In this document: positions 1 to 64,000 of the stretch, piece by piece
Layout: each line of letters begins with the position of its first letter
Numbering within the stretch: position 1 is the first letter of the stretch
DNA from: Thermoactinospora rubra
GTDB lineage: Bacteria; Actinomycetota; Actinomycetes; Streptosporangiales; Streptosporangiaceae
Assembly: GCF_002093975.1 (NCBI RefSeq)
Contig: NZ_MSZZ01000024.1
Span: forward strand, 62,001 to 126,000
Direction of reading: 5' to 3'
Length of the DNA: 64,000 nt
Notes under the pieces: model-generated
The model's input: only the letters and a program-made list of their open reading frames with translations
Database searches by the model: none
What the model was told of the DNA's origin: nothing
Made by a program: the position numbers and the translations under genes

Positions 1-2352
1 GGCGAGGGACTCGGCGGCGCCCGTCTTGCCGAGGTCGTGCTCGACCGTGCCCTGCTCGGTGTCGACGGCGATCCTGGTGACGGGCGGGCCCAGCATCTCG
101 TTGGCGACGAAGCTGATCTGAATCTGCGACAGCTCCAGAGGGCCGGAGAAGTCCATCCGCAGCCACTCGGTGTCAACCGGTTCCCAGCCGCTGCTCTCCC
201 ACGCCGTGGTGAGGTCGCCGTCCAGCGCCGCCCACGGGTTGGCGGCGGGCGAGCTCACCCCGGCCAGCACCTCGGCGTCGGCGGCCGAGGTGGAGGCGGT
301 GACGGCGGCGACGCCCTCGTAGCGGGCGGTGGCGGTGTTCTCCAGCCAGCCATCCTCCAGCAGGTCCAGCTCCCGCACGCCGGTGAAGTCGGCGCGCCGG
401 TCGGCCGGCAGCGTCTGCGTCCAGTTGGTCCTGATCTCCCCGAAGTGGCGCTCGCGCAGCCGCAGCGCGTCGCTGACCACGGTGGGCGCCTGGCGTTGCG
501 CGCCGTCGTCGTTGACGAGCACCGGCCGGTCGCCGAGCACGCCGAGGTCGCCCATGGACAGCAGCGAGTCGGGTCCGCCCCGCACGCGGAGGGCCGCGTC
601 GGCGGGCGCCACGCTCACCACGTCGGTGCTGTCCTGCACCTCATACAGCTCCAGGGCGGGGAAGGGCCAGTCGACCGAGTTGACCACGTCGTCGGTGAAG
701 CCGTCGCCCACCTCGCCGCCGAAGGACCGGACGCGCACGATGCCGGGCGACTCGCGCAGCGCCTCGTGGACACGCGCGGGCCAGGCGCCCTGCAGGGTGA
801 CGCGGAGCAGGTCGTTGCGCACCAGGAGGTAGTGGATGCCCATCCGGCGCAGCAGCCGGGTGAGCCCGGCCGAGCCGTGCCCGGCGGCCAGGCGCTGGTC
901 GACGACGTCGAGCAGCCGGCTCAGGCCGACCGATCCGGCGGCGGTCACCTGGCGGGCGGTCCAGCGGGCGGCGAAGAGAGACTGCATGGGGTCGTCGATC
1001 GGGCGGCCCCACACGTACTCGCCGAACTTGGCTCCCGGCACGACGAGCACGCCGTCGTCCCCGGCGTTGGCGTTGATCCAGGCGGCCGCCTCCCTCCAGT
1101 ACGGCGGGACGTCCTCGAAGTCGCCGGGCGCGGCCACGCCGCGGTCGAGGACGGGCAGCAGGAGCGCGGCGAAGGCCACCGCCGTCACGGCCTTGACCAG
1201 GGGCAGCCGCAGGCGCACCGAGCACAGCAGGTGGGCGAGCCCCATCGCGAGGGCGAGCCGGACGAGCGGGTCGAACTTGCGCAGGTTGCGCAGCGGCGCC
1301 AGCGGGCCGTCCAGCAGCCACCTGACCGGCTCGGCGACGATGGGCTCCAGCACGCTCATGTGGCCGGCGACCAGCGCGGCCAGGCCCACGAGGAACAGCA
1401 CGGTGAGGAAGCCGCGCGAGGGCAGGTCGCGGCGGGCCAGGCCGACCAGGCCGAGGGCGGCCAGCACGCCGGTCACCACGATCATCGTCCAGCCGGTGGC
1501 GATCGTGTAGCCGACGGGCTGGACCGGTACGCCGCCGACGGCCAGGTAGCGCACCCAGTCGGAGGCCCCGCGCAGCACGTTGGTCAGCGAGGTGACCTGC
1601 GTGGTGGCCGAGGCGGTCTCGGTGTAGGGCAGGAAGGAGAAGGCGTAGCGGCCCGCGAGCAGCAGCGGCAGCGACCAGAACAGCGTCGCCACCGCCACGG
1701 CGGCCGTCCACAGGCCGAGCATGCGCCAGCGCGGCACGGGCTTGGGCCGGGTGAGGATGTACAGCACCGGCGCGACGAGCACGGCGCCCACGGCGACCGC
1801 GTTGACTCCCCCGCACAGCGCCACGGCCACGCCCGAGCGGACCGCCGCCCGGCCGCGCTGCCCGGTCTCGGCCGCGGTCAGCAGCGGCAGCAGGATCCAG
1901 GGCAGCATCGCCGCCGGCAGGAACTCGATGGAGATCTCCCCGATGATCGACAGCGCCCGGGGGGCCAGCGCGTAGGCGAGCGCGCCGACGATCCGCGTGC
2001 CGGGGGTGCCGATCTCCAGCCGCCGGGCCAGGCGCTCCACGCCGAGGAAGGCGACGCACAGCACCAGCGTGATCCACAGCCGCTGGGTGATCCACGCGGG
2101 CAGTCCGGCCAGGTGCCCGGCGGCGAAGAACGGGCCCATCGGGAACAGGTAGCCGGACACCTGGTTCTGCAGCTGGCCGAAGTGCTGGACGTCCCACAGG
2201 TGGGCGGCCCGCTCCAGGAAGCGGATCGGGTCGAGCGCGAGATCGATCTTGGTGTCGGAGATGAGGTGGCCCGGCCGAGTGGTGAAGGACAGCACGCCGA
2301 AGGCGAAGCAGCAGATCGCCAGCCACAACCGGTGCCGGTGACGCTCAGTCAC
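1..2352 (-). CDS. aftD: AftD-like alpha-(1->3)-arabinofuranosyltransferase (DUF3367), partial
   Basis: Large membrane glycosyltransferase of the AftD family, which adds arabinofuranose to cell-envelope glycans from a lipid-linked donor. The open frame runs off the left edge, so only about 784 N-terminal residues are visible; mycobacterial AftD has about 1400. Seen: many hydrophobic helices, early motifs DTKIDLALDP and FGQLQNQVSGYLFPMGP, and near the window edge a beta-rich segment (PPVTRIAVDT) like the discoidin-type region of this family. The GTG start at 2352 overlaps the stop of the upstream glycosyltransferase by 8 bases, so translation is probably coupled. A long minus-strand reading at 641-2326 in another frame is Arg/Pro/Ala-rich and is a shadow. 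The arabinan substrate is inferred from the family. Confidence 0.85.
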   Translation of the reverse strand, partial: MTERHRHRLWLAICCFAFGVLSFTTRPGHLISDTKIDLALDPIRFLERAAHLWDVQHFGQLQNQVSGYLFPMGPFFAAGHLAGLPAWITQRLWITLVLCVAFLGVERLARRLEIGTPGTRIVGALAYALAPRALSIIGEISIEFLPAAMLPWILLPLLTAAETGQRGRAAVRSGVAVALCGGVNAVAVGAVLVAPVLYILTRPKPVPRWRMLGLWTAAVAVATLFWSLPLLLAGRYAFSFLPYTETASATTQVTSLTNVLRGASDWVRYLAVGGVPVQPVGYTIATGWTMIVVTGVLAALGLVGLARRDLPSRGFLTVLFLVGLAALVAGHMSVLEPIVAEPVRWLLDGPLAPLRNLRKFDPLVRLALAMGLAHLLCSVRLRLPLVKAVTAVAFAALLLPVLDRGVAAPGDFEDVPPYWREAAAWINANAGDDGVLVVPGAKFGEYVWGRPIDDPMQSLFAARWTARQVTAAGSVGLSRLLDVVDQRLAAGHGSAGLTRLLRRMGIHYLLVRNDLLRVTLQGAWPARVHEALRESPGIVRVRSFGGEVGDGFTDDVVNSVDWPFPALELYEVQDSTDVVSVAPADAALRVRGGPDSLLSMGDLGVLGDRPVLVNDDGAQRQAPTVVSDALRLRERHFGEIRTNWTQTLPADRRADFTGVRELDLLEDGWLENTATARYEGVAAVTASTSAADAEVLAGVSSPAANPWAALDGDLTTAWESSGWEPVDTEWLRMDFSGPLELSQIQISFVANEMLGPPVTRIAVDTEQGTVEHDLGKTGAAESLA

Positions 2353-3451
2353 GGATCAGCCTCACGAACAGTCGAGCACTGTGGTCCCAGGAGAATCGAG
2401 CCGCCCATTCCCGACATTTCATGGAATGGGAGTCATCAAGTTCGTCGAGCGCGACGTCGATCGCCTTGGCCAGGTCCCCGCCCTCCGGCACCAGCCAGCC
2501 CGTCTCGCCGTGCCGTACGGCGTCGCGCAGCCCGTCCACGTCGAAGGCCACGGTCGGCACGCCGAGCGCGGCGGCCTCCAGGACGACCAGGCCCCAGCCC
2601 TCGCCCTGGGAGGCGTTCACGTGCAGCCACGAGCGGGCGACCAGCCGTTCCTTGTCCTCGTCTGGCAGGTAGCCGTGCAGCGTGACGCCCTCCGGCAGCC
2701 GGGCGCGCAGCCGGGCCTCCTCCGGCCCGCGGCCGACGATGTCCAGCCGTACCTCCGGCCGGCGTGCCCGCAGCTCCTCGAAGGCGTCCAGCAGCAGGTC
2801 CAGCCGCTTGTGGGCGACGAGCCTGCCGACGCACACCAGCCGCGGCTCGGGGCTGCGCGGCTCCTGGACCCGGCCGGTGACCGACAGCCCGTTGGGCACC
2901 ACGTGGACGGGACCGGTCCAGCGCAGCCGCTCGCGCATGGCCCGCACGGTGGACTCGGAGACCGCCACACAGGCGTGCCGCCGGTAGCTCCAGCGCGAGA
3001 CGGGCCCTTCGAGGAAGCGCCCGACCGCCGCCAGCCACGGCGGCATGTGCACGCCGAACTGCCGGTCGTGCACGTGGTGCACGACCATGAGGACTTTGGT
3101 ACGGCGGGGCAGCACCCACGGCGAGAAGTGGGGGATGCCGTTCTGGCAGTCGATCACCACGTCGAAGCGCCGCCCGCGCCGGGCCAGCCAGCCCAGCACG
3201 AGCGGGTAGACGGTGTAGGTGCCGCCCATGCGGGAGACGCGCACGCCGTCGACGGTCTGCGTCCTGCTCTGCCCGGGCGCCCGCGCGGTCACGTAGTCCA
3301 CGCGGGCGCCCCAGGCGGCCAGCCGCGTGGCCAGCTCCCAGGCATAGGCCTCCGCACCGCCGGCGGCGGGATGCCACGGATCCCGCCAGTTCACCACGGC
3401 GATGCGCAGGTCATGCAGATCGTACAGATCGTGCGGGTCAGCGGAGGTCAC
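2345..3451 (-). CDS. GT4-type glycosyltransferase
   Basis: Retaining GT-B glycosyltransferase of about 368 residues. The N-terminal half begins near IAVVNWRDPWHPAAGGAEAY, typical of the acceptor domain of GT4 enzymes. The C-terminal half has VCVGRLVAHKRLDLLLDAF and the nucleotide-sugar-binding stretch NASQGEGWGLVVLEAAALGVPTVAFDVDG. The GTG start at 3451 is chosen because it overlaps the upstream GT2 stop as GTGA and begins where family similarity begins; the frame extends further upstream only as Arg/Gly-rich shadow. It overlaps the aftD-like start by 8 bases. Donor and acceptor are unknown; the context suggests envelope polysaccharide or lipoglycan assembly. Confidence 0.9.
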   Translation of the reverse strand: MTSADPHDLYDLHDLRIAVVNWRDPWHPAAGGAEAYAWELATRLAAWGARVDYVTARAPGQSRTQTVDGVRVSRMGGTYTVYPLVLGWLARRGRRFDVVIDCQNGIPHFSPWVLPRRTKVLMVVHHVHDRQFGVHMPPWLAAVGRFLEGPVSRWSYRRHACVAVSESTVRAMRERLRWTGPVHVVPNGLSVTGRVQEPRSPEPRLVCVGRLVAHKRLDLLLDAFEELRARRPEVRLDIVGRGPEEARLRARLPEGVTLHGYLPDEDKERLVARSWLHVNASQGEGWGLVVLEAAALGVPTVAFDVDGLRDAVRHGETGWLVPEGGDLAKAIDVALDELDDSHSMKCREWAARFSWDHSARLFVRLIRD

Positions 3452-4263
3452 AGGTATCCGACGGTCTTGAGGGGCGAGGTCTGGGCGACGGGGGACACGG
3501 CGAGCGCCTCGTGCCAGGAGCGGTCGGCGCGCAGGCGCAGCCAGATCCGGCCGAGCTCCAGGAGGATCCCGGCGCCGTGCCGGGCCACCGAGAAGCGCGA
3601 GCCGGGCATGTCGCGCCAGCGGACCGGGATCTCCAGCACCCGCGCGCCCAGGGCGGTGCACCGCGCCAGCAGCTCGACGTCGAAGGCGAACCCGGTGGTG
3701 CCCAGCCGCCTCGCGGCCGCCCTGGCCAGGGAGCCGTCGAAGAACTTGAACCCGCACTGGGTGTCGCTGACGTCGCGCACGATGGCCCTGGCCAGGGCGC
3801 GGAAGCCGACGGCCCCCAGCTCCCTGACGGCGCTGTGCCGGTTGGCCACGTCCGAGAAGACGTGGGCACGCGAGCCGACGACGACGCGCTCACCGGACAG
3901 CAGCAGGCCGACCACCACGTCCAGCGCGGCCAGGTCGGTCGCCATGTCGGCGTCGCAGAACCCGACCAGCGGAGCGGTTGTCTCCAGCAGCCCGGCGCGG
4001 ACGGCGGCGCCCTTGCCGCGGATGCGGCACTCCAGCAGCCGGACCGGGACCGGACCCCGCCACTGCCGCACGATGGCGGCGGTGTTGTCGGTGCTGGCGT
4101 TGTCGACGACGATGACTGAGGTCGGGAACGGCATTCGGGCAAGCTTCGCGCACAGCTGCATCAAGCCCCCGGGGAGACGCCCTTCCTCGTTGTAGGCAGG
4201 AACGACGATCTCTAGCAGTGGTGGTCGGCTCGTCCTCTCGTCCCCTTGGCGAGAGACCGGCAT
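3448..4263 (-). CDS. GT2 glycosyltransferase, dolichol-phosphate-sugar synthase type
   Basis: Inverting GT-A glycosyltransferase of 271 residues, similar to polyprenyl-phosphate mannose/glucose synthases. Seen: IVVPAYNEEGRLP near the N-terminus, VIVVDNASTDNT, the DxD-like FCDADMATDL, and SDTQCGFKFFDGSLA, a hallmark of this subfamily. There are no C-terminal membrane helices, so it is probably peripheral and acts on a polyprenyl phosphate at the inner membrane face. It follows the DUF2613 gene by 10 bases and is coupled to the GT4 gene through a GTGA overlap. It may supply the lipid-linked sugar used by the AftD-like enzyme. That link is inferred; the sugar is not readable from sequence. Confidence 0.9.
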   Translation of the reverse strand: MPVSRQGDERTSRPPLLEIVVPAYNEEGRLPGGLMQLCAKLARMPFPTSVIVVDNASTDNTAAIVRQWRGPVPVRLLECRIRGKGAAVRAGLLETTAPLVGFCDADMATDLAALDVVVGLLLSGERVVVGSRAHVFSDVANRHSAVRELGAVGFRALARAIVRDVSDTQCGFKFFDGSLARAAARRLGTTGFAFDVELLARCTALGARVLEIPVRWRDMPGSRFSVARHGAGILLELGRIWLRLRADRSWHEALAVSPVAQTSPLKTVGYL

Positions 4264-4273
4264 GACTACCCGG

Positions 4274-4408
4274 CTACCGGTCGCCGTAGTTGTACAGCGG
4301 CTGGTTGACCGGAGTGCTCGTGGCTCCCGTGAGGGATACCGTGGCGACCGTCGTCACGAGGGCGGCCACGGCGACACCGATGATCGCTGCTAAGAGGATC
4401 TTGATCAC
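4274..4408 (-). CDS. DUF2613-like small membrane protein
   Basis: A 44-residue ORF with one N-terminal transmembrane or signal segment (LLAAIIGVAVAALVTTVATV) and a polar tail ending LYNYGDR. It starts with GTG preceded by a strong AGGAGGA (4416-4422). Size, single helix and Tyr-Gly-x-Arg tail match my memory of the DUF2613 family. In Mycobacterium a protein of that family (Rv0236A) is encoded next to aftD, so the linkage appears conserved. Its function is unknown; an accessory role for the membrane glycosyltransferases is a guess. It heads the GT2-GT4-aftD run with its own upstream AT-rich gap (4409-4549). Confidence 0.75.
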   Translation of the reverse strand: MIKILLAAIIGVAVAALVTTVATVSLTGATSTPVNQPLYNYGDR

Positions 4409-4549
4409 GGGGGGTTCCTCCTCGAGCGGCGGCTAGGTCGGGACCGTCCCGAGACTAGAACCAATTCTCGCTACTCGGAAGTAGCTCTACAAAATCTTAA
4501 TAAATCCGCTGTTCACGATGTTGGTCACGAAACTTACCCATATCACGTT

Positions 4550-6076
4550 CTAGGTACGGCCGAGCCGATACAACCGGATCTCCGGGGTGTCGACCAGCAG
4601 CTTTGCTCCGGTCAGCCACGCCTGCAAGGACGGTGAGCCGATCTCCGCGTCCACCACGACGTACCGGATGCCCTCGGCCGCCAGCCCCGTCCACGGTCCC
4701 CGCAGCAGCCCGCCCACGCGCCGCGCCCGGGGATCCTCGCTCGCGACGACGATCCCGCCCACCCGCACCGCGTCGTTGACCACCACCTCCCGTCCCGGCA
4801 CGGCGAAGAACCGCTGCGCCGGGTCCAGCACCGCCCGCATGCCGTTCCACGGGAAGCGCCGGTAGGACTCGAACGGCAGCACCAGCACGTCGCCCGGCTC
4901 CCGGTCGGCCGCCAGCACCGCCCGCGCCGCATGCCAGCCGTCCGGGTACGGCACCGCCGCCAGCGCCCCGAAGGCCCCCCACGCGAGCGTCGGCAGGACC
5001 GCCGGCGGCACGCCCACCAGCACGGGCGCCGCCGCCCGCACCCGAGAGGCCGCCAGCCCCGCGCCCACGGCGGCCAGCAGCGCCAGCGGCGCCACGAACT
5101 GCTGGGCGTCCCGCAGGACCGCGAACCCGGCCCACAGGCCCACCAGCCACTTCAGCGCCTCCGGCGCCACGGCCCCGAGGCAGGCGATCGCGAAGCCCGC
5201 CGCCGCCGCGACCGTCAGGCCCACGCGGAAGGGCAGCTCGGCCCGCACCAGCCAGAAGGCCGCCACGCCGGTCACGACGACCGCCAGCCTGGCCACGGCC
5301 GCGACCGGCACGTCGTAGCCGACGGGGACCGCGTGGGCGTTCCAGATCCCGCCGAGCGCCAGCAGGCTCCCCACCGCGCCGAACGGGCTGTCGGCGCGCG
5401 CCGCGAACGCCTCCACGCCCGCCGGGTCGCCCACCAGCCCCTCGGGCCGCAGCATCGTGGGCACCAGCCAGGGGAGGCTGAAGGCCAGCAGCAACAGCCC
5501 GGTCCGCCACGCCCGGCGCGTGAGGAGCGCGATCGGCAGGACCGTGAGCGCCGAGATCGCCATCGCCGCGAAGCCCCCGGCCGCCGCCGGGAGGAGCGCC
5601 ACGGCCGTCCGCCGGCCCGCGCAGACCGCCCTGACCGCCCACGGCAGCCCCGCGTAGCCCAGCAGCAGCGCCCACTGCCCCATGAGCAGCCGCTCGGCCA
5701 CGTAGGGGTTCCAGACGTAGCAGGCCCCGGCCACCAGGCGAGGCGCGAGCCCCGCCGGCACCAGCCCCGCCGTACCGGAACAGCCCAGGACGAACACGGC
5801 CAGCAGCACGAGCTTCTGCACCAGCCAGGCCGGCAGCGCCATGGACAGCAGCGTCACGACCGCATCGCTGGGCACCGCCCGCGCCGCGCCGCCCGAAAGC
5901 CCGAAGGTGAAGCGTGTGAACGCCGGGTCCGGGACGAACACCATGTCCTGCACGAGCACGTACCCCGGGCGCAGGGCCGGGCCGAGCGCCAGCAGGCCCA
6001 GCGCGAGCCCCAGCAGCGCCGGCGCGACGTGCCGGCCGCGCAGCCGTCGCCCCAGGTCGGTGAGCACGTGACGCAT
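4550..6076 (-). CDS. Polytopic membrane protein, GT-C-like, function unknown
   Basis: A 508-residue protein with about ten hydrophobic segments over the first 370 residues and a soluble C-terminal portion (GDVLVLPFESYRRFPWNGMRAV onward). An early loop holds acidic and aromatic residues (VQDMVFVPDPAFTRFTFGLSGG), and CYVWNPYVAERLLMGQWALL recalls actinobacterial membrane proteins of GT-C or YfhO-like type. It lies upstream of the DUF2613-GT2-GT4-aftD run on the same strand, separated by 141 bases, so it may join the same envelope-glycan pathway. No catalytic residue can be assigned. The ATG at 6076 fits the hydrophobic N-terminus. Confidence 0.8.
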   Translation of the reverse strand: MRHVLTDLGRRLRGRHVAPALLGLALGLLALGPALRPGYVLVQDMVFVPDPAFTRFTFGLSGGAARAVPSDAVVTLLSMALPAWLVQKLVLLAVFVLGCSGTAGLVPAGLAPRLVAGACYVWNPYVAERLLMGQWALLLGYAGLPWAVRAVCAGRRTAVALLPAAAGGFAAMAISALTVLPIALLTRRAWRTGLLLLAFSLPWLVPTMLRPEGLVGDPAGVEAFAARADSPFGAVGSLLALGGIWNAHAVPVGYDVPVAAVARLAVVVTGVAAFWLVRAELPFRVGLTVAAAAGFAIACLGAVAPEALKWLVGLWAGFAVLRDAQQFVAPLALLAAVGAGLAASRVRAAAPVLVGVPPAVLPTLAWGAFGALAAVPYPDGWHAARAVLAADREPGDVLVLPFESYRRFPWNGMRAVLDPAQRFFAVPGREVVVNDAVRVGGIVVASEDPRARRVGGLLRGPWTGLAAEGIRYVVVDAEIGSPSLQAWLTGAKLLVDTPEIRLYRLGRT

Positions 6077-6168
6077 TCGGATATGACATCACAACGGCAC
6101 AACGCCCGTTTCACCCCGATCGTCCCGGCCACTACGCTCGGTCCAGCGACGAGGAGGGATGAGACAGC

Positions 6169-8046
6169 GTGGCCATCAGCACGGCGCCGAGGCAGTCGCC
6201 GCCGCGGACCTGGCGGCGCGAGGAGTCGGTGCTGGCGATCGGGCTCGTCATGATCGCCGTTCAGCTGGTGTGGCGGTACGACCTCATCCGGCGCACCTAC
6301 TTCCGCCAGGACGACTTCCACTACATCGTGCGGGGCCTGGAGAACAGCCTGTCCTGGGACTTCCTCATGTGGGTCGACACCGGGCACCTGTCCCCCGGCC
6401 GGCTGGCCCTGTCCTGGGCGGCGGCCCGGGCCGGCGGGTACAACGAGGCGTTCGTCCACGCCGTGACCATCGGCCTGCAGGCCGCCGCCGGGCTGGCGCT
6501 GCTGCGGCTGCTGCGCACGATGTTCGGCGCCCGCCCGGCCATCCTCGTGCCGCTGGCCTTCTTCCTGCTCACGCCGATGATCGTCCCGGCGCTGGGGTGG
6601 TGGGTGGCGATGCTGCTGGTGCTGCCCCTGCAGGTGGCCGTGCCGATGGCGCTCCACGCCCACGTGCTGTACCTGCGCGACGGCCGCTTCCGCCACGTGC
6701 TGGCCGCGAGCGCCTGGACGCTGTTCGGGCTGGCCTTCTACGTCAAGGCGGCGCTGATCCCCTTCCTGCTGCTGGCGGTCACCGCCTTCTGGTTCACCCG
6801 CGGGCCGTGGTGGAGCGCGCTGGGCCGCCACTGGCGCGCCTGGCTGACATACGGGGCGATGCTGGCGGCCTACCTCGTGGTGTACTTCGTCCAGCTCTAC
6901 GGCTCGGTGCAGCTCAACGACGGCAAGCAGACGCCGCAGCTGCCCGACCCGGGGCTCGCCGCCGAGTTCGCCTGGCTGCTGACCTCCCGGTCGCTGATCC
7001 CCTCGGCGCTGGGCGGCCCGTGGAAGTGGATGCCGGTCGGCGAGGACTACGCCATGGCGGCGCCCCCGACGGGCCTGCTGTACGCCTCCCTCGCGGTCGC
7101 GGCGGTGGTGGTGGCTGCCGGCCTCTTCTACCGGCGCCGCGCCTGGGCGGCCTGGCTGGTGGCGGCGCTCTACTTCGTCGCCGCCGACATCGTGCCCATC
7201 CTGCTCGGCAGGGTCTCGATGTCGGGCTCCCTCGCCGGGCACGAGCTGCGCTACGTCGCCGACGCCGCCGTGATCCTGGCCATCGCCCTGGCCCTGGTGC
7301 TCATCCCCCTCCCCGAGGAGGAAAGGCCCTGGCTGCGCCCGCTGCCCGACCGGGGCGTCACGGGGTTCCTGGCGGGGTCGCTGGCGGGCGCGTTCGCGCT
7401 CGGCTCGCTGTGGTCCGCCGAGGGCTACGGCGACCGCTCGCTGGGCGCCACCGCCAAGAGCTACGTGGAGACCGCCAGGGTCGCGCTGCGCAGCGTGCCC
7501 AAGGGCGCGGTGATCGTCGACCAGGACGTGCCGCCCCACATCATGCAGCCGGCGTTCTTCTACCGCTACGCCAAGGCCTCGGTCATGCTGCGGCCGGTCA
7601 CGCCGCCCGGCATCAGGTGGGTCCAGCGGCTCGACGGGACGCTGCCGGGCGCGCTCATCTTCGACAAGGAAGGCCGGCTGCGGCCGGTGGACGTCGGCGG
7701 CACCGAGTCCACCACGCCCGCGCCGAACACCTGCCGGAAGCTGCCCCCGGGCCGCGAGGTGGCCTTCCCCCTGCCCGCCTCGCTCCCGCAGGGCGGCTGG
7801 ACCATCCGGATCGCCTACCTCAACGGCACGCCAGGCCGGGTGTCGGTCGCCTTCGGCCAGGCCGTCAAGGAGGTCGCGGCCGACGCGGGGCTGACCGCCA
7901 CCTTCACCTCCCTCGACGGCCGGGGCGACCAGGTACGGCTGCGCGCGGTCGAGGGCTCCGGCCTGTGCGTCGGCAAGGTCGTCGTCGGCCTCCCGCAACC
8001 CGCCCGGGCCGGAACCCCCATCCCGCTCCAGCCGGTCAAGCCCTAG
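6169..8046 (+). CDS. Large polytopic membrane protein, GT-C-like, function unknown
   Basis: A 625-residue protein with a short cytosolic N-terminus, about eleven transmembrane segments, and an extracytoplasmic C-terminal domain of roughly 200 residues. The first loop after TM1 holds YFRQDDFHYIVRGLENS, an acidic pair where GT-C glycosyltransferases have their catalytic loop. The GTG start at 6169 has AGGAGGG (6153-6159) nine bases upstream. It is divergent from the membrane protein at 4550-6076 (about 92 bp between) and its end overlaps the convergent acyl-CoA dehydrogenase by 4 bases. A role in envelope sugar or lipid transfer is inferred only from topology and neighbours. Confidence 0.8.
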   Translation: MAISTAPRQSPPRTWRREESVLAIGLVMIAVQLVWRYDLIRRTYFRQDDFHYIVRGLENSLSWDFLMWVDTGHLSPGRLALSWAAARAGGYNEAFVHAVTIGLQAAAGLALLRLLRTMFGARPAILVPLAFFLLTPMIVPALGWWVAMLLVLPLQVAVPMALHAHVLYLRDGRFRHVLAASAWTLFGLAFYVKAALIPFLLLAVTAFWFTRGPWWSALGRHWRAWLTYGAMLAAYLVVYFVQLYGSVQLNDGKQTPQLPDPGLAAEFAWLLTSRSLIPSALGGPWKWMPVGEDYAMAAPPTGLLYASLAVAAVVVAAGLFYRRRAWAAWLVAALYFVAADIVPILLGRVSMSGSLAGHELRYVADAAVILAIALALVLIPLPEEERPWLRPLPDRGVTGFLAGSLAGAFALGSLWSAEGYGDRSLGATAKSYVETARVALRSVPKGAVIVDQDVPPHIMQPAFFYRYAKASVMLRPVTPPGIRWVQRLDGTLPGALIFDKEGRLRPVDVGGTESTTPAPNTCRKLPPGREVAFPLPASLPQGGWTIRIAYLNGTPGRVSVAFGQAVKEVAADAGLTATFTSLDGRGDQVRLRAVEGSGLCVGKVVVGLPQPARAGTPIPLQPVKP

Positions 8047-10196
8047 TCCCGCGGCAGCCCCAGCAGGCGCTCGCCGATGATGTTGAGCTGCACCTCGGTG
8101 GTGCCGCCGTAGATGGTCATCGCCCGGGTGGCCAGCACGGCGCGGTTCCAGTAGCCCGCGTCGCCCAGCTTCATGTCGGCCGCGACCACCGCGGCCGGGC
8201 CGAGCAGGTTCACCGCGCACTCGGCCACGTGCTGGGCGTGCGAGGTGGACAGCAGCTTGCGCACCGAGGCGTCGGCGCCGGGCTCGGTCCCGGCCAGCTG
8301 CTTGAGCGTGACCCGCAGCGCCAGGGCGTTGATCGAGTGGCCCTCGCAGACCACCGAGGCCAGCTCCAGCCGCTCGGCCGGGGTCAGCTCGCGATCCAGC
8401 CGCGAGATGAGCCCCAGCAGGTCGGGCACCGACGAGCCGGTGCCGCCCGAGCCGGACGACAGCGACACGCGCTCGTTGGACAGCGTGTTGCGCGCCACCC
8501 GCCAGCCGTCGTTGACCTCGCCGACCACCAGCTCGTCGGGCACGAACACGTCGTCCAGGAAGACCTCGTTGAACAGGTTCTCGCCCGTCATCTCGGTCAG
8601 CGGGCGGACGGTCACGCCCGGCGCCTTCATGTCGACCAGGAAGTAGGTGATGCCGTCGTGCTTGGGCTTGCTCGGGTCGGTGCGGGCGATGCAGATGCCC
8701 CACTCGGCGACGTGCGCGACCGAGGTCCAGATCTTCTGCCCGTTGAGCTTCCAGCCGCCCTCCACGCGGGTGGCCTTCATCTGCACGTTGGCCAGGTCGG
8801 AGCCGGCGTTCGGCTCGGAGAACAGCTGGCACCACATCATCTCGCCGCTGAGCGTCTTGGGCAGGAAGCGCTGCTGCTGCTCCGGCGTGCCGTACACGGC
8901 GATCGAGGGCACCACCCACGCGCCGATGATCATCTGGGGCAGCCTGACCTTGGCGGCCCTGAGCTCCTGGTGGATGAGGACCTGCTCCAGCGGCTTGGCG
9001 TCGCGGCCCCACGGCCTGGGCAGGTGCGGCATCACGAAGCCCTGGTCGGCCAGCGCCCGCTTCTGCTCCCTGCCCTCCAGCTCGGCGATCTCGGCGATCT
9101 CGGCCCGGATCCGCTCGCGCAGCTCCTCGGCCTCCTCGGGCAGGTCGATCTCCATATCGCGGGTCACGCCCTGCAGCGCGAGCTCCGCCACGGCCTCGGA
9201 CCACTCGGCGGAGGAGCCCAGCACGGCGCGGAGGGTGAGCGCGCGGCGGTAGTACAGGTGGACGTCGTGCTCGAAGGTGTAGCCGATGCCGCCGAAGGTC
9301 TGGATGGCGTCCTTGGCGCACTGCACGGCCGCGTCGGGAGCCATGACGCCCGCCACGGCGGCGGCGAACTCCAGCTCCCTGCCCTCGGCGCGGGTGGCGT
9401 CCCACACCGTGGCGCGCGCCTGCTCCAGCGCCACGAGCATGCGGGCGAGCTTGTGCTTGACGCCCTGGAACTGCCCGATCGGGCGGCCGAACTGCTCGCG
9501 CACCTTGGCGTAGTCGGCGGCGGCGCGCACGCACCACGAGGCCAGGCCCACGGCCTCGGCGCCCAGCAGGACGGCCGCCAGGTTCCGCACGTCGAGCCGC
9601 TCGACGCCCTCCAGGACCCGCTCCTCCGGTACGGCTACCGCGTCCAGCTCGGCCTTGGCGGCGCCGCGCGTCAGGTCCAGCGTCTTGATGGGCGTCACCG
9701 TGACGGCCGAGGCGTCGACCGCGACCCACTCCTCGCCCTCGCCCGTGCTGACCGGCAGGACGAGCACGTCGGCCAGGTCGCCGCCGACAATCGGCTCCGC
9801 CGTACCGGAGACGACCAGGACGCCGTCGTCGCCGCGGGCGCCGGTCAGCGAGGCGGTCAGGGCCACCGCGCCGGTGAGCGTGCCGTCGGCCAGGCCGGGC
9901 AGCAGCTCGTGCCGCTTGGAGGCGTGGATCACCGCGCCGGCCAGGACGGTCGGCACGTACGGCCCCGGCGTGACCCGCTCGGCCAGCGCCTCGACGGCCA
10001 CGGCCGCCTCCAGCAGGCCGTAGCCCGAGCCGCCGGACTCCTCGGGCAGGTGCAGGCCCAGCAGCCCCTGCTCGGCCAGGCCGTTCCAGAACGCCGGGCG
10101 TCCCTCGGCCTGCTCGCGCGGCTTGACGTGCCGTTCGGCCCAGCCCGCCACTGACTCGCGAAGCGCCTCGTGCTCTTCGCTCAACCCGATCGCCAT
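8043..10196 (-). CDS. Fused two-domain acyl-CoA dehydrogenase (FadE6/FadE34-like)
   Basis: FAD-dependent acyl-CoA dehydrogenase of about 717 residues made of two consecutive domains. The N-terminal half (about 1-340) has LHLPEESGGSGYG and QTFGGIGYTFEHDVHLYYRR; the C-terminal half (about 370-717) has CQLFSEPNAGSDLANVQ, GWKLNGQKIWTS and TIYGGTTEVQLNIIGERLLG. The C-terminal half has Gly where medium-chain enzymes carry their base (YGGT instead of YEGT), but NERVSLSSG puts a Glu where isovaleryl-CoA dehydrogenase has its catalytic Glu, so that half is probably the active one. The ATG at 10196 is preferred because GGAGG lies 6 bases upstream; the ATG at 10202 directly abuts that site. Substrate unknown: branched, aromatic or steroid side-chain CoA are options. 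Confidence 0.9.
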   Translation of the reverse strand: MAIGLSEEHEALRESVAGWAERHVKPREQAEGRPAFWNGLAEQGLLGLHLPEESGGSGYGLLEAAVAVEALAERVTPGPYVPTVLAGAVIHASKRHELLPGLADGTLTGAVALTASLTGARGDDGVLVVSGTAEPIVGGDLADVLVLPVSTGEGEEWVAVDASAVTVTPIKTLDLTRGAAKAELDAVAVPEERVLEGVERLDVRNLAAVLLGAEAVGLASWCVRAAADYAKVREQFGRPIGQFQGVKHKLARMLVALEQARATVWDATRAEGRELEFAAAVAGVMAPDAAVQCAKDAIQTFGGIGYTFEHDVHLYYRRALTLRAVLGSSAEWSEAVAELALQGVTRDMEIDLPEEAEELRERIRAEIAEIAELEGREQKRALADQGFVMPHLPRPWGRDAKPLEQVLIHQELRAAKVRLPQMIIGAWVVPSIAVYGTPEQQQRFLPKTLSGEMMWCQLFSEPNAGSDLANVQMKATRVEGGWKLNGQKIWTSVAHVAEWGICIARTDPSKPKHDGITYFLVDMKAPGVTVRPLTEMTGENLFNEVFLDDVFVPDELVVGEVNDGWRVARNTLSNERVSLSSGSGGTGSSVPDLLGLISRLDRELTPAERLELASVVCEGHSINALALRVTLKQLAGTEPGADASVRKLLSTSHAQHVAECAVNLLGPAAVVAADMKLGDAGYWNRAVLATRAMTIYGGTTEVQLNIIGERLLGLPRD

Positions 10197-10216
10197 GCGC
10201 ATCCTCCATTCGAACC

Positions 10217-10233
10217 CTAGAAGGATATTCTAG
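10217..10233. promoter_or_regulatory. Palindrome upstream of the acyl-CoA dehydrogenase
   Basis: A perfect inverted repeat, CTAGAA-ggata-TTCTAG, about 20 bases upstream of the dehydrogenase start. Its AGAA-N5-TTCT core recurs at 11021-11037 before the acyl-CoA ligase. It is probably an operator for a TetR-type regulator of lipid catabolism. The regulator is not identified, and the 5-base spacer differs from the KstR consensus. Confidence 0.55.
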
Positions 10234-10242
10234 AGGATGCTT

Positions 10243-10992
10243 CTAAGAGGTTCGTAGCCCCTTCACGAGCGTGTTGAGGTCCCGCCAGCGCTCCCGGTGC
10301 TTGTCGGTGATCGTGGCCAGGAGCATCGCGGGCTTCTCCTTGCCCACGTCGACGACGGCGACCAGGCCGCGGGAGGAGCCTCCGGCGTACGAGACGGCGA
10401 AGCCCATGATCCAGCCCCTGGCCTGCGGCGCCGGCTGCGAGGCGATGAACTCCAGCGTGCTGCCCTGCGGATGCTGGGTGCGCAGCGCCCACGCGGCGGT
10501 CCGCCGGGCGATGTCGCGGTAGTCGGCGTCGGACCGCGGCGGCTCGACGTCGAGCGGCACCATCGCCGAGGCGATGACGGTCTGCGGCACGGCGACCTCG
10601 CCGATGCGCTGCGCGACGGAGAACGGGGCGTAGTCCCGGGCCTTCCACGGCTTGCCGAGACGCGGGTAGACCAGCCCGGTGCGCTCGTCGGCGACCCTCC
10701 CCACGACCTTGGCGGCCTTGCCGGGCTGGCGGGCCAGCGGCGTGTCGGGGATCTCCGTCGGCGTGGGCGAGTTGGGCGCGGGCCGCGGCTCCGGCTGGTC
10801 GCCGGAGAACAGCAGGAAGACGCCGACGATCGCCAGCACGGTGGCCACAGCCGCGCCCGCGAGATAGACCACGCGCATGGGCAGGTCGCCGATGCCCCGC
10901 CGCGGCGGAGGCGGCGGAGGCGGGACGGTTATGCGCCTGAAGGGTGTGGTCGGAGCCTCGTGGGACGGCTGATAAGGATCGTAGTCGCCCAT
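10243..10992 (-). CDS. Single-pass membrane protein with proline-rich cytosolic N-terminus
   Basis: A 249-residue protein with an N-terminal cytosolic segment containing a Pro tract (residues about 24-31), one transmembrane helix near 42-65 (VVYLAGAAVATVLAIVGVFLLF), a Pro/Thr linker and an extracytoplasmic domain of about 160 residues. That domain (LVYPRLGKPWKARDYAPFSVAQRIGEV; ARGWIMGFAVSYAGG) resembles conserved actinobacterial proteins without assigned function. The frame stays open far upstream, but the ATG at 10992 starts the recognisable protein. It is divergent from the acyl-CoA ligase, whose operator-like palindrome begins 29 bases away, so the two share a regulatory region. Confidence 0.8.
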   Translation of the reverse strand: MGDYDPYQPSHEAPTTPFRRITVPPPPPPPRRGIGDLPMRVVYLAGAAVATVLAIVGVFLLFSGDQPEPRPAPNSPTPTEIPDTPLARQPGKAAKVVGRVADERTGLVYPRLGKPWKARDYAPFSVAQRIGEVAVPQTVIASAMVPLDVEPPRSDADYRDIARRTAAWALRTQHPQGSTLEFIASQPAPQARGWIMGFAVSYAGGSSRGLVAVVDVGKEKPAMLLATITDKHRERWRDLNTLVKGLRTS

Positions 10993-11020
10993 ATGTCCGA
11001 GCCTAGTCACCCTTTCATCC

Positions 11021-11037
11021 ACAGAACGTTGTTCTGT
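11021..11037. promoter_or_regulatory. Palindrome abutting the acyl-CoA ligase start
   Basis: A perfect inverted repeat, ACAGAAC-gtt-GTTCTGT, ending at the base before the ATG at 11038. It shares AGAA-N5-TTCT with the palindrome at 10217-10233. Its position implies that a bound repressor would block transcription or initiation of the ligase gene directly. Confidence 0.55.
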
Positions 11038-12477
11038 ATGGTCCGGGTCATGAGGGGCTTCTACGAGATCGCCGCCGCCGACCCGGGCCGCCCCGCGCTG
11101 CCCGAGGCCGGCCTGACGTACGGCGAGCTGCTGGCTAGGGTCAACCAGGTGTCGCACGGGCTCATCGCGCGAGGCGTACGGCGCGGCGACGCGGTGGTGA
11201 GCGTGCTGCGCAACGGCCCGGACGCGATCACCGTCATGCTGGCCACTTACCAGATCGGGGCCTACCACGTGCCGGTCAACTGGCACTTCACCCAGGACGA
11301 GATCGACTACATCGTCGGCGACTGCCGGGCCAGGGTCGTCATCACCGGCGACCTCGGCGACCTCGGCGAGGGCCGGCCGGCCACCCCGCCGGAGCGGCGG
11401 TGGGCGGGGTCCATGATGCTCTACACCTCCGGCACGACGGGCAGGCCCAAGGGAGTGCGGCGGCGCCTGCTGGACCTGACGCCCGAGGAACTGCACCCCA
11501 TCCTCGTGCGCAAGAGCTACCGGCACTTCCGCCTGCCCTTCGGCGGGGTGCACCTGGTGTGCTCCCAGCTCTACCACTCCGCCCCGTACGGCCAGGCCAT
11601 GATGGCGCTGCACCACGGGCATTCGATCGTCGCGCCGGAGAAGTTCGACCCGGTGGCCACCCTGGAGCTGATCGAGCGCCACCGCGTGACCAACGCCTTC
11701 ATGGTGCCCACGATGTTCCACCGGCTGCTGGCCGTACCGGATCGGGAGAAGTACGACCTGTCCAGCCTCACGCACCTCTACCACGGCGCGGCCCCCTGCC
11801 CGCCCGCGACCAAGAAGGCCATGATCGACTGGCTGGGGCCCGTCCTGTGGGAGTACTACGGCTCCACCGAGGCGGCCGTCGCCACGATGGTGTCGTCGCA
11901 GGAGTGGCTGGCCAAGCCGGGGACCGTCGGCAGGGCGCTGGACGGCATGCGGTTCGTCATCGTCGGCGAGGACGGCCGCGAGCAGCCGCCGGGCGAGCCC
12001 GGCCTGGTCTACATCGGCGGCGTCAACCGCTTCGAGTACCTCGGCGACCCGGAGAAGACCGCCGCCTCCATGCGCGGGGACGCCTACACCCCCGGGGACA
12101 TCGGCTACCTCGACGCCGACGGCTACCTGTTCCTGCTCGACCGGCGCACCGACCTGATCATCTCGGGCGGGGTGAACATCTACTCCGCCGAGGTGGAGGC
12201 GGTGCTGGTCGAGCACCCCGCGGTCGCCGACGTCGCCGTGATCGGCGTGCCGGACCCCGAGTGGGGGCACAAGGTCGTCGCGCTCGTCCAGCCGGTCCCC
12301 GGCGTGGAGCCGGGTCCCGAGCTGACCGAATCGCTGCTCGCCCACTGCTCGGCCAAGCTGGCCCGGCTCAAGCACCCGCGGGTCGTCGAGTACCGGGAGA
12401 GCCTGCCGCGCACCCCCACCGGCAAGCTGAGCCGGACGAGCCTGCGGCAGCAGTACCTCTCCCCCGACCGGCCCTAG
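11038..12477 (+). CDS. Fatty acyl-CoA ligase (FadD-type AMP-binding enzyme)
   Basis: ANL-superfamily acyl-CoA synthetase that activates a carboxylic acid through an acyl-adenylate. Seen: P-loop MLYTSGTTGRPKGVRRR, WEYYGSTEAA, GDIGYLDADGYLFLLDRRTDLIISGG, and the C-terminal catalytic lysine region LPRTPTGKLSR. The length of about 479 residues suits a compact FadD. Two ATGs compete, 11038 and 11050; neither has a ribosome-binding site, and 11038 directly follows the operator-like palindrome, so a leaderless transcript is possible. Sharing that palindrome core with the dehydrogenase at 8043-10196 suggests the two act in one catabolic route. Substrate unknown. Confidence 0.9.
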   Translation: MVRVMRGFYEIAAADPGRPALPEAGLTYGELLARVNQVSHGLIARGVRRGDAVVSVLRNGPDAITVMLATYQIGAYHVPVNWHFTQDEIDYIVGDCRARVVITGDLGDLGEGRPATPPERRWAGSMMLYTSGTTGRPKGVRRRLLDLTPEELHPILVRKSYRHFRLPFGGVHLVCSQLYHSAPYGQAMMALHHGHSIVAPEKFDPVATLELIERHRVTNAFMVPTMFHRLLAVPDREKYDLSSLTHLYHGAAPCPPATKKAMIDWLGPVLWEYYGSTEAAVATMVSSQEWLAKPGTVGRALDGMRFVIVGEDGREQPPGEPGLVYIGGVNRFEYLGDPEKTAASMRGDAYTPGDIGYLDADGYLFLLDRRTDLIISGGVNIYSAEVEAVLVEHPAVADVAVIGVPDPEWGHKVVALVQPVPGVEPGPELTESLLAHCSAKLARLKHPRVVEYRESLPRTPTGKLSRTSLRQQYLSPDRP

Positions 12478-12521
12478 GCGAAGCGGCGTATCTTTCGGCC
12501 CGAGCCGGGAAGTACCGGCGC

Positions 12522-13571
12522 ATGAGGACGACACTCGCCGGTCTCTGCGTGGCTCTCCTGCTCGCAGGATGCTCTTCCGCCGCCCCGTCGGCCGTCTCCG
12601 GCCCGACCTCGGCGCCGCCCTCCTCCCCGCCGGCCGCCGCCGCGTCGGACGCCCTGGCCCTGGAGAGGGCCTTCGAGCGGGTCATCACCCAGGTGCTGCC
12701 GTCCATCGTGCAGATCAACACCCGGGTGGGCCTCGGCTCGGGCATCGTCTACGACGCCAAGGGCCACATCGTCACCAACGCCCACGTGGTCGGCCAGGCG
12801 CGGGAGATGGAGGTCACGCTGGCCACCGGCGGCGCGCCCCGGCCCGCCAGGCTCGTCTTCTCCTTCCCGCAGGGCGACCTGGCGGTCATCAAGGTGGAGG
12901 ACGCGGGCGGGCTCAGGCCCGCCAGGTTCGGCGACTCCTCCAAGCTCCGCGTCGGGCAGATCGTCCTGGCCATGGGCAACCCGCTCGGCCTGACCGGAAG
13001 CGTGACGAACGGGATCGTCTCCGCCACGGGCCGCACGGTGTCGGAACCCCAGCCCGGCGGCGTGATCGCCAACGCCATCCAGACCTCGGCCGCCATCAAC
13101 CCCGGCAACAGCGGCGGCGCCCTGGTCAACCTGGCGGGCGAGGTGATCGGCATCCCGACGCTCGCGGCGACGAACCCGGAGCTGGGCGGCGGCGCGGCCC
13201 CCGGCATCGGCTTCGCCATCCCCAGCAACACCGCCACCGACGTCGCCAACCAGATCATCGAGCACGGCAAGGTCGTCAACACCCGCCGCGCCGCCCTGGG
13301 CATCCGCGGGAACACGGTCATCGGCGGCAACGGCAGCCCGTCCGGCGTGCTGGTCTTCGGCGTCGTCCCCGGCGGCGCGGCGGCCAAGGCGGGCATCCAG
13401 CCGGGCGAGGTCATCGTGTCCGTCGACGGTACGGCGACGCCCACCATGGCGGCCCTGGCCGAGGCGCTCGCCCGCTTCCAGCCGGGCGACCAGGCGAAGG
13501 TCGAGGTGATCCGCCTGGACGGCTCCCGCGAGACGGTCACGGTGACGCTGGGCGAGCTGCAGGCGGAGTGA
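12522..13571 (+). CDS. HtrA/DegP-like serine protease lipoprotein with PDZ domain
   Basis: Surface-anchored S1C protease of 349 residues for envelope protein quality control. Seen: signal peptide with lipobox LLLAGC (Cys17), an Ala/Pro/Ser linker to about 42, then a trypsin-fold domain with the triad His88 (VTNAHVV), Asp119 (QGDLAVIKV) and Ser197 (NPGNSGGAL). A PDZ domain follows from about 255 to the end (GVVPGGAAAKAGIQPGEVIVSVDG). The ATG at 12522 begins the signal peptide. It lies 44 bases after the acyl-CoA ligase and ends at a hairpin. It differs from membrane-anchored HtrA proteins in being a lipoprotein. Confidence 0.9.
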   Translation: MRTTLAGLCVALLLAGCSSAAPSAVSGPTSAPPSSPPAAAASDALALERAFERVITQVLPSIVQINTRVGLGSGIVYDAKGHIVTNAHVVGQAREMEVTLATGGAPRPARLVFSFPQGDLAVIKVEDAGGLRPARFGDSSKLRVGQIVLAMGNPLGLTGSVTNGIVSATGRTVSEPQPGGVIANAIQTSAAINPGNSGGALVNLAGEVIGIPTLAATNPELGGGAAPGIGFAIPSNTATDVANQIIEHGKVVNTRRAALGIRGNTVIGGNGSPSGVLVFGVVPGGAAAKAGIQPGEVIVSVDGTATPTMAALAEALARFQPGDQAKVEVIRLDGSRETVTVTLGELQAE

Positions 13572-13612
13572 GGCGCCATCCGGGCCCGGCCGCGCGTGGC
13601 CTGGATGGCGCC
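13572..13612 (+). terminator. Hairpin terminator after the HtrA-like gene
   Basis: GGCGCCATCC (13572-13581) pairs with GGATGGCGCC (13603-13612), and the stem extends inward as GGCC/GGCC after one mismatch. It begins just after the protease stop. There is no U-tract, as is common in high-GC actinobacteria. Confidence 0.6.
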
Positions 13613-13638
13613 CGACCGATCCAGCCGAGCTGGCCGAG

Positions 13639-13934
13639 CTAGCCCAGCTGGCCGCGGATGGCGCCGTCCGGGAACTCCGCGTTGTGGACGTTGGTGTAGC
13701 ACCGGCTCGGGTTCCGGACGATGGCCCGCAGCTCGTCGCGGGTCAGCGTGGTGGCGGCGTTGCCGGTGGTCTGGCGCCCACGCCGTCCGGGTCGCCGGGA
13801 CCGGGAACCTCCTAGGCCCCGGTCATCTCGACGAACCGGTCGGACGTGGGATGGGTCTCGGTTGCGCCAGCCGTACCGGGCAGGATCGCCGTTGCCGCGG
13901 CGAGTGCCGGAATCACGATGCTTGCCTTGATCAC
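13639..13934 (-). pseudogene. Decayed CHRD-domain secreted protein
   Basis: From a GTG at 13934 with an AAGGAGG site upstream, the frame gives a signal peptide (VIKASIVIPALAAATAILPG) and the CHRD start RFVEMTGA, then TAG at 13812-13814 exactly where CHRD proteins have Gln (TGAQEVPGPGDPDG), followed by EVPGPGDPDGVG. The recognisable C-terminus (YTNVHNAEFPDGAIRGQLG, stop near 13639) lies in a different frame, and the central 50 or so residues of a normal CHRD domain are missing. A nonsense change plus an internal deletion/frameshift therefore mark a dead gene. The intact ribosome-binding site suggests recent decay. Confidence 0.8.
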
Positions 13935-14044
13935 GGCAAGCCTCCTTGATAACTGTCAGTAGTGGCGTATTACTGTGCGCAGTGTTTCCGGGGTGTGCCG
14001 AATCCAAGCCGCACCGTCATCACCGGGATCGTCAAGGAGGCGAC

Positions 14045-14206
14045 ATGACCGACGACGACCTTGCGCCGCCCGACACGCCGAGCCTGGAGGCGTGGATCTT
14101 CCAGCTCCTCCAGCTGACGGGACCTCGCTCCAGCGGTGAGGCGGCCACCCGGCCCCCGGCCGTGGACGACCGCGTCAGCGGTGCAACCGCGGAGCAAGGT
14201 CCATGA
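14045..14206 (+). CDS. Small acidic hypothetical protein
   Basis: A 53-residue ORF starting MTDDDLAPPDTPSLEAWIFQLLQLTG, preceded by a clear AAGGAGG seven bases before the ATG. There is no signal peptide or recognised domain. A short amphipathic helix (LEAWIFQLLQL) is followed by a polar, probably disordered tail. It lies 25 bases before a secreted hydrolase-like gene and may be co-transcribed. The ribosome-binding site is the main evidence for expression. Confidence 0.5.
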   Translation: MTDDDLAPPDTPSLEAWIFQLLQLTGPRSSGEAATRPPAVDDRVSGATAEQGP

Positions 14207-14231
14207 AAGGGACATCGTCGTATGCTGCCGC

Positions 14232-14975
14232 ATGAAAAGGAGCATTACGGTCGGCTTTGCCGGACTTATCATGCTGGGCGGCGCCTCCACCGGTTCCGCC
14301 GCCCATGCCGCTTATACCGCTCAGACCGCTCATAACGCCAAGACGGCCGACGTCTACCGGAACTACGCCGACCTGGCCGCGCACGAGACCGAGGGCGAGG
14401 ACTACCGGCGCGTCTGGCGCCTGCCCAAGGAAGCCCTGCCCAAGAAAGTCAAGGTGGCGCACATCGCCATCCACGGCGGCGCGATCGAGGCGCCCACGAC
14501 CCAGCTGGCCGGCCACGCGGCAGGCCGCAGGCACGCCTTCTACTCCTTCGAGGGCGTCAAACCCTCGGGCAACGGCGATCTGCACCTCACGTCCACCCAC
14601 TTCGACGAGCCGCGAGCGCGCAAGCTGGTGGCCTCGGTGGACTACACCGTCTCCTGGCACGGCGCCGCCGGCACCAAGGCGACCACCTACGTCGGCGGCC
14701 GTGACACGAAGCTGGCCAAGAAGATCGCCACCGCACTGCGCGCCGCCGGGTTCACCGTCGCGGCGTCGGCGTCCGAAGAGCTCGACGCCGACAGCCCCGC
14801 CAACATCGCCAACAGGAACCGCAGGGGCATGGGCGTGCAGCTCGAGCTGAGCCGCGGGCAGCGGGAGCAGTTCTTCGCGCGGGGTGATCTCAGCCGCGCC
14901 TGGATCGAGGACCCGGCCCACCGCACCAGGGCCTTCTACCGCTACGTCGCAGCCGTCAACAGCGCGCTGTCCTGA
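14232..14975 (+). CDS. Secreted poly-gamma-glutamate hydrolase-like protein (PghP/DUF867)
   Basis: A 247-residue exported protein with a signal peptide (to about residue 26) and a PghP-like zinc-peptidase domain. Seen: HIAIHGGAIEAPTTQLAG, FYSFEGV, LHLTSTHFDEP and GVQLELSRGQRE. The two His clusters and the Glu of the first motif are the likely metal-binding and catalytic residues, as in phage poly-gamma-glutamate hydrolase. The start at 14232 is chosen because it begins the signal peptide; no strong ribosome-binding site is visible. Predicted role: hydrolysis of gamma-glutamyl polymers outside the cell, inferred from the family. Confidence 0.8.
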   Translation: MKRSITVGFAGLIMLGGASTGSAAHAAYTAQTAHNAKTADVYRNYADLAAHETEGEDYRRVWRLPKEALPKKVKVAHIAIHGGAIEAPTTQLAGHAAGRRHAFYSFEGVKPSGNGDLHLTSTHFDEPRARKLVASVDYTVSWHGAAGTKATTYVGGRDTKLAKKIATALRAAGFTVAASASEELDADSPANIANRNRRGMGVQLELSRGQREQFFARGDLSRAWIEDPAHRTRAFYRYVAAVNSALS

Positions 14976-14987
14976 CCTGCCCGGGCC

Positions 14988-16289
14988 TCAGGTCCGGGAC
15001 GGCACGCGGCTGGGGGCGCGGACGACCTCGGTGTATCCACCCTGCGGGGAACGCACGACGACCCCGGTCTCGACCCCGTGCGTGAGCAGCTGGGACTCCT
15101 GCCACCGCAGCGCCAGGCAGACGCGGCGCGTCACCTCGAAGGCCACGACGGGCCCCACGACGACGGCGACGCGGAAGAACCAGGTGACCGCGAAGAGGGA
15201 CAGGTCGAAGTGGTGGGCGAGCTGGTCGTTGGCGGCCGCGGCCCACAGCAGGCCGTAGAAGGCGATGCCGGCCGCCCCGAGCCCGGTGCGGGTGGCGGCG
15301 TCGCGGGGGCGGTCCAGGGTGTGGTGGAGGCCGCGGTCGCCGGTCAGCCTGCGCTCGATCAGCGGGTAGGCGGCCAGGAGGGTGAAGAAGCCGCCCGGCA
15401 CGACCAGCGCGGGAATCAGGACCGACAACGTCAGCGGATGGCCCGCGATCACCGGCTCCCACCCGGGCATGATGCGGATGGCGCCGTCCAGGAAGCCCAT
15501 GTACCAGTCGGGGACCGCGCCCGCGCCGATGGTCCCGGGCCGGCTCGGGCCGTACAGCCAGATGGGGTTGATCTCGGCGACGGTCCCCAGCAGCGTGAGC
15601 ACCCCGGCCGTGACGGCGAACAGCGCGAAGGAGGCCGGCCGGGACACGCGGGCCGCGCCCGGGTAGTGCGTGCGGCCGTGCCGCCGCAGCAGCCACCTCC
15701 TGGCGGCGAACAGCCCGGCCATGACCAGCGGCAGCACCAGCACGTGCACCCAGTAGAACAGCGGGATGACCCGCTCACCCGGTACGGCGTCGCCGAACAG
15801 CAGGCCGGTCAGATAGCTGCCGACGAGCGGGACGGACTGGGTGATGCCCTGGATCAGCCCCAGGCTGCCGCCCGAGAGCATGTCGTCGGGCAGGACGCCG
15901 CCCGTGACGCCCGCGGCCATGCCCAGGACGAGCAGGCCGACCCAGATGAGCCAGTTCAGCCCCCGGGGGCGGCGGAAGGCTCCGGTGAAGAACAGGCGCA
16001 GCAGGTGCAGGCAGACCGCGGCGACGAAGACCAGCGTGGCCCAGTGGTGGACCTGCCGCAGCAGCAGGCCGCCGCGCACCTCCAGGCTGATCTCCATGGT
16101 GGAGGCGAAGGCGCGGCTGACCGGCACGTCACGCAGCGGGGTGTACACGCCGTCGTAGCCGGCCAGGGACATGTCAGGGTCGTAGAACACCGTCAACCCG
16201 GCCCCGGTGACGAAGAGCACCACCAGGGAGTACAACGCGATCTCCCCGAACAGGAACGACCAATGATCCGTGCGTGACCTCATGCCCAC
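14988..16289 (-). CDS. Orphan QcrB-like cytochrome b
   Basis: A 433-residue polytopic protein related to actinobacterial QcrB. Helix B shows the His pair 14 apart (RQVHHWATLVFVAAVCLHLL), and the quinol-site motif PDWYMGFLDGAIRIMP is present. In helix D (WVHVLVLPLVMAGLFAARRW) the first His is kept, but the position expected for the second ligand holds Arg. No Rieske or cytochrome c gene adjoins, unlike the qcrCAB operon, so this is a stand-alone paralogue. The start is GTG 16289 or ATG 16283, neither with a clear ribosome-binding site. It converges on the PghP-like gene 12 bases away. Function in respiration unproven. Confidence 0.8.
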   Translation of the reverse strand: MGMRSRTDHWSFLFGEIALYSLVVLFVTGAGLTVFYDPDMSLAGYDGVYTPLRDVPVSRAFASTMEISLEVRGGLLLRQVHHWATLVFVAAVCLHLLRLFFTGAFRRPRGLNWLIWVGLLVLGMAAGVTGGVLPDDMLSGGSLGLIQGITQSVPLVGSYLTGLLFGDAVPGERVIPLFYWVHVLVLPLVMAGLFAARRWLLRRHGRTHYPGAARVSRPASFALFAVTAGVLTLLGTVAEINPIWLYGPSRPGTIGAGAVPDWYMGFLDGAIRIMPGWEPVIAGHPLTLSVLIPALVVPGGFFTLLAAYPLIERRLTGDRGLHHTLDRPRDAATRTGLGAAGIAFYGLLWAAAANDQLAHHFDLSLFAVTWFFRVAVVVGPVVAFEVTRRVCLALRWQESQLLTHGVETGVVVRSPQGGYTEVVRAPSRVPSRT

Positions 16290-16373
16290 AAGACGCCCGC
16301 CGGGCGGCGGATGTGACAGGTCGGCATGCGCGAAACCGGAGCGGTTCGCTTTCGGCGCGCTTCGCCCGTGTGC

Positions 16374-17315
16374 TCACAGAACGGCCCTGCCTGATCCCGG
16401 TCGGAGATCCAGGCCCTGGAGGAGGGCCCTGAGCCCGAACTCGAAGACCCTGTCGAGGTCGAAGTCGTAGCCGGCCGGGCCGAGCGCCCTGATCAGCTTG
16501 GCGAACTGCGGCGCCCGGCCGGAGGCGACGAAGCCGTTCATCGCCGCGGCCTGGGTGCCGGTCCACTGGTCGTCCGTCAGCCCGGTGGCTGACACCGCCT
16601 GTGCCTCGCGTTCCAGGTGGACGGCGAGGCCCTGCACGTAGCCGTAGATCAGCACCTCGATGGTGAGCATGGCGTCGGCGTCGAGGCCGAGGCCGTCGAG
16701 GGCGCCGAGCAGGCGCTCGCCGTACGCGAGCAACCCGGGGAGGGGCAGCGGACGGCTGAGCGGGGCCAGATGGGCGAGCCAGGGATGGCGGCGGTAGGTC
16801 CGCCACAGCGCCCTGGCGACGGCCGCCAGCCGCTCCCGCCTGGCGGCCTCGTCCAGGGGCGCCGGCTCCCGGGCCGGGCAGCGCTCCTCCCCGTAGGCGA
16901 GGTCGGCCATGGTGCGCAGCAGTTCGTCCCTGCCGCGCACGTGGCGGTGTATCGCCACCTGGGCGACGCCGAGCCGCGAGGCCACGGCCCGTACGGTCAC
17001 CGCGCCCAGCCCCTCGGCGTCGGCGATCGCGATCGCCTCGCGCACGATCCGCTCGCGGGTCAGCTCGGCCGGCCCGGCACGCCTGCGCCGCCTGCTCAGC
17101 GTCGCCGCCACCACGGTCCCCGACCTGGGTCTGGCCTCCACCAGCCCCTCCTCCTTCAGGACGGCGAGCGCCCGCACCGCCGTCGCGAGCGCCACGCCGA
17201 AGTCGCGTGCGACGGCCCGCGTGGAGGGCGCCTTGTCGCCCGGGGCGAGCTCGCCCGCCTGGATGCGGCGGCGCAGCTCGGCCGCGATGCGGAGGTAGGG
17301 AGGTTCCATTGGCAT
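16374..17315 (-). CDS. GntR-TetR hybrid transcriptional regulator
   Basis: A 313-residue regulator with two DNA-binding modules. An N-terminal GntR winged helix (about 5-75: LRIAAELRRRIQAGELAPGDKAPSTRAVARDF, then VKARPRSGTVV-like text) is followed by a TetR helix-turn-helix (about 90-135: RERIVREAIAIADAEGLGAVTVRAVASRLGVAQVAIHRHVRG) and a TetR_C-type ligand domain. The start is ATG 17315 or 17309. It is divergent from an FAD monooxygenase with an inverted repeat between, the usual arrangement of a repressor and its target. The inducer is unknown; an aromatic or antibiotic-like compound is plausible. Confidence 0.88.
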   Translation of the reverse strand: MPMEPPYLRIAAELRRRIQAGELAPGDKAPSTRAVARDFGVALATAVRALAVLKEEGLVEARPRSGTVVAATLSRRRRRAGPAELTRERIVREAIAIADAEGLGAVTVRAVASRLGVAQVAIHRHVRGRDELLRTMADLAYGEERCPAREPAPLDEAARRERLAAVARALWRTYRRHPWLAHLAPLSRPLPLPGLLAYGERLLGALDGLGLDADAMLTIEVLIYGYVQGLAVHLEREAQAVSATGLTDDQWTGTQAAAMNGFVASGRAPQFAKLIRALGPAGYDFDLDRVFEFGLRALLQGLDLRPGSGRAVL

Positions 17316-17320
17316 CTGTC

Positions 17321-17359
17321 CTAGAACAGTCAGGGGCGGCAGGGCCGGGTCTGTTCTAG
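17321..17359. promoter_or_regulatory. Inverted repeat between regulator and monooxygenase
   Basis: CTAGAACAG (17321-17329) and its exact reverse complement CTGTTCTAG (17351-17359), 21 bases apart, lie in the divergent promoter region. Each arm could be a half-site for the hybrid regulator, one covering each promoter. Confidence 0.6.
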
Positions 17360-17401
17360 CACAGGTGGGCCTGTTGCGCCTGGCCGGGCTATCCATGACC
17401 C

Positions 17402-18520
17402 ATGACTTCCGTACTGATCTCCGGCGCGGGCGTGGCAGGTCCCGCCCTCGCGTTCTTCCTTCGCCGCCACGGCTTCACCGTCACCGTCGTCGAGCGCGGA
17501 CCCGCGATCCGGCCGGGCGGCCAGGCGATCGACGTCCGCGGCGTTGCCCTCACCGTCGCGGACCGCCTGGGCATCCTGGCCGGCCTGCGGCTCCGCCGTA
17601 CGACCATGAAGGGCATGAACATGGTCGACGGCTCGGGAGCGGAACTGTGGCGGTCGACCGAGATGGCCCTGTCAAGCGGCCGCCTCGACACAGACGACGT
17701 GGAGGTCCTCCGCGAGGACCTCGTCCGCCTGGTCTACGACCGCACGCGAGACGACGTCGAGTACCTCTTCGGCGACTCCGTCGCCTCGCTCGCGCAGGAC
17801 GGGCGCGGGGTGCGCGTCGCCTTCGAGCGGTCGGCGCCGCGCGACTTCGACCTGGTGGTCGGCGCCGACGGCCTCCACTCGGCCGTGCGCCGCCTCGCCT
17901 TCGGCCCCGAGGAGCGGTTCGTCCGCCACCTGGGGCAGTACGTCGCGGTCTACTCCATGGAGAACCTCTTCGGCCTGGAGGACTGGCAGAAGTGGTTCAC
18001 CGACGGGCCGGTGGGCGGCGTCGTCTACCCGGTGCGCGGCAACGCCGAGCTGCGTGTCACGATCGGCTTCGAGTCGCCCCAGCCGATCGCCTACGACTAC
18101 CGCGACGTCGAGGCGCAGAAGCGGCTCGTCGCCGAGCACTGCGCCCGCACCGGCTGGGAGGTGCCGCGCCTGCTGGAGGCGATGTGGCGGGCGCCGGACT
18201 TCTATTTCGACTCGATGGCCCAGGTGCGGATGGACGCCTGGACGTCCGGCCGGGTGACGCTGCTCGGCGACGCGGGCTACTGCGCCTCGCCGCTGTCCGG
18301 CCAGGGGACCAGCCTGGCGCTCGTGGGCGCGTACGTGCTCGCGGCGGAGCTGGCGGCGGCCGATGACGTGGAGGGGGGCCTGGCCGCGTACGAGAGGCGG
18401 ATGCGGCCCTTCGCCGAGGCCAACCAGGCCATCGTCGAGGACAACCGCAGGCATATGGAGCAGGACCCGCAGGCCGTGAGCCCGGTCGACCGCGTCAAGA
18501 ACGCGATCGAGCTCCCCTGA
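17402..18520 (+). CDS. FAD-dependent monooxygenase (TetX/PHBH type)
   Basis: Class A flavoprotein monooxygenase of 372 residues that hydroxylates a small molecule using NAD(P)H and O2. Seen: N-terminal dinucleotide fold ISGAGVAGPALAFFLRRHGF, the middle motif DLVVGADGLHSAVR, and the second FAD motif LLGDAGYCASPLSGQGTSLAL. No signal peptide. It is divergent from the GntR-TetR hybrid regulator, which probably controls it. It resembles enzymes for antibiotic inactivation or aromatic metabolism; substrate unknown. Confidence 0.9.
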   Translation: MTSVLISGAGVAGPALAFFLRRHGFTVTVVERGPAIRPGGQAIDVRGVALTVADRLGILAGLRLRRTTMKGMNMVDGSGAELWRSTEMALSSGRLDTDDVEVLREDLVRLVYDRTRDDVEYLFGDSVASLAQDGRGVRVAFERSAPRDFDLVVGADGLHSAVRRLAFGPEERFVRHLGQYVAVYSMENLFGLEDWQKWFTDGPVGGVVYPVRGNAELRVTIGFESPQPIAYDYRDVEAQKRLVAEHCARTGWEVPRLLEAMWRAPDFYFDSMAQVRMDAWTSGRVTLLGDAGYCASPLSGQGTSLALVGAYVLAAELAAADDVEGGLAAYERRMRPFAEANQAIVEDNRRHMEQDPQAVSPVDRVKNAIELP

Positions 18521-18547
18521 CACCCGCGCCTCCCGGCACAAACACAA

Positions 18548-18586
18548 AGGGCGGCCGGATCGGCGAGATCGCCGACCGACCGCCCT
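18548..18586. terminator. Bidirectional hairpin between monooxygenase and ssrA copy 1
   Basis: AGGGCGG (18548-18554) pairs with CCGCCCT (18580-18586), enclosing a second stem TCGGCGA/TCGCCGA with small bulges. Read on the minus strand it is followed by TTTGTGTTTGTG, so it can terminate tmRNA copy 1 and also the monooxygenase transcript. Confidence 0.65.
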
Positions 18587-18621
18587 GCGGACGACCTGCC
18601 GCGCAAAGCGCGGAACGTCGG

Positions 18622-19006
18622 TGGAGGTAGCGGGAATCGAACCCGCGTCCTTCAACCCCAAATCAAGGCTTCTCCGGGCGCAGCCTGCTGGTCGCTTTTC
18701 TCAGCCCCGGCGCTCACGCAGGCAAGTCGCCGACAGGCTCAGCCACTGTGAGATTTCCCGGCAGCCCCCGTGGCCGGGGCTACCGGTTGAGCCTTCTAGT
18801 CGATGCCAGATCCTGAGCCGAAGGCGCTCTCAGGCTGACAGCGGGTCGCTGCGATCAGGCAGCGAGAGCCAGGGAGTCCTGGCTAACCGCAGTGCGCTTA
18901 GAGTTGGCACTTATTTGTCGCGGTCACAGGATTAACGAGGTTATGTCCGCCGTCCTCGGCCCGCTTCCCCTGACTTGCAAGGTCAAAGTCGAGACCAGTC
19001 ACCCCC
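18622..19006 (-). ncRNA. ssrA: tmRNA (ssrA), copy 1
   Basis: Transfer-messenger RNA that rescues stalled ribosomes. The 5' end GGGGGTGACTGGTCTCGAC and 3' T-arm GCGGGTTCGATTCCCGC form the tRNA-Ala-like domain with the G3-U identity pair. The reading frame from 18908 to 18855 encodes the tag ANSKRTAVSQDSLALAA followed by TGA. Compared with copy 2 it has two changes, both turning G-C into G-U pairs: acceptor position 7, and one pair in the long helix next to the tRNA-like domain (CCTTGATTTG instead of CCCTGATTTG). The 3' end is followed by CCG rather than an encoded CCA. The mRNA-like region is identical to copy 2. Confidence 0.95.
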
Positions 19007-19048
19007 TGTGGAGTTGTCAACACGCCTCACGAGGAGGTGCGCAGCAAG

Positions 19049-19078
19049 ACCATATTTTCCCAACACCGATGACGCCAA
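19049..19078 (-). promoter_or_regulatory. Promoter of ssrA copy 1
   Basis: Read on the minus strand: -35 TTGGCG (19073-19078), an 18-base spacer and -10 TATGGT (19049-19054), conserved in both copies. Initiation here would give a precursor with a 5' leader of about 35 nt for RNase P to remove. A closer -10-like GACAACT differs from GATAACT in copy 2. Confidence 0.5.
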
Positions 19079-19213
19079 CTCCATTCCCGCCCACGACATG
19101 ACTCCGCACCGTACGGCCGGGAATGACGGCGCCCCCTCCGAACGCCTTGGTCGCCGCAAAGCAGCCCCGCCGTGGCGCCAGCCGTACACCACGACCGTGC
19201 AGCGGCACCCACC

Positions 19214-19376
19214 AACGCCGGCAGCACCCAAGACAGCAACCCCTGAGGGGTGCCTCGGGCGTTCACGCCCGAGGCTGCGAGGGACGCGGCTCGGTCTGGA
19301 CTGAGGAGCGGTGAGGGCGCCCAGCGCCCGAGCCGCGACGAGGGAAGACCGAGCCTTCCCGGCGTCCCGAGCACCG
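19214..19376. other. Structured non-coding element, left copy
   Basis: A block of about 163 bases conserved at 26992-27155 although the sequence between it and ssrA has diverged. It holds a perfect 10-bp hairpin with TTCA loop (19252-19275), long-range arms CGCGGCTCGG (19285-19294) and CCGAGCCGCG (19328-19337), a nested GGGCGC-cca-GCGCCC, and GGGAAG/CTTCCC. No coding frame fits. It could be a small RNA, a regulatory leader or a dispersed intergenic repeat. Confidence 0.55.
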
Positions 19377-19380
19377 GCCG

Positions 19381-19749
19381 GAGCCGGCCCTGACACCCGA
19401 AGACTCGGCCGGCCTCCAGCCGCTCCCGCCCGAGCTGGTCTTCCCCAAGCACCTGCTGGACCGTTACGAGGCCAGGATCCTCGACCCCGCGACGGCCGAG
19501 CTGGACGCGGGCGAGACGCCGCCCGACTCCGCGGTCTACCGGGCGAGGGTGCTGCTCATCCCGGCCCGGCTGCTCGACGCCGACGGCCCGCAGCCCATCA
19601 TCAAGGAGGCCCTGGAGACCGTGGGCATGGCCGTCGTGGCGCACGACGGCCGGGGAGCCGGCGACGCCGGGCTCCGCTGGCGCGCCGTCCCCACCGGCCA
19701 TCCCGCACCCGGCCCGTCCAGATCACTCTCCTGGACCTGCCGGGAGTAG
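19381..19749 (+). pseudogene. Gene remnant, 5'-truncated at the edge of the repeat block
   Basis: An open frame with no plausible start begins at the repeat-block boundary: LTPEDSAGLQPLPPELVFPK, then RYEARILDPATAELDAG, VYRARVLLIPARLLDADGPQ and IIKEALETVGMAVVAHD, stopping at 19749. Codon use (third-position G/C) and composition look like real protein, not a shadow. The N-terminal part is missing and the last 25 or so residues look scrambled (PAPGPSRSLSWTC). It may descend from the N-terminal region of an actinobacterial S8-peptidase-type protein, but that match is from memory and weak. Insertion of the repeat block probably beheaded it. Confidence 0.45.
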
Positions 19750-19825
19750 CCCCACGAGACCTCCGCTGACGACCGGCCACCTGCGGACAACGGGTCTGGC
19801 CGGCCCTCCGGCCTGTCCGAGAAGG

Positions 19826-19864
19826 GAGCCGGGGTGGACCCGCGTACGAGACGCACCCCGGCTC
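19826..19864 (-). terminator. Terminator of the GH5 gene
   Basis: A perfect 11-bp stem, GAGCCGGGGTG (19826-19836) with CACCCCGGCTC (19854-19864), loop 17 bases, starting 18 bases beyond the GH5 stop on the minus strand. Confidence 0.65.
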
Positions 19865-19882
19865 AGCCGGAGGTCGTGGCGG

Positions 19883-22048
19883 TCAGAAGTCGTCGGGCGT
19901 TCTGAGACGCTCGCGAATCCAGACGCCGGCCTCCTTGAGGCGGCTCGTTCCGGCGAACGGGCCGTTCGGGCAGGTGCCGCCGGTGAAGACGGCGCCGGAC
20001 AGGTGGTCGTCGGAGTAGTTCCAGTTCACCCAGCTGATCTTCTTCTGGGCCATCAGGTCGAGGTACCGCTGCGACATCGTGAAGTCGTTGCCGCCCCCGC
20101 CCGACGCGGTCTGGGTGCCGAACTCCGACACGAAGACGGGGATCCGGTCCGCCGCCCGGGAGAGCGTGGCGAGGTACTGGTCGCCGTGCGAGGCCGCGTA
20201 GAAGTGGAAGGTGTACATGATGTTGGAAGCGTTGACCGGGTTGTTGACGACCTCGGTCTCGTTGCCGCCCTCGGACACGCCGAGCGACGACCAGGCGCGG
20301 GTGCCGACCAGGATCGGGGCGTCGGGGTCATGCTGGCGGATCACCGGGATGATCTGGTGCGCGTAGTCGCGGATCCTCGACCAGGACACGCCGCTGGGCT
20401 CGTTGGCGATCTCGTAGATGACGTTCTTCTTGGCGTTGTGCCGCTGCGTGATCTCGGTGAAGAACGTCCTCGCCCGGTCGAGGTTGTACATCGGGTCGCC
20501 GGGGGTCAGCATGTGCCAGTCGACGATCGCGTACATCCCACGCGCGGTGGCCATCTCGATCAGGTTGTGGACCCGATCGGTGAACATCCGCGGGTTGGTC
20601 TCGTAGCCGCCCTCTTGGATGTACATGGAGATGCGGAAGACGTCGGCCTTCCAGTCGGTGGCGAGCGCGTCGAGGGAGGCGGTGTTGAGGCACTGGTAAT
20701 ACCACTGGAGGCCGTGGCTGCTCATGCCGCGTAGCTGGATCTGCTTGCCGTGCTCGTTGCAGAGCTTGAGGCCGCACACCCGCAGCTGGCCGTTGGCCTG
20801 GACCGGGGTGCCGCCCCCGCCGCCGGGCTGGGTCGTGGCGGTCACGCTGTTGCTGGCCGCCGAGCGGTTGCCGGCCGCGTCCACGGCCTTGACCGTGTAG
20901 GTGTAGCCGGTCGAGGCGGCCAGGCCGCCGTCGGTGTGCGAGGTGCCCGACACCGTCGCCACCAGGCTGGAGCCGCGGAACACCTCATAGCCGGTGACGC
21001 CCGCGTTGTCGGTGGAGGCGTTCCACGCGAGGCTCACGCTGGAGGAGGTCGTGCCGGTCACGCGAAGGTTGCCGGGGGCGCTGGGCGGCGTGGTGTCGCC
21101 ACCCGGACTCTGGCCGTAGACCTCGAATTCCCACAGGGAGTAGCCGTAGGGGGTGCCGCGCTGCGTGCCGTACATCCGGACATAACGGCCGGACCCGGAC
21201 ACCGTCACATCGTCGGTCCCGCCGTCGCCGGAGGACGTCGAGAAGATGTCGGTCCAGGTCGAGCCGTCCGCCGAGGTCTGGATCCGGTAGGCCATGCCGT
21301 ACGCGGCCTCCCAGGTCAGCTTCACGCGCGTGATGGTCGCGGTGGAGCCGAGGTCGACGCGGAGCCACTCGGGATCGTGTCCTTCGGCGCTCGCCCAGCG
21401 CGTCGACGTGGTGCCGTCCACGGCCTTGGCCGCCTCGAACCCGGCGGCCTCGATCGAGGACGCGGTCGCGGGCTTGCCGCGGGACAGCAGCGTCTCCGAG
21501 CTGTCCGCCGGCGTCGTGGCGGTGACGCTGTTGCCGGCGGCCGACCGGTTGCCCGCCGCGTCCTTGGCCTTCACGGTGTAGGTGTAGCCGGTGGAGGCGG
21601 TCAGGCCGCCGTCGGTGTGCGAGGTGCCCGTCACCGTCGCCACCAGGGTGGACCCGCGATAGAGCTCGTAGCCCGTGACCCCGACGTTGTCGGTGGAGGC
21701 GTTCCACGCGAGGCTCACGCTGGAGGACGTCGTCCCGGTCACCCGCAGGTTCCCCGGTGCGTCGGGCGCTGTCGTGTCGCCGCCGCCCGAGCCGAGAGGC
21801 TTCCACAGCGACGCCGTGTTCGGCGGCTCCCAGCCGGGTTGCGAGGTGTGCGCCTGCAGGCACTCGTAATCGGTGCCGTTGTGGGTCACGCGGTCGCCCA
21901 CGGCGTACGGCACTCCCGCCTGCCAGGCCGGATAGGCGACCGTGGCCGAGGCGCCGCCGATCGCGTGGGCACCGGTTCCCGGCGTGATGAGCATGCCTAA
22001 GGACAGGACCGTTGCCGCGATCAGCTTCCCGAAGGTTCTTCCCTTCAT
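19883..22048 (-). CDS. Secreted modular GH5 endoglucanase with carbohydrate-binding and FN3 domains
   Basis: A 721-residue secreted cellulase. Order: signal peptide (1-29); CBM5/12-type domain (about 37-86, YPAWQAGVPYAVGDRVTHNG); FN3 (about 93-178); F5/8 type C or CBM32-like domain (about 187-312, RWASAEGHDPEWLRVDLG); second FN3 (about 318-405), nearly identical to the first; Gly-rich linker; GH5 catalytic domain (about 420-715). The acid/base is Glu near 550 (IYEIANEPSG) and the nucleophile Glu near 642 (VFVSEFGTQ), which marks a retaining beta-1,4-glucanase. It is divergent from a GH9 cellulase with two palindromic operators between, so both are probably induced together. Confidence 0.92.
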   Translation of the reverse strand: MKGRTFGKLIAATVLSLGMLITPGTGAHAIGGASATVAYPAWQAGVPYAVGDRVTHNGTDYECLQAHTSQPGWEPPNTASLWKPLGSGGGDTTAPDAPGNLRVTGTTSSSVSLAWNASTDNVGVTGYELYRGSTLVATVTGTSHTDGGLTASTGYTYTVKAKDAAGNRSAAGNSVTATTPADSSETLLSRGKPATASSIEAAGFEAAKAVDGTTSTRWASAEGHDPEWLRVDLGSTATITRVKLTWEAAYGMAYRIQTSADGSTWTDIFSTSSGDGGTDDVTVSGSGRYVRMYGTQRGTPYGYSLWEFEVYGQSPGGDTTPPSAPGNLRVTGTTSSSVSLAWNASTDNAGVTGYEVFRGSSLVATVSGTSHTDGGLAASTGYTYTVKAVDAAGNRSAASNSVTATTQPGGGGGTPVQANGQLRVCGLKLCNEHGKQIQLRGMSSHGLQWYYQCLNTASLDALATDWKADVFRISMYIQEGGYETNPRMFTDRVHNLIEMATARGMYAIVDWHMLTPGDPMYNLDRARTFFTEITQRHNAKKNVIYEIANEPSGVSWSRIRDYAHQIIPVIRQHDPDAPILVGTRAWSSLGVSEGGNETEVVNNPVNASNIMYTFHFYAASHGDQYLATLSRAADRIPVFVSEFGTQTASGGGGNDFTMSQRYLDLMAQKKISWVNWNYSDDHLSGAVFTGGTCPNGPFAGTSRLKEAGVWIRERLRTPDDF

Positions 22049-22210
22049 CGTCCTTCTTCCTGTTGGGGGTGAGGATCACGGTCAGGGCACCCCGTGGTCA
22101 CCCGTCACCTTGATCATGCCTGGAGCTGGGACCAGCCCCGCCACCAGGGGTGTCGCCGAGGCCAGGAGGGCCGATGGGGCTCGGAGGTCCGCTTTGCAGG
22201 CAACGCCTGT

Positions 22211-22231
22211 AGTTAAGAAAATTTCCTAACT
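22211..22231. promoter_or_regulatory. Palindromic operator, GH5-proximal
   Basis: A 21-bp palindrome with AGTTAaGAAA and TTTCcTAACT around a central A; one of ten pairs is mismatched. It matches the site at 22364-22384. It is probably the binding site of the ROK repressor encoded at 24303-25496, inferred from position and the AT-rich core usual for this family. Confidence 0.65.
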
Positions 22232-22363
22232 TTGGTGCGGAGCGTAGGTGCCCGCCGGTCCGCGTGCAAGACCCAAACTCGACCGGCCGCGCCCATGCAG
22301 GCCAATGTCACAGCTTGGTCGCCGCTCTTGACCCTCCGGTGATGACTTCGTAGCTTCGAGGCA

Positions 22364-22384
22364 AGTTAGGAAGATTTACTAACT
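22364..22384. promoter_or_regulatory. Palindromic operator, GH9-proximal
   Basis: A 21-bp palindrome, AGTTAGGAAG and TTTACTAACT around a central A, with two mismatched pairs. With 22211-22231 it gives a consensus close to AGTTAGGAAA and TTTCCTAACT arms. It lies 48 bases before the GH9 start. Confidence 0.65.
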
Positions 22385-22432
22385 ATTGATCGAAGGTGTC
22401 GTAAGCGTTTTGACCTGACCTAGGAGGATCCG

Positions 22433-24259
22433 GTGAGAAAACCGCTCGCGGCAGGCTTAGCCCTGGCCGCCCTGACCATGGGGAGCCCCGCCCTGGCCGT
22501 GCCGACGCCCGCCGGCTTCGTCCGGGTCGACCAGGTGGGCTTCGCGCCCGGCGAGGCCAAGCACGCCTCCTTCATGTCCGAGACGTCCGCCGCCGGCGCC
22601 CGATTCGTGGTCGTCGACCGTCGTGGCCACGTGGTCCTCCAGGGTACGGCCGGCCGCGATCTGGGGCCGTGGAACGCCAGGCATCCCCACGTCTACGACC
22701 TGGACCTGAGCTCGCTCCGTCGACCGGGCAGCTACCGGATCAAGGTGGGCGCCGCCACGTCGGCCGAGTTCGAGGTGGCGCCGCCCCAGGCGTTCGCCCG
22801 GCACGCGGCCAAGGTGATCACCTTCTTCGGGCGCCAGCGCGACGGCGCCGACGCCCTGCGCGAGCCCAGCCACCTCAACGACCGGGCGGCCTCCGTCTAC
22901 GAATGGCCGGTTTTCAGCGGCCTCGGCACCGACCAGATCAAGGGCGAGCTGACCAGGATCGGCGGGCCGGTCGACGTGGAAGGCGGCTGGTTCGACGCGG
23001 GCGACTACCTGAAGTTCACGCACATCCTGGCGTACGTCGACACGCTCCTCTGGGCAGCCAAGCGGGATGGCAATCACGATCCCCGCCTCTGCCACGAAGC
23101 CACCCACGGCCTGAAATATCTGGACAAGATGTGGGATGAGGCGTCCAAGACGCTCTACATCCAGGTGGGCATCGGAGCGGGTAACGCCGAGGGCACGTTC
23201 GTCGGCGACCACGACATCTGGCGCCTGCCCGAGGCCGACGACCACGACACCGCCCCCGGCCACCAGTTCATCCGCCATCGCCCCGTCTTCCGCGCCGCTC
23301 CCCCCGGTGAGCCCATCAGCCCCAACCTGGCGGGCCGTACGGCTGCCGCCTTCGCGCTGGCCGCCCAGGTCGAGCCTTCCCGCGCCCGGGCCCGACGCCT
23401 GCTGGAGCAAGCCGCCTCCATCTACGCCATGGCCAAGACCACGGACGTGGGCGAGTTGGTCACCTCGCTCCCGCACGCCTTCTATCCGGAGAGCGTGTGG
23501 CGCGACGACATGGAGCTGGGCGGGGCCGAGCTAGCACTCGCGGCATTGCGCCTGGGCGACCCCCGGGCCTCGCAGTGGCTGTCCCAGGCGGCTCACTGGG
23601 CCTCGCAGTACATGGAGCACGAGGCCGGTGACACCCTGAACCTCTACGACGTCAGCGCCCTGGCCCACGCGGACCTCGCGCGGGCGCTGCGGAAGGCGCG
23701 CGCCACCGGCCTGGCCGTCACCGAGGCGGACCTGATCGGCGGCCTCAAGGCCCAGCTGGAAACAGGGGCCCGGCGTGCGTCGGCGGACCCCTTCCGCGCC
23801 GGCGCGCACTACGACCAGTTCGACTCCGTGCCCCACGCCTTCGGGCTGGCCGCCACGGCCCGGCTGTACCGGGACCTCACCGGGGACCGCTCCTACGATC
23901 CCTTCGGCACCGCGCAGCGCAACTGGGCGCTGGGCGGCAACGCCTGGGGCGTCTCCTTCGTCGCGGGGGTCGGCGACAACCCCATCCAGTGCCCGCACCA
24001 CCAGATCGCCAACCTCACCGGCGAACCCGCCGTGGGCGCGGTGGTCAACGGTCCGAACAGCTCCTCGCTGTTCGACGACGGCCTGGGCGGCCACTTCGAG
24101 GAGATGACCAGGTGCCCGGCCGACGGCGTCGACCGCTACGAGCCGTTCACCGGACGCGGCAGCCGCTTCGTGGACGACGTGCGCTCCTGGCAGGCCTCCG
24201 AACCGGCCGACGACTTCGCCGCGATCGCCCTCTACGCGCTCACCTTGCACTCGCGCTAA
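22433..24259 (+). CDS. Secreted GH9 cellulase with N-terminal Ig-like domain
   Basis: A 608-residue inverting endoglucanase of the Ig-GH9 type. Signal peptide to about residue 22; CelD_N-type Ig-like domain (about 26-115, FVRVDQVGFAPGEAKHASF); GH9 catalytic domain (about 125-605). Catalytic residues: Asp188 and Asp191 in GGWFDAGDYLKF, and the general acid Glu590 in WQASEPADD. There is no carbohydrate-binding module, unlike the divergent GH5, so the pair may be complementary. The GTG start is preceded by AGGAGG at 22422. The ROK regulator gene follows 43 bases downstream, probably in the same transcript. Confidence 0.92.
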   Translation: MRKPLAAGLALAALTMGSPALAVPTPAGFVRVDQVGFAPGEAKHASFMSETSAAGARFVVVDRRGHVVLQGTAGRDLGPWNARHPHVYDLDLSSLRRPGSYRIKVGAATSAEFEVAPPQAFARHAAKVITFFGRQRDGADALREPSHLNDRAASVYEWPVFSGLGTDQIKGELTRIGGPVDVEGGWFDAGDYLKFTHILAYVDTLLWAAKRDGNHDPRLCHEATHGLKYLDKMWDEASKTLYIQVGIGAGNAEGTFVGDHDIWRLPEADDHDTAPGHQFIRHRPVFRAAPPGEPISPNLAGRTAAAFALAAQVEPSRARARRLLEQAASIYAMAKTTDVGELVTSLPHAFYPESVWRDDMELGGAELALAALRLGDPRASQWLSQAAHWASQYMEHEAGDTLNLYDVSALAHADLARALRKARATGLAVTEADLIGGLKAQLETGARRASADPFRAGAHYDQFDSVPHAFGLAATARLYRDLTGDRSYDPFGTAQRNWALGGNAWGVSFVAGVGDNPIQCPHHQIANLTGEPAVGAVVNGPNSSSLFDDGLGGHFEEMTRCPADGVDRYEPFTGRGSRFVDDVRSWQASEPADDFAAIALYALTLHSR

Positions 24260-24302
24260 CGTGAGCTGCTGGGATGTCGGACCGCCCATGACGTGAGGTG
24301 AC

Positions 24303-25496
24303 GTGAAGACCCCGATGCCCGGAACACCGAGCCTGCTGCGCGCGATCAACGACCATGCCGCGCTGCGGGTCCTGCTGGAGCGCGGCCCGCTGACCCGCCC
24401 GCAGATCGGCGAGCTCACCGGGCTGTCGAAGCCGACAGCGTTCCAGTTGCTCGCCCGCCTGCAGGCGGCGGGGCTGGTGATCCGCGACGGGGTCAGGTCC
24501 GGGCAGCCTGGCCGGGTGGCGGAGACCTACCGCATCAACCCGGCCGCCGCCTACGTCGCCGCCCTCGACGTCACGCCCGAGGGCATTGCGGCCCGGGTGG
24601 CCGACATCACCGGCGCCACCGTGGGCGAGCACGAGCTGCCCACGCCCCGCCGGCCCGCGGACAGGCTCGTCGAGCGCCTCCAGGCCGCCCTCGAGGGGGC
24701 GGCCGCCCCAGGGCCGCTGCGCCGCGTGGTCATCGGCGTGCAGGGAGCGCTCGACCCGACCACGGGCGAGCTGGGCTACGCCACCGCCGGCGACATGCCG
24801 GGCTGGCAGATCCCCAACCTGGTGTCCACGCTCAGCGAGGAGCTCGGCGTGGCGGTCGACGTCGAGAACAACGTCAACCTCGCCGCGCTGGCCGAGCAAG
24901 CGCACGGTGTGGCGGCCGGCTGCTCCGACTTCGTCCTGCTGTGGGCCGACGAGGGGCTCGGCGCGGCGCTCGTCATCAACGGCCGGCTGCATCGCGGCGT
25001 CACCGGAGGCGCGGGTGAGGTGGGCTACATGCCCACCCCCGGCGCCCCGACGGCTCGCGACACCGGGCCGCTGGCCAACCACGGCTACCAGGCGCTGGTC
25101 GGCGGCCCCGCCGTACGCGACCTGCTCCGGTCGTACGGCGTGCGCAGCCACGACTTCCAGCGGGCGGTCGCCACGGCGGTCCGGCTGGCCGAGCAGGGAT
25201 CCGGCGCCAGGGCGGACGACGCGCGAGCGGGGCTGCGTGTCGTGGCCGCCCGGCTGGCGCTCGGCCTGGCCTCCATCACATCGGTCGTCGATCCCGGGCT
25301 CATCGTCCTGGCGGGTGGCGTGCCCCAGGCCGGCGGCGAGCTGTTGCGGGATCTCGTCGAACGCGAGCTCTACGCGCTCACCATCCCGCGGCCGCAGGTC
25401 CGCCTGTCGGCCGTCGAAGGCAACCCGGTGCTCGCCGGCGCCCTGAGCCTCGCCCTCACCACGGTTCGCGACGAGATCTTCGGCGCCGCGCTGTAG
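24303..25496 (+). CDS. ROK-family transcriptional repressor
   Basis: A 397-residue ROK regulator: N-terminal winged helix (about 10-65, LERGPLTRPQIGELTGLSKPTAFQLLARLQAAGLV) and a C-terminal sugar-kinase-like sensor domain (about 80-395, with VVIGVQGALDP and GRLHRGVTGGAGEVGYM). The zinc motif CxCGxxGC normal in ROK proteins is absent after GEVGYM, as in many regulators that no longer phosphorylate sugars. The GTG start lies 43 bases after the GH9 gene. It probably represses both cellulase genes through the two palindromes between them and is relieved by a cello-oligosaccharide. The ligand is inferred. Confidence 0.88.
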   Translation: MKTPMPGTPSLLRAINDHAALRVLLERGPLTRPQIGELTGLSKPTAFQLLARLQAAGLVIRDGVRSGQPGRVAETYRINPAAAYVAALDVTPEGIAARVADITGATVGEHELPTPRRPADRLVERLQAALEGAAAPGPLRRVVIGVQGALDPTTGELGYATAGDMPGWQIPNLVSTLSEELGVAVDVENNVNLAALAEQAHGVAAGCSDFVLLWADEGLGAALVINGRLHRGVTGGAGEVGYMPTPGAPTARDTGPLANHGYQALVGGPAVRDLLRSYGVRSHDFQRAVATAVRLAEQGSGARADDARAGLRVVAARLALGLASITSVVDPGLIVLAGGVPQAGGELLRDLVERELYALTIPRPQVRLSAVEGNPVLAGALSLALTTVRDEIFGAAL

Positions 25497-25701
25497 CGCG
25501 ACCCTTCTTTGGAGCGGTCCTTTTCGCATGACCGGGCCGCTGACAGAAGGCAGCCCTGCTGTAAAGAGCGATTGTTCCCGAAACCAGGGGACGATCTTTG
25601 ATAAGGATCGGCTTCGACACCGTGGGAACTCACGCCTCATTGTTATGCCGCGGCACAGTCAACGGCCGCGAAAGGCACCCCCCCGAAGACAGGCAGGCCC
25701 C

Positions 25702-26223
25702 ATGGTCAGACGCTCCCTCGCCGTCGTCACGCTCTCCTTCGCGACCTTATCCGGATTAACGCTACCCGCATACGCGGTGACGCTTGAGCAAAAACTCGCC
25801 GCGCTTTCCAGCTTCACCCAGCCCACCTCGGCCAGCTTCTCCAGCTGGCGCTCGGCCTGGGAGAACCAGGCGGCGTGGGCCGATTACGCCTTCGACTGGT
25901 CGACCGACCTGTGCAGCAGCAGCCCCGACCAGCCACTCGGCTTCGACTTCAGAATGCCGTGCCGGCGCCACGACTTCGGATACCGCAACTACAAGGCCGT
26001 GAACCGGTTCCCGGAGAACAAGGCGCGCGTGGACGACGCTTTCTACTTCGACATGCGCCAGGTCTGCGCCAGATACTCCGGCGCCTCCAGATCCACGTGC
26101 AACAGCGTTGCGTGGACCTACTACCAGGCGGTCAGGCAATTCGGCGACCTCAACGTCAGCGAGGCCGAGATCGAGCAGATCCGCCAAACGGCCGAACAAT
26201 CCCACGAGAACACGGACGCCTGA
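25702..26223 (+). CDS. Secreted prokaryotic phospholipase A2
   Basis: A 173-residue secreted protein with a signal peptide to about residue 25 and a prokaryotic PLA2 domain. The catalytic pair is His90-Asp91 in PCRRHDFGYRNY; four cysteines (71, 87 and two near 115-125) are placed for two disulfides. It cleaves the sn-2 ester of phospholipids outside the cell. The ATG at 25702 is chosen because it begins the signal peptide; an in-frame ATG at 25645 would add a basic extension before it. The 205 bases upstream of 25702 show no other gene. It ends at a perfect hairpin terminator. Confidence 0.88.
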   Translation: MVRRSLAVVTLSFATLSGLTLPAYAVTLEQKLAALSSFTQPTSASFSSWRSAWENQAAWADYAFDWSTDLCSSSPDQPLGFDFRMPCRRHDFGYRNYKAVNRFPENKARVDDAFYFDMRQVCARYSGASRSTCNSVAWTYYQAVRQFGDLNVSEAEIEQIRQTAEQSHENTDA

Positions 26224-26240
26224 CCGATCCGGCACGAACC

Positions 26241-26270
26241 ACGGTCCTCTCGGTGTTGCGAGAGGACCGT
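26241..26270 (+). terminator. Terminator of the phospholipase A2 gene
   Basis: A perfect 12-bp stem, ACGGTCCTCTCG (26241-26252) with CGAGAGGACCGT (26259-26270), loop GTGTTG, 17 bases after the stop codon. Confidence 0.75.
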
Positions 26271-26323
26271 GACGCGCGTCGCGACACGGCCGGCGCGTCC
26301 ACGACGCCGGCGGCGGACACGAA

Positions 26324-26365
26324 ACCGCCCCTGGCCCGCCGATGTCTCGGCGGGCCAGGGGCGGT
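26324..26365 (-). terminator. Terminator of ssrA copy 2
   Basis: A perfect 17-bp stem with arms 26324-26340 and 26349-26365 and an 8-base loop, six bases beyond the tmRNA CCA end. On the minus strand the hairpin is followed by TTTC. This sequence is not shared with copy 1. Confidence 0.8.
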
Positions 26366-26371
26366 CTGATG

Positions 26372-26759
26372 TGGTGGAGGTGGCGGGAATCGAACCCGCG
26401 TCCTTCAACCCCAAATCAGGGCTTCTCCGGGCGCAGCCTGCTGGTCGCTTTTCTCAGCCCCGGCGCTCACGCAGGCAAGTCGCCGACAGGCTCAGCCACT
26501 GTGAGATTTCCCGGCAGCCCCCGTGGCCGGGGCTACCGGTTGAGCCTTCTAGTCGATGCCAGATCCTGAGCCGAAGGCGCTCTCAGGCTGACAGCGGGTC
26601 GCTGCGATCAGGCAGCGAGAGCCAGGGAGTCCTGGCTAACCGCAGTGCGCTTAGAGTTGGCACTTATTTGTCGCGGTCACAGGATTAACGAGGTTATGTC
26701 CGCCGTCCTCGGCCCGCTTCCCCTGACTTGCAAGGTCAAAGTCGAGACCAGTCACCCCC
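26372..26759 (-). ncRNA. ssrA: tmRNA (ssrA), copy 2, canonical position
   Basis: A second complete tmRNA gene with the same 5' end, mRNA-like region and ANSKRTAVSQDSLALAA tag as copy 1. Acceptor pair 7 is G-C and the long helix pairs fully (CAAGTCAGGG with CCCTGATTTG), and CCA is encoded at 26372-26374. It lies downstream of smpB on the same strand, the usual actinobacterial location, with only the PBP-like gene between. It is therefore probably the ancestral gene and copy 1 the derived one. The promoter is conserved upstream, and its own 17-bp terminator follows. Confidence 0.97.
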
Positions 26760-26802
26760 TGTGGAGTTATCAACACGCCTCACGAAGAGGCGCGCAGCAA
26801 GA

Positions 26803-26832
26803 ACCATACTTTCCCAACACCGATGACGCCAA
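26803..26832 (-). promoter_or_regulatory. Promoter of ssrA copy 2
   Basis: Minus strand: -35 TTGGCG (26827-26832), 18-base spacer, -10 TATGGT (26803-26808). A closer -10-like GATAACT begins about 12 bases before the mature 5' end and reads GACAACT in copy 1, so copy 1 may have lost one initiation signal. Confidence 0.5.
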
Positions 26833-26991
26833 CTCCATTCCCGCCCACGACATGACTCCGCACCGTACGGCCGGCTGACCCTTCCGACCGTCCCCGGTGG
26901 CCGCGAAGCCGTCTTGGCCGTACACCACCTCGCCCCGGCCGAGGCCAGCACAAAGGACAGAGCAGTGGTACCCCACCAACCAACGCCTGCA

Positions 26992-27155
26992 AACGCCGGC
27001 AGAACCCAAGACAGCAACCACTGAGGGGTGCCGAGGGCGGTCAACGCCCGAGGCCGCGAGGGGCGCGGCTCGGTCTGGACTGAGGAGCGGTGAGGGCGCC
27101 CAGCGCCCGAGCCGCGACGAGGGAAGACCGAGCCTTCCCGGCGCCCCGAGCACCG
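26992..27155. other. Structured non-coding element, right copy
   Basis: Counterpart of 19214-19376. The CGCGGCTCGG/CCGAGCCGCG arms, the nested GGGCGC hairpin and GGGAAG/CTTCCC are preserved. The first hairpin is altered: GCCGAGGGCG faces CGCCCGAGGC. Conservation across a diverged spacer suggests function or an independent repeat family. Confidence 0.55.
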
Positions 27156-27192
27156 TCGCGCCGCCAGGCGCGACAAATCAACAGAGACGAAT

Positions 27193-27335
27193 CCCCCGGG
27201 GATGCGGCGAACCGCGCACATCCCCGGGGGCCGACCGGCAGGGTCGAGCCGGTCCGGACGCCAGGGCTTCCCCCGAGATGAAGCCCTGGCCCTCACGGTG
27301 ACTGGAACCCGCAACCCCCCGAGCGGTCCAGTCAC
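27193..27335. other. Three consecutive hairpins downstream of the PBP-like gene
   Basis: CCCCCGGGGATG (27193-27204) pairs with CATCCCCGGGGG (27219-27230); CCAGGGCTTC (27261-27270) with GAAGCCCTGG (27280-27289); GTGACTGGA (27298-27306) with TCCAGTCAC (27327-27335). All stems are perfect. They lie 52-194 bases beyond the PBP-like stop and can act as its terminators. No gene is seen in 26873-27386. Confidence 0.55.
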
Positions 27336-27386
27336 TAGGTAAGACGCCCGAGAAGCCCACGAAGGTTGCTTACCGTTACAGAAATC

Positions 27387-29225
27387 TTACGAAACGTCAC
27401 GCACGGCCGAGAAGAACCGTCCCGCGATGGCCGAAGGGTCGGTCTTCTCCGCCAGGACGGCCACCGCCACGCCGCCCTGCCAGCCGACGAACCACGACAG
27501 GTCCTTGCCGGGTACGTCGGCGCGGATGCCGTGGACGCCCGGCGTGGCGCCCGCGGCGCGTGCCGTACCGGACACGACTCCCGCCCGCATCATGGCCTTC
27601 AGCGCCGCGTGGACCTGCGGGTCGAGGGTCTGCGGCTGCGCGGGGGCCGGGCTGGCGGGCTTGGTGACCAGCACGGGCGGGTGCCAGGTGCCGTCGGCGA
27701 CCGCCGCGGCGACCAGCGCCATGGACAGGGGACTGACCTCGACGTTCTGCCCCGCGATGGCCATGGCCTTGTCGGCGTCGCCGGACAGCGCGGGCCACGA
27801 GCCGCTGAACGACCGCAGCGGCAGGGTCCACGGTCCCTCGATGCCGAAGATCTGCGCGCTCTTGGTCAGGTCGGCGGCCTTGACGCGGCGGGCGAGCGCG
27901 GCGAGCGCGGTGACGCAGCCGCTGGCGAAGCCGTTGAGGAAGGTCTCGGTGGTGGGCGGCAGGCCCGCGTACCGGAACCGCGCGCCGCCCACGGTCCGCT
28001 CGGGCACGCACCGCACCTTGAGCCCCAGCTGGACCCCGGCCTTGATCAGCGCGTCGGTGGCGACGATGGACATCGCGGTCCCGGCGGGGAAGCGCCCGCC
28101 CAGCCCGTGCTTGTCCTGCGCCATGCCTTCGGAGGCCACGGCCCGGATGTGGCCGTTGGCCGCGTCGACGGCGACCAGGACGCTGGACTGCGTGCCCGTG
28201 ACGGCCGTCTGGGCCGCCTGCTGCAGGGCCGAGTCGATCGTGGTGTGCACCTCGACGGCGTCGCGCTGGCCCGCGAGCTCGTGGAGCTGGGCCACCTGGC
28301 GGCCGGTCTGGAGGTCGAGGGTGATCACCCGGGTGACGGTGGAGCCGGTCAGGTAGTCCTGGTAGGCCTTCTGCAGGCCGGTGCGGCCGATGGAGTCGCC
28401 GGCGCGCTGGGGGCCGCCCAGCCGCTGCTCGCCCTCGGCCGTCAGCGTGCTCACCGTGCCGATGATCTGCTTGGGGTCGGCGGGGGCGAACGGGTGCTTC
28501 TGCGGGTCGATCTCGATGCCCTCGATGGCCTTCAGCCGCGCCTCCAGCTGGGCGTAGCGCAGGCGGCCCAGCGTCACGAGCGGGACGAAGTCGGAGGGCG
28601 GCGCCGACCTGATCTTGCTGAGCAGCCGGTCGGAGGCGTAGCCGGTGAGCGCGGACAGCTGGGCGGCCACCTCCTCGGCGCGGTCGCCGAGCCGGCTGGG
28701 CACCACGCCCGCGACGTACAGGGTGGTGTCCTGCTGCAGGGCCGCCCCGTCGCGGTCGACGATCGGGCGCCGCGACAGGGGCTTGACCTGCACCGCGAAG
28801 CGCTGGCCCGGCTGCAGCCTGGGGTGGAGCACCGACGGCGACCAGCGCACCTTCCACACGCCGTCGACCAGCCGCAGCGGGAGCGTGCCGTCGTAGACCC
28901 ACAGCGGGTTGTTCTCGCCCAGGTCGACCTCGGCGGTGAAGTCCGCGCGGGCCTGGCCGCCGCTGCGCGCCACGTTCTTGATCTTGAATCGGAACGACGT
29001 GGCGTCCAGGTCGAGCTTGGCGTCCGCCAGGGCCTTCGCCACGGCCTTGGGGTCGGCGTCGGTACGGCCGGCCGCCAGCGCGTAGTCCTCTTCCTTCCAG
29101 CCGACGAGGAAGTCGCGGATGGCGTCGTGCGGCGAGGGCTCCTCGAAGCAGGCGGTCAGCGTCATGCTCGCGACCGCGAGAGTCACGGTCGCGGAGACGA
29201 CCCGCTTCAAGCGCCTCGTGCTCAT
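27387..29225 (-). CDS. PBP-like lipoprotein lacking transpeptidase motifs (pseudoenzyme)
   Basis: A 612-residue protein with the layout of a class B PBP of the MecA/PBP2a type: lipobox LTAC (Cys26), NTF2-like MecA_N domain (about 30-135), dimerisation region, and a transpeptidase fold from about 300. The catalytic motifs are gone. SxxK is replaced by GTAMS at 382-386 (active PBPs: GSTFK), SxN by SGC, and KTG is not found before the last strands ([15 protein letters not shown]). It should therefore not cross-link peptidoglycan or react covalently with beta-lactams. It overlaps smpB by ATGA, so it is co-translated in the prfB-ftsEX-smpB region. It may be a structural or sensing partner of an active PBP. 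Confidence 0.85.
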
Positions 29226-29689
29226 CGGGTGCGGTACCGCAGAGCGCGCGCCATCTCCCGCTTGGCCTGCTGCTCGGCCAGGCTCTGCCGCTTGTCCCAG
29301 TCCTTCTTGCCGCGGCCCAGGCCGATCTCGATCTTCGCCTTGCCGTCCTTGAAGTACAGCGACAGCGGCACGATCGTCAGCCCGCCCTCCTTGAGCTTGG
29401 CGGCGAGCTTGTCGATCTCCTTGCGGTGCAGCAGGAGCTTGCGCTTGCGGCGGGCGGCGTGGTTGGTCCACGTCCCCTGGGCGTACTCGGGGATGTGGAC
29501 GTTGATCAGCCACGCTTCGCCGCCTTCGACCGTGGCGTAGCCGTCGGTCAGCGTGGCCCTCCCCTGGCGCAACGACTTGACCTCCGTGCCCTGGAGCACG
29601 AGGCCCGCCTCGAACGTGTCGGAGATGTGGTAGTCGTGCCGGGCACGCTTGTTCTGGGCGATGAGCTTCCGCCCGGTTTCACGTGGCAT
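29222..29689 (-). CDS. smpB: SmpB, tmRNA-binding protein
   Basis: A 155-residue SsrA-binding protein that binds the tRNA-like domain of tmRNA and places it in the stalled ribosome. Seen: [68 protein letters not shown] and the basic C-terminal tail [21 protein letters not shown]. Full length. Gene order ftsE-ftsX-smpB-(PBP-like)-ssrA on the minus strand is the standard actinobacterial arrangement with one insertion. Its stop overlaps the PBP-like start. Confidence 0.98.
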
Positions 29690-29712
29690 ACCTCGACCTT
29701 ACCGGCGTCGCG

Positions 29713-30618
29713 TCACACCCGCAGGTAGCGGCGGAGCGTGACGAAGGAGGCCAGCACACAGATCAACACGCCCGCCACCAGCGACCCGAGGATCGCCGAC
29801 GCCACGGTGTCCCACTGCAGCTGCGAGCCGATGGCCAGGTAGGCCTGGAACCTGTCGAAGATCACGATCTTGGCGACGATGAGCATGACGGAGGACACGA
29901 CGCCGCCGACCAGCCCGGCGATCATGCCCTCCATCACGAAGGGGAGCTGGATGTAGACGTTGGACGCGCCCACCAGCCGCATGATCGCGGTCTCGCGTCT
30001 GCGGTTGTAGGCCGACAGCCGCACGGTGTTGGCGATCAGCAGGATCGAGGCGATCACCACGATGATGGCCAGCGCGAAGGCGGCCAGCTGGAGGGAGTCG
30101 AGCAGGCCGAAGAAGTCGTCGAGCAGGTCCCGGTGGTTCTTGACCGACGAGACGCCCGGCTGGCCCTCGGCCGCCTTCACCACGACGTCGGAGTTATCCG
30201 GGTTCGCGAGCTTCACCCGGAAGGACGTGGGCATGTCCTCGACCCGCGTGACCTCGCGCAGGGTCTTCTCGACGGCCTGGTTCTCCTGGAAGCGGCGGTA
30301 GGCCGCCTCCTGGCCCTCGTAGATGACCTCGGTCACGCCCGGGGTGCTCTTGAGCCGCTCCTGCAGCGCGGTGACCTGGTCGGGGGTGATCGCCTTGCCC
30401 TTGCAGTCGGAGTCGGCGGAGTTCTTGGTGCACATGAACACCGAGACCTCCACCTTGTCATCCCAGAAGTCCTTCATGGTATTGACCTGAGCCCAGATCA
30501 ACAGGCCGACGCCGAACATGGCCATGCCGACCGCCACGGTGACGATCACCGCGATGGTCATGGTCAGATTTCGGCGAAGGCCGATCCAGACCTCGGAGAG
30601 GATGAAATTCGCCCGCAT
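29713..30618 (-). CDS. ftsX: FtsX, cell-division ABC transporter-like permease
   Basis: A 301-residue permease partner of FtsE. Four transmembrane segments: one near residues 20-45, then three in the C-terminal half (ALAIIVVIASILLIANTV; MIAGLVGGVVSSVMLIVAKI; ILGSLVAGVLICVLASFVTL). The large loop between TM1 and TM2 contains two Cys (CTKNSADSDCKG) and faces outward, where FtsX activates peptidoglycan hydrolases of the RipC/NlpC type. It lies 33 bases after ftsE and 23 before smpB. Confidence 0.97.
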   Translation of the reverse strand: MRANFILSEVWIGLRRNLTMTIAVIVTVAVGMAMFGVGLLIWAQVNTMKDFWDDKVEVSVFMCTKNSADSDCKGKAITPDQVTALQERLKSTPGVTEVIYEGQEAAYRRFQENQAVEKTLREVTRVEDMPTSFRVKLANPDNSDVVVKAAEGQPGVSSVKNHRDLLDDFFGLLDSLQLAAFALAIIVVIASILLIANTVRLSAYNRRRETAIMRLVGASNVYIQLPFVMEGMIAGLVGGVVSSVMLIVAKIVIFDRFQAYLAIGSQLQWDTVASAILGSLVAGVLICVLASFVTLRRYLRV

Positions 30619-30651
30619 GTTCGTCCTGCAGCTCCCTCTATCTTTGGACGC

Positions 30652-31341
30652 TCAGTACGCCTGGCCGTACACGCCGCGCGACTGATCACGGACGATCTTG
30701 CCGTCCTCCAGCTCCACGACACGCTTGCGCATGGAGTCGACGATGGCCGCGTCGTGCGTGGCCATGACGACCGTGGTGCCGGTCCTGTTGATGCGATCGA
30801 GCACCTTCATGATGCCGATGCTGGTGGCCGGGTCGATGTTTCCCGTCGGCTCGTCGGCCAGCAGGATCATCGGACGGTTGACGAACGCGCGCGCCATGGC
30901 GACGCGCTGCTGCTCGCCACCGGACAGCTCCTCGGGCATCCGGTGCGCCTTGCCCTCCAGGCCGACCAGTTCGATGACCTCCGGCACGACCTTGCGGATG
31001 AACCGCCTGGGCTTGCCGATGACCTCCAGCGCGAACGCCACGTTCTCGTAGACGTTCTTGTTGGGCAGCAGCCGGAAGTCCTGGAACACGCAGCCGATGC
31101 GGCGGCGCAGGTGAGGCACCTTGAAGTTGGACAGCCTGGACAGGTCCTTGCCGGCCACGTGGATGGTCCCGGAGTTGGGCTTCTCCTCCTTGAGGATGAG
31201 CCTCAGGAAGGTGGACTTGCCCGACCCCGAGGGGCCGACGAGGAACACGAACTCGCTCTTGTCGATGTCTACGGAGACATGGTCCAGCGCGGGCCTGTTC
31301 TGATTCGCGTAGACCTTGGTGACGTTGTCGAAATGGATCAC
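30652..31341 (-). CDS. ftsE: FtsE, cell-division ATP-binding protein
   Basis: A 229-residue ATPase that drives FtsX. Walker [11 protein letters not shown]-loop [10 protein letters not shown], signature [14 protein letters not shown], Walker [11 protein letters not shown], and H-loop MATHDAAIV are all intact. The GTG start at 31341 ([11 protein letters not shown]) matches the usual FtsE length; the frame continues upstream without a family match. A TAGACT -10-like hexamer is visible on the minus strand upstream (CCCCTAGACTGG). Confidence 0.97.
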
Positions 31342-31544
31342 GAGAGCATCACGGCGTACCAGTCTAGGGGCCAAGCTGGAGGGGAGGGTGGCACATGCCC
31401 ACTTCCCACCGCTCACCTATCGGGGGCGTCTATCTTTACTGTTGATCGACGTTCCGATGGGCTGGAGGACAGTCTAGGGGGAAGACTGGCATGGAAGGTC
31501 CATAACGGAAACAAAACGATTGAGCGCTTAGACTGGGGAGCAGT

Positions 31545-31736
31545 ATGAGTTGCGAACACCTTGTCTGCGCACAGTGCGCCCACCCTGTCATCGAGGGCCG
31601 TTGCTCGGTCTGCCGCGCCAGCCGGGAGCGCATGCACCAGCACGGCTTCGGCGCGCTGTCACCGGCTCTCGTCGCCGCGGTCCTGCTGGCGGCGCTGCTC
31701 CTCACCCTGGCGCTGCGGCACCTCGTGTACGGCTGA
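31545..31736 (+). CDS. Small zinc-ribbon membrane protein
   Basis: A 63-residue protein with Cys and His clustered at the N-terminus (CEHLVCAQCAHPVIEGRCSVC: two CxxC pairs suited to one zinc) and a C-terminal transmembrane helix (ALVAAVLLAALLLTLAL). It is tail-anchored, with the zinc ribbon probably cytosolic. GGGGAG lies seven bases before the ATG. It is divergent from ftsE. Function unknown; the domain pairing suggests an adaptor or regulator. Confidence 0.75.
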   Translation: MSCEHLVCAQCAHPVIEGRCSVCRASRERMHQHGFGALSPALVAAVLLAALLLTLALRHLVYG

Positions 31737-31754
31737 CGCGGCCTCGCGAGCGCC

Positions 31755-31775
31755 GGCCCCCGCGCCGCGGGGGCC
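31755..31775. terminator. Hairpin between the zinc-ribbon gene and prfB
   Basis: GGCCCCCGC (31755-31763) and GCGGGGGCC (31767-31775) with a 3-base loop, in the convergent gap. It may terminate both transcripts. Confidence 0.55.
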
Positions 31776-31823
31776 TTCGCCATGAGCTCCCTGTGACCCA
31801 CGGCGGGTCGCGGACGAACCCGC

Positions 31824-32939
31824 CTACTCGGCCCCCGCCTCCTGGCGGCGCATCCAGCGGATCTCGCTCTCGATGAACTCGTCGATCTCCCCGTCGAGGA
31901 CGGCCGCCGGATTGCCCGCCTCGGTGCCGGTGCGCAGGTCCTTGACGATCTGGTAGGGGTGCAGCACGTAGTTGCGGATCTGCGTGCCCCAGGACGTCGT
32001 CGTCGCGCCCCGCAGCTCGTTCATCTTCTCCGCCTCCTCCTGCCGCTTGCGCTCCAGCAGCTTGGCCTGCAGCACGGCCATGGCGGTGGCGCGGTTCTGC
32101 AGCTGGGAGCGCTCGTTCTGGCAGGAGACCACGATGCCGGTCGGCAGGTGGGTGATGCGGACGGCCGAGTCGGTGGTGTTGACGCCCTGGCCGCCGGGCC
32201 CGCTGGAGCGGTAGACGTCGACGCGGATCTCGTCCTCGTTGATCTCGATGTGGTCGGTCTGCTCGACCACCGGCACGACGTCCACGCCGGCGAAGGAGGT
32301 CTGGCGGCGGCCCTGGTTGTCGAACGGGCTGATGCGGACCAGCCGGTGGGTGCCGTGCTCGCCGCGGAGCGTGCCGTAGGCGTAGGGGGCCTTGACGGTG
32401 AAGGTCGCCGACTTGATGCCGGCCTCCTCGGCGTAGGAGGTCTCGTAGACCTCCGTCGGGTAGCCCTTGCGCTCGGCCCACCGCAGGTACATGCGCAGCA
32501 GCATCTGCGCCCAGTCGGCCGCGTCGACGCCGCCGGCCTGCGAGTTGATCGTGATCAGCGCCTCGCGCGAGTCGTACTCGCCCGACAGCAGCGTGCGGAC
32601 CTCCAGCGCGTTGACCTCGGAGCGCAGCGCGGCCAGCTCCTTGTCGGCCTCGGCGCGGGTGTCGGGGTCGTCCTCCTCGGCCGCCAGCTCGTACAGCACG
32701 GCCAGGTCGTCGAGGCGGCGCTGCAGCCCCTCCACGCGGTTGAGCTCGCCCTGCAGGTGGGACAGCTTGCTGGTGACCTTCTGCGCCTGCTCGGGGTCGT
32801 CCCACAGATCCGGCGCAGCGACCTGCGTCTCGAGCTCGGCGATCTGCTTGCGCATCGAGTCGAGGTCGAGCACGTCCTTGATGCTCGCCATGGTGTTCGC
32901 GAGCTCTGTGATCTCTTCTGCCGGATCGTTGACTGCCAC
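31824..32939 (-). CDS. prfB: Peptide chain release factor 2
   Basis: A 371-residue RF2 that terminates translation at UGA and UAA. Seen: coiled N-terminal domain ([21 protein letters not shown]), stop-codon-reading loop [13 protein letters not shown], and the catalytic GGQ in [19 protein letters not shown]. The SPF motif distinguishes it from RF1 (PxT). The GTG start ([15 protein letters not shown]) matches actinobacterial RF2. The frame is continuous, so there is no programmed +1 frameshift of the E. coli type. It lies upstream of ftsE with the zinc-ribbon gene inserted on the opposite strand. Confidence 0.97.
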
Positions 32940-32975
32940 GTCTACCAAGGGTACGGCACGCAATACCATGTCGAG

Positions 32976-34004
32976 GTGCGTGCATACGGTCGGCGGCGGT
33001 TCCTCGCCCTCGCCCTCGGCCTCGTGGCCGGGGCGGCGGGCTGCACCAGCCAGCCGGCCCCCCGCTCCACGCAGGTGGCGGCGCGGTCCACGGTCACGCC
33101 CAGCCCCACTCCCAGCGAGCCGCCCATCACCCCCTCGAAGGCGCGGGCCGCGTTCGCCGCGTACGTCGCCACCGATGACCGGGTCCGCGGCGCGGGCGAC
33201 CTCAGCTGGGCGCTGGACACCGTCACGGGCGGGCGCCACGACCTGACGAAGGCGGAGTACGAGTCCACCGGCGGCGAGCCGCGCCGTCCCGCGTGGGGCG
33301 AGCCCACGGTGCTGGTGCCCCGGCTGGCGGCCGGGGACCGCAACCCGTGGTTCTCGGTGGTCGTCGAGCGCGACGGCACGCCCGCCATCCTGACGTTCGT
33401 CCGGGCCGGCGAGGATTGGCGGCTGAGCTCGGCGGCGGCGCTCGCCAGGGACCGGCGCCTCCCCGCGGTCAAGCTCGACGCCGACGGCTACGCCGAGCCG
33501 CTGGCCAGCGGCGACCAGAGCGTGGCGATCAGCCCGAAGTTCATGGCGCCGCTGCACGCCACGATCGCCGAGGCCGGACCCCAGGGCATCGCCGCCGGGC
33601 TGATCGCGCCGGGGCCGTTCACCACCGAGGTGGCCGAGCAGATCGCCGAGGACCGGGAGCGGTGGAAGGGCACCGGCTACGACTACGACTCGATCTTCTC
33701 CACCGGCGAGCTGCCCGTCTACGCCCTGCGCACCGAGGACGGCGGCGCGCTCGTCCAGTACTCCCTGTCCCGGCAGACCACGATCACCCCGGTGACCGAC
33801 TCGGCCGCGTCGACGCCGATCGGGGTGCCCAAGGCGGCGCAGTGGGCGGTCGGCCGGTCTTACGTGTCGGTGGCGCAGCTGGAGCCGCTGAAGGTCTTCG
33901 AGATGCACCAGTACGCGACAGCCGTACCGCCCGCGGGCGCGAGCCAGCCGGCCGTCGTGGTCGCCCACGACGGCGCGGTGACCCGCGCCACCGCCCCAGG
34001 CTGA
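32976..34004 (+). CDS. Hypothetical lipoprotein
   Basis: A 342-residue lipoprotein with basic N-terminus RAYGRRR, hydrophobic core and lipobox VAGAAGC (Cys near 22), followed by a Ser/Thr/Pro linker and about 290 extracytoplasmic residues ([46 protein letters not shown]). It resembles conserved actinobacterial DUF8094-type lipoproteins, an assignment from memory. The GTG at 32976 follows TACCAT by six bases, a spacing typical of a leaderless transcript from a -10 element. It is divergent from prfB by 36 bases and ends 7 bases before the convergent glutamate dehydrogenase gene. Confidence 0.75.
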
Positions 34005-34011
34005 GAGGCGG

Positions 34012-37000
34012 CTAGGCCTCGGTGCGCGGCAGGCTGCTGGAGGCCACCAGCGTGCGGATGGCCCGCAGCGCCACCGACAGCGTCGCCAGGTCGAAGGTGT
34101 CGCTCTCCCAGATCTCCGACAGCGTCTGCCGGGCCCGGCCGACGGCCGCCGAGTTGGCCTCCGTCCAGCGGGCCAGGCGCTCCTCCGGCGACAGCCCCGA
34201 GGCGCTGTGGGCCAGCACGTCCCGCGTGAGCGAGGCGTGGGCGGCGTACAGGTCGTCGCGCAGCGCCGAGCGGGCCATGGAGTTCCAGCGGTTGTCCCTC
34301 GGCAGCGCGATGACGCGCTCGCGGAGCCGGGCCAGCTGGAGCCGGTCGGCCAGGTCGAAGTAGACCTCGGCCACCTCCCCCACCGGGCGGCCGGTCATGG
34401 CGGCCACCTCGACCAGGTCGAAGGTGGAGTAGGCGGGCACCATGGCGGCGGCGCGCTCGGCCAGCTCCAGGGGCACCCCGCGGGCGGCGAAGGAGTCTCT
34501 GCGCTCCTCGAAGGCGGCCAGGTCGGGCCCGGTGAGCAGCTTCGGCAGGTGCGCGAGGAGGCCGTTGACGCCCTTGACGAAGAAGCTCACCGACCCGGCG
34601 ATGTCCAGCGGCGGGCGCCGGTTGGTCAGCAGCCAGCGGGTGCCCCGCTCGGCCAGCTTCCTGGCCTCCAGCAGCATCGAGATCTGCGTGGCGGTCTCGA
34701 CCTTGTTGTCCAGCTCCTCCACCGCGCGGAAGAAGCTGGGCAGGTCGAACACCTCGCGGGTGACCAGCCAGGCCTTGGCGATGTCGGCGGCGGAGGCGCC
34801 GGTCTCCTCGCCCAGGCGGAACATGAACGTCGTCCCGGTGGAGTTGACCAGCTCGTTGGTCACGCAGGTGGTGATGATCTCGCGGCGCAGCGGGTGGCGG
34901 TCCATGTAGGCGCGGAACCGGTCGCGCAGCGCCGACGGGAAGTACGACACCAGCCAGCCGGCCAGGTAGGGGTCGTCGGGCAGGTCGGAGTTCAGCAGCT
35001 CGGCGTCGACCATGAGCTTGGTGTAGGCGAGCAGGACGCAGAACTCCGGCGCGGTCAGGCCCAGCCTGGCCTGGCGCCGCTCGGCCAGCGTCTTGTCCGA
35101 CGGCAGGAACTCCAGCTCGCGGTTGACGAGCCCGTCGCGCTCCAGCTTGCGCAGGTAGCGCGCGTGGATGTGGAGCATGTCCACGGCCTGGGCGCGGGCC
35201 GCCGCCAGAACGACGTTCTGCGCGTAGTTGTCGCGCAGCACCAGCTGGGCGACCTCGTCGGTCATCTCCATGAAGACCTGGTTGCGCTGCTTGTCGGTCA
35301 GCTCGCCGTCGCGCACCACCTGGTCCAGCAGGATCTTGATGTTGACCTCGTGGTCGGAGGTGTCCACGCCGGCGGAGTTGTCGATGAAGTCGGTGTTGAC
35401 CAGGCCGCCGTTGAGGGCGAACTCGATGCGGCCCAGCTGGGTGAGCCCCAGGTTGCCGCCCTCGCCGATCACCTTGCAGCGCAGCTCGTTGCCGTTGACC
35501 CGCACGGCGTCGTTGGCCTTGTCGCCCACGTCGGCGTGCGACTCCGACGACGCCTTGACGTAGGTGCCGATGCCGCCGTTCCACAGCAGGTCCACGGGGG
35601 CCTTGAGGATGGCGCTGATGAGCTCGTTGGGCGTCATGGCGGTGACGCCGGTGTCGATGCCCAGCACCTGGCGCATCTGCGGCGAGATCGGGACGGACTT
35701 GGCCGTGCGCGGCCACACCCCGCCGCCGGGCGAGATCAGCGCCGGGTCGTAGTCGGCCCACGAGCTGCGCGGCAGCTCGAACAGCCGTCTGCGCTCGGCG
35801 TAGGAGGCGGCGGCGTCGGGCGTGGGGTCGACGAAAACGTGCCGGTGGTCGAAGGCGGCCACGAGCCGGATGTGCTCCGACAGGAGCATGCCGTTGCCGA
35901 AGACGTCGCCGGACATGTCGCCGATGCCCACCACCGTGAAGTCGGTGGTCTGCACGTCCTTGCCCATGGTGCGGAAGTGGTACTTGACCGACTCCCAGGC
36001 GCCGCGCGCCGTGATGCCCATCGCCTTGTGGTCGTAGCCGACCGAGCCGCCGGAGGCGAAGGCGTCGCCCAGCCAGAAGCCGTACTCCTTGGCCACGCTG
36101 TTGGCGATGTCGGAGAAGGTGGCCGTGCCCTTGTCGGCCGCCACGACCAGGTAGGGGTCGTCGCCGTCGTGCCGTACCACGTCAGGAGGCGGCACCACGG
36201 CGCCGTCGACGAGGTTGTCGGTGACGTCCAGCAGGCCGCAGATGAACATCCGATAGCAGGCCACGCCCTCGGCGAGCAGGTCCTCCCGGTTGCCCGACCG
36301 CGGCGGCCGCTTGACGACGAAGCCGCCCTTGGAGCCGGTGGGCACGATGACGGTGTTCTTCACCATCTGCGCCTTGACCAGGCCGAGGATCTCGGTCCTG
36401 AAGTCCTCCATGCGGTCCGACCAGCGCAGCCCGCCCCGGGCGACCTTGCCGAAGCGCAGGTGGACGCCCTCGACCCGCGTCGAGTAGACGAAGATCTCGT
36501 ACTGCGGCCGCGGCAGCGGCAGCACGCTGATGGCCTGCGGGTCCACCTTCAGCGAGATGTACGGCTTGCGCCGCCCCTCCGCGTCGCGCTGGAAGTAGTT
36601 GGTGCGCAGCGTGGCCTGGATCATCTCCAGGTAGGCGCGCAGGATGCGGTCCTCGTCCAGCGAGGCGACCTCGTCCAGGGCGCCGAGGATCTCCTCCCTG
36701 AGCGCCGCGCTGAGGTCGTTGCGCGTCTCCTCGGGCCGCTTGGGGTCCAGGCGCGCCTCGAACAGGCTCACCAGCAGCCGCGCCAGCCGTACGTTGCCCA
36801 GCAGCACGCGCTCCATGTAGCGCTCGCTGAAGGTGGCGCCGGCCTGGCGCAGGTACTTGGCGTAGACCCGCAGGATCTCCACCTGCTCCCAGTTCAGCCC
36901 GGCCTTGAGGATGAGGGCGTTGAAGTTGTCGGCCGCCACGCGGCCCCGCCACAGCGCCTCCAGGCCGTCCTGGAACAGCCGCTTGAAGTCGTGGCGGTCG

Positions 37001-38874
37001 ACTTCGGGCGAGGGGGTGTAGTGGAGGCCGAAGTCGTAGATCCAGGCGTTCTTGGTGGCCGGGTCCTGGTCGCGGTCGATCTCGTAGGGCCGCTCGTCGA
37101 CGACCTCCACGCCCAGCCGCTGAATCAGCGGCAGCGCCTTGGACAGGGAGATGGGCGAGCCGAGCTTGTAGATCTTCAGGCGCCGCTCCCCCTCGGCGGC
37201 GTCGTAGGGCTCGTAGAGGTTGATGCCGACCACGTCGTCGGGCTGGTCGGCGAGGGACTCCAGCCGCTTGAGGTCCATCACGGCGACCTTGGGCGGGAAG
37301 TCGGCCTTGTAGCCCTCGGGGAAGGCGGCCTGGTAGCGGCGGGTCAGCGCGGGCGCCTCCTCCTCGGAGGTCATCTCGCGGATCGCGTCGGCCAGGTCGT
37401 CCTCCCAGGCGCGGGCGATGGTGGCCAGGCGAGCCTCCAGCTCCTCCACGTCGACGCTGGGCGGGGGCAGCGGCCTGCCGCGCTCGCCGCGGACCACGAC
37501 GTGCAGCCGGGCCAGGACCGACTCGCCGATCATCGCGCTGTAGTCGAGCGTGGTGCCGCCGAGGGCCTTCAGCAGCAGGTCCTGCATCTTCAGCCGGACC
37601 TTGGTGGTGTAGCGGTCGCGCGGCAGGTAGATCAGGCAGGAGATGAACCTGCCGTAGTCGTCGCGGCGCAGGAACAGCTTGACCTGCTTGCGCTCGCGCA
37701 GCCGCAGCACGCCGAGCGCGACCGGCACCAGCTGCTCCACCGAGGTCTGGAAGAGCTCGTCCCTGGGGAACGTCTCCATGATCTCGATGAGGTCCTTGCC
37801 GTCGTGCGAGTCGGGGTCCAGCCCGGCCTGCTCCAGGACCTCGGCGAGCTTGCGGCGCACGACCGGGATGCGGGAGATCGACTCGTTGTAGGCGACGTGG
37901 GTGAACAGGCCGAGGAAGCGCCGCTCGCCGATGACCTCGCCCTCGGGCGAGAACATCTTGACCCCGATGTAGTCCAGGTAGGCCGGGCGGTGCACGGTGG
38001 CACGCGAGTTGGCCTTGGTGATGATCAGCAGGTGCTTCTCCCGCGCCTTGGCGCGCAGCTCGGCGGGCATCGACGAGAAGCTCTCGGAACTGATCTTGTC
38101 GTCGCGCAGGATGCCCAGCGCGGCGCCCGGCACGGCCCGGAGCGTCTCCCCCTCCTCGGAGCGCTCCAAGCGGTACTCCTTGTAGCCCAGGAACGTGAAG
38201 TGCCCGTCGGCCAGCCAGCGCAGCAGCTCCAGGCTGTCCTCGACCTCGGCGGGCTCCAGCGGCGGCGGGTTCTCCGCCAGGTCGTCGGCGGTCTGGACCG
38301 CCAGCCTGCGCATCTTCCTGAAGTCCTCGACCGCGTGCCGCACGTCGGCGAGCACGCGCTGCAGGTCGTTCTCCAGCTCCTTGAGCACGGCCGGATCGTT
38401 CTGCCGGTCGATCTCGATGTGCATCCACGACTCGCTCAGCAGCTGGCCGGTCACGTCCTCCTGGCCGCGGCCCAGCAGGCGCCCGGTCATGTCGCGGCGG
38501 ACCTTCATCTGGGGGTGGACGATCAGGTGGACGCCGATGTCGTGGCGGGCCAGCTCCATGGTCACCGAGTCGACCAGGAACGGCATGTCGTCGGTGACCA
38601 CCTCGACGACGGAGTGCCCGGGGTCCCAGCCGTACTCGTCGACCGTGGGCGTGTAGGCGCGGACCACGGGCCTGCCCTGCGGGCGCACCTCCGCCAGGTG
38701 CTTGTGCGACATCGCCGGGCCGTACACGTCCACGGGGTTGCGCTCGAGCAGGTCCTCGGGTGCGACGTGCCGGTAGTAGGTCCGCAGGAACGCCAAGGCC
38801 TCCTCGGTCGTCACGTCCCCGCATTGCTCCGCGGCGCGCCGGAGCAATTCGTCCTTGGCCTCGTCAAGCGGCAT
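34012..38874 (-). CDS. gdh: NAD-specific glutamate dehydrogenase, large (about 180 kDa) type
   Basis: A 1620-residue NAD-dependent glutamate dehydrogenase that converts glutamate and NAD to 2-oxoglutarate, ammonia and NADH, same class and size as Mycobacterium Rv2476c and Streptomyces GDH. The N-terminal half holds ACT-like regulatory segments ([34 protein letters not shown]). The dehydrogenase domain has [22 protein letters not shown] and the substrate-lysine motif [11 protein letters not shown], then the NAD fold ([19 protein letters not shown]). ATG with GGAG nine bases upstream. Catabolic direction is expected. In mycobacteria this class is inhibited by GarA; a garA gene is not in the window. 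Confidence 0.97.
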
Positions 38875-38919
38875 GTCGCTCTCACTCCTTTGTGAGGTTT
38901 TGCCATGTTTTGTGGTGAA

Positions 38920-39714
38920 TTACAGCCAGGCCCTTAGTTCCCACAGGAGGGGGAAGTAGTGCAGGCGCGCGCGATCCCGCAGGTAGGGAGCGCCGGTCGA
39001 GCCGCCCGTGCCGGACTTGGTGCCGATCTGCCGCTCGACCATCTGCACGTGGCGCATGCGCCACAGCGCGGCGGTCTCGTCGTGCGTCAGCAGATCCTCG
39101 GCCAGCTGCCACAGGTCGTCGTACGTCCCGCGGTCCCGGGCCACGGCCAGCAGGGAGCCCATGATCTCCTGGTCGGAGGTGCCGAGGCCACGCTGGGCGA
39201 GAGCGGTGAGATAAGCATCCCACAATGTGGGCTCGTCCATGCGGCGACACAGCCGGGCGACCTCCTCCTCGGTCGCGTCGCGCAGGCCGGTCAGGTATCG
39301 CGGGTCCTTCAGGCCGGACAGGAACTCCAGCTCGCGGAACTGGACGGACTGGAAGCCGCTGGCGGGCGCCAGCTTCGACCGGAACTCCAGGAAGTCCTGA
39401 GGCGTCATCGTCTCCAGGACCTCCACCTGCTCGATCAGCACCCGCTCCACCGCGTGCACGCGCCGGAACAGGTGCCGGGCACGCCACAGCTCACCCTTGA
39501 GCATGGCGTCGCGCGCGGCCTCGAGCTCGTGCAGCAGCAGCTTGAACCACAGCTCGTAGACCTGGTGGATGGTGATGAACAGCAGCTCGTCGGGTGCCTC
39601 CGACTGCGGCACCTGCTGCTTGAGCAGCTCGGGAATCCGGAGGTAGGCGCCGTACGACAGGCGGCCGCCCTCTTCGCCGAACTGCCTGTCGGGTGGCATC
39701 TGGCTCACTGCCAC
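38920..39714 (-). CDS. kynA: Tryptophan 2,3-dioxygenase
   Basis: Heme enzyme of about 264 residues that opens the indole ring of tryptophan to N-formylkynurenine. Seen: LSYGAYLRIPELLKQQ, FITIHQVYELWFKLLLHE (with the distal His) and HVQMVERQIGTKSGTGGSTG, which contacts heme and substrate. The GTG at 39714 (VAVSQMPPDRQFG) is preferred because GGAGGAG lies six bases upstream; a GTG at 39759 lacks a site. It follows the ECF anti-sigma gene by 56 bases on the same strand. No kynurenine hydrolase gene is nearby, so the rest of the pathway must be elsewhere. Confidence 0.95.
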   Translation of the reverse strand: MAVSQMPPDRQFGEEGGRLSYGAYLRIPELLKQQVPQSEAPDELLFITIHQVYELWFKLLLHELEAARDAMLKGELWRARHLFRRVHAVERVLIEQVEVLETMTPQDFLEFRSKLAPASGFQSVQFRELEFLSGLKDPRYLTGLRDATEEEVARLCRRMDEPTLWDAYLTALAQRGLGTSDQEIMGSLLAVARDRGTYDDLWQLAEDLLTHDETAALWRMRHVQMVERQIGTKSGTGGSTGAPYLRDRARLHYFPLLWELRAWL

Positions 39715-39770
39715 CGGAGGCTCCTCCCCGAAAGACTTACCGGGCCGTTCCGATATCACCCGAAAAGCCG

Positions 39771-39944
39771 CTAATCGTCAACGTGGGAGGACTGTCGCTT
39801 GAGCTCGTCCAGCGCTCCGGGGACCTCGGCGAGGTCCTTGAGCTCCTGCTGGCACCGGGCGCAGCCGTCGAGGTGGCGCTCGAACGCCTCGAGGTCCTCT
39901 TCGTCGAGGACGCCCAGGACGTAGGCGGCCACCTCCTCATGCAT
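39771..39944 (-). CDS. Zinc-binding anti-sigma factor (ZAS type)
   Basis: A 57-residue protein, missed by length cut-offs, encoded directly after the ECF sigma gene and overlapping it by one base (TGATG). It carries the anti-sigma zinc motif HxxxCxxC (ERHLDGCARCQQEL) in the helical domain that clamps the sigma factor. It is cytosolic with no transmembrane segment, so release may respond to oxidation of the Cys pair, as in RsrA. That mechanism is inferred. A plus-strand reading of this stretch is a shadow. Confidence 0.88.
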   Translation of the reverse strand: MHEEVAAYVLGVLDEEDLEAFERHLDGCARCQQELKDLAEVPGALDELKRQSSHVDD

Positions 39945-40474
39945 CAGCCGGCTGCCCCCTTCTCGCGCAGCAGTTCACGGAGGGCTCGGATCGCGTAGTA
40001 GAGCCGAGACTTCACCGTGCCCGGCGGGATCCCCAGAGTCTCCGCCGCCTCCTTTATCGTACGGTCCCGTAGGTAAGTCTGTTCAATTACTTCCCGGTGT
40101 TCATCCGATAGTTGCCGAAGGGCCTCGGCGACCACGATGGCCGACAGGGCCCGCTCGGAGGTGTCGGGCACGGCGATGCTGTCGGCCTCCGGCGGCTCCA
40201 CCTCCGTGGGCCGGGCGCTGCGGCGGCGCCGTCCGTCGATCACGATGCGGCGGGCCACCGTGAGCAGCCAGGCCCACAGCAGTCCCGGCTCCCATCGCAG
40301 CCGCGCGGAGTTGCGCCAGGCCCTGACCAGGGTCTCCTGGACGACGTCCTCGGCCCACTGCAGGTCGTTGCCGGTCGACCGGCGCACGTGGCGCAGCAGC
40401 GGGCCACCGAACTGCTGATAGAGCAGCGCGATGCGTTGCTCCTCTTCCTTGGAGTGAGCTAACACGGCGCACAT
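39944..40474 (-). CDS. ECF RNA polymerase sigma factor
   Basis: A 176-residue ECF sigma factor. Region 2 (about 25-95: LLRHVRRSTGNDLQWAEDVVQETLVRAWRN) binds core and the -10; region 4 (about 115-170: LSDEHREVIEQTYLRDRTIKEAAETLGIPPGTVKSRLYYAIRALRELL) reads the -35. The ATG at 40474 (MCAVLAHSKEEE) is the likely start; the frame runs on upstream without family similarity. It is followed by its anti-sigma gene. An ECF-type promoter faces away at 40549-40576 and drives the DUF4142-to-flavin-oxidase genes, the likely regulon. Confidence 0.93.
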   Translation of the reverse strand: MCAVLAHSKEEEQRIALLYQQFGGPLLRHVRRSTGNDLQWAEDVVQETLVRAWRNSARLRWEPGLLWAWLLTVARRIVIDGRRRRSARPTEVEPPEADSIAVPDTSERALSAIVVAEALRQLSDEHREVIEQTYLRDRTIKEAAETLGIPPGTVKSRLYYAIRALRELLREKGAAG

Positions 40475-40548
40475 CTTTACACCTTCGTTATCGCATCGGT
40501 AGTCACTCCGATAACTCCAGTCATTTCTGACTATCTCGCCACATCGGG

Positions 40549-40576
40549 TGAACCGCTCCCCAGGGGTCCGCGTACC
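40549..40576 (+). promoter_or_regulatory. ECF-type promoter for the DUF4142/DUF1996/redox genes
   Basis: TGAACC (40549-40554), a 16-base spacer, then CGTACC (40571-40576). GAAC/CGT is the classic ECF pattern. Initiation about seven bases downstream would fall next to the ATG at 40584, giving a leaderless or nearly leaderless message. Confidence 0.65.
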
Positions 40577-40583
40577 TCGGGGC

Positions 40584-41192
40584 ATGCGAAGAGGTTTCGC
40601 CGACGTCGCCGGCACGGCTGTCATGCTCGGCGGCTTCGCCGCGGCGGCCGCCGTCACGGTGGTGCTCGTCCTGCCGACCGCGGGCGCCGACGTAGCCACG
40701 GGCTCGCTCTCCGCCGCCGACCGCGACCTGCTGATCAAGGTACGGCAGGCGGGCCTGTGGGAGATCCCCACCGGCCAGCAGGCCCAGCAGCGCGCGCTGA
40801 GCCAGCGCGTCAAGGAGGTCGGCATGCACCTGGTCGAGGATCACACCAAGCTCGACAAGGAGGTCGTCGCGCTGGCGGCCAGGCTGAACGTGGCCCTGCC
40901 CAGCCAGCCCAGCGCCGACCAGCAGCGCTGGATGGCGCAGCTGTCGAGCGTGAGCGGCGCCGACTACGACAGGGACTTCGCCAACCTGCTCAGGGCCGCG
41001 CACGGCAAGGTCTTCGCCGTGGTGGCCCAGGTCCGGGCGGGCACGCGCAACGACGAGATCCGCGCGTTCGCCACCAAGGCGAACGCGGTCGTGCTCAAGC
41101 ACATGACGCTGCTGGAGTCCACGGGGCTCGTCGACTACCACACGCTGCCCGAACCACCCACACCCTCGTCCGTTCCAGGAGGGACACGATGA
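40584..41192 (+). CDS. DUF4142 exported or membrane-anchored protein
   Basis: A 202-residue protein with an N-terminal hydrophobic segment (VAGTAVMLGGFAAAAAVTVVLVLPTAG) and a helical DUF4142 domain (about 45-185: LSAADRDLLIKVRQAGLWEIPTGQQAQQRA; VEDHTKLDKEVVALAARLNV; FATKANAVVLKHMTLLESTG). DUF4142 is a ferritin-like four-helix bundle of unknown role, and His/Glu positions (HLVEDHTKLDKE) could bind metal. It starts just after the ECF promoter. Its stop overlaps the start of the DUF1996 gene (ATGA). An in-frame ATG at 40548 would include the promoter and is rejected. Confidence 0.85.
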   Translation: MRRGFADVAGTAVMLGGFAAAAAVTVVLVLPTAGADVATGSLSAADRDLLIKVRQAGLWEIPTGQQAQQRALSQRVKEVGMHLVEDHTKLDKEVVALAARLNVALPSQPSADQQRWMAQLSSVSGADYDRDFANLLRAAHGKVFAVVAQVRAGTRNDEIRAFATKANAVVLKHMTLLESTGLVDYHTLPEPPTPSSVPGGTR

Positions 41193-42559
41193 GAAGATCC
41201 AATCGCGCGACCGCGGTCATCTCGACGCTGGCCTTCGTGGCCGGCGGCCTGGTGGCCGTCGGCACCACGGGAGCCGTCACGGTCGTCGGCGCCGCTCCGG
41301 CTCTGGCCGACCACTGCCTGCCCGGCGACCACAACGCCGCCGAGCAGAACCAGCAGAACCAGCAGGACCAGCGGAACCGGCAACAGCAACAGCAGAACAA
41401 CCAGAACCAGCAAGATCAACAAGACCAGCAGAGTCAACAGGGCCAGCAGGGCCAGGACGGCCAGCAGGACCAGCAGAACCAGCAGGACCAGCAAGGTCAG
41501 GACGGCCAGCAGAACCAGCAGGACCAGCAAGGTCAGGACGGCCAGCAGAACCAGCAGGACCAGCAAGGTCAGCAAGGTCAGCAGAACCAGCAGGACCAGC
41601 AAGGTCAGCAAGGTCAGCAAGGCCAGGCCGACCCGATCCAGGAGCCGACCGACGAGCCGACCGAGGAGCCCGGCGGGTCGCCCTCGCCCACCGCGACCCA
41701 GGAGCAGAACGAGTGCGCCGACCTCGGGCCCTTCCCCGAGGACTTCATCGACATCCGCCGGGTGCCGCCGGGCGGCGACGTCCTCGGCCGCTCCCGCGGC
41801 AGCTTCATCTCCCGCTGCGGCACCAACGCCAACGGCCACAACAACCCCGACAACTTCATCGTGGCCCCCGGCGTCCGCAACGGCGCCCACCACCTGCACG
41901 ACTACGTGGGCAACCTGTCGACCGACGCCTTCTCCACCGACGAGTCGCTGGCCGCCGCCGGAACCACGTGCCGCCTGGGCGACAAGTCCACCTACTTCTG
42001 GCCCGTCCTGCGCGACCGGCGCGTGGACGACAACATCGGCGACCCCGACGGCAACGTCGGCCGGGTCCTGCGTCCACGCCAGGCGATCATGCTGTTCCGC
42101 GGCAGCGGCCGGGTCACCGCGATGCCCCGGTTCCTTCGCATGATCACCGGTGACGCCAAGGCGGCCACGAACGGCGGCGCGAACGCCAACGCCAAGTGGA
42201 CCTGCACCGGCTTCACCAACCGGATCACCACCAAGTACCCGCTGTGCCCGCGCGGCAGCCAGGTCGTGCGCATCCTCGACTTCCCCAGCTGCTGGGACGG
42301 GCGCAACACCGACAGCGCCAACCACCGCACCCACGTGGTGTTCCCGCAGGGCGGGTCGTGCCCCCAGGGCTTCAGGGCGATCCCGCAGCTCAGGATGATC
42401 CTGACGTACTCGGTCGCGCCCGGCCTGTCCTACGCCCTCGACGCCTTCCCCGAGCAGAAGCACAACCCGATCACCGACCACGCCGACTTCGCCAACGTCA
42501 TGCCGGACCGGCTCATGAACTTCGTCGTGTCCTGCATCAACCGCGGCCGCCGCTGCTGA
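41189..42559 (+). CDS. Secreted DUF1996 protein with long Gln-rich repeat region
   Basis: A 456-residue secreted protein: signal peptide to about residue 40 (cleavage near ALADHC), a Gln/Asn/Gly/Asp-rich low-complexity region (about 53-150, units such as QQNQQDQQGQDG), a Pro/Glu/Thr linker (DEPTEEPGGSPSPTAT), then a DUF1996 domain (about 180-440: ISRCGTNANGHNNPDN; GAHHLHDYVGN; SCWDGRN). The domain has conserved His and Cys residues; its biochemistry is unknown. AGGAGGG lies upstream of the ATG. The repeat is probably a flexible or phase-separating stalk in the cell wall. Second gene of the ECF-controlled set. Confidence 0.88.
   Translation: MRRSNRATAVISTLAFVAGGLVAVGTTGAVTVVGAAPALADHCLPGDHNAAEQNQQNQQDQRNRQQQQQNNQNQQDQQDQQSQQGQQGQDGQQDQQNQQDQQGQDGQQNQQDQQGQDGQQNQQDQQGQQGQQNQQDQQGQQGQQGQADPIQEPTDEPTEEPGGSPSPTATQEQNECADLGPFPEDFIDIRRVPPGGDVLGRSRGSFISRCGTNANGHNNPDNFIVAPGVRNGAHHLHDYVGNLSTDAFSTDESLAAAGTTCRLGDKSTYFWPVLRDRRVDDNIGDPDGNVGRVLRPRQAIMLFRGSGRVTAMPRFLRMITGDAKAATNGGANANAKWTCTGFTNRITTKYPLCPRGSQVVRILDFPSCWDGRNTDSANHRTHVVFPQGGSCPQGFRAIPQLRMILTYSVAPGLSYALDAFPEQKHNPITDHADFANVMPDRLMNFVVSCINRGRRC
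41342..41632 (+). repeat. Coding tandem repeats, CAG/CAA-rich
   Basis: Imperfect tandem units of 30-45 bases (cagaaccagcaggaccagca, aggtcaggacggccagcag) encode the Gln-rich segment of the DUF1996 protein. Several units are identical at the DNA level, so the copy number could change by slippage or recombination. Confidence 0.85.
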
Positions 42560-42620
42560 GATCGCTCCTTTCCGGGTCCTTTCCGAGCCGCACCCTCACG
42601 CGAACCCAGGGAGGGATCAC

Positions 42621-43346
42621 TTGCTTCACCGACGACAACCCCGGCACGCTCCCCTCGCGACCGGGCTCGACACCAGGAACGTCCGCATCGGCATGATCGC
42701 GTCCATCACCGCGCTGCTGCTGTCGGTCTTCGCGCTGACGCGCTCGCGGAAGGGCGCCGAGCTGCTGGCCTTCCTCGACTTCTACGTCGGCGTCTTCGCG
42801 CTCGTCACGCTGACCCTCACGGTCGCGCTGGGCCTGCTGGCCAGCGAGCGCGTGTTCCTCCCGGCGGCGGGCCGCGTCCGCGCCCAGTTCGCCCACCGCG
42901 CCGCGGCCGCCGCCGGGATGGTCTTCCTCGCCGTCCACGTCATCATGAAGCTCGGCTCGCCCGCCGGGCTCTACGTCCAGCTGGGCGTCGTGGCCGCCGC
43001 GCTGATGGCGGCCGTGGCCGTGAGCGGCCTGCTGCGCGGCAGGTTCGCGGGTACGGCACGGCCGTGGCTGTGGCGGGTGATGCACGGCGCCTCCTACCTC
43101 GCCTGGCCGCTGTCCATCCTCCACGGCCTGACCGCTGGCCGTACCCCTGCCGGATGGGTGGCCTGGTCCTACGTCGCCTGCCTGGCCGCCGTCGGCGCCG
43201 CCCTGCTGGTGCGCGCCTGGGCCGAGTTGATGCGGCCGCCGGCCGTACCGGAGAACGTCGAGGCTCCGGAGGCCGGTGCGGCCGCCGAGCCGGCGCCCGC
43301 GGCCGATCCTGTCATCGACATGGCGCGGTACCGGAGGGCCGGATGA
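42621..43346 (+). CDS. NOX/ferric-reductase-like heme membrane protein
   Basis: A 241-residue protein with about six transmembrane helices and two His pairs spaced as in the NOX/FRE heme core: H-x13-H (QFAHRAAAAAGMVFLAVH) and H-x12-H (VMHGASYLAWPLSILH). Two hemes could therefore stack across the membrane. It lacks the FAD/NAD domain that NOX and ferric reductases carry in the same chain; the next gene supplies an NADH-binding flavoprotein instead. The TTG start is chosen for the GGGAGGG site just upstream. The C-terminal tail is Ala/Glu/Pro-rich and cytosolic. The stop overlaps the next start (ATGA). Confidence 0.82.
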   Translation: MLHRRQPRHAPLATGLDTRNVRIGMIASITALLLSVFALTRSRKGAELLAFLDFYVGVFALVTLTLTVALGLLASERVFLPAAGRVRAQFAHRAAAAAGMVFLAVHVIMKLGSPAGLYVQLGVVAAALMAAVAVSGLLRGRFAGTARPWLWRVMHGASYLAWPLSILHGLTAGRTPAGWVAWSYVACLAAVGAALLVRAWAELMRPPAVPENVEAPEAGAAAEPAPAADPVIDMARYRRAG

Positions 43347-44812
43347 TTCCCCACAGGGTGCCGCCGGTGCTGCGGCTGGGACCTGCCAGGCTCACCGCCG
43401 GGCTGGACCACACCAGGCGGCTGGACCTGCCGGCGCACCGCACGGTCCACGGCACTCCTCCCACGCTCGACCTGGAGCAGCTGATCGCCATGGCCGACGA
43501 GGTGGACCTGCGCGGGCGCGGCGGCGCCCACTTCCCCTTCGCCCGCAAGCTGCGCGCGGTCGCCGAGGCGGCCAGGGCGCGGGAGAGCGTGGTGCTGGTC
43601 AACGCCACCGAGGGCGAGCCAGCCAGCTCCAAAGACGCCATGCTGCTCGTGCGCACGCCCCACCTCGTGATCGACGGCGCGCTGCTGGCCGCGGACGCGC
43701 TGCGCGCCCGCGAGGTGGTCATCGCCGTCCCCGAGGACAGCGTGTCGCACGCCTCGGTCACGGCCGCCGTCGAGGAGCGGCGGGCCGCGGCGGTGGCGGG
43801 CGCGGCGGAGAGCCGCCTGCGCGTCAGGGTCGTGGGGCTGCCGGAACGCTTCATCACCGGCGAGGGCGGCGCGCTGGTGCGGGGCGTCAACGGCCTGGCC
43901 GCGGTCCCACCCGGGCGCAAGCGGCGCGCCGCCGTCGAGGGCGTGGACGGGCTGCCCACGCTGCTGTCCAACGCCGAGACCTTCGCGCAGGCCGCCGTCC
44001 TGGCCGAACTGGGGCCCGCGACGTACGCCGGCGTCGGCACCGCCCGTGAGCCCGGCACGCTGCTGCTGACCGTGGGCGGCACGGCCGTGGTCGAGGCGGC
44101 CGTCGGCATGCCGCTGACGAGCGTGCTCGACCTGTGCGGGGCCGAGCTGGGCGAGGGCGTGCTCATCGGCGGCTACCACGGCGCCTGGCTCGACGCGCGG
44201 ACCGCGGCCGGGGTGGAGCTGTCCCGCGAGGGCGTCGCGCTGGCCGGGGGCACGCTCGGCGCGGGCATCATCGTGCCCGTCGGCGAGTCGACGTGCCCGC
44301 TGGGCGAGCTGGCCAGGGTCACCGCGTACCTGGCCGGCCAGTCCTCCGGCCAGTGCGGCCCGTGCCGGCTGGGCCTGCCGGAGGCGGCGCGCGCCGTCTC
44401 GGGCCTGTGCTCGGGTCAGGGGTCCGTCGACGCGGTACGGCGGGCGGTGCGCGCCGTGGAGCGCCGCGGCGCGTGCTTCCACCCCGACGGCACGGCCAGG
44501 TTCGTGCTGTCGGCGCTGGAGGTGTTCGCCGACCACGTCACCACGCACCTGGAGCACGGCCCCTGCGGCCGCCCGGTGCGCGGCGTGCTGCCCCTGCCGG
44601 AGGCCGAGGCCGAGCCGTCCTACCACCTGGACATCGACTGGACGCGCTGCGAGGGGCACGGGCTGTGCGCGCACCTGCTGCCGGAGTTCGTCGACCTGGA
44701 CGCCTTCGGCTACCCGTCGTTCCGGGAGATCCCCGGGTGGATGGTCAAGGACGCGCGCAGGGCGGTGGAGATGTGCCCGGCGCTGGCCCTGCGGCTGGCC
44801 GACACCGGGTGA
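43343..44812 (+). CDS. NuoF-like NADH-binding flavoprotein fused to a ferredoxin
   Basis: A 489-residue protein: NADH/FMN module of the NuoF (51 kDa) family (about 45-300: DLRGRGGAHFPFARKL; VLVNATEGEPASSKD; LLSNAETFAQAA), an iron-sulfur segment (about 330-400), and a C-terminal single-cluster ferredoxin (about 430-489: CEGHGLC and MCPALAL). NuoF ligates cluster N3 with CxxCxxC plus a later Cys; here the segment reads SSGQCGPC, so the first Cys is Ser and N3 may be altered. Predicted route: NADH to FMN to ferredoxin to the membrane hemes encoded just upstream, with which it is coupled by ATGA. Electron direction is inferred. Confidence 0.85.
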   Translation: MIPHRVPPVLRLGPARLTAGLDHTRRLDLPAHRTVHGTPPTLDLEQLIAMADEVDLRGRGGAHFPFARKLRAVAEAARARESVVLVNATEGEPASSKDAMLLVRTPHLVIDGALLAADALRAREVVIAVPEDSVSHASVTAAVEERRAAAVAGAAESRLRVRVVGLPERFITGEGGALVRGVNGLAAVPPGRKRRAAVEGVDGLPTLLSNAETFAQAAVLAELGPATYAGVGTAREPGTLLLTVGGTAVVEAAVGMPLTSVLDLCGAELGEGVLIGGYHGAWLDARTAAGVELSREGVALAGGTLGAGIIVPVGESTCPLGELARVTAYLAGQSSGQCGPCRLGLPEAARAVSGLCSGQGSVDAVRRAVRAVERRGACFHPDGTARFVLSALEVFADHVTTHLEHGPCGRPVRGVLPLPEAEAEPSYHLDIDWTRCEGHGLCAHLLPEFVDLDAFGYPSFREIPGWMVKDARRAVEMCPALALRLADTG

Positions 44813-44869
44813 GCCGCCGGCACGGATCCCCTTTTGCCGGGAAGTGATTTGTCGGGAAGTGACACGACT

Positions 44870-46321
44870 GTGACGAACCGGAGTCGCCGCCCGCCCGTCT
44901 CACCAGGTGTGGACCGACGCCAGTTCCTGCAGGCCGCCGCGGCGGTGCCGTTGCTCGCCGCGGCCCCGCCGCCGGACTGGGCGAGGCTGCGTCGCGCGCT
45001 GAAGGGCACGCTGGTGCTCCCCGGCGACAGGGCGTACGGCACGGCCCGCCGCCTGTTCAACCCGTCCTTCGACCGGGTCAGGCCGGGCGGCGTGGCCTAC
45101 TGCGAGAACCCCGCCGACGTGGCCGCGTGCCTGTCCTTCGCCCGCGCCGCCGGGGTGCCGGTGCACGTCCGGTCGGGCGGCCACTCCTACGCCGGCTGGT
45201 CGACCGGTCCCGGCCTGGTCGTCGACGTGGCCCGGATGAACGACGTCGGCTACCGCGACGGGCGGGCGGTGGTGGGCGCGGGCGCCAGGCTCGTCGACGT
45301 CTACGAGCGGCTGGCCGCCCATGGCGCCAGCATCCCGGCCGGCACCTGCCCCACGGTGGGCATCGCGGGCCTGACGCTGGGCGGCGGGATCGGCGTGGTG
45401 TCCAGGAAGTACGGCCTGACGTGCGACGCGCTGGAGTCGGTGCGGATCGTCACCGCCGACGGGCGGCTGCTGACCTGCGACGCCCACCACCACGCGGGCC
45501 TGTACTGGGCGGCACGCGGCGGCGGGGGCGGCAACGTGGGCGTCGCGGTCTCCTTCACGTTCCTGACCCACCGGGCCGGCCGCGTCACCGTGTTCTTCGC
45601 CGGCTGGCCCTGGTCCAAGGCGGGGGCCGTGCTGCGCGCCTGGCAGTCCTGGGCCGTGGAGGCGCCCGACGAGCTGTGGTCCACGCTGCACCTGTCCCGC
45701 GACCGGGGTGAGCTCACCGTCGAGCTCGCGGGCGTCTACCTGGGCCGGTCCGACGCCTTGCGCCGGCTGCTCCGGCCGCTGACCTCCCGCGTGGCGCCGT
45801 CGTGGGTGTCGGCGAGGGACACCTCGCACCTGCGGGCCATGATGACCATGGCGGGCTGCTCGGGGCTCACGCCGTCCCAGTGCCACCTGCCCGGGCAGAC
45901 CCGCGACGGGCGGCTGTCCCGCGCGGCGTTCGTCGCCACCTCCCACGTCGCCTACCGCCCTCTGTCCGCCGAGGGCGTCCGCGCGCTCGTCGACCAGGTC
46001 GCCCGCCGCGGCAGCCACATGGTGCTGCTCGACGCCATGGGCGGGGCGATCGCCCGGGTCCCGGCCGGCGCGACCGCCTTCCCGCACCGGCAGGCGCTGT
46101 TCAGCGTGCAGTACTACGCCTCCGGCTCGGACCGCTCCTGGATCCGCGGCGCCCGCGCCGCCATGCGGCCGCACCTGGGCGAGCACGCCTACGTCAACTA
46201 CATCGACCCCGACATCGCCTCCTGGCGCGAGGCCTACTACGGCCCCAACGCCGCCCGCCTGGCCCAGGTGAAGGCCGCCTACGACCCCGGCCGGGTATTT
46301 CGGTTGCCCCAGGGTTTCTGA
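44870..46321 (+). CDS. Tat-exported bicovalent FAD oxidase (BBE family)
   Basis: A 483-residue berberine-bridge-type oxidase. Twin-Arg signal RRQFLQAAAAVPLLAAAPP; PCMH-type FAD domain with His105 (RSGGHSYAGWS) for the 8-alpha-histidyl bond and Cys160 (PAGTCPTVGIAG) for the 6-S-cysteinyl bond; C-terminal BBE segment YVNYIDPDIASWREAYYG. The GTG at 44870 fits the signal peptide; TTG codons at 44834 and 44849 are alternatives. Such oxidases act on sugars or aromatic alcohols and pass electrons to O2. It follows the NuoF-ferredoxin gene by 57 bases on the same strand and may be the outer end of the redox set. Confidence 0.88.
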   Translation: MTNRSRRPPVSPGVDRRQFLQAAAAVPLLAAAPPPDWARLRRALKGTLVLPGDRAYGTARRLFNPSFDRVRPGGVAYCENPADVAACLSFARAAGVPVHVRSGGHSYAGWSTGPGLVVDVARMNDVGYRDGRAVVGAGARLVDVYERLAAHGASIPAGTCPTVGIAGLTLGGGIGVVSRKYGLTCDALESVRIVTADGRLLTCDAHHHAGLYWAARGGGGGNVGVAVSFTFLTHRAGRVTVFFAGWPWSKAGAVLRAWQSWAVEAPDELWSTLHLSRDRGELTVELAGVYLGRSDALRRLLRPLTSRVAPSWVSARDTSHLRAMMTMAGCSGLTPSQCHLPGQTRDGRLSRAAFVATSHVAYRPLSAEGVRALVDQVARRGSHMVLLDAMGGAIARVPAGATAFPHRQALFSVQYYASGSDRSWIRGARAAMRPHLGEHAYVNYIDPDIASWREAYYGPNAARLAQVKAAYDPGRVFRLPQGF

Positions 46322-46339
46322 CGCCGGGAGCATGGGGAG

Positions 46340-46990
46340 ATGCGGCACTTCCCATTGTTTTCTCTCCGGATCACCACGCCCCGGCTGGAACTGCGCTTCC
46401 CGACCTTGGAGGACCTCGACGACCTGGCGGAGCGCGCCGCCGAAGGTGTCCACGACGAGGGGGTCATGCCATTCCTGATGCCCTGGACGGACACCACGCC
46501 GGACAAGCGGGCCCTGTCCACGATCCGGTACCACTTCGGCAAGTGGGCCGAGATCACGCCCGAGAAGTGGACCTGCCCCTTCGTGGTGATCGGCGACGGA
46601 CAGGTGGCCGGTACCCAGGAGGTGTGGGCCACCGACTTCGCCGTCACTCGCGAGGTGGCCACCGGTTCCTGGCTGGGCAGGCGGTTCCAGGGCCAGGGCA
46701 TCGGCACCGAGATGCGGGCGGCCGTGCTGCAGTTCGCCTTCGAGGGGCTCGGCGCGGACCACGCCGTCTCCGGCGCCTTCGAGGACAACCACGCCTCCCT
46801 GGCGGTCAGCCGCAAGCTCGGCTACCGGGACGACGGCGTCGAGCTGTACAACCGCCAGGGCAGGCGGGCCACGTCGCGGCGGCTGCGGCTGGCCAGGGAG
46901 GACTGGACGCCCAGGCCGGACATCGAGATCCACGGGCTGGAGCCCTGCCTGCCGCTGCTGGGCGTCACCCCGCCGGAGAGCGCTTCGTGA
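46340..46990 (+). CDS. GNAT N-acetyltransferase (RimJ/RimL type)
   Basis: A 216-residue acetyl-CoA-dependent acetyltransferase. Seen: ITTPRLELRFPTLEDLDDL at the N-terminus and the acetyl-CoA motif GRRFQGQGIGTEMRAAVLQFAF, then GAFEDNHASLAVSRKLGYRDDGVE. The substrate could be a protein N-terminus, an amino acid or an antibiotic. It starts 19 bases after the flavin oxidase, and its 3' end overlaps the convergent acetoacetyl-CoA synthetase gene by 26 bases. Confidence 0.9.
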   Translation: MRHFPLFSLRITTPRLELRFPTLEDLDDLAERAAEGVHDEGVMPFLMPWTDTTPDKRALSTIRYHFGKWAEITPEKWTCPFVVIGDGQVAGTQEVWATDFAVTREVATGSWLGRRFQGQGIGTEMRAAVLQFAFEGLGADHAVSGAFEDNHASLAVSRKLGYRDDGVELYNRQGRRATSRRLRLAREDWTPRPDIEIHGLEPCLPLLGVTPPESAS

Positions 46991-48917
46991 AGTAGCGCAG
47001 CACGTCGGGGTTGGCCATCGCGTCCGGGTTGGCGGCCTCCTCCACCGGGGTGCCGAGCAGGATCTTCCGCACCGGCACCTCCAGCTTCTTGCCCGACAGC
47101 GTGCGGGGGATGCCCGGCACCTCGATGATCTCGTCCGGCACGTGCCGCGGCGACAGCTCCTCGCGCAGCGCCTTGCGCAGGGCGCCGGCGAGGTCGTCGG
47201 TCAGCCGGGCGCCCTCCGCCAGCGTCACGTACAGCAGCAGCCGCCCCTCCTGGCCGAGCTGCCCGGTGTCGATCACCAGGCTGTCGGCCACCTCGGGGAA
47301 GCGCTCGACCACCCGGTAGAACTCGCTGGTGCCCATCCGCACGCCGCCGCGGTTCAGCGTCGAGTCGGACCGGCCGTAGATCACGCAGGAACCGTCCTCG
47401 TTGATCTTGATCCAGTCGCCGTGCCGCCAGACGCCCGGATAGACGTCGAAGTAGCTGTCGCGGTAGCGGGAGCCGTCGGGGTCGTTCCAGAACATCACCG
47501 GCATGGAGGGCATGGGCCTGGTGATGACCAGCTCCCCCACCTCGCCGACGACCGGCTTGCCCGCGGCGTCGAACGCCCGCACCCGCGCGCCCAGCGACCG
47601 GCACGGGATGACCCCGGCGCGCACCGGGTGGAGCGGCGTCCAGCCGACGAAGCCGGTGCACACGTCCGTGCCGCCGGAGAACGACCCCACGGGCACCCCG
47701 GGCAGCGTCTCGGCCAGCCAGGCGAACCCCTCGGGCGGCAGCGGCGAGCCGGTGGAGCCGATGCCCTTGACCCGCAGCCCCTCCGGCCGTGCGCCGCTCT
47801 TCATCGACGACAGGATGTACGGCGCGCCGACGCCGAAGTAGGTGACGCCCTCCTCGGCGGCCAGCCGCCACAGGTCGTTGGGCGCGCCGTCGTAGAGGAC
47901 CGGGACGGCGCCCACCAGCAGGCCGCCGATGAGGTAGTTCCACATCATCCAGCCCGTGGTGGTGTACCAGAAGAACACATCGCCCTCGCCCAGGTCCTGG
48001 TGGAAGGTCAGGGCCTTCAGGTGCTCCAGCACGACGCCGCCGTGGCCGTGGACGATCGGCTTGGGCAGGCCGGTGGTGCCGCTGGAGTACAGGATCCACA
48101 GCGGGTGGCCGAACGGCACGCGCTCGAACTCCAGCGGGCCCTCCTCCGAGCGCAGGCCCTCCCAGCCGAGGACCTCCCCCCGCGGCATCGCCGCCGCGTG
48201 GCCGGGCTCGGGCACGGCCTGCTGCGGCGGGCGGCCCTCGTCGGCGGCCGTCAGGTAGGGGATCCAGACCGTGGCGCGCAGGGACGGCAGGGCCTCGGCG
48301 ATGTCGCTGACGGCCTTGGAGCGGTCGAAGCTCTTGCCGTTGTAGCGGTAGCCGTCCACGGCGATGAGCACCTTGGGCTCGATCTGCCGGAAGCGGTCGA
48401 CCACGCTGGGCACGCCGAAGTCGGGCGAGCTGGCCGACCAGATCGCGCCCAGGGACGCGGTGGCCAGGAAGGCGATGAGGGCCTGGGGGATGTTGGGCAG
48501 GTAGGCGGCCACGCGGTCGCCGCGGCGGACGCCGAGCCGTACCAGACCGGCCCTGACCCTGGCCACCTCCTCCCGCAGCTGGGCGAAGGTGAGCTCCTGA
48601 CGGGCGCCGCTCTCGGAGCGGAAGACGACCGCGGTGCCCTCGGTGCGGCGGAAGACGTTCTCGGCGTAGTTGAGCGACGCGCCGGTGAACCATTCGACCG
48701 CGGGCATCGTCCCAGTGATGACGGGCCCGTCACCACGTTCGCCGATCACCCCGAAGTAGTCCCAGATGGAGGTCCAGAACCCCTCGAGGTCGTCGACGGA
48801 CCACTGCCACGCCGCGTCGTAGTCGGCGAATCCGCGAGACTCGAGATAGCGAGTGATCCTGGCTCGGGAGACGACCTCCTGGGTCGGCTCCCAGAGCAGC
48901 GCACCTTCAGCAACCAT
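46965..48917 (-). CDS. Acetoacetyl-CoA synthetase
   Basis: A 650-residue acetoacetate:CoA ligase that makes acetoacetyl-CoA with ATP, the usual length for the family. Seen: N-terminal AcsA-type segment (GFADYDAAWQWSVDDLEGFW), P-loop LYSSGTTGLPKPIVHGHGG, WMMWNYLIGGLL, FSGGTDVCTGFVGW and the C-terminal GIPRTLSGKKLEVPV with the catalytic Lys. The ATG at 48917 starts family similarity. Stand-alone gene; it may serve ketone-body or polyhydroxybutyrate use and leucine catabolism. Confidence 0.93.
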   Translation of the reverse strand: MVAEGALLWEPTQEVVSRARITRYLESRGFADYDAAWQWSVDDLEGFWTSIWDYFGVIGERGDGPVITGTMPAVEWFTGASLNYAENVFRRTEGTAVVFRSESGARQELTFAQLREEVARVRAGLVRLGVRRGDRVAAYLPNIPQALIAFLATASLGAIWSASSPDFGVPSVVDRFRQIEPKVLIAVDGYRYNGKSFDRSKAVSDIAEALPSLRATVWIPYLTAADEGRPPQQAVPEPGHAAAMPRGEVLGWEGLRSEEGPLEFERVPFGHPLWILYSSGTTGLPKPIVHGHGGVVLEHLKALTFHQDLGEGDVFFWYTTTGWMMWNYLIGGLLVGAVPVLYDGAPNDLWRLAAEEGVTYFGVGAPYILSSMKSGARPEGLRVKGIGSTGSPLPPEGFAWLAETLPGVPVGSFSGGTDVCTGFVGWTPLHPVRAGVIPCRSLGARVRAFDAAGKPVVGEVGELVITRPMPSMPVMFWNDPDGSRYRDSYFDVYPGVWRHGDWIKINEDGSCVIYGRSDSTLNRGGVRMGTSEFYRVVERFPEVADSLVIDTGQLGQEGRLLLYVTLAEGARLTDDLAGALRKALREELSPRHVPDEIIEVPGIPRTLSGKKLEVPVRKILLGTPVEEAANPDAMANPDVLRYFTKRSPAG

Positions 48918-48973
48918 AGCCCCATCCTGGCGTCGAGCCCGCCCCAAGTCATCATCGGGGCACACACATCGGG

Positions 48974-49825
48974 CTACCCACGCAGGTGGTCCACAGCCAT
49001 ACGCGCGGCGGTGCCGATGACCGCGTCGGCCCGCGGCTGGTTGACCGCGGAGGAGAACGACCTGGTGAAGACCGCGACGGCGTACCGGCCGCCGTCGGGG
49101 TACTCCACCACGCCCACCTCGTTGCGCAGCGTCGGCAGCGTGCCGGTCTTGCCCGCGACCTCGACGTCGTCGTACGGGAAGCCCGAGGCCAGGCGGTGCG
49201 GCCAGACCTGCAGCCCCAGCACCGAGCGCATCCAGGCGCACCGTTCTGGCGAGGCGGCCTGGTCCCGCCAGATGAGCGCGAGCAGGCGGGTGCATTCGCG
49301 GGGCGTGCCGCGGCTGGTGCGCGCGGGATCGAGCACGCGCAGCCGGGCCAGGTCGTCGGGGTCCACGACGGGCCATTCCCTCCCGGCGTCCTGCCGCATG
49401 CTGCGGAACAGGTCCGCGGCGCCGCCGACCAGCCGGGTGCGCTCCAGCCCGAACCGGTCCAGCATGGCGTTGACGGCGTCGAGCCCCACGCGGCGAAGCA
49501 GCGCGTCGGCGGCGGTGTTGTCGCTCACCGCGATCATCAGGTAGGCCAGGTCCCGCAGGGACAGGGTGGCCTCGTCGAGCATGGCCGACAGCCCCGTCGG
49601 GCCGAAGACGCGCTCGCCGGGGCCGACCGTGACCGGCTCGGTCCAGTCCAGCGCGCCGGCGTCGGCCTGGCGGGCGAACTCCACCAGCAGCGGCAGCTTG
49701 AACACCGACGCGAGCACCACGGGCCGGTCGGCGCCGTGCCCGACCTCGGCCCCGGTGTCGAGGTCGACGGCGTGCAGCCAGCCCTCCACCCCGGCGGCGC
49801 CGAACTCCTTCGCGAAGTCGATCAT
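48974..49825 (-). CDS. Class A beta-lactamase-like serine hydrolase, no signal peptide
   Basis: A 283-residue penicillin-recognising hydrolase. Seen: SxxK at Ser40-Lys43 (SVFKLP), SDN at 101-103, and KTG at 226-228 (AGKTGTLP). The class A omega-loop motif ExxLN is not clear; DPDDLARL occupies that region. There is no export signal, so it is cytosolic unless the start is wrong. It may be a beta-lactamase or a DD-peptidase/esterase relative. ATGA-coupled to the upstream LysR gene and divergent from an intact PBP gene, which favours a role in beta-lactam response. Confidence 0.82.
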   Translation of the reverse strand: MIDFAKEFGAAGVEGWLHAVDLDTGAEVGHGADRPVVLASVFKLPLLVEFARQADAGALDWTEPVTVGPGERVFGPTGLSAMLDEATLSLRDLAYLMIAVSDNTAADALLRRVGLDAVNAMLDRFGLERTRLVGGAADLFRSMRQDAGREWPVVDPDDLARLRVLDPARTSRGTPRECTRLLALIWRDQAASPERCAWMRSVLGLQVWPHRLASGFPYDDVEVAGKTGTLPTLRNEVGVVEYPDGGRYAVAVFTRSFSSAVNQPRADAVIGTAARMAVDHLRG

Positions 49826-50730
49826 GCCAGGAGCCCCGGCCTGCGGCTGACCCGCCGTCCCGGGGCCGCGCCCTCGTCGCGCATTCCCGCCCTCTCCTTC
49901 AAGGCTCCCGCGGCCGCCGCCGCGAACCGGGTGACCAGCGGCGTGTCCGTGCGCCAGGCGACGGCGACGCGCCAGGCCAGCGGCGAGCCGAGCAGGGGCC
50001 GCCAGACCACGCCGGGCACCTGCGCCGGCCCGCCGAACGCCACCGCGGACCCGGCTACCACCAGCCCCAGGCCGAGGCCCTGGTGCACCCGGGCGGGCAG
50101 GAAGCCGCGCCTGCGGCACTCGGCCAGGGTCTCGGCGACCAGGCCGTCCTCGGGCAGCATGACGAGCTCGCGCCCGGCCAGGTCGGTCAGGTGCACCTCG
50201 CCCAGCCTGGCCAGGGGATCGCCCTCGGGCAGCAGGACGCCGGGAGTCTGCACCAGCGCCGGGCCGGACCGCAAGCCGGGCGCGGCGACCGGCTGCCGCA
50301 GCAGGCCCGCGTCGAGCGTCCCCTCGGCGAGGGCGGCGACCTGGTCGGCCGTCCACAGCTCGACCGGCGCGAGCCGTACGTCGGGATCGCTCTCGCGGAA
50401 GGCGGCCACCAGCGCGGCCACGACGGTGGCGGCCAGGTCGGGCGGGACGCCCACGCGCAGCACGGTCCCCTGGCCTTGCCTGGCCAGCTCGTGCAGGCGG
50501 TCGACGCGGGCGACGATCTCGCGGGCCTCGGCGAGCAGCAGCCGTCCGGTCTCGGTGAGGCGCACCTGGCGGGCCGAGCGGTCGAACAGGCGCGTGCCGA
50601 GCTCCTCCTCCAGGCGCTTGATCCGCTGGCTGAGCGGCGGCTGGGCCATGCCCAGGCGGATCGCGGCGTTACCGAAGTGGAGTTCCTCGGCCACGACCAC
50701 GAAGTAGCGGAGGTGCCGCACGAGGTCCAC
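49822..50730 (-). CDS. LysR-family transcriptional regulator
   Basis: A 302-residue LTTR: N-terminal helix-turn-helix (about 1-60: LRYFVVVAEELHFGNAAIRLGMAQPPLSQRIKRLEEELG) and an effector domain (about 90-290: LRVGVPPDLAATVVAALVAAF). It has a GTG start eight bases after a TATAAT -10 on the minus strand. It is co-transcribed with the beta-lactamase-like gene and divergent from a PBP gene. The arrangement recalls regulators that sense cell-wall fragments, such as AmpR or BlaA, but the effector is unknown. Confidence 0.9.
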   Translation of the reverse strand: MDLVRHLRYFVVVAEELHFGNAAIRLGMAQPPLSQRIKRLEEELGTRLFDRSARQVRLTETGRLLLAEAREIVARVDRLHELARQGQGTVLRVGVPPDLAATVVAALVAAFRESDPDVRLAPVELWTADQVAALAEGTLDAGLLRQPVAAPGLRSGPALVQTPGVLLPEGDPLARLGEVHLTDLAGRELVMLPEDGLVAETLAECRRRGFLPARVHQGLGLGLVVAGSAVAFGGPAQVPGVVWRPLLGSPLAWRVAVAWRTDTPLVTRFAAAAAGALKERAGMRDEGAAPGRRVSRRPGLLA

Positions 50731-50738
50731 GACCTCGT

Positions 50739-50757
50739 ATTATATCGCTTTTCATAT
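50739..50757. promoter_or_regulatory. LysR promoter and palindrome
   Basis: Minus-strand -10 TATAAT lies at 50739-50744. Overlapping it is ATAT-cgcttttc-ATAT (50742-50757), which fits the T-N11-A pattern of LysR sites, so the regulator could repress itself and control the divergent PBP gene. Confidence 0.45.
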
Positions 50758-50817
50758 TGGTCCTTCCTCGATATCGGTATTGGACAGCACGGGCGGGCGT
50801 CTGGTGGGCTCAAGGCC

Positions 50818-52383
50818 ATGACGATCGACCAGCTGTCCCAGCTCAGGAGCCATCGGCCGGTACGGCGGCGCTGGCCCCTCGTCGTCGCGGCCGTCCTGGT
50901 CCCGGCCCTGGTCGCCGCGGCGGTGATCTGGGTGACGCGCACGCGGGGCTCGGCGGCGCAGACCGCGCGGGACTATCTGGCGGCCTGGCAGCGGCGCGAC
51001 TACCCGGCCATGCGCCGGCTCGTCGCCGACCCGCCGGCCGACTTCGAGCGGTGGCACAGGAACGTGGAGGCCGGGCTCAAGCTGACGCGCGTGGCCGCCG
51101 AGCTGCGCGAGACCGGCGAGGGCCGGGCGCGGTTCCACGCCACGCTCAGCGGGCGGGGCCCCGACCTGGCCTACGACGGGCGGCTCCGGCTGGTGGAGCG
51201 GGACCGCGAGTGGAAGGTCGCCTGGAGCCCGGCGGCCATCCACCCGGAGCTGGCGCCGGGACGCCGGCTCACCCTGGTCACCGCCCGGGAGGAGGCCGTG
51301 CCGGTGCTGGCCGCCGACGGCACGCGGATCGACACGCCCGGCACCCCGGGCTCCATCCAGCAGATCGTCGCCTCGCTCAAAGCGCGGCACGGGGACCGCC
51401 TGACCGTGCCCGGCGTCTCGCGGATCGTCCTGTCCGAGGGCGACAGGGCCGTCAGGACCCTCGCCGAGCGGGCCGCCGCCCGGCGCGAGCCGTTCAGGAC
51501 CACGTTGGACCTGCGCCACCACCGCGCGGGCGCGGCGGCGCTGGAACGCACCCGCAAGCCCGCCGCGCTGGTGGCGATGCGCGCCTCGACCGGCGAGGTG
51601 CTGGCCGTGGTCAACAACCGCGGCGGGTTCGACCGGGCGCTCATGGGCAAGTACCCGCCCGGCTCCACCTTCAAGGTCGTCACCGCCTCGGCGCTCGTGG
51701 CCGCCGGGATGCGCCCCGGGCAGATCGTCCGGTGCCCGGCCGAGCAGAACATCGGCGGCTTCACGTTCCACAACGCGCATTTCCACGACTTCGGCAGCCT
51801 GCCGTTCCGCGATGCCTTCGCGCACTCGTGCAACACCACCTTCGGCGCGCAGGCCGTCGCCAGGCTGGGCGCGCGGCGGCTGGCCAAGGTCGCGGGCGAC
51901 TTCGGCTTCGGCGTGCCGATCGACCCGGGCGTGCCCGCCGTACGCGCCGACTTCCCCGCGCCCAAGGACGACACCGACCTGGCCTCGGCGTCGATCGGCC
52001 AGGGGCGGGTGCTGGCCAGCCCGCTCAACATGGCGGGCGTCGCCGCGGCGATCGCGGGCGGCGTGTGGCGCTCGCCCCGGCTGGTGCCCGCCGGCCTGGT
52101 GCCCACGCAGGAGCGCGCGCTGGAGCCCGCCGTGGTCGAGGCGCTGCGCGAGCTGATGCCCGCCGTCGTCAGCGAGGGGACGGCGCACGCCGTACGGTTC
52201 CCGCCCGGCACGGCCGGCAAGACGGGGACGGCGGAGTACGGCTCGGGCGAGGAGCCCCCGACGCACTCGTGGTTCATCGGCTACCGCGGCGACCTGGCGT
52301 TCGCGGTCGTGGTGGAGGGCGGCGGCGAGGGTGCCGCGGTCGCCGCGCCCATCGCCGCCGGCTTCCTCGCCCGCCTCTCGTGA
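50818..52383 (+). CDS. Class B penicillin-binding protein with MecA-type N-terminal domain
   Basis: A 521-residue membrane-anchored D,D-transpeptidase. One N-terminal helix (about 20-40), NTF2-like MecA_N domain (about 45-140), short dimerisation region, and a transpeptidase domain from about 230. All motifs are intact: Ser283-x-x-Lys286 (PPGSTFKVV), Ser337-Cys-Asn339 (AHSCNTTF), and Lys468-Thr-Gly (AGKTGTAEYG). It cross-links peptidoglycan; MecA_N PBPs often have low beta-lactam affinity. Divergent from the LysR/beta-lactamase-like pair. Same layout as the inactive paralogue at 27387-29225 but shorter, with a membrane anchor instead of a lipobox. Confidence 0.92.
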   Translation: MTIDQLSQLRSHRPVRRRWPLVVAAVLVPALVAAAVIWVTRTRGSAAQTARDYLAAWQRRDYPAMRRLVADPPADFERWHRNVEAGLKLTRVAAELRETGEGRARFHATLSGRGPDLAYDGRLRLVERDREWKVAWSPAAIHPELAPGRRLTLVTAREEAVPVLAADGTRIDTPGTPGSIQQIVASLKARHGDRLTVPGVSRIVLSEGDRAVRTLAERAAARREPFRTTLDLRHHRAGAAALERTRKPAALVAMRASTGEVLAVVNNRGGFDRALMGKYPPGSTFKVVTASALVAAGMRPGQIVRCPAEQNIGGFTFHNAHFHDFGSLPFRDAFAHSCNTTFGAQAVARLGARRLAKVAGDFGFGVPIDPGVPAVRADFPAPKDDTDLASASIGQGRVLASPLNMAGVAAAIAGGVWRSPRLVPAGLVPTQERALEPAVVEALRELMPAVVSEGTAHAVRFPPGTAGKTGTAEYGSGEEPPTHSWFIGYRGDLAFAVVVEGGGEGAAVAAPIAAGFLARLS

Positions 52384-52409
52384 CGCCCCTCCTCGCCGGG
52401 GCGCGGGCG

Positions 52410-53132
52410 TCAGCCGGCCTTGCGGTCGACGGGAGAGGTGAGGGCGGCCACGGCCGCGACGACCTCCGAGGTGTTGGACAGGTCGGCCAGGACGATGTCC
52501 GCGCCCGCCTCGCGCAGCTCGGCGGCGGTCGAGCGGCCGGTCGCGACGCCGATCACGGCGGCGCCGCCGATCCTGGCCGCCTGGACGTCGCGGGTGGAGT
52601 CGCCGACGACCACCGTGTTGGCCGCCGTGAACGGCACGCCGTGGCGCCGCCCGGCCCGGCTCTGCGCCACCTGCAGCAGCGTGGCCTTGGGGTACACCTC
52701 CTCGCCGTAGCCGCCGAGCTCGAAGTCGACGTGCTCGTGCAGCCCGAAGGCGCGCAGCTTGTGCACCGCATTGCTCTTGATCGTGCCGGTCAGCACCGAC
52801 TGGACGACCCCCTCCAGCCGGGCCACGGCCGCCAGCGCCTCCTTCGCGCCGGGCAGGACGCGGCCCGTCGCGGCCAGCCGGTCACGCCGGTTCGCGAAGG
52901 CCACGGCGAGCGCCGACAGGAAGCGCGGCAGGTGGTCGTCCTCGGCCCGCACCCCGTTGAGCGCGAGCGTCTCGAACACGATCTCCGAGTCGGGGCGGCC
53001 CATCGCGGGCGCCAGCTTGACCAGCGGACGCCCGGTGACGACGCGGAACGCCTCGGCGTAGGCCTCCCGGGTGACGATGGCGACGTCGACCAGCGTCAGG
53101 TCGACGTTCCACAGGACAAGGCGGCGGTTCAC
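52410..53132 (-). CDS. HAD-superfamily protein with Asn at the nucleophile position
   Basis: A 240-residue HAD-like protein of the phosphoglycolate-phosphatase type (cap C1). Motif I normally reads DxDxT; here it is WNVDLT, so the nucleophilic Asp is Asn (codon AAC) while the second Asp is kept. Motif II (SVLTGTIKSN), the motif III Lys (YPKATL) and motif IV (VVVGDSTRDVQAA) are intact. Without the nucleophile, phosphatase chemistry should be lost or very weak. The GTG at 53132 starts just before motif I. Downstream of another HAD gene on the same strand. Confidence 0.85.
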   Translation of the reverse strand: MNRRLVLWNVDLTLVDVAIVTREAYAEAFRVVTGRPLVKLAPAMGRPDSEIVFETLALNGVRAEDDHLPRFLSALAVAFANRRDRLAATGRVLPGAKEALAAVARLEGVVQSVLTGTIKSNAVHKLRAFGLHEHVDFELGGYGEEVYPKATLLQVAQSRAGRRHGVPFTAANTVVVGDSTRDVQAARIGGAAVIGVATGRSTAAELREAGADIVLADLSNTSEVVAAVAALTSPVDRKAG

Positions 53133-53182
53133 CCGCACAAGCGTACGGCCGGCGCCGCCCCTACGCCCGCCCGCCGGGCGAT

Positions 53183-53809
53183 TCAGGCATAGTTGAGCGC
53201 CTCGGCGAGCGTGTCGACGACCGGGAAGCCGGTCCGCTCCAGGGCGGCCCTGGTCGTCATGCCGCCGGTGTAGAGGACCGCCCTCGCGCCGACGTGCCGC
53301 GCCGCGACGCCGTCGTCCACGCTGTCGCCGATGACGAGCACCTGCTCGGGCCGGACCGGCATGGCGGCGATGTGGGCCGCCAGGTGCTCCGACTTCCCGC
53401 CGCCCGTCGGGCCGCGCAGCCCGTCGACCCTCAGCAGGTGACGGTGCAGGCCGAAGGACTCCACCAGCGGCGCCACGTGGTCGTGCGGCGCCATCGAGCA
53501 CAGCGACTGCGTGCCGGTCCATTCCTCGATCAGCGCCCGCGCCCCCTCGGCCAGCCCGCAGGCCGCCATGAGCCGGTAGTAGCCGGTGTGGAAGGCCTCG
53601 TCGAGACGCTCCCACTCGCCTTCGTCGAGCGCCCGGCCCAGCAGGCGCTCGTAGGTCAGCCAGACCGGCCGGGTGTAGACCGCGCGGAAGCCCTCGGCGT
53701 CGAGCGGGGGCAGGCCGTAGGGGGCGAACACCTCGTTGGTGGCCCCCACGATGGCCTCGATGTCGTGGAAGAGCGTGCCGTTCCAGTCCCAGACGATGTG
53801 CTTGGTCAT
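53183..53809 (-). CDS. HAD-family hydrolase
   Basis: A 208-residue HAD hydrolase with motif I WDWNGTLF (nucleophile Asp8 present), cap domain to about 90, motif II SLCSMAPHD region, and motif IV VLVIGDSVDDGVAARHVG. The DxN form of motif I is common in actinobacterial relatives. Probably a phosphatase for a small phosphorylated metabolite; substrate unknown. Its start lies 29 bases beyond the DUF2690 stop. Confidence 0.9.
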   Translation of the reverse strand: MTKHIVWDWNGTLFHDIEAIVGATNEVFAPYGLPPLDAEGFRAVYTRPVWLTYERLLGRALDEGEWERLDEAFHTGYYRLMAACGLAEGARALIEEWTGTQSLCSMAPHDHVAPLVESFGLHRHLLRVDGLRGPTGGGKSEHLAAHIAAMPVRPEQVLVIGDSVDDGVAARHVGARAVLYTGGMTTRAALERTGFPVVDTLAEALNYA

Positions 53810-53838
53810 GGCGTTCACAGGGTAGACCGGCCCGTGCT

Positions 53839-54279
53839 TCAGCGGCAGGCCCTGCCGGTGATGCCGGAGGCGTGGTTGACGCGGCCGATCCCGTCGCGGA
53901 CGGTGGCCTTGGCCCAGGCGCAGATCCGCTTCGCGTGGACCATGTCGCCCCAGTGGTGGCCGCCGTTGCCGGCCTTGAAGGTGAAGGAGACGCTCTTGCC
54001 CTTCCTGGACACCGTGATCGTGCCGGTGGCGCGCTTGGAGACCCAGACCTCGCCCCAGTTCGTGCCGCAGGAGGTGGAGTAGTAGAGCTTGAGCACGCCC
54101 AGGGGCTCGCCCAGCTCGTTGCGCAGCGTCGCGCTCTTGCCGGTGTAGAGCTTGGAGTCGGCGCAGCCGGTGCGGTAGGGGTCCTTGCCGTCGAGGGAGT
54201 GGGCGGCGGCGGGGGCGGCGGGCAGCAGGAGCAGCGAGGCGGCGCCGGCCACGGCGGCGAGGGCGGGTCCGATCTTCAT
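53839..54279 (-). CDS. Secreted DUF2690-like protein
   Basis: A 146-residue secreted protein: signal peptide to about residue 26 (LLLLPAAPAAAHS) and one compact domain with four Cys (TGCADSKLY; STSCGTNWGEVWV; KRICAWAK; GRACR), probably two disulfides. YSTSCGTNWGEVW is typical of DUF2690, found in actinobacteria and of unknown function. Preceded on the same strand by the gene at 54289-54801, nine bases away. Confidence 0.82.
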   Translation of the reverse strand: MKIGPALAAVAGAASLLLLPAAPAAAHSLDGKDPYRTGCADSKLYTGKSATLRNELGEPLGVLKLYYSTSCGTNWGEVWVSKRATGTITVSRKGKSVSFTFKAGNGGHHWGDMVHAKRICAWAKATVRDGIGRVNHASGITGRACR

Positions 54280-54288
54280 CGGGCGATC

Positions 54289-54801
54289 TTAACCCTCGGC
54301 GAGGATGTCGGGGATCTCCTGGGTGGCGTACCACATCAGCTCGTGGGCCTCGGCGCCGTCGACCGTGAAGCGGGCGTCCTCGTCGCCCCCGTCGGCCCGC
54401 GGCAGGGCGGCGACCGCCTGCTCGACGTCGGGGCCGGCCAGCTGGTCGTCGACGTGCACGGCGGCCACCTTGGCCATCGGGACCGCGGCGAGCAGCCGTA
54501 CCCTCGCCCGGTCCTCCAGGTTGGGGCTGAGCTGCAGGGCGTCGTCGGGCACGTCGGCGGCGACCACGACGCGGCGGGCGGGCGCGGGCACGCCGTCGGC
54601 GCGGTCGGCGGCCAGCATGCGCAGCGAGGCGCGGGCGGCCTCGGTGAGCGCGACGTACTCCAGCTCCTCGGTGTCGCCCGAGGCGTACCACTCGACCAGG
54701 GCGGGCGTCACCGCGTAGCCGGTCAGGGGGGCGGGGCCGAGCTCGCCGGCCTCGACCGCGCGGGCCAGGGCCGGGATCGTGCACGGCAGGTAGACACGCA
54801 T
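54289..54801 (-). CDS. Conserved hypothetical protein (DUF6912-like)
   Basis: A 170-residue cytosolic protein beginning MRVYLPCTIPALARAVEAGEL, with an alpha/beta character and a C-terminal HELMWYATQEIPDIL. It matches my memory of a small actinobacterial family (DUF6912) of unknown function. The ATG at 54801 starts the conserved sequence; an ATG at 54813 would overlap the upstream HAD stop as ATGA and is the alternative. Coupling to the HAD gene suggests joint expression. No catalytic motif recognised. Confidence 0.8.
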   Translation of the reverse strand: MRVYLPCTIPALARAVEAGELGPAPLTGYAVTPALVEWYASGDTEELEYVALTEAARASLRMLAADRADGVPAPARRVVVAADVPDDALQLSPNLEDRARVRLLAAVPMAKVAAVHVDDQLAGPDVEQAVAALPRADGGDEDARFTVDGAEAHELMWYATQEIPDILAEG

Positions 54802-54809
54802 GGCGTCCA

Positions 54810-55457
54810 TCATGCCCGGCGCAGCGGGCGCTGGAGCAGCGACTCAAGCTCGGCGATGGTCGTGTCGGCGTCGCGGTGGTGGATGCCCCTGATGCCCAGC
54901 TCGGCGGCGGCCCGGATGTTGGGCTCGATGTCGTCGATGAAGACGCACTCCTCGGCGGCCAGGCCGAGCAGGTCGAGCGCGTGGCGGAAGATCTCCGGCT
55001 CGGGCTTGCGCATGCCGACCTCGCCCGAGATCACCACGGCGTCGAACAGCTCGTCCCAGTCCTCGCGGGGGTAGGCGTTGCCCCAGGAGTTGGACACCAG
55101 GCAGGTCTTAATCCCGTGCCGCCGCAGCTCCCGCAGCACCTCGTGCATGGCGTCGTCCCTGGCGAAGCCCGCGAACATCCGCGCCAGCAGCCCCTCGGCC
55201 TCCGGCGCCACCCCGTCGAGGGTCAGCAGCCTGGCCGCGAGGTCGCGCTCGAAGGCCACGACGTCCATCTCGCCCCGCTCCAGCGCGTGGATGGCGCTGC
55301 GGGCGGCGCTCGTGCCGTACGCCTCCTCCACCAGCTCCCGCATGACCTGCCGGTAGTGGGCGTCGTCGATGCGGTCCGCCTCGATCCAGTGGGCGATCGC
55401 CTCGCGCATCGGGAGCGTCAGCACGCCGCCCCAGTCGATCAGGACTCCCTTGATCAT
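54810..55457 (-). CDS. HAD-family hydrolase (subfamily IA)
   Basis: A 215-residue HAD hydrolase: motif I IDWGGVLTLP (nucleophile Asp near 7), helical cap to about 100, motif II CLVSNSWGNA, motif III MRKPEPEIF with the Lys, and motif IV VFIDDIEPNIRAAAELG. The start at ATG 55457 puts motif I near the N-terminus; ATG 55472 and GTG 55478 are alternatives. Substrate unknown. Third HAD gene within 3 kb on the same strand. Confidence 0.9.
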   Translation of the reverse strand: MIKGVLIDWGGVLTLPMREAIAHWIEADRIDDAHYRQVMRELVEEAYGTSAARSAIHALERGEMDVVAFERDLAARLLTLDGVAPEAEGLLARMFAGFARDDAMHEVLRELRRHGIKTCLVSNSWGNAYPREDWDELFDAVVISGEVGMRKPEPEIFRHALDLLGLAAEECVFIDDIEPNIRAAAELGIRGIHHRDADTTIAELESLLQRPLRRA

Positions 55458-55494
55458 GGACCCCTTGAGCATGGTCACAGCCTAGGGCCCGCGC

Positions 55495-56718
55495 TCACCG
55501 GCTCTCGCGCTGGATGTGCGCGGCCAGCTCGCGGTGCTCGGCCGAGCGGACCGTCTTGGTCGCCTCGGCGGCCGAGGCGACCGGGGCGCGGTGCAGGATG
55601 CCGTGGGTACGGCGCAGCTCCAGCAGCCGCGTGACGGACTGGTCGAGCCGCTCGCGGGAGATCCGGCCCGACTTGACCGCCGCCAGCACGGCCCTGTACG
55701 CCTTGCCGAGGTCGGGCGGCATGAGCAGCAGGTCGGCGCCCGCCAGGACGGCCCGGACGGCCACCTCGCCGTCGCCGTACTTCGTCCTGACGCCCTTCAT
55801 GTTGAGGGCGTCGGTCGAGATCACCCCGGTGAAGCCCAGCTTCTCCCGCAGCAGGCCGGTGAGGATGGGCTTGGACAGCGTCGCCGGGTCGCCCGAGGGG
55901 TCCAGGGCGGGCATGACGATGTGGGCGCTCATGACGGCGTCCACGCCGGCCTCGACGGCCGCCTTGAAGGGCGGCGCGTCCAGCTTCTCCCACTGGGCGC
56001 GGCTGTGCCGGATGACCGGCAGGCCGGTGTGGCTGTCGACCGTGGTGTCCCCGTGCCCGGGGAAGTGCTTGGCGGTGCTGGCCACGCCGGCGTCCCGGAA
56101 GCCCTTGACGGCGGCGGCGACCATCGTGGCCACCTTGCCGGGGTCGTTCCCGTAGGCCCGCTTGCCGATGACCGGGTTGCGCGGGTTGACGTTGACGTCG
56201 GCCACGGGGGCGAAGTCGAGGTTGACGCCCAGGGCCCGCAGCTCCTCGCCGGTGGCCTTGGCGGCGGCGCGCGACAGGGACGGGTCGCCGGTGGCGCCGA
56301 TCACCGAGGCGCCCGGCAGTTTGGTCATCACCGCGCCCATCCGCGAGACCAGCCCGTTCTCCTGGTCGGTGCCGATCAGCAGCGGGACCTTCCCGGCGGC
56401 CTTCTGCAGGCCGTTGGTGAGCGACACCACCTGGGGGACGCTCTTGACGTGCTCGGGGAACAGGATGACCCCGCCCAGGCGGTACTTCCTGACCAGCCGG
56501 GCGTCGGCGGTGGCGGGCATGAACAGCAGGCCGACCTTCTCCTCCAGGCTCAGCCCGGCCAGCACCTGGGCCACCTCGTCGCGGGAGGGCTGGGCGGAGG
56601 GCGACTGGCTCGCCCGCGCCAGGGGGGCGGTGGCGGGCGACGCCGGGACGGGCGCCGCTCCGGCGCATCCCGCCACAATGATCGCGAATGCCAGCGAACC
56701 TGCCACGCGAAGAACCAT
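55495..56718 (-). CDS. GH3 beta-N-acetylhexosaminidase lipoprotein (NagZ/LpqI-like)
   Basis: A 407-residue lipoprotein that removes GlcNAc from muropeptides. Lipobox IIVAGC (Cys18), Ser/Ala/Pro linker to about 45, then the GH3 barrel with IGTDQENGLVSRMG and the NagZ motif KHFPGHGDTTVDSHTGLP, whose Asp-His pair acts as the unusual acid/base; the nucleophile Asp lies in GVISTDALNMKGV. Like M. tuberculosis LpqI it is a surface form. The released GlcNAc could feed the PTS encoded at 56.8-64 kb. ATG at 56718. Confidence 0.92.
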   Translation of the reverse strand: MVLRVAGSLAFAIIVAGCAGAAPVPASPATAPLARASQSPSAQPSRDEVAQVLAGLSLEEKVGLLFMPATADARLVRKYRLGGVILFPEHVKSVPQVVSLTNGLQKAAGKVPLLIGTDQENGLVSRMGAVMTKLPGASVIGATGDPSLSRAAAKATGEELRALGVNLDFAPVADVNVNPRNPVIGKRAYGNDPGKVATMVAAAVKGFRDAGVASTAKHFPGHGDTTVDSHTGLPVIRHSRAQWEKLDAPPFKAAVEAGVDAVMSAHIVMPALDPSGDPATLSKPILTGLLREKLGFTGVISTDALNMKGVRTKYGDGEVAVRAVLAGADLLLMPPDLGKAYRAVLAAVKSGRISRERLDQSVTRLLELRRTHGILHRAPVASAAEATKTVRSAEHRELAAHIQRESR

Positions 56719-56789
56719 GCGTTCCAAACTATCCGCGCCGGGCGGGTGCCCGGATCGCCGAGCCATCCGCGCCGGGCGGGTCGCGCGGG

Positions 56790-58472
56790 TCACAGCCCGA
56801 GATCGGCCAGCCCGGGCAGCTCCCGGCGGGCCGCCTGCCTGGCCCGCGCCGCCGTGGCCGCCGCCCGTGCCGCCCGCGCCGCCGTACGGCACTGCTCCAG
56901 GGTGTGCGCGGCCAGGGCGGCCCGTACGGCGGGCAGCGCGGCGGGGGCGGCCGAGAGCGAGGCCGCGCCCAGGCCGGCCAGCACGCACGCCATCGCCGGG
57001 TCGGCCGCGGCCTCGCCGCACACCCCGCACGGCCGGTCGTGCCCGGTCATGGCCAGCGCGACGAGGTCGAGCAGCGCGGGCTGCCAGTGGTCGTGCAGCG
57101 CGCGCAGCGCCGCCACCTGCCGGTCGGCCGCGAAGGCGTACTGGGCCAGGTCGTTGGTGCCGACCGAGAAGAAGTCGGCGGCCGGGGCCAGGTCGGCGGC
57201 GCGCAGCGCGGCGGCCGGGATCTCGATCATCACGCCCGCCGAGGACAGCCCGGCGGTACGGCAGGCCGCCGCGAACCACTCGGCCTCCTCCACGGTGGCC
57301 ACCATCGGCGCCATGACCTGGAGCCGGGCGTTCGTCCCCGCGGCGGCGGCCGCGAGCGCCCGCAGCTGGGCGGCCAGTACGGCCGGATGCCGGCCGGACA
57401 GCCGCACGCCCCGCTGCCCCAGCGCCGGGTTCGGCTCGCGCCCGGGCGGCAGGAAGGCCAGCGCCTTGTCGGCGCCCGCGTCGAGCGTGCGCACGACGAC
57501 CGGGCGGCCGGGGAAGGCCCGCAGCACCTCCCGGTAGGCCTTCTCCTGCTCCTGCTCGCTGGGCGCGGCGCGCCGGTCGAGGTAGAGGAACTCCGTCCGG
57601 TACAGCCCGACGCCCTCGGCCCCGGCGGCCAGCGCGGCCTCCACGTCGCCGGGCCCGCCGACGTTGGCCAGCAGCGGCACCGGATGCCCGTCCAGCGTCC
57701 GGCCGGGACCGGCGGCCACGAGGGCGGTCCCGCGCTTCCGCGCCCGGGCCGTCACGCGCGCCACCGTGCCGTCGTCCGGCTCCACCACCACCTCCCCGGA
57801 GGACCCGTCGACCAGGACCCTCGCCCCGGCGGGGATCGCGGCGGCGCCCTCCAGGGCCACGACCGCCGGGACGCCCATCGCCCTGGCCAGGATCGCGGTG
57901 TGGCTGGTCGGCCCGCCCTCCTCGGTCACGAACCCGGCCACGGCCTCCCTCGTCAGCAGCGCCGTGTCGGCGGGCGCCAGATCCCGGGCCACCAGCACGT
58001 ACGGCTCGGCCGCCCCGACCGGCAGGACGGGCAGGGCGTGACCGGTCAGGAAGGCGACCACCCGGTCCCTCACGTCCTCCAGGTCCGCGGCCCGCTCCCC
58101 GAGGTAGCCGCCCGCCGCCCGCAGCAGGTCGCGGTACTTGCCGAACGCCTCGAAGACCGCCCTCGCCGCGACCGTGCCGGCGTCGATCAGCGCGGCGACG
58201 TCCGCGGCCAGTACCGGGTCCCTGGCCATCATGGCCTGGGCCGCCAGCACCTGCCCGGCCTCGCCCCCGGCGCGCTCGCCGCGGGCCTCCAGGTCGGCGG
58301 CCACCGCCTCCAGCGCCCGCGCGGCCCGCTCCCGTTCCGTACCGGCCTCGCCCGCGTGGCGCTGCCCGGCGGGCGGCTCGGGCACGTCCCCGCCGAACAG
58401 GTACGCCGGGCCGTACCCGACCCCCGGGCTGACGCCGAGGCCGGTGAGGCGCCCGGCGGCGCCGCCGCTCAT
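56790..58472 (-). CDS. ptsI: PTS enzyme I
   Basis: A 560-residue phosphoenolpyruvate-protein phosphotransferase. The phosphorylated His191 is in EEGGPTSHTAILARAMGVPAVV; PEP-binding segments include GVGLYRTEFLYLDR, VVVRTLDAGADKAL, RGVRLS and FFSVGTNDLAQYAFAADR with CGVCGEAAADP. The C-terminus has an extra Ala/Arg-rich helix. It overlaps ptsH by ATGA. It transfers phosphate from PEP to HPr for sugar uptake. Confidence 0.97.
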   Translation of the reverse strand: MSGGAAGRLTGLGVSPGVGYGPAYLFGGDVPEPPAGQRHAGEAGTERERAARALEAVAADLEARGERAGGEAGQVLAAQAMMARDPVLAADVAALIDAGTVAARAVFEAFGKYRDLLRAAGGYLGERAADLEDVRDRVVAFLTGHALPVLPVGAAEPYVLVARDLAPADTALLTREAVAGFVTEEGGPTSHTAILARAMGVPAVVALEGAAAIPAGARVLVDGSSGEVVVEPDDGTVARVTARARKRGTALVAAGPGRTLDGHPVPLLANVGGPGDVEAALAAGAEGVGLYRTEFLYLDRRAAPSEQEQEKAYREVLRAFPGRPVVVRTLDAGADKALAFLPPGREPNPALGQRGVRLSGRHPAVLAAQLRALAAAAAGTNARLQVMAPMVATVEEAEWFAAACRTAGLSSAGVMIEIPAAALRAADLAPAADFFSVGTNDLAQYAFAADRQVAALRALHDHWQPALLDLVALAMTGHDRPCGVCGEAAADPAMACVLAGLGAASLSAAPAALPAVRAALAAHTLEQCRTAARAARAAATAARARQAARRELPGLADLGL

Positions 58473-58726
58473 GGCGCCGACGCGATGGCGGCCAGCTCGT
58501 CCACGAGTTCCTCCGCCCCCTCGCCCTCGGCCCGGATCACGATCTCCTCGCCCTGGCGCACGTCCAGCGCCATCACCGCCAGGATGCTCTTGGCGTTGAC
58601 CGGGTCGCCCTTGGTCTTGGCCACCGTCACGTCGATCGGCGCCTTGGCCGCGGCCTGCACGAAGGTCGCCGCGGGACGGGCGTGCAGGCCCACCTTCGCC
58701 ATGACGGTCACCTTGCGCTCAGCCAT
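58469..58726 (-). CDS. ptsH: PTS phosphocarrier protein HPr
   Basis: An 85-residue HPr with phospho-His15 in KVGLHARPAATFVQAA and a Ser near 47 (NAKSILAVMAL) where Firmicutes HPr is regulated. GAGGAG precedes the ATG. It carries phosphate from enzyme I to EIIA. Confidence 0.97.
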   Translation of the reverse strand: MAERKVTVMAKVGLHARPAATFVQAAAKAPIDVTVAKTKGDPVNAKSILAVMALDVRQGEEIVIRAEGEGAEELVDELAAIASAP

Positions 58727-58837
58727 CGTCGGGCTCCTCCACCTACGTCACACGGATTCCAGAAGGCGCGGCCGCCTCCAGCCACGCCCACGCACCTCAT
58801 ACCCCCGGCCGGGACGCTGCGTCACGCCCCGCCGGGG

Positions 58838-59284
58838 TCACGCCCATCGGAACAGCTCGTCACCGACGTGGACCTCGCCGACCGCCACGGCGGTGACCTC
58901 CTCCGCGCCCGCGTCGAGCGCCACCACCGGGCAGACCGGAGAACGCCCGCTCGCCTCCACGGTCGCCGGATCCCACGCCACCACCGGCTGGCCCGCGCTG
59001 ACCCTGTCGCCCTCCGCGGCCAGCAGCTGGAACCCCTCGCCCCGCAGCTGGACCGTGTCGATGCCGAGGTGGACCAGCACGCCCCTGCCGTCGTCGGCGA
59101 CGATGACGTAGGCGTGCGGGTGGAGCTTCACGATCCTGCCGTCGATGGGCGCGACGGCCTTGCCCGGGCCGCGCAACGGGTCGATCGCCGTGCCCGGGCC
59201 GACCAGCCCGGCGGAGAAGACCGGGTCCGGCACGGCGGCCAGCCCCACGGCCGAGCCTTCGACCGGGGCGAGCACGGTGGTCAT
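58838..59284 (-). CDS. crr: PTS EIIA, glucose/GlcNAc (Crr) type
   Basis: A 148-residue single-domain EIIA of the Crr family. The phosphorylated His72 is in GVLVHLGIDTVQL and the partner His57 in KLHPHAYVIV. It passes phosphate from HPr to the separate EIIB. It is separated from EIIB by an inserted TnpB element; 112 bases precede ptsH. ATG at 59284. Confidence 0.95.
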   Translation of the reverse strand: MTTVLAPVEGSAVGLAAVPDPVFSAGLVGPGTAIDPLRGPGKAVAPIDGRIVKLHPHAYVIVADDGRGVLVHLGIDTVQLRGEGFQLLAAEGDRVSAGQPVVAWDPATVEASGRSPVCPVVALDAGAEEVTAVAVGEVHVGDELFRWA

Positions 59285-59343
59285 CGGGCCTGGCCTTCGG
59301 TGTCGTCAGCCAACTCAGCCAATTCAGCTCTCTTCCGCCAGGA

Positions 59344-59367
59344 GCCCCCGGGCTTTAGCCCTGGGGA
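59344..59367 (+). repeat. Left-end hairpin of the TnpB element
   Basis: AGCCCCCGGGCTTT followed by AGCCCTGGGG forms a short hairpin (GGGCT/AGCCC within CCCC/GGGG). It closely resembles the right-end motif at 60418-60440, in the same orientation. Confidence 0.6.
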
Positions 59368-59418
59368 GGAATGGCGTACGGCCCGCACGTTTGTTCGACG
59401 TACGGTCGACTTCACAGC

Positions 59419-60384
59419 GTGAAATTCGTTGTGCAGGTGCGACTGTTCCCCACGCACGCCCAGCACGTCATCAAGAAAGTCGCCGACGCCTACACCACCG
59501 TCCGTGCTCAGGTGAAGGCCAAGTTGCGCGACCCGCTCACCAAACCGATCGGATTCCGCAAGGACGCGGCGCAGCCGTTCGACGACCGGTGCTTGTCCTG
59601 GCAGATCCCCGACCGGGCGATCTCCATCTGGACCGTCCACGGCAGGATGAAGGGCATCCGATTCGGCTGCTCCGACGAGCAGGCCCGGCTGCTGGCGGCC
59701 TACCGCAAGGGCGAATCCGACCTTGTTCGCCGAGATGGCATGTGGCTGCTCATCGCCACCTGCGACGTCCCCGACACCGATGTGACCGAGCCGGGCGGGT
59801 TCCTCGGCGTGGATCTCGGCATCGCGAGTATCGCCACCACCAGCGACGGAACCCGACACTCCGGGAAAGCGGTCAACGCCGTCCGGCACCGCAACCGCGA
59901 GCTGCACCGGAGATTGCAGGCCAAGCGCACCAAGTCCGCCAAGCGGCTGCTGAAACGAAGCCGCCGCACAGAGGCCCGGTTCGCCCGGGATCTCAACCAC
60001 GTGATGTCCAAGCGCATCGTGACCGAGGCTGCACGCACCGGGCGCGGCATCGCACTCGAAGACCTGAGTGGGATCCGCGACCGGGTACGGCTCCGCAAGC
60101 CCCAGCGGGCCACGCTGCACACCTGGAGCTTCCACCAGCTGGGAAGCTTCATCGCCTACAAGGCGGCCCGCGCCGGTGTCGCCCTGGTCCACGTCGACCC
60201 GGCCTACACCTCTCAGGGGTGTTCGGCGTGCGGGCACGTGGACAAACGCAACCGACCAGACCAGGAAACGTTCTGCTGTACGTCGTGCGGCTTCGCTGAG
60301 CATGCCGACGTCAACACAGCCCGCAATATCGCCGCGCGCGGTGTCGCGGGCTGGGCTGCCGTCATGCAGCCGGACGCGGCCTGA
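59419..60384 (+). CDS. tnpB: TnpB RNA-guided nuclease-like protein with N-terminal deletion
   Basis: A 321-residue TnpB. RuvC residues are intact: Asp132 (GVDLGIAS), Glu214 (ALEDLSGIR) and Asp297 (HADVNTARN), with the zinc ribbon CSACGH and CCTSCGF between. The N-terminus jumps from VKFVVQVRLFPT straight into HAQHVIKKVADAYTTV, a segment normally about 60-70 residues further in, so most of the N-terminal recognition domain appears deleted in frame. Guide-RNA or target-motif recognition is probably impaired. The GTG at 59419 matches the family start; an ATG at 59371 would add an unrelated leader. The usual TnpB length is about 380-400 residues. Confidence 0.88.
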   Translation: MKFVVQVRLFPTHAQHVIKKVADAYTTVRAQVKAKLRDPLTKPIGFRKDAAQPFDDRCLSWQIPDRAISIWTVHGRMKGIRFGCSDEQARLLAAYRKGESDLVRRDGMWLLIATCDVPDTDVTEPGGFLGVDLGIASIATTSDGTRHSGKAVNAVRHRNRELHRRLQAKRTKSAKRLLKRSRRTEARFARDLNHVMSKRIVTEAARTGRGIALEDLSGIRDRVRLRKPQRATLHTWSFHQLGSFIAYKAARAGVALVHVDPAYTSQGCSACGHVDKRNRPDQETFCCTSCGFAEHADVNTARNIAARGVAGWAAVMQPDAA

Positions 60385-60440
60385 ACCCTCACCACCAGTG
60401 AGCGGCGAGGAGCTGCAAGCCCCCGGATTTATCCGTGGGG
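60385..60440 (+). ncRNA. Putative 3' end of TnpB guide (omega/reRNA) scaffold
   Basis: Guide RNAs of TnpB elements overlap the end of tnpB and finish at the right end. Here the stop is followed by a stem-rich stretch ending in the hairpin AGCCCCCGGATTTATCCGTGGGG (split here: AGCCCCCGGATT, then TATCCGTGGGG). The guide would continue into 60441 onward, the EIIB 3' end. Inferred from element architecture only. Confidence 0.4.
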
Positions 60441-60680
60441 TCATGACCCAATGATGTCCTCGATGTCGCTGGCGATGGTGTCGGCCTCGGGGCCCACCAC
60501 CACCTGGACGACGTTGCCCGTGGCCATCACGCCGTGCGCGCCCGCGGCCCGCAGCGCGGTCTGGTCCACCTTGGAGGCGTCGTGCACCTCGGTGCGCAGC
60601 CTCGTGATGCAGGGCTCGATCTCGATGATGTTGTCAGCACCGCCGAGACCCGCGATGATCGCGTTGGCGTCAGCCGCCAT
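60441..60680 (-). CDS. PTS EIIB, GlcNAc/glucose type
   Basis: A 79-residue single-domain EIIB. The phosphorylated Cys24 is in EIEPCITRLRTEV, the family signature. GGGAGG lies before the ATG. It transfers phosphate from EIIA to sugar bound by EIIC. Its TGA (60441-60443) directly touches the right end of the TnpB element, so the element sits immediately behind the stop without disrupting the protein. Confidence 0.95.
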   Translation of the reverse strand: MAADANAIIAGLGGADNIIEIEPCITRLRTEVHDASKVDQTALRAAGAHGVMATGNVVQVVVGPEADTIASDIEDIIGS

Positions 60681-60706
60681 CGGGTCCTCCCTTTCGCGCG
60701 CCTCTG

Positions 60707-60722
60707 ATCAGGCTAGACGACT
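60707..60722. promoter_or_regulatory. Degenerate dre-like site upstream of EIIB
   Basis: The minus strand reads CGTCTAGCCT, seven of ten matches to the core GGTCTAGACC of DasR-responsive elements, 30 bases before the EIIB start. Weak alone; supported only by the nearby DasR-like gene. Confidence 0.3.
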
Positions 60723-60864
60723 TCGGACGATCGGCACCTCCAGGACTTCCCTCACCCGCCGACCCCGACCTTCCCGCTCGGGGTGGTGCGGGAACGGGAG
60801 GGAAGTGCCCGGGGGTGGGGCGGGAATCCCGGTGGGGAGGGAGGAAGAGAGGTCCACCGGGGCG

Positions 60865-61899
60865 TCAGTCGGTCTGGGTGACCTTGTTGAGGCCGCGGGG
60901 GGCGTCGGGGTCGATGCCCAGGCGGCGGGCCAGGGCCTCGGTGAGCAGTTGGCCCGGCACGATCAGCCCCATGGGCGCCACCCATTCTGGCAGGTCGGGG
61001 CCGTTGAGCGCGGCCGTGCCCGCGGAGGCGAGAGCCGTACCGCCGCCGATGGTGTAGGCGGCGGCGCCCGCGCCGACCACGCGCTCGGCCAGCGCCACCG
61101 TGCCGGGCAGCGTGGGGCTGTTCTCGGCGGCGACCAGCAGCGCCGGGGTCTCCGCGTCGACCACGGCGATCGGGCCGTGCAGCAGGTCGGCGTACGACAG
61201 GCCCATGGCGTGCAGGTAGCAGGCCTCCTTGAGCTTGAGCGCGGTCTCCAGAGCCGTCGAGAACGCCATGCCGCGCCCGGAGACCACCACGCCCGGCTTG
61301 TCGGCCAGGCCCTCCACGACCGTCTCCAGGTCGCCGGGGTCGGCGATGAGCTTGTCCACCGCGTCGGGCACCTTCGCCAGGTCGTCCGCGTCCACGTCCG
61401 CGCCCAGCCCCAGCGCCAGGACCGCCAGCGCGGCCAGCTGGGTGGTGTAGGTCTTGGTCGCCGGGACGGCCTTCTCGACGCCCGCCTCGGTGCACAGCGC
61501 CAGGTCGGCCGCCTGGGCGAGCGGGCTGTCCGGACCGCCGTTGGTCACGCCGACCGTGGCGGCGCCGCAGTCCTTGGCCCAGACCAGCGTCTCCACGATC
61601 TCCTCGGTGCGGCCCGACTGCGAGATGGCCACCGCGAGCACGCCGTTCAGGTCGATCTTGCGCTTGTAGGTGGTGGCGATGGAGGGAGCGGCCAGGGCGG
61701 CGAGCCGCCCCGCGTGCGATTCGACCAGGTAACGACCGTAGACTGCGGCGTTGTCCGAGGTGCCGCGGGCGATGAACAGCAGCTGGCGGGTCCGCTCCGC
61801 CAGGGCCCGGATCTCCCCGGTCCGGGGCAGCAGGGCGTCCAGCGTCGCCCGTAGCGCCGCCGGTTGCTCGGCGATCTCTGTCCGCATCCTGGTCGTCAT
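60865..61899 (-). CDS. SIS-domain sugar isomerase, probable glucosamine-6-phosphate deaminase (NagB-II)
   Basis: A 344-residue protein with two SIS domains (first about 35-165: LLFIARGTSDNAAVYGRY and ISQSGRTEEIVETLVWAK; second about 200-325). There is no N-terminal glutaminase, so it is not GlmS; it matches the NagB-II/AgaS group that deaminates GlcN-6-P to fructose-6-P. GGGAG precedes the ATG at 61899. Divergent from the GntR regulator with a dre-like palindrome between and upstream of EIIB: it would process sugar phosphate delivered by the PTS after NagA deacetylation. nagA is not in the window. Confidence 0.88.
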   Translation of the reverse strand: MTTRMRTEIAEQPAALRATLDALLPRTGEIRALAERTRQLLFIARGTSDNAAVYGRYLVESHAGRLAALAAPSIATTYKRKIDLNGVLAVAISQSGRTEEIVETLVWAKDCGAATVGVTNGGPDSPLAQAADLALCTEAGVEKAVPATKTYTTQLAALAVLALGLGADVDADDLAKVPDAVDKLIADPGDLETVVEGLADKPGVVVSGRGMAFSTALETALKLKEACYLHAMGLSYADLLHGPIAVVDAETPALLVAAENSPTLPGTVALAERVVGAGAAAYTIGGGTALASAGTAALNGPDLPEWVAPMGLIVPGQLLTEALARRLGIDPDAPRGLNKVTQTD

Positions 61900-61928
61900 G
61901 TCGCTCCCATCGCTATAGTTGTCGCCAT

Positions 61929-61952
61929 CTGGTCTAGTCCGGACTAGACCAG
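61929..61952. promoter_or_regulatory. dre-like palindrome in the divergent SIS/GntR promoter
   Basis: A perfect 24-bp palindrome: CTGGTCTAGTCC followed by GGACTAGACCAG. Each half resembles the DasR consensus core TGGTCTAGACCA, so the site may be two overlapping dre elements. It lies 30 bases from the SIS gene and 46 from the GntR gene. Confidence 0.7.
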
Positions 61953-61997
61953 TACGAACCATAGCCCATGTGCCATGTCGGATCGAAGGGAGGCCCT

Positions 61998-62738
61998 GTG
62001 GCGCACATCGATCCCGACAGCCCGGTCCCCAAGTACTTCCAGCTGCGGGAGATCCTGCTCGACCTCATCGAGAGCAACGAGCTGAGCATCGGTGCCGCCA
62101 TACCGTCGGAGCGCGACCTGTGCCAGCGCTTCGGTCTGTCCAGGATGACGGTACGGCAGGCGGTCGACCACCTGGTCTCGGAGGGTCGGCTGCACCGGGT
62201 GCCGGGCAAGGGCACCTTCGTCGCGCGGCCGAAGATCGAGCTCGCGCTGCAGCTGACCTCCTTCACCGAGGACATGCGGGCCCGCGGGATGGTGCCGGGG
62301 GCGCGGGACCTGGACCGCAGGATCGTGCGCGCCAGCGCCCACCTGGCCAAGGAGCTCGGCATCCAGCCGGGCGACGAGGTGCACTTCATCGAACGGCTCC
62401 GCACCGCCGACGGGGAGCCGCTGTCGATCGAGCGGGCGCACATCCCGGTCTCGCTGGCCCCGGACCTCGACAAGCAGGACTTGACGGATAAATCACTGTA
62501 CGAGCTGCTGGAGCGCCGCTACGGCATCGTCTTCGACGCCGGCGAGCTGACCATCGACGGCGGCATCGCCGACCCGAGCGACGCCGACCTGCTCAAGCTC
62601 GACCGCGGCGGCGCCGTGCTGCTGCTCCAGCGCCGCTCCTTCTGCGGCGGGGTCTGCGCCGAGCTCGGCGTGTCCACCTATCGCGCCGACCGCTACCAGC
62701 TGCGTACCGTCCTGGAGATGCCCGCCCGGCGCGGGTGA
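61998..62738 (+). CDS. GntR/HutC-family regulator, DasR-like
   Basis: A 246-residue regulator: GntR winged helix (about 8-75: PVPKYFQLREILLDLI; AIPSERDLCQRFGLSRMTVRQAVDHLVSEGRLHRVPGKGTFV) and UTRA ligand domain (about 95-240). DasR of Streptomyces has this layout and binds GlcN-6-P. The GTG start has AAGGGAGG four bases upstream. It is divergent from the SIS isomerase and upstream of EIIC; the palindrome between should be its operator. Expected role: repression of GlcNAc uptake and use until GlcN-6-P accumulates. Confidence 0.9.
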   Translation: MAHIDPDSPVPKYFQLREILLDLIESNELSIGAAIPSERDLCQRFGLSRMTVRQAVDHLVSEGRLHRVPGKGTFVARPKIELALQLTSFTEDMRARGMVPGARDLDRRIVRASAHLAKELGIQPGDEVHFIERLRTADGEPLSIERAHIPVSLAPDLDKQDLTDKSLYELLERRYGIVFDAGELTIDGGIADPSDADLLKLDRGGAVLLLQRRSFCGGVCAELGVSTYRADRYQLRTVLEMPARRG

Positions 62739-62806
62739 GGCTCCGCCGTACCGCCTGACCCGGCGCGGGTGACGCCCCGCCGTACCACCCCCTGCGAGGA
62801 CCCACG

Positions 62807-64000
62807 GTGAACGAGACGACAGCAGCCCCACCCTCGCCGTTCGCCCGCCTGATGGCCGTCCTGCAGCGCCTGGGCCGCTCGCTCATGCTGCCCATCGCCG
62901 CCCTGCCGGCCGCCGCCCTGCTCATGCGCTTCGGCCAGCCCGACATGCTCGGCGCCAACGGCCCGGAGCCGGGCGGGCTGGCCGACGTCGCGGGCCTGGC
63001 GTGGCTGAACGACGTCGCCGAGGTCCTGGCCGCGGCCGGGGGCGCGCTGCTGGAGAACCTCCCGCTGCTGTTCGCCGTGGGCGTGGCCATCGGCTTCGCC
63101 AGGAAGGCCGACGGCTCCACCGCCCTCAGCGCCGTGGTGGGCTACCTCGTCTTCGACCGCGTCACCCGCACGATGTTCCTCGGCTCGGGCATCAGGGAGC
63201 AGGTCCTCACGCGCACCGACACGATGGAGGAGGTCGTCAACTACGGCGTCCAGAACCCCACAAGGGTGCTGGGCGGCATCCTGATCGGCCTGGTCACGGC
63301 GCTGCTGTGGCAGCGCTTCCACCGCATCAAGCTGCCCGCGTGGCTGGCCTTCTTCGGCGGGCGGCGGTTCGTCCCGATCGTGACCTCCATCGCCTCGCTC
63401 GTGCTCGGCGTGCTGATCGGGTGGATCTGGCCGGTGCTCGGCGAGTGGATCGGCCAGGCGGGCAAGCTGCTGGCCGACGCGGGCGCGGCCGGCACCGGGA
63501 TCTACGGCGTGCTCAACCGGCTGCTCATCCCGCTCGGGCTGCACCACTTCGTCAACTCGATCGTCTGGTACCTGGTCCCCGAGTGCACCGTCGGCGGCAA
63601 GGAGCTGGGCGGCGACTGGAACTGCTACTTCGCGGGCGACCCGCACGCCGGGGAGTTCATGGCCGGGTTCTTCCCCGTCATGATGTTCGCCCTGCCCGCC
63701 GCCGCGCTGGCCATGTGGCGGGCCGCGCCCCCGCATCGGCGGCCCGCCGTGGGCGGCATCATGCTGTCGGCCGGGCTGGCGTCGTTCGTCACGGGCATCA
63801 CTGAGCCCATCGAGTTCGCCTTCGTCTTCGTGGCGCCCGTGCTGTTCGCGGTGCACGCCCTGCTCACCGGGGCCGCCATGGCGATCACCACGCTCATCGA
63901 CGGGCAGCTGGGCTTCGGCTTCTCCGCGGGGCTGATCGACCTGCTGCTGAACGCCAGCAAGGCCAACACCCGCAACCTGCCGGGCATCCTGGCCCTCGGA
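62807..64000 (+). CDS. PTS EIIC, GlcNAc-specific permease, partial
   Basis: The window ends inside this gene; 398 residues are visible. Polytopic EIIC of the glucose/GlcNAc family: LQRLGRSLMLPIAALPAAALLMRFG, LLFAVGVAIGFA, NRLLIPLGLHHFVNSIVWY, and the sugar-binding segment GITEPIEFAFVFVAPVL. The GTG start is preceded by GAGGA. It works with the separate EIIB (60441-60680) and EIIA (58838-59284). An imperfect duplication of about 33 bases (gcgcgggtgaggctccgccg and gcgcgggtgacgccccgccg) lies between the GntR stop and this start. Confidence 0.95.
   Translation, partial: MNETTAAPPSPFARLMAVLQRLGRSLMLPIAALPAAALLMRFGQPDMLGANGPEPGGLADVAGLAWLNDVAEVLAAAGGALLENLPLLFAVGVAIGFARKADGSTALSAVVGYLVFDRVTRTMFLGSGIREQVLTRTDTMEEVVNYGVQNPTRVLGGILIGLVTALLWQRFHRIKLPAWLAFFGGRRFVPIVTSIASLVLGVLIGWIWPVLGEWIGQAGKLLADAGAAGTGIYGVLNRLLIPLGLHHFVNSIVWYLVPECTVGGKELGGDWNCYFAGDPHAGEFMAGFFPVMMFALPAAALAMWRAAPPHRRPAVGGIMLSAGLASFVTGITEPIEFAFVFVAPVLFAVHALLTGAAMAITTLIDGQLGFGFSAGLIDLLLNASKANTRNLPGILALG

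Follow-up and report, generated by a model that had tools for sequence, protein, structure and literature searches.

Two near-identical tmRNA genes in direct repeat around accessory genes in an actinomycete genome

The window, i.e., the whole 64,000-nt stretch of Thermoactinospora rubra DNA analysed here, contains two full-length tmRNA genes (ssrA) on the minus strand, for which the calls of ARAGORN and of the Rfam model RF00023 (gathering score 47) agree. The features of the locus are listed in Table 1. Each copy covers positions 1-374 of the RF00023 model and encodes the tag ANSKRTAVSQDSLALAA in a frame ending in LAA, as read by ARAGORN. In the Rfam alignment, the acceptor stems of the two copies are GGGGGUG/CACCUCC and GGGGGUG/UACCUCC, and the alanine identity pair G3-U70 is present in both. 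The copies form a direct repeat with a start-to-start distance of 7753 nt, which bears out the earlier note on this DNA, where two complete ssrA genes with the same tag had been described on one strand, 7.75 kb apart.

Table 1. Features of the paired ssrA locus, in window coordinates.
Feature	Coordinates	Strand	Basis or remark
Copy 1 terminator, not related to the copy 2 terminator	18534..18618	-	3′ flank alignment
ssrA copy 1, extra tmRNA gene, end CCG not CCA	18619..19006	-	Rfam RF00023, 152.3 bits
Copy 1 promoter with processed leader	19007..19120	-	about 114 bp; 4 substitutions and 1 indel relative to copy 2
Diverged spacer of copy 1	19121..19213		counterpart at copy 2 is 26875-26991
U at copy 1, truncated, without terminal hairpin	19214..19376		its last segment matches no better than sequence drawn at random from the window
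S8-peptidase-like gene fragment	19381..19749	+	44-51% identity to N-termini of Nonomuraea proteins of ~550-600 aa
GH5 cellulase with CBM5/12, FN3 and F5/8C domains	19883..22048	-	Pfam
GH9 cellulase with CelD_N	22433..24259	+	Pfam
ROK-family regulator	24303..25496	+	Pfam
Prokaryotic phospholipase A2 (PLA2)	25528..26223	+	Pfam PF09056, 1.4e-34
Terminator of copy 2, genus-common ssrA type (GACCGCC...GGGGCGGTTT)	26323..26371	-	3′ flank alignment
ssrA copy 2, native tmRNA gene, CCA encoded	26372..26759	-	ARAGORN; Rfam RF00023, 163.1 bits
Copy 2 promoter with processed leader (GTTGGCGT ... TATGGT, leader hairpin, TTGATAACTCCACA)	26760..26874	-	same blocks before ssrA in most of 47 aligned relatives
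U at copy 2, complete, plus 25 bp of common flank	26992..27188		13 related genome copies; alignment

The gene bodies differ at three of 388 nt (0.8%; 99.2% identity). Two of the differences are internal (18666/26419 and 18629/26382) and retain pairing as G-C to G-U changes in the Rfam alignment, while the third is the last base. Since the last bases of ssrA differ widely across the Nonomuraea alignment, where CCA is not always encoded, the CCG end of copy 1 is not taken as a sign of a defect. The next best matches to the Rfam tmRNA model in the 8.2-Mb genome are short and under the cut-off, and the sub-threshold matches at C18:62079 and C18:80878 are tRNA-Ala-like. Judged from sequence, both tmRNA genes are genuine and probably functional, and would both be transcribed. 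As the copies differ neither in tag nor in structural features, the extra gene would probably change only the dosage of tmRNA.

The promoter and leader blocks recognised by alignment with 47 relatives are conserved at both copies, and the leader hairpin of copy 1 has one mismatch. Homology between the copies ends at the 3′ end of ssrA, beyond which each gene has a terminator of its own. That of copy 1 resembles the terminators found after ssrA in two relatives (G048 and G023) and after tRNA-Ala(GGC) in G047 and G032, and copy 1 is a complete unit of promoter, leader, gene, and stable-RNA-type terminator. Terminators of this family (window 18534-18618; L108, L109, L110) were observed to be common to tRNA-Ala(GGC) and ssrA genes across Nonomuraea. 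An assignment of the copy 1 terminator to the FAD gene was rejected, as G022, G031, and G016, which encode the closest relatives of the FAD protein, gave no match.

Upstream of the promoters, the spacers (~93 bp at copy 1 and 117 bp at copy 2) are weakly alignable, scoring better than 1995 of 2000 shuffles, and are followed by a structured repeat, here called U, whose two copies (19214-19376 and 26992-27155) are about 95% identical. U is a GC-rich dispersed repeat, about 125-160 nt long and present 13 times in this genome (L124-L134 among the loci), that has a core of TCTGGACTGAGGAG ... CGACGAGGGAAGA and the end AACACAG. The earlier note had regarded gene, promoter, and structured element as one repeated unit. 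The duplication of gene and promoter stands, whereas the spacer has diverged and the structured element, a dispersed repeat that is truncated at copy 1, is not part of ssrA. Among the compared genomes, U lies beside ssrA only in this genome, and it does so at both copies, which also have in common 25 bp of flank outside U. These shared neighbours argue that U and ssrA were duplicated together, and the truncation of U at copy 1 points to this copy as the derived one.

The tmRNA gene is nearly always present in a single copy in bacteria. In the genus sample, comprised of 55 genomes with Nonomuraea species as the relatives, two ssrA genes occur in this genome alone. A strong tmRNA match was obtained in 333 of 343 GTDB family genomes, none of which except the present one has a second ssrA, and an even sample of the class (about 669 distinct genomes) yielded two genomes with a pair, this one and G407. 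The great rarity that had been supposed for paired ssrA is therefore upheld, and the refuting case named in the earlier note, in which every relative has these two loci, does not apply to the family sample. In G407, the second tmRNA-like gene (G407:C3:130901-131262) is clearly different from the first (118 versus 146 bits) and lies on another contig; ARAGORN makes no call at the same place.

With regard to the native locus, the gene order ftsE, ftsX, smpB, MecA-like transpeptidase, ssrA is found in each of the 46 Nonomuraea stretches where ssrA is complete. Each of these relatives has one copy, and the content downstream of the gene varies too much for an empty site to be defined. In the window, the order smpB/MecA-like/ssrA occurs at copy 2 only. 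Owing to this synteny with the 46 placed relatives, copy 2 is identified as the ancestral locus and copy 1 as the extra gene. A further relative, G011 (L080, C24), has the same gene order on a contig that stops inside ssrA, possibly at an assembly break in a repeat; no second ssrA was found in this genome. The tag of the present genome is unique among the compared relatives, so that no sampled species qualifies as the donor. On this ground, and because the best ssrA identity to relatives is about 88%, horizontal transfer from one of the sampled relatives was rejected as the origin.

The direct repeat flanks 7.3 kb of accessory genes, largely of the secreted-enzyme kind, and this interval does not stand out in base composition. 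The gene next to the truncated U lacks an in-frame start codon after the stop at 19312, in agreement with its earlier description as beheaded, but its C-terminal ~430 aa are missing as well. Pfam detects no domain in this fragment, and its assignment to S8 peptidases is a reading from full-length relatives. The other listed genes, GH5, GH9, ROK, and PLA2, were all recovered by Pfam, and no integrase, recombinase, or transfer gene was identified among the interval genes, as had been claimed for integrases. In G041, a relative of the GH5 gene (72%) sits downstream of ssrA at a distance of 11 kb, and relatives of PLA2 occur in 41 of the 55 genus genomes, far from ssrA wherever the position of ssrA is known. 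The cargo reads as a set of ordinary accessory genes, and the idea that it had been captured is an overstatement for content so generic.

Comparisons of sister species show that the 3′ end of ssrA is a hotspot of gene turnover in Nonomuraea. In such pairs (L059/L052, L083/L048, L041/L040, L066/L059, L044/L066, and L076/L074), conservation is complete over the 4.5 kb before ssrA, and the alignment often breaks off no more than 2 bases from the 3′ end of the gene to resume with an offset of 1.4-11 kb, although breaks of this kind can partly reflect fast divergence of the terminator, e.g., in L066/L065. Those inserted genes that were checked by Pfam have metabolic or regulatory functions and are not integrases. 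In G020 (L083), a sequence matching the terminator that directly follows ssrA in G044 (L048) is located 1.1 kb downstream of ssrA, as if an insertion had been caught precisely at the 3′ terminus of the gene.

The two copies have not diverged evenly. Promoter and U together differ at about 14 of 277 positions (about 5%), compared with the three changes in the gene (Fisher p = 0.0007). Had one copy been free to drift at the 5% rate of the flanks, or at half that rate, 10 to 19 changes would be expected (Poisson 0.013 to 5e-6). As the gene has diverged far less than its flanks, both copies seem to be maintained by purifying selection or homogenised by gene conversion. A strong claim of conversion was softened, since species pairs in the genus with 98-99% identical ssrA may also have strongly different spacers, and purifying selection alone can explain the excess identity of the RNA body.

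Taken together, the reading preferred here, which is given an even chance, is that of two genuine, probably functional ssrA genes, of which copy 1 arose by duplication or exchange at the ssrA 3′ hotspot, with selection and/or conversion keeping the bodies nearly identical. In detail, the block of U, promoter, and ssrA would have been duplicated, probably within the lineage, or exchanged with a close sister lineage, as the unique tag suggests, and recombination at the ssrA 3′ end would have produced copy 1 as a complete second unit. This event would have left the direct repeat around the accessory genes, after which purifying selection and/or gene conversion would have acted on both RNA bodies. 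Recombination between the repeats could also delete the interval. An origin by duplication or recombination, as proposed in the earlier note, is thus likely, whereas a single recent and uniform segmental duplication is ruled out by the different terminators and the diverged spacer.

Several other explanations account for part of the same evidence. A plain illegitimate duplication, in which the 758-bp block of U, promoter, and ssrA was copied 7.7 kb downstream and the hotspot was not involved, agrees with the truncation of U at one end, the common lineage-specific tag, and the divergence of about 5% in the flanks; it is nevertheless fairly unlikely, as the block must have landed directly before a stable-RNA-type terminator and ended exactly at the 3′ end of the gene. 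That precise end of homology, the stable-RNA or ssrA type of both 3′ flanks, and the accessory genes in the interval would all suit the remnant of an integrative element with an entire ssrA on board, which entered by site-specific insertion at the ssrA 3′ end and later lost its integrase. Such a remnant is unlikely, considering that no integrase or transfer gene was identified among the interval genes, that such an ssrA was not found in the phage, non-chromosomal plasmid, or viral contigs searched, and that repeats of the ssrA 3′ end of at least 16 nt are absent from the interval, with one unrelated 16-nt match in relatives. A search for att repeats with exact 16-mers and ungapped 30-mers of the ssrA end gave nothing convincing. 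It is also conceivable, but quite doubtful, that a segment without a recombinase carries a complete, functional ssrA and uses it for homologous recombination to pass from one Nonomuraea chromosome to another, each integration leaving two working genes that are homogenised by conversion like those of rRNA.

Copy 1 might instead be a decaying pseudogene, for which its lower model score, CCG end, and leader-hairpin mismatch could be cited. This is very unlikely for a gene with a promoter and a terminator that has accumulated three changes while its flanks changed by about 5%, in a genus where CCA is not always encoded. Finally, a duplicated or misjoined repeat in the assembly is suggested by the near-identity of the gene bodies across some 350 nt and by a genome in 113 contigs. 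An artefact of this type is highly improbable, given the copy-specific substitutions, promoters, spacers, and terminators and a contig that runs on for tens of kb on both sides; in particular, a simple assembly duplicate would not be expected to differ in the ~100-bp spacer and in both outer flanks.

Second ssrA alleles have already been reported (PMC4131195), and those genomes likewise have more than one full tmRNA gene. The present copies are distinguished by their 99.2% identity and by their arrangement as a direct repeat 7.75 kb apart with accessory genes between them, whereas the second tmRNA of G407 is clearly different and lies on another contig. Islands at ssrA normally duplicate only the 3′ end of the gene; in the vcr islands of Dehalococcoides this amounts to about 20 bp, and an integration module is present in many of them (PMC3146451). 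The locus resembles them in having accessory genes beside the 3′ end of ssrA and in the ssrA sequence that borders the interval on either side. It differs in that the entire gene and its promoter are duplicated, as the earlier note had held in setting it apart from an att repeat of the 3′ end, and in that neither an integrase or recombinase in the interval nor a partial 3′-end duplication at its distal end was seen. Phage-borne tmRNA genes, known from Bacillus phage G and mycobacteriophages (PMC4131195), similarly provide the host cell with an additional complete ssrA, but the interval showed no recognisable phage gene, and no similar ssrA was found in the phage and viral collections searched. 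The pair is a rare and unusually clean case of a known phenomenon, and the second gene looks like a by-product of recombination rather than a new system. As a natural, near-identical direct-repeat pair, it is a useful case for tmRNA dosage and for concerted evolution in an RNA gene other than those of rRNA and tRNA, informs how blocks of genes are gained and lost next to ssrA where no integrase is evident, and calls for caution with island-finding software that assumes partial ssrA repeats.

U itself is possibly an undescribed mobile or regulatory element. An Rfam search with U returned no match, and weaker relatives of it occur in 18 other Nonomuraea genomes. One of these, from another species, has a perfect tandem array of U, comprised of 4.3 units of 116 bp (L135 1155-1652).

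Follow-up and report, generated by a model that had tools for sequence, protein, structure and literature searches.

The stretch from 19214 to 19376 of the window, by which we mean the whole 64,000-nucleotide segment of the Thermoactinospora rubra genome analysed here, is, judging from sequence comparisons, in all likelihood one member of a so far uncatalogued family of actinomycete mobile elements, which are non-autonomous and about 115-190 bp long. The copies are dispersed, their number varies between relatives, and clean empty sites are found in sister species. They also favour start codons, as shown statistically, and one end of the element carries a ribosome-binding site and a start codon.

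Two copies, W1 and W2, are present in the window (Table 1). The sequence-only reading had reported a close match of about 163 bases between 19214-19376 and 26992-27155, and this match is real: 155 of 163 aligned positions are identical, 46 of 51 in the first part (19214-19264 versus 26992-27042) and 109 of 112 in the second (19265-19376 versus 27044-27155). The match stops at 19376 because W1 is cut before the last hairpin, while the full W2 copy reaches to about 27183. Just to the right of W1 there is an open frame (19390-19766) that looks coding by eye and has no Pfam match.

Table 1. Coordinates in the window of the two element copies, their predicted parts and the neighbouring ssrA genes.
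Feature	Position	Strand	Remarks
W1 element copy	19214..19376	+	5' extension and P1-P3 core, without the 3' hairpin P4
Optional 5' hairpin P0 (GCCTCGGGCGT..ACGCCCGAGGC)	19252..19277	+	present also in W2, L009, L010 and L011
P1, 5' strand	19281..19287	+	partner 19362-19368
P2, 5' strand	19288..19297	+	partner 19346-19355; covariation strongest (in alignment A1, 98% of cells paired)
Invariant core, 5' side GGACTGAGGAG	19298..19308	+	faces 19337-19347; drawn as two tandem G.A steps
P3 hairpin, loop variable	19308..19336	+	
Invariant core, 3' side GACGAGGGAAG	19337..19347	+	
W2 element copy, complete with P4 and 3' tail	26992..27183	+	intergenic, upstream of the ancestral ssrA
P4 hairpin of W2 (GTCGCGCC..GGCGCGAC)	27155..27174	+	
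3' tail of W2 (AAATCAACA)	27175..27183	+	family consensus ATNANCACA
ssrA (tmRNA) of the duplicated segment	18620..19006	-	neighbour, outside the element
ssrA (tmRNA), ancestral locus	26372..26759	-	neighbour; adjoins penicillin-binding protein and ftsX genes

The plus strand folds better than chance with a z value of -5.8, compared with -2.9 for the minus strand, and is therefore the structured strand. In the 22 copies from the host genome that were aligned in full, 92.2% of the cells were paired, 22 of the 41 pairs had changed on both sides and 71 cells contained double changes. None of 500 shuffles reached any of the five covariation measures for these copies, and pairing was at most 49% in a control with slid partners. 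The corresponding values for 54 matches in the genus were 87.4% paired cells, 32 of 41 pairs changed on both sides and 279 double-change cells. The best helix is P2 (96.9% paired), and the outer pairs of P3 fit less well, with 79% in A2, an alignment that was made to the model itself and the counts of which lean towards the modelled structure. Paired positions contained G.T 84 times versus 19 times for A.C, as expected if the plus strand folds. The core is a purine-rich internal loop, GGACUGAGGAG / GACGAGGGAAG, that hardly varies; two tandem G.A steps flanking a G-C pair are one way of drawing it. The compensatory changes among the copies show that the plus strand keeps one predicted fold, with an invariant core, a 3' hairpin and a ATNANCACA tail. 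The 10-bp arms pointed out previously, CGCGGCTCGG (19285) and CCGAGCCGCG (19328), are present, but covariation backs the pairing of 19288-19297 with 19346-19355 instead.

BLAST searches of the host genome (8.2 Mb in 113 contigs) identified 24 places with E-values below 1e-7, and a covariance model, R2, yielded 27 matches at E-values, rough for this model, of at most 0.01. The idea of a dispersed intergenic repeat was thus borne out. A covariance search had been suggested for distinguishing matches that track ssrA from matches that scatter; they are scattered, which refutes the idea of an ssrA element, but the abundant compensatory changes are not those of a plain repeat. R2 matched in 17 of the 39 genus genomes (E ≤ 1e-3) and in 57 of the 120 family genomes (E ≤ 1e-4). 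Of 394 genomes from the class, 16 contained the exact core pattern, and by count from the listing these correspond to 16 of 41 genomes of its own family and 0 of 353 others; the reversed pattern, used as a control in the same scan, gave 0 matches. A scan of named genomes recovered at least 117 stretches, from Actinomadura, Nonomuraea, Streptosporangium, Herbidospora, Microtetraspora, Planotetraspora and others, and the matches listed also include Kribbella and Virgisporangium as well as weaker or partial matches in Actinophytocola and Gordonia. The element is thus patchily distributed and not exclusive to its own family, occurring in Kribbella and Virgisporangium as well as in genera of the Streptosporangiaceae type. 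Copies are arranged head to tail in arrays and fall into subfamilies confined to particular lineages, indicative of lineage-specific amplification. No match to the element was obtained in the plasmid or phage collections, and two stretches matched in IMG/VR.

A known Rfam RNA family was ruled out since the element had no match above the gathering score, and the HEARO family (RF02033) matched neither at gathering nor up to E = 10 on 19000-19500. The hammerhead ribozyme motif includes CUGANGA, stem I and GAAA; it was considered on account of a CUGANGA and rejected, as inspection by eye revealed neither stem I nor GAAA. A literature search of open-licence PMC papers retrieved no description of this element. 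Small structured non-autonomous repeats such as YPAL/RU-2 were already known, but this family seems to be new, as do its covariation and its preference for start codons.

Evidence of mobility comes from sites that are empty in relatives. We searched 12 Kribbella genomes with the joined flanks of nine Kribbella copies and obtained many continuous matches, i.e. empty sites; since these were chosen for the continuous match, they prove the existence of such sites, not their frequency. Comparison with sister species defines a discrete insertion of about 115-130 bp without terminal inverted repeats. At L250, for example, the occupied site reads GGTCATG-element-GTCATG-CTGAC and the same site in two sister species GGTCATG-CTGAC, a pattern with which L231, L252, L253 and L205 agree. 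The target duplication is 4-6 bp long and is clean at these five Kribbella loci (GTCAT/GTCAC) and, in the host genus, at prfA (L025, GTGA), but not at L212 and L283 in Kribbella, nor at L023, L024, L028, L015 and L017. Other empty sites in the host genus are hyuA-hyuB (8 relatives), sufC-sufS (4), L017 (4), L015 (3) and L024 (2), in addition to prfA (3). At some of the Kribbella sites, several species carry a copy, which may be intact, decayed or shortened by an internal deletion. In its flanks at L231, the empty species G523 is nearer to K. soli than are some of the occupied species, so that loss of the element, exchange of alleles or repeated insertion takes place as well.

Derivatives with internal deletions were identified in the host genome (L051, L053, L054, L055) and in Kribbella (L350/L423). 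In L051, L053, L054, L055 and L423, both ends are kept and all or most of P2-P3 is lost. We also observed, at L207 and L248 in Kribbella, an element nested in the P3 loop of another element, and divergent pairs of copies that are about 60-125 bp apart (L278, L274, L216) or more widely spaced (L256). In the loci examined, we found no convincing split core with an ORF inside, as for an autonomous form or a parent IS; the one candidate was a case of 122/190 bases (L262).

To relate the copies to genes, we called genes with a home-made codon-score caller and kept 127 of 147 matches, those dropped being short (<100), antisense or duplicate, plus one poor match. In Kribbella, the neighbour at the 5' side of the element is on the opposite strand in all 22 copies, and the 5' end of the element reads on that strand GGGAGGCCCC, or a close variant, followed by [A/G]TGAC. 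A frame of at least 80 codons begins there in 19 of the 22 copies, versus 325 of the 704 RTGAC sites that these loci provided as controls (Fisher p = 2.7e-4). For the other genera, 103 copies were kept after a slightly different de-duplication, and 31 of these have ATG or GTG in the tail. This start opens a frame of at least 80 codons in 22 of the 31, versus 431 of 948 control [AC]ATGA sites (p = 0.006), and a GGAG-like motif precedes it in 17 of the 22. With a tail start codon in only 31 of 103 copies, landing at start codons is a preference rather than a rule. The hyuB gene of the host genome illustrates the outcome: relatives have GTGACTGAC where the element's own ATG stands, and HyuB appears to start from this ATG.

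In Kribbella, the 5' end sets GGGAGGCCCC, on the opposite strand, directly before an RTGAC start; in other genera the 3' end can give the downstream gene GGAG, seven bases and ATG, so that the gene would stay translatable after the landing. The folded plus strand, as RNA or as single-stranded DNA, is probably what the mobilising enzyme recognises, and this recognition would be the selection that preserves the core and the helices. These observations can also be combined into a more far-reaching mechanism, which we put forward tentatively and regard as more doubtful than probable. It would involve mobility through a folded RNA or single strand with a new core, an enzyme that places the element at start codons (ATGA/GTGA), and a ribosome-binding site and start codon of the element's own that keep the gene on. 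If true, the element would represent a bacterial "start-codon cassette" whose mover belongs to none of the three enzyme classes tested, namely Y1 transposase, TnpB and reverse transcriptase (RVT_1). In actinomycetes that produce antibiotics, the family can reshape the leaders of many genes as well as their start sites, and start-codon annotation can be misled, since an annotated ATG may be that of the element. Deep covariation and a target beside translation starts make it testable how a small element inserts without silencing genes, and by which enzyme a folded strand without terminal inverted repeats is moved. Our search for the transposing enzyme found none: across genomes, copy number follows neither TnpB nor Y1 nor RVT_1.

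A SINE-like retroposon, the folded RNA of which is reverse-transcribed into nicked target DNA, would account for the asymmetric ends, the short target duplications, the conserved 3' hairpin and tail, and the repeated 3'-end-only units right behind full copies at L018 and L020. We nevertheless consider it unlikely, because RVT_1 is absent from copy-bearing genomes (G103, G065, G075, G134), G088 has eight RVT_1 matches and no element, and solo 3' ends are few in the host genome (7 places in all with a strict tail pattern). Dependence on a reverse transcriptase was rejected for the RVT_1 types on the basis of these four genomes; a retroposon that uses a reverse transcriptase outside RVT_1 is possible, and so is a DDE enzyme acting on unlike ends. 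The 3'-end-only units, which consist of the P1 3' strand, P4 and the tail, lie directly behind full copies (L018 2618-2670, L020 2547-2600, L009 2646-2690) and resemble 5'-truncated copies.

Alternatively, selection might have spread a cis-acting regulatory RNA, riboswitch-like or a protein-binding leader, among the genes of a regulon. The invariant core and deep covariation, the many copies directly before start codons and a downstream gene co-oriented with the copy in 20 of 22 cases in the host genome all agree with such a role. We hold it to be quite improbable given that the genes are unrelated (uvrC, prfA, sufS, hyuB and an ABC transporter, as assigned by eye, and tRNA neighbours), that the upstream neighbour in Kribbella is consistently on the opposite strand (22 of 22) and that sites are empty in relatives. 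Moreover, one copy is located between convergent genes (L016), 6 of 127 are almost wholly (at least 80%) inside called genes, and the same loci also contain copies that are decayed or have internal deletions.

An IS200/IS605-type derivative, in which the element is a TnpB/IscB guide-RNA scaffold (omega RNA, HEARO-like) mobilised by a Y1 transposase in trans, would fit a structured, strand-specific RNA with a 3' hairpin, the lack of terminal inverted repeats and the ATGA/GTGA-like targets, and one truncated copy, L051, is situated about 300 bp past a TnpB domain. Insertion of IS200/IS605 elements is not known to give a target duplication, whereas our element has one. Furthermore, G087 has 25 core matches and neither TnpB nor Y1, G103 has 33 core matches but lacks Y1, zero copies are present in G035 and G107, both of them rich in TnpB and Y1, and RF02033 is not matched. 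As copies and Y1/TnpB do not co-occur, a derivative of this type (PATE/REP/omega RNA) was rejected and seems very improbable to us. HEARO integrates at ATGA/GTGA sites, and our element is similar in this respect. The HEARO RNA or IscB omega RNA (RF02033) is moreover, as ours would be, a structured RNA of a mobile element (PMC9755519); unlike it, our element has a target duplication and no RF02033 match, and no HNH/RuvC gene was noticed beside the copies in an unsystematic look.

Of the small repeats described previously, YPAL/RU-2 of Yersinia is a short (168 bp), non-coding and dispersed repeat with internal, not terminal, inverted repeats, target duplications of 3-26 bp and a mobilising enzyme that is not known, the targets being areas of dyad symmetry (PMC2229807). 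The element is likewise short, non-coding, dispersed and mobile, with internal inverted repeats and target duplications of variable length, but the resemblance is one of kind: the hosts are different and so, it seems, is the sequence, and start codons are targeted instead of dyad symmetry. MITEs are non-autonomous, have no ORF, are dispersed and generate short target duplications (PMC2229807, PMC10969869). The element shares these features, with a duplication readable at six loci (GTCAT/GTCAC/GTGA) and unclear at seven others. It differs from MITEs in that the fold is conserved on one strand and its ends, GGGNGC... and ...ATNANCACA, are non-complementary and so do not form terminal inverted repeats; in the loci examined, no parent IS was found. 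The Rickettsia palindromic elements, which can insert in frame within genes (PMC10969869), are similar in size, and an in-frame insertion also occurs here (sufS, L028); unlike them, our element lands mostly at start codons, and no shared peptide frame was established.

At both window sites the element is located upstream of and divergent from ssrA. The ssrA genes with their promoters (18620-19120 versus 26373-26874) are about 99% identical and encode the same tag, and the segment on the W1 side adjoins GH5 and GH9 cellulase genes. The sequence to the right of W2 matches the region upstream of ssrA in relatives and the neighbours are the genes for penicillin-binding protein and FtsX, so the ancestral locus is that of W2, where the element was inserted. 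W1 belongs to a duplicated ssrA segment, the homology of which ends at 19376, within the element, and it would have arisen by a duplication of the ssrA region with a breakpoint inside the element. In the genus listing there is one ssrA match per relative. The two window copies are conserved because both belong to this one duplicated segment. That the element is a small RNA or a regulatory element of ssrA, as was also proposed, is scarcely credible even with both window copies and one in Thermomonospora echinospora upstream of the gene, because matches are dispersed in the host genome (27), the core is absent within 900 bp upstream of ssrA in all 12 genus relatives inspected, and 199 of 201 loci scanned have no tmRNA neighbour. 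A conserved association with ssrA was therefore rejected (0 of 12 relatives), and the copies beside the gene are best explained as bystanders of it.

The two remaining loci (L218 6369-7041; also L083) were taken as a single site in T. echinospora on the basis of the same tag and the same geometry, the element being oriented divergently to ssrA and 168 bp upstream of it. This independent copy may hint at an insertion hotspot. As noted in the sequence-only reading, the spacer between the element and the ssrA promoter is diverged: about 19121-19213 is alignable only as short gapped pieces. The spacers (19121-19213 versus 26875-26991) differ strongly although both sides are 95-99% identical, for which our guess is that gene conversion has acted on ssrA and on the element.
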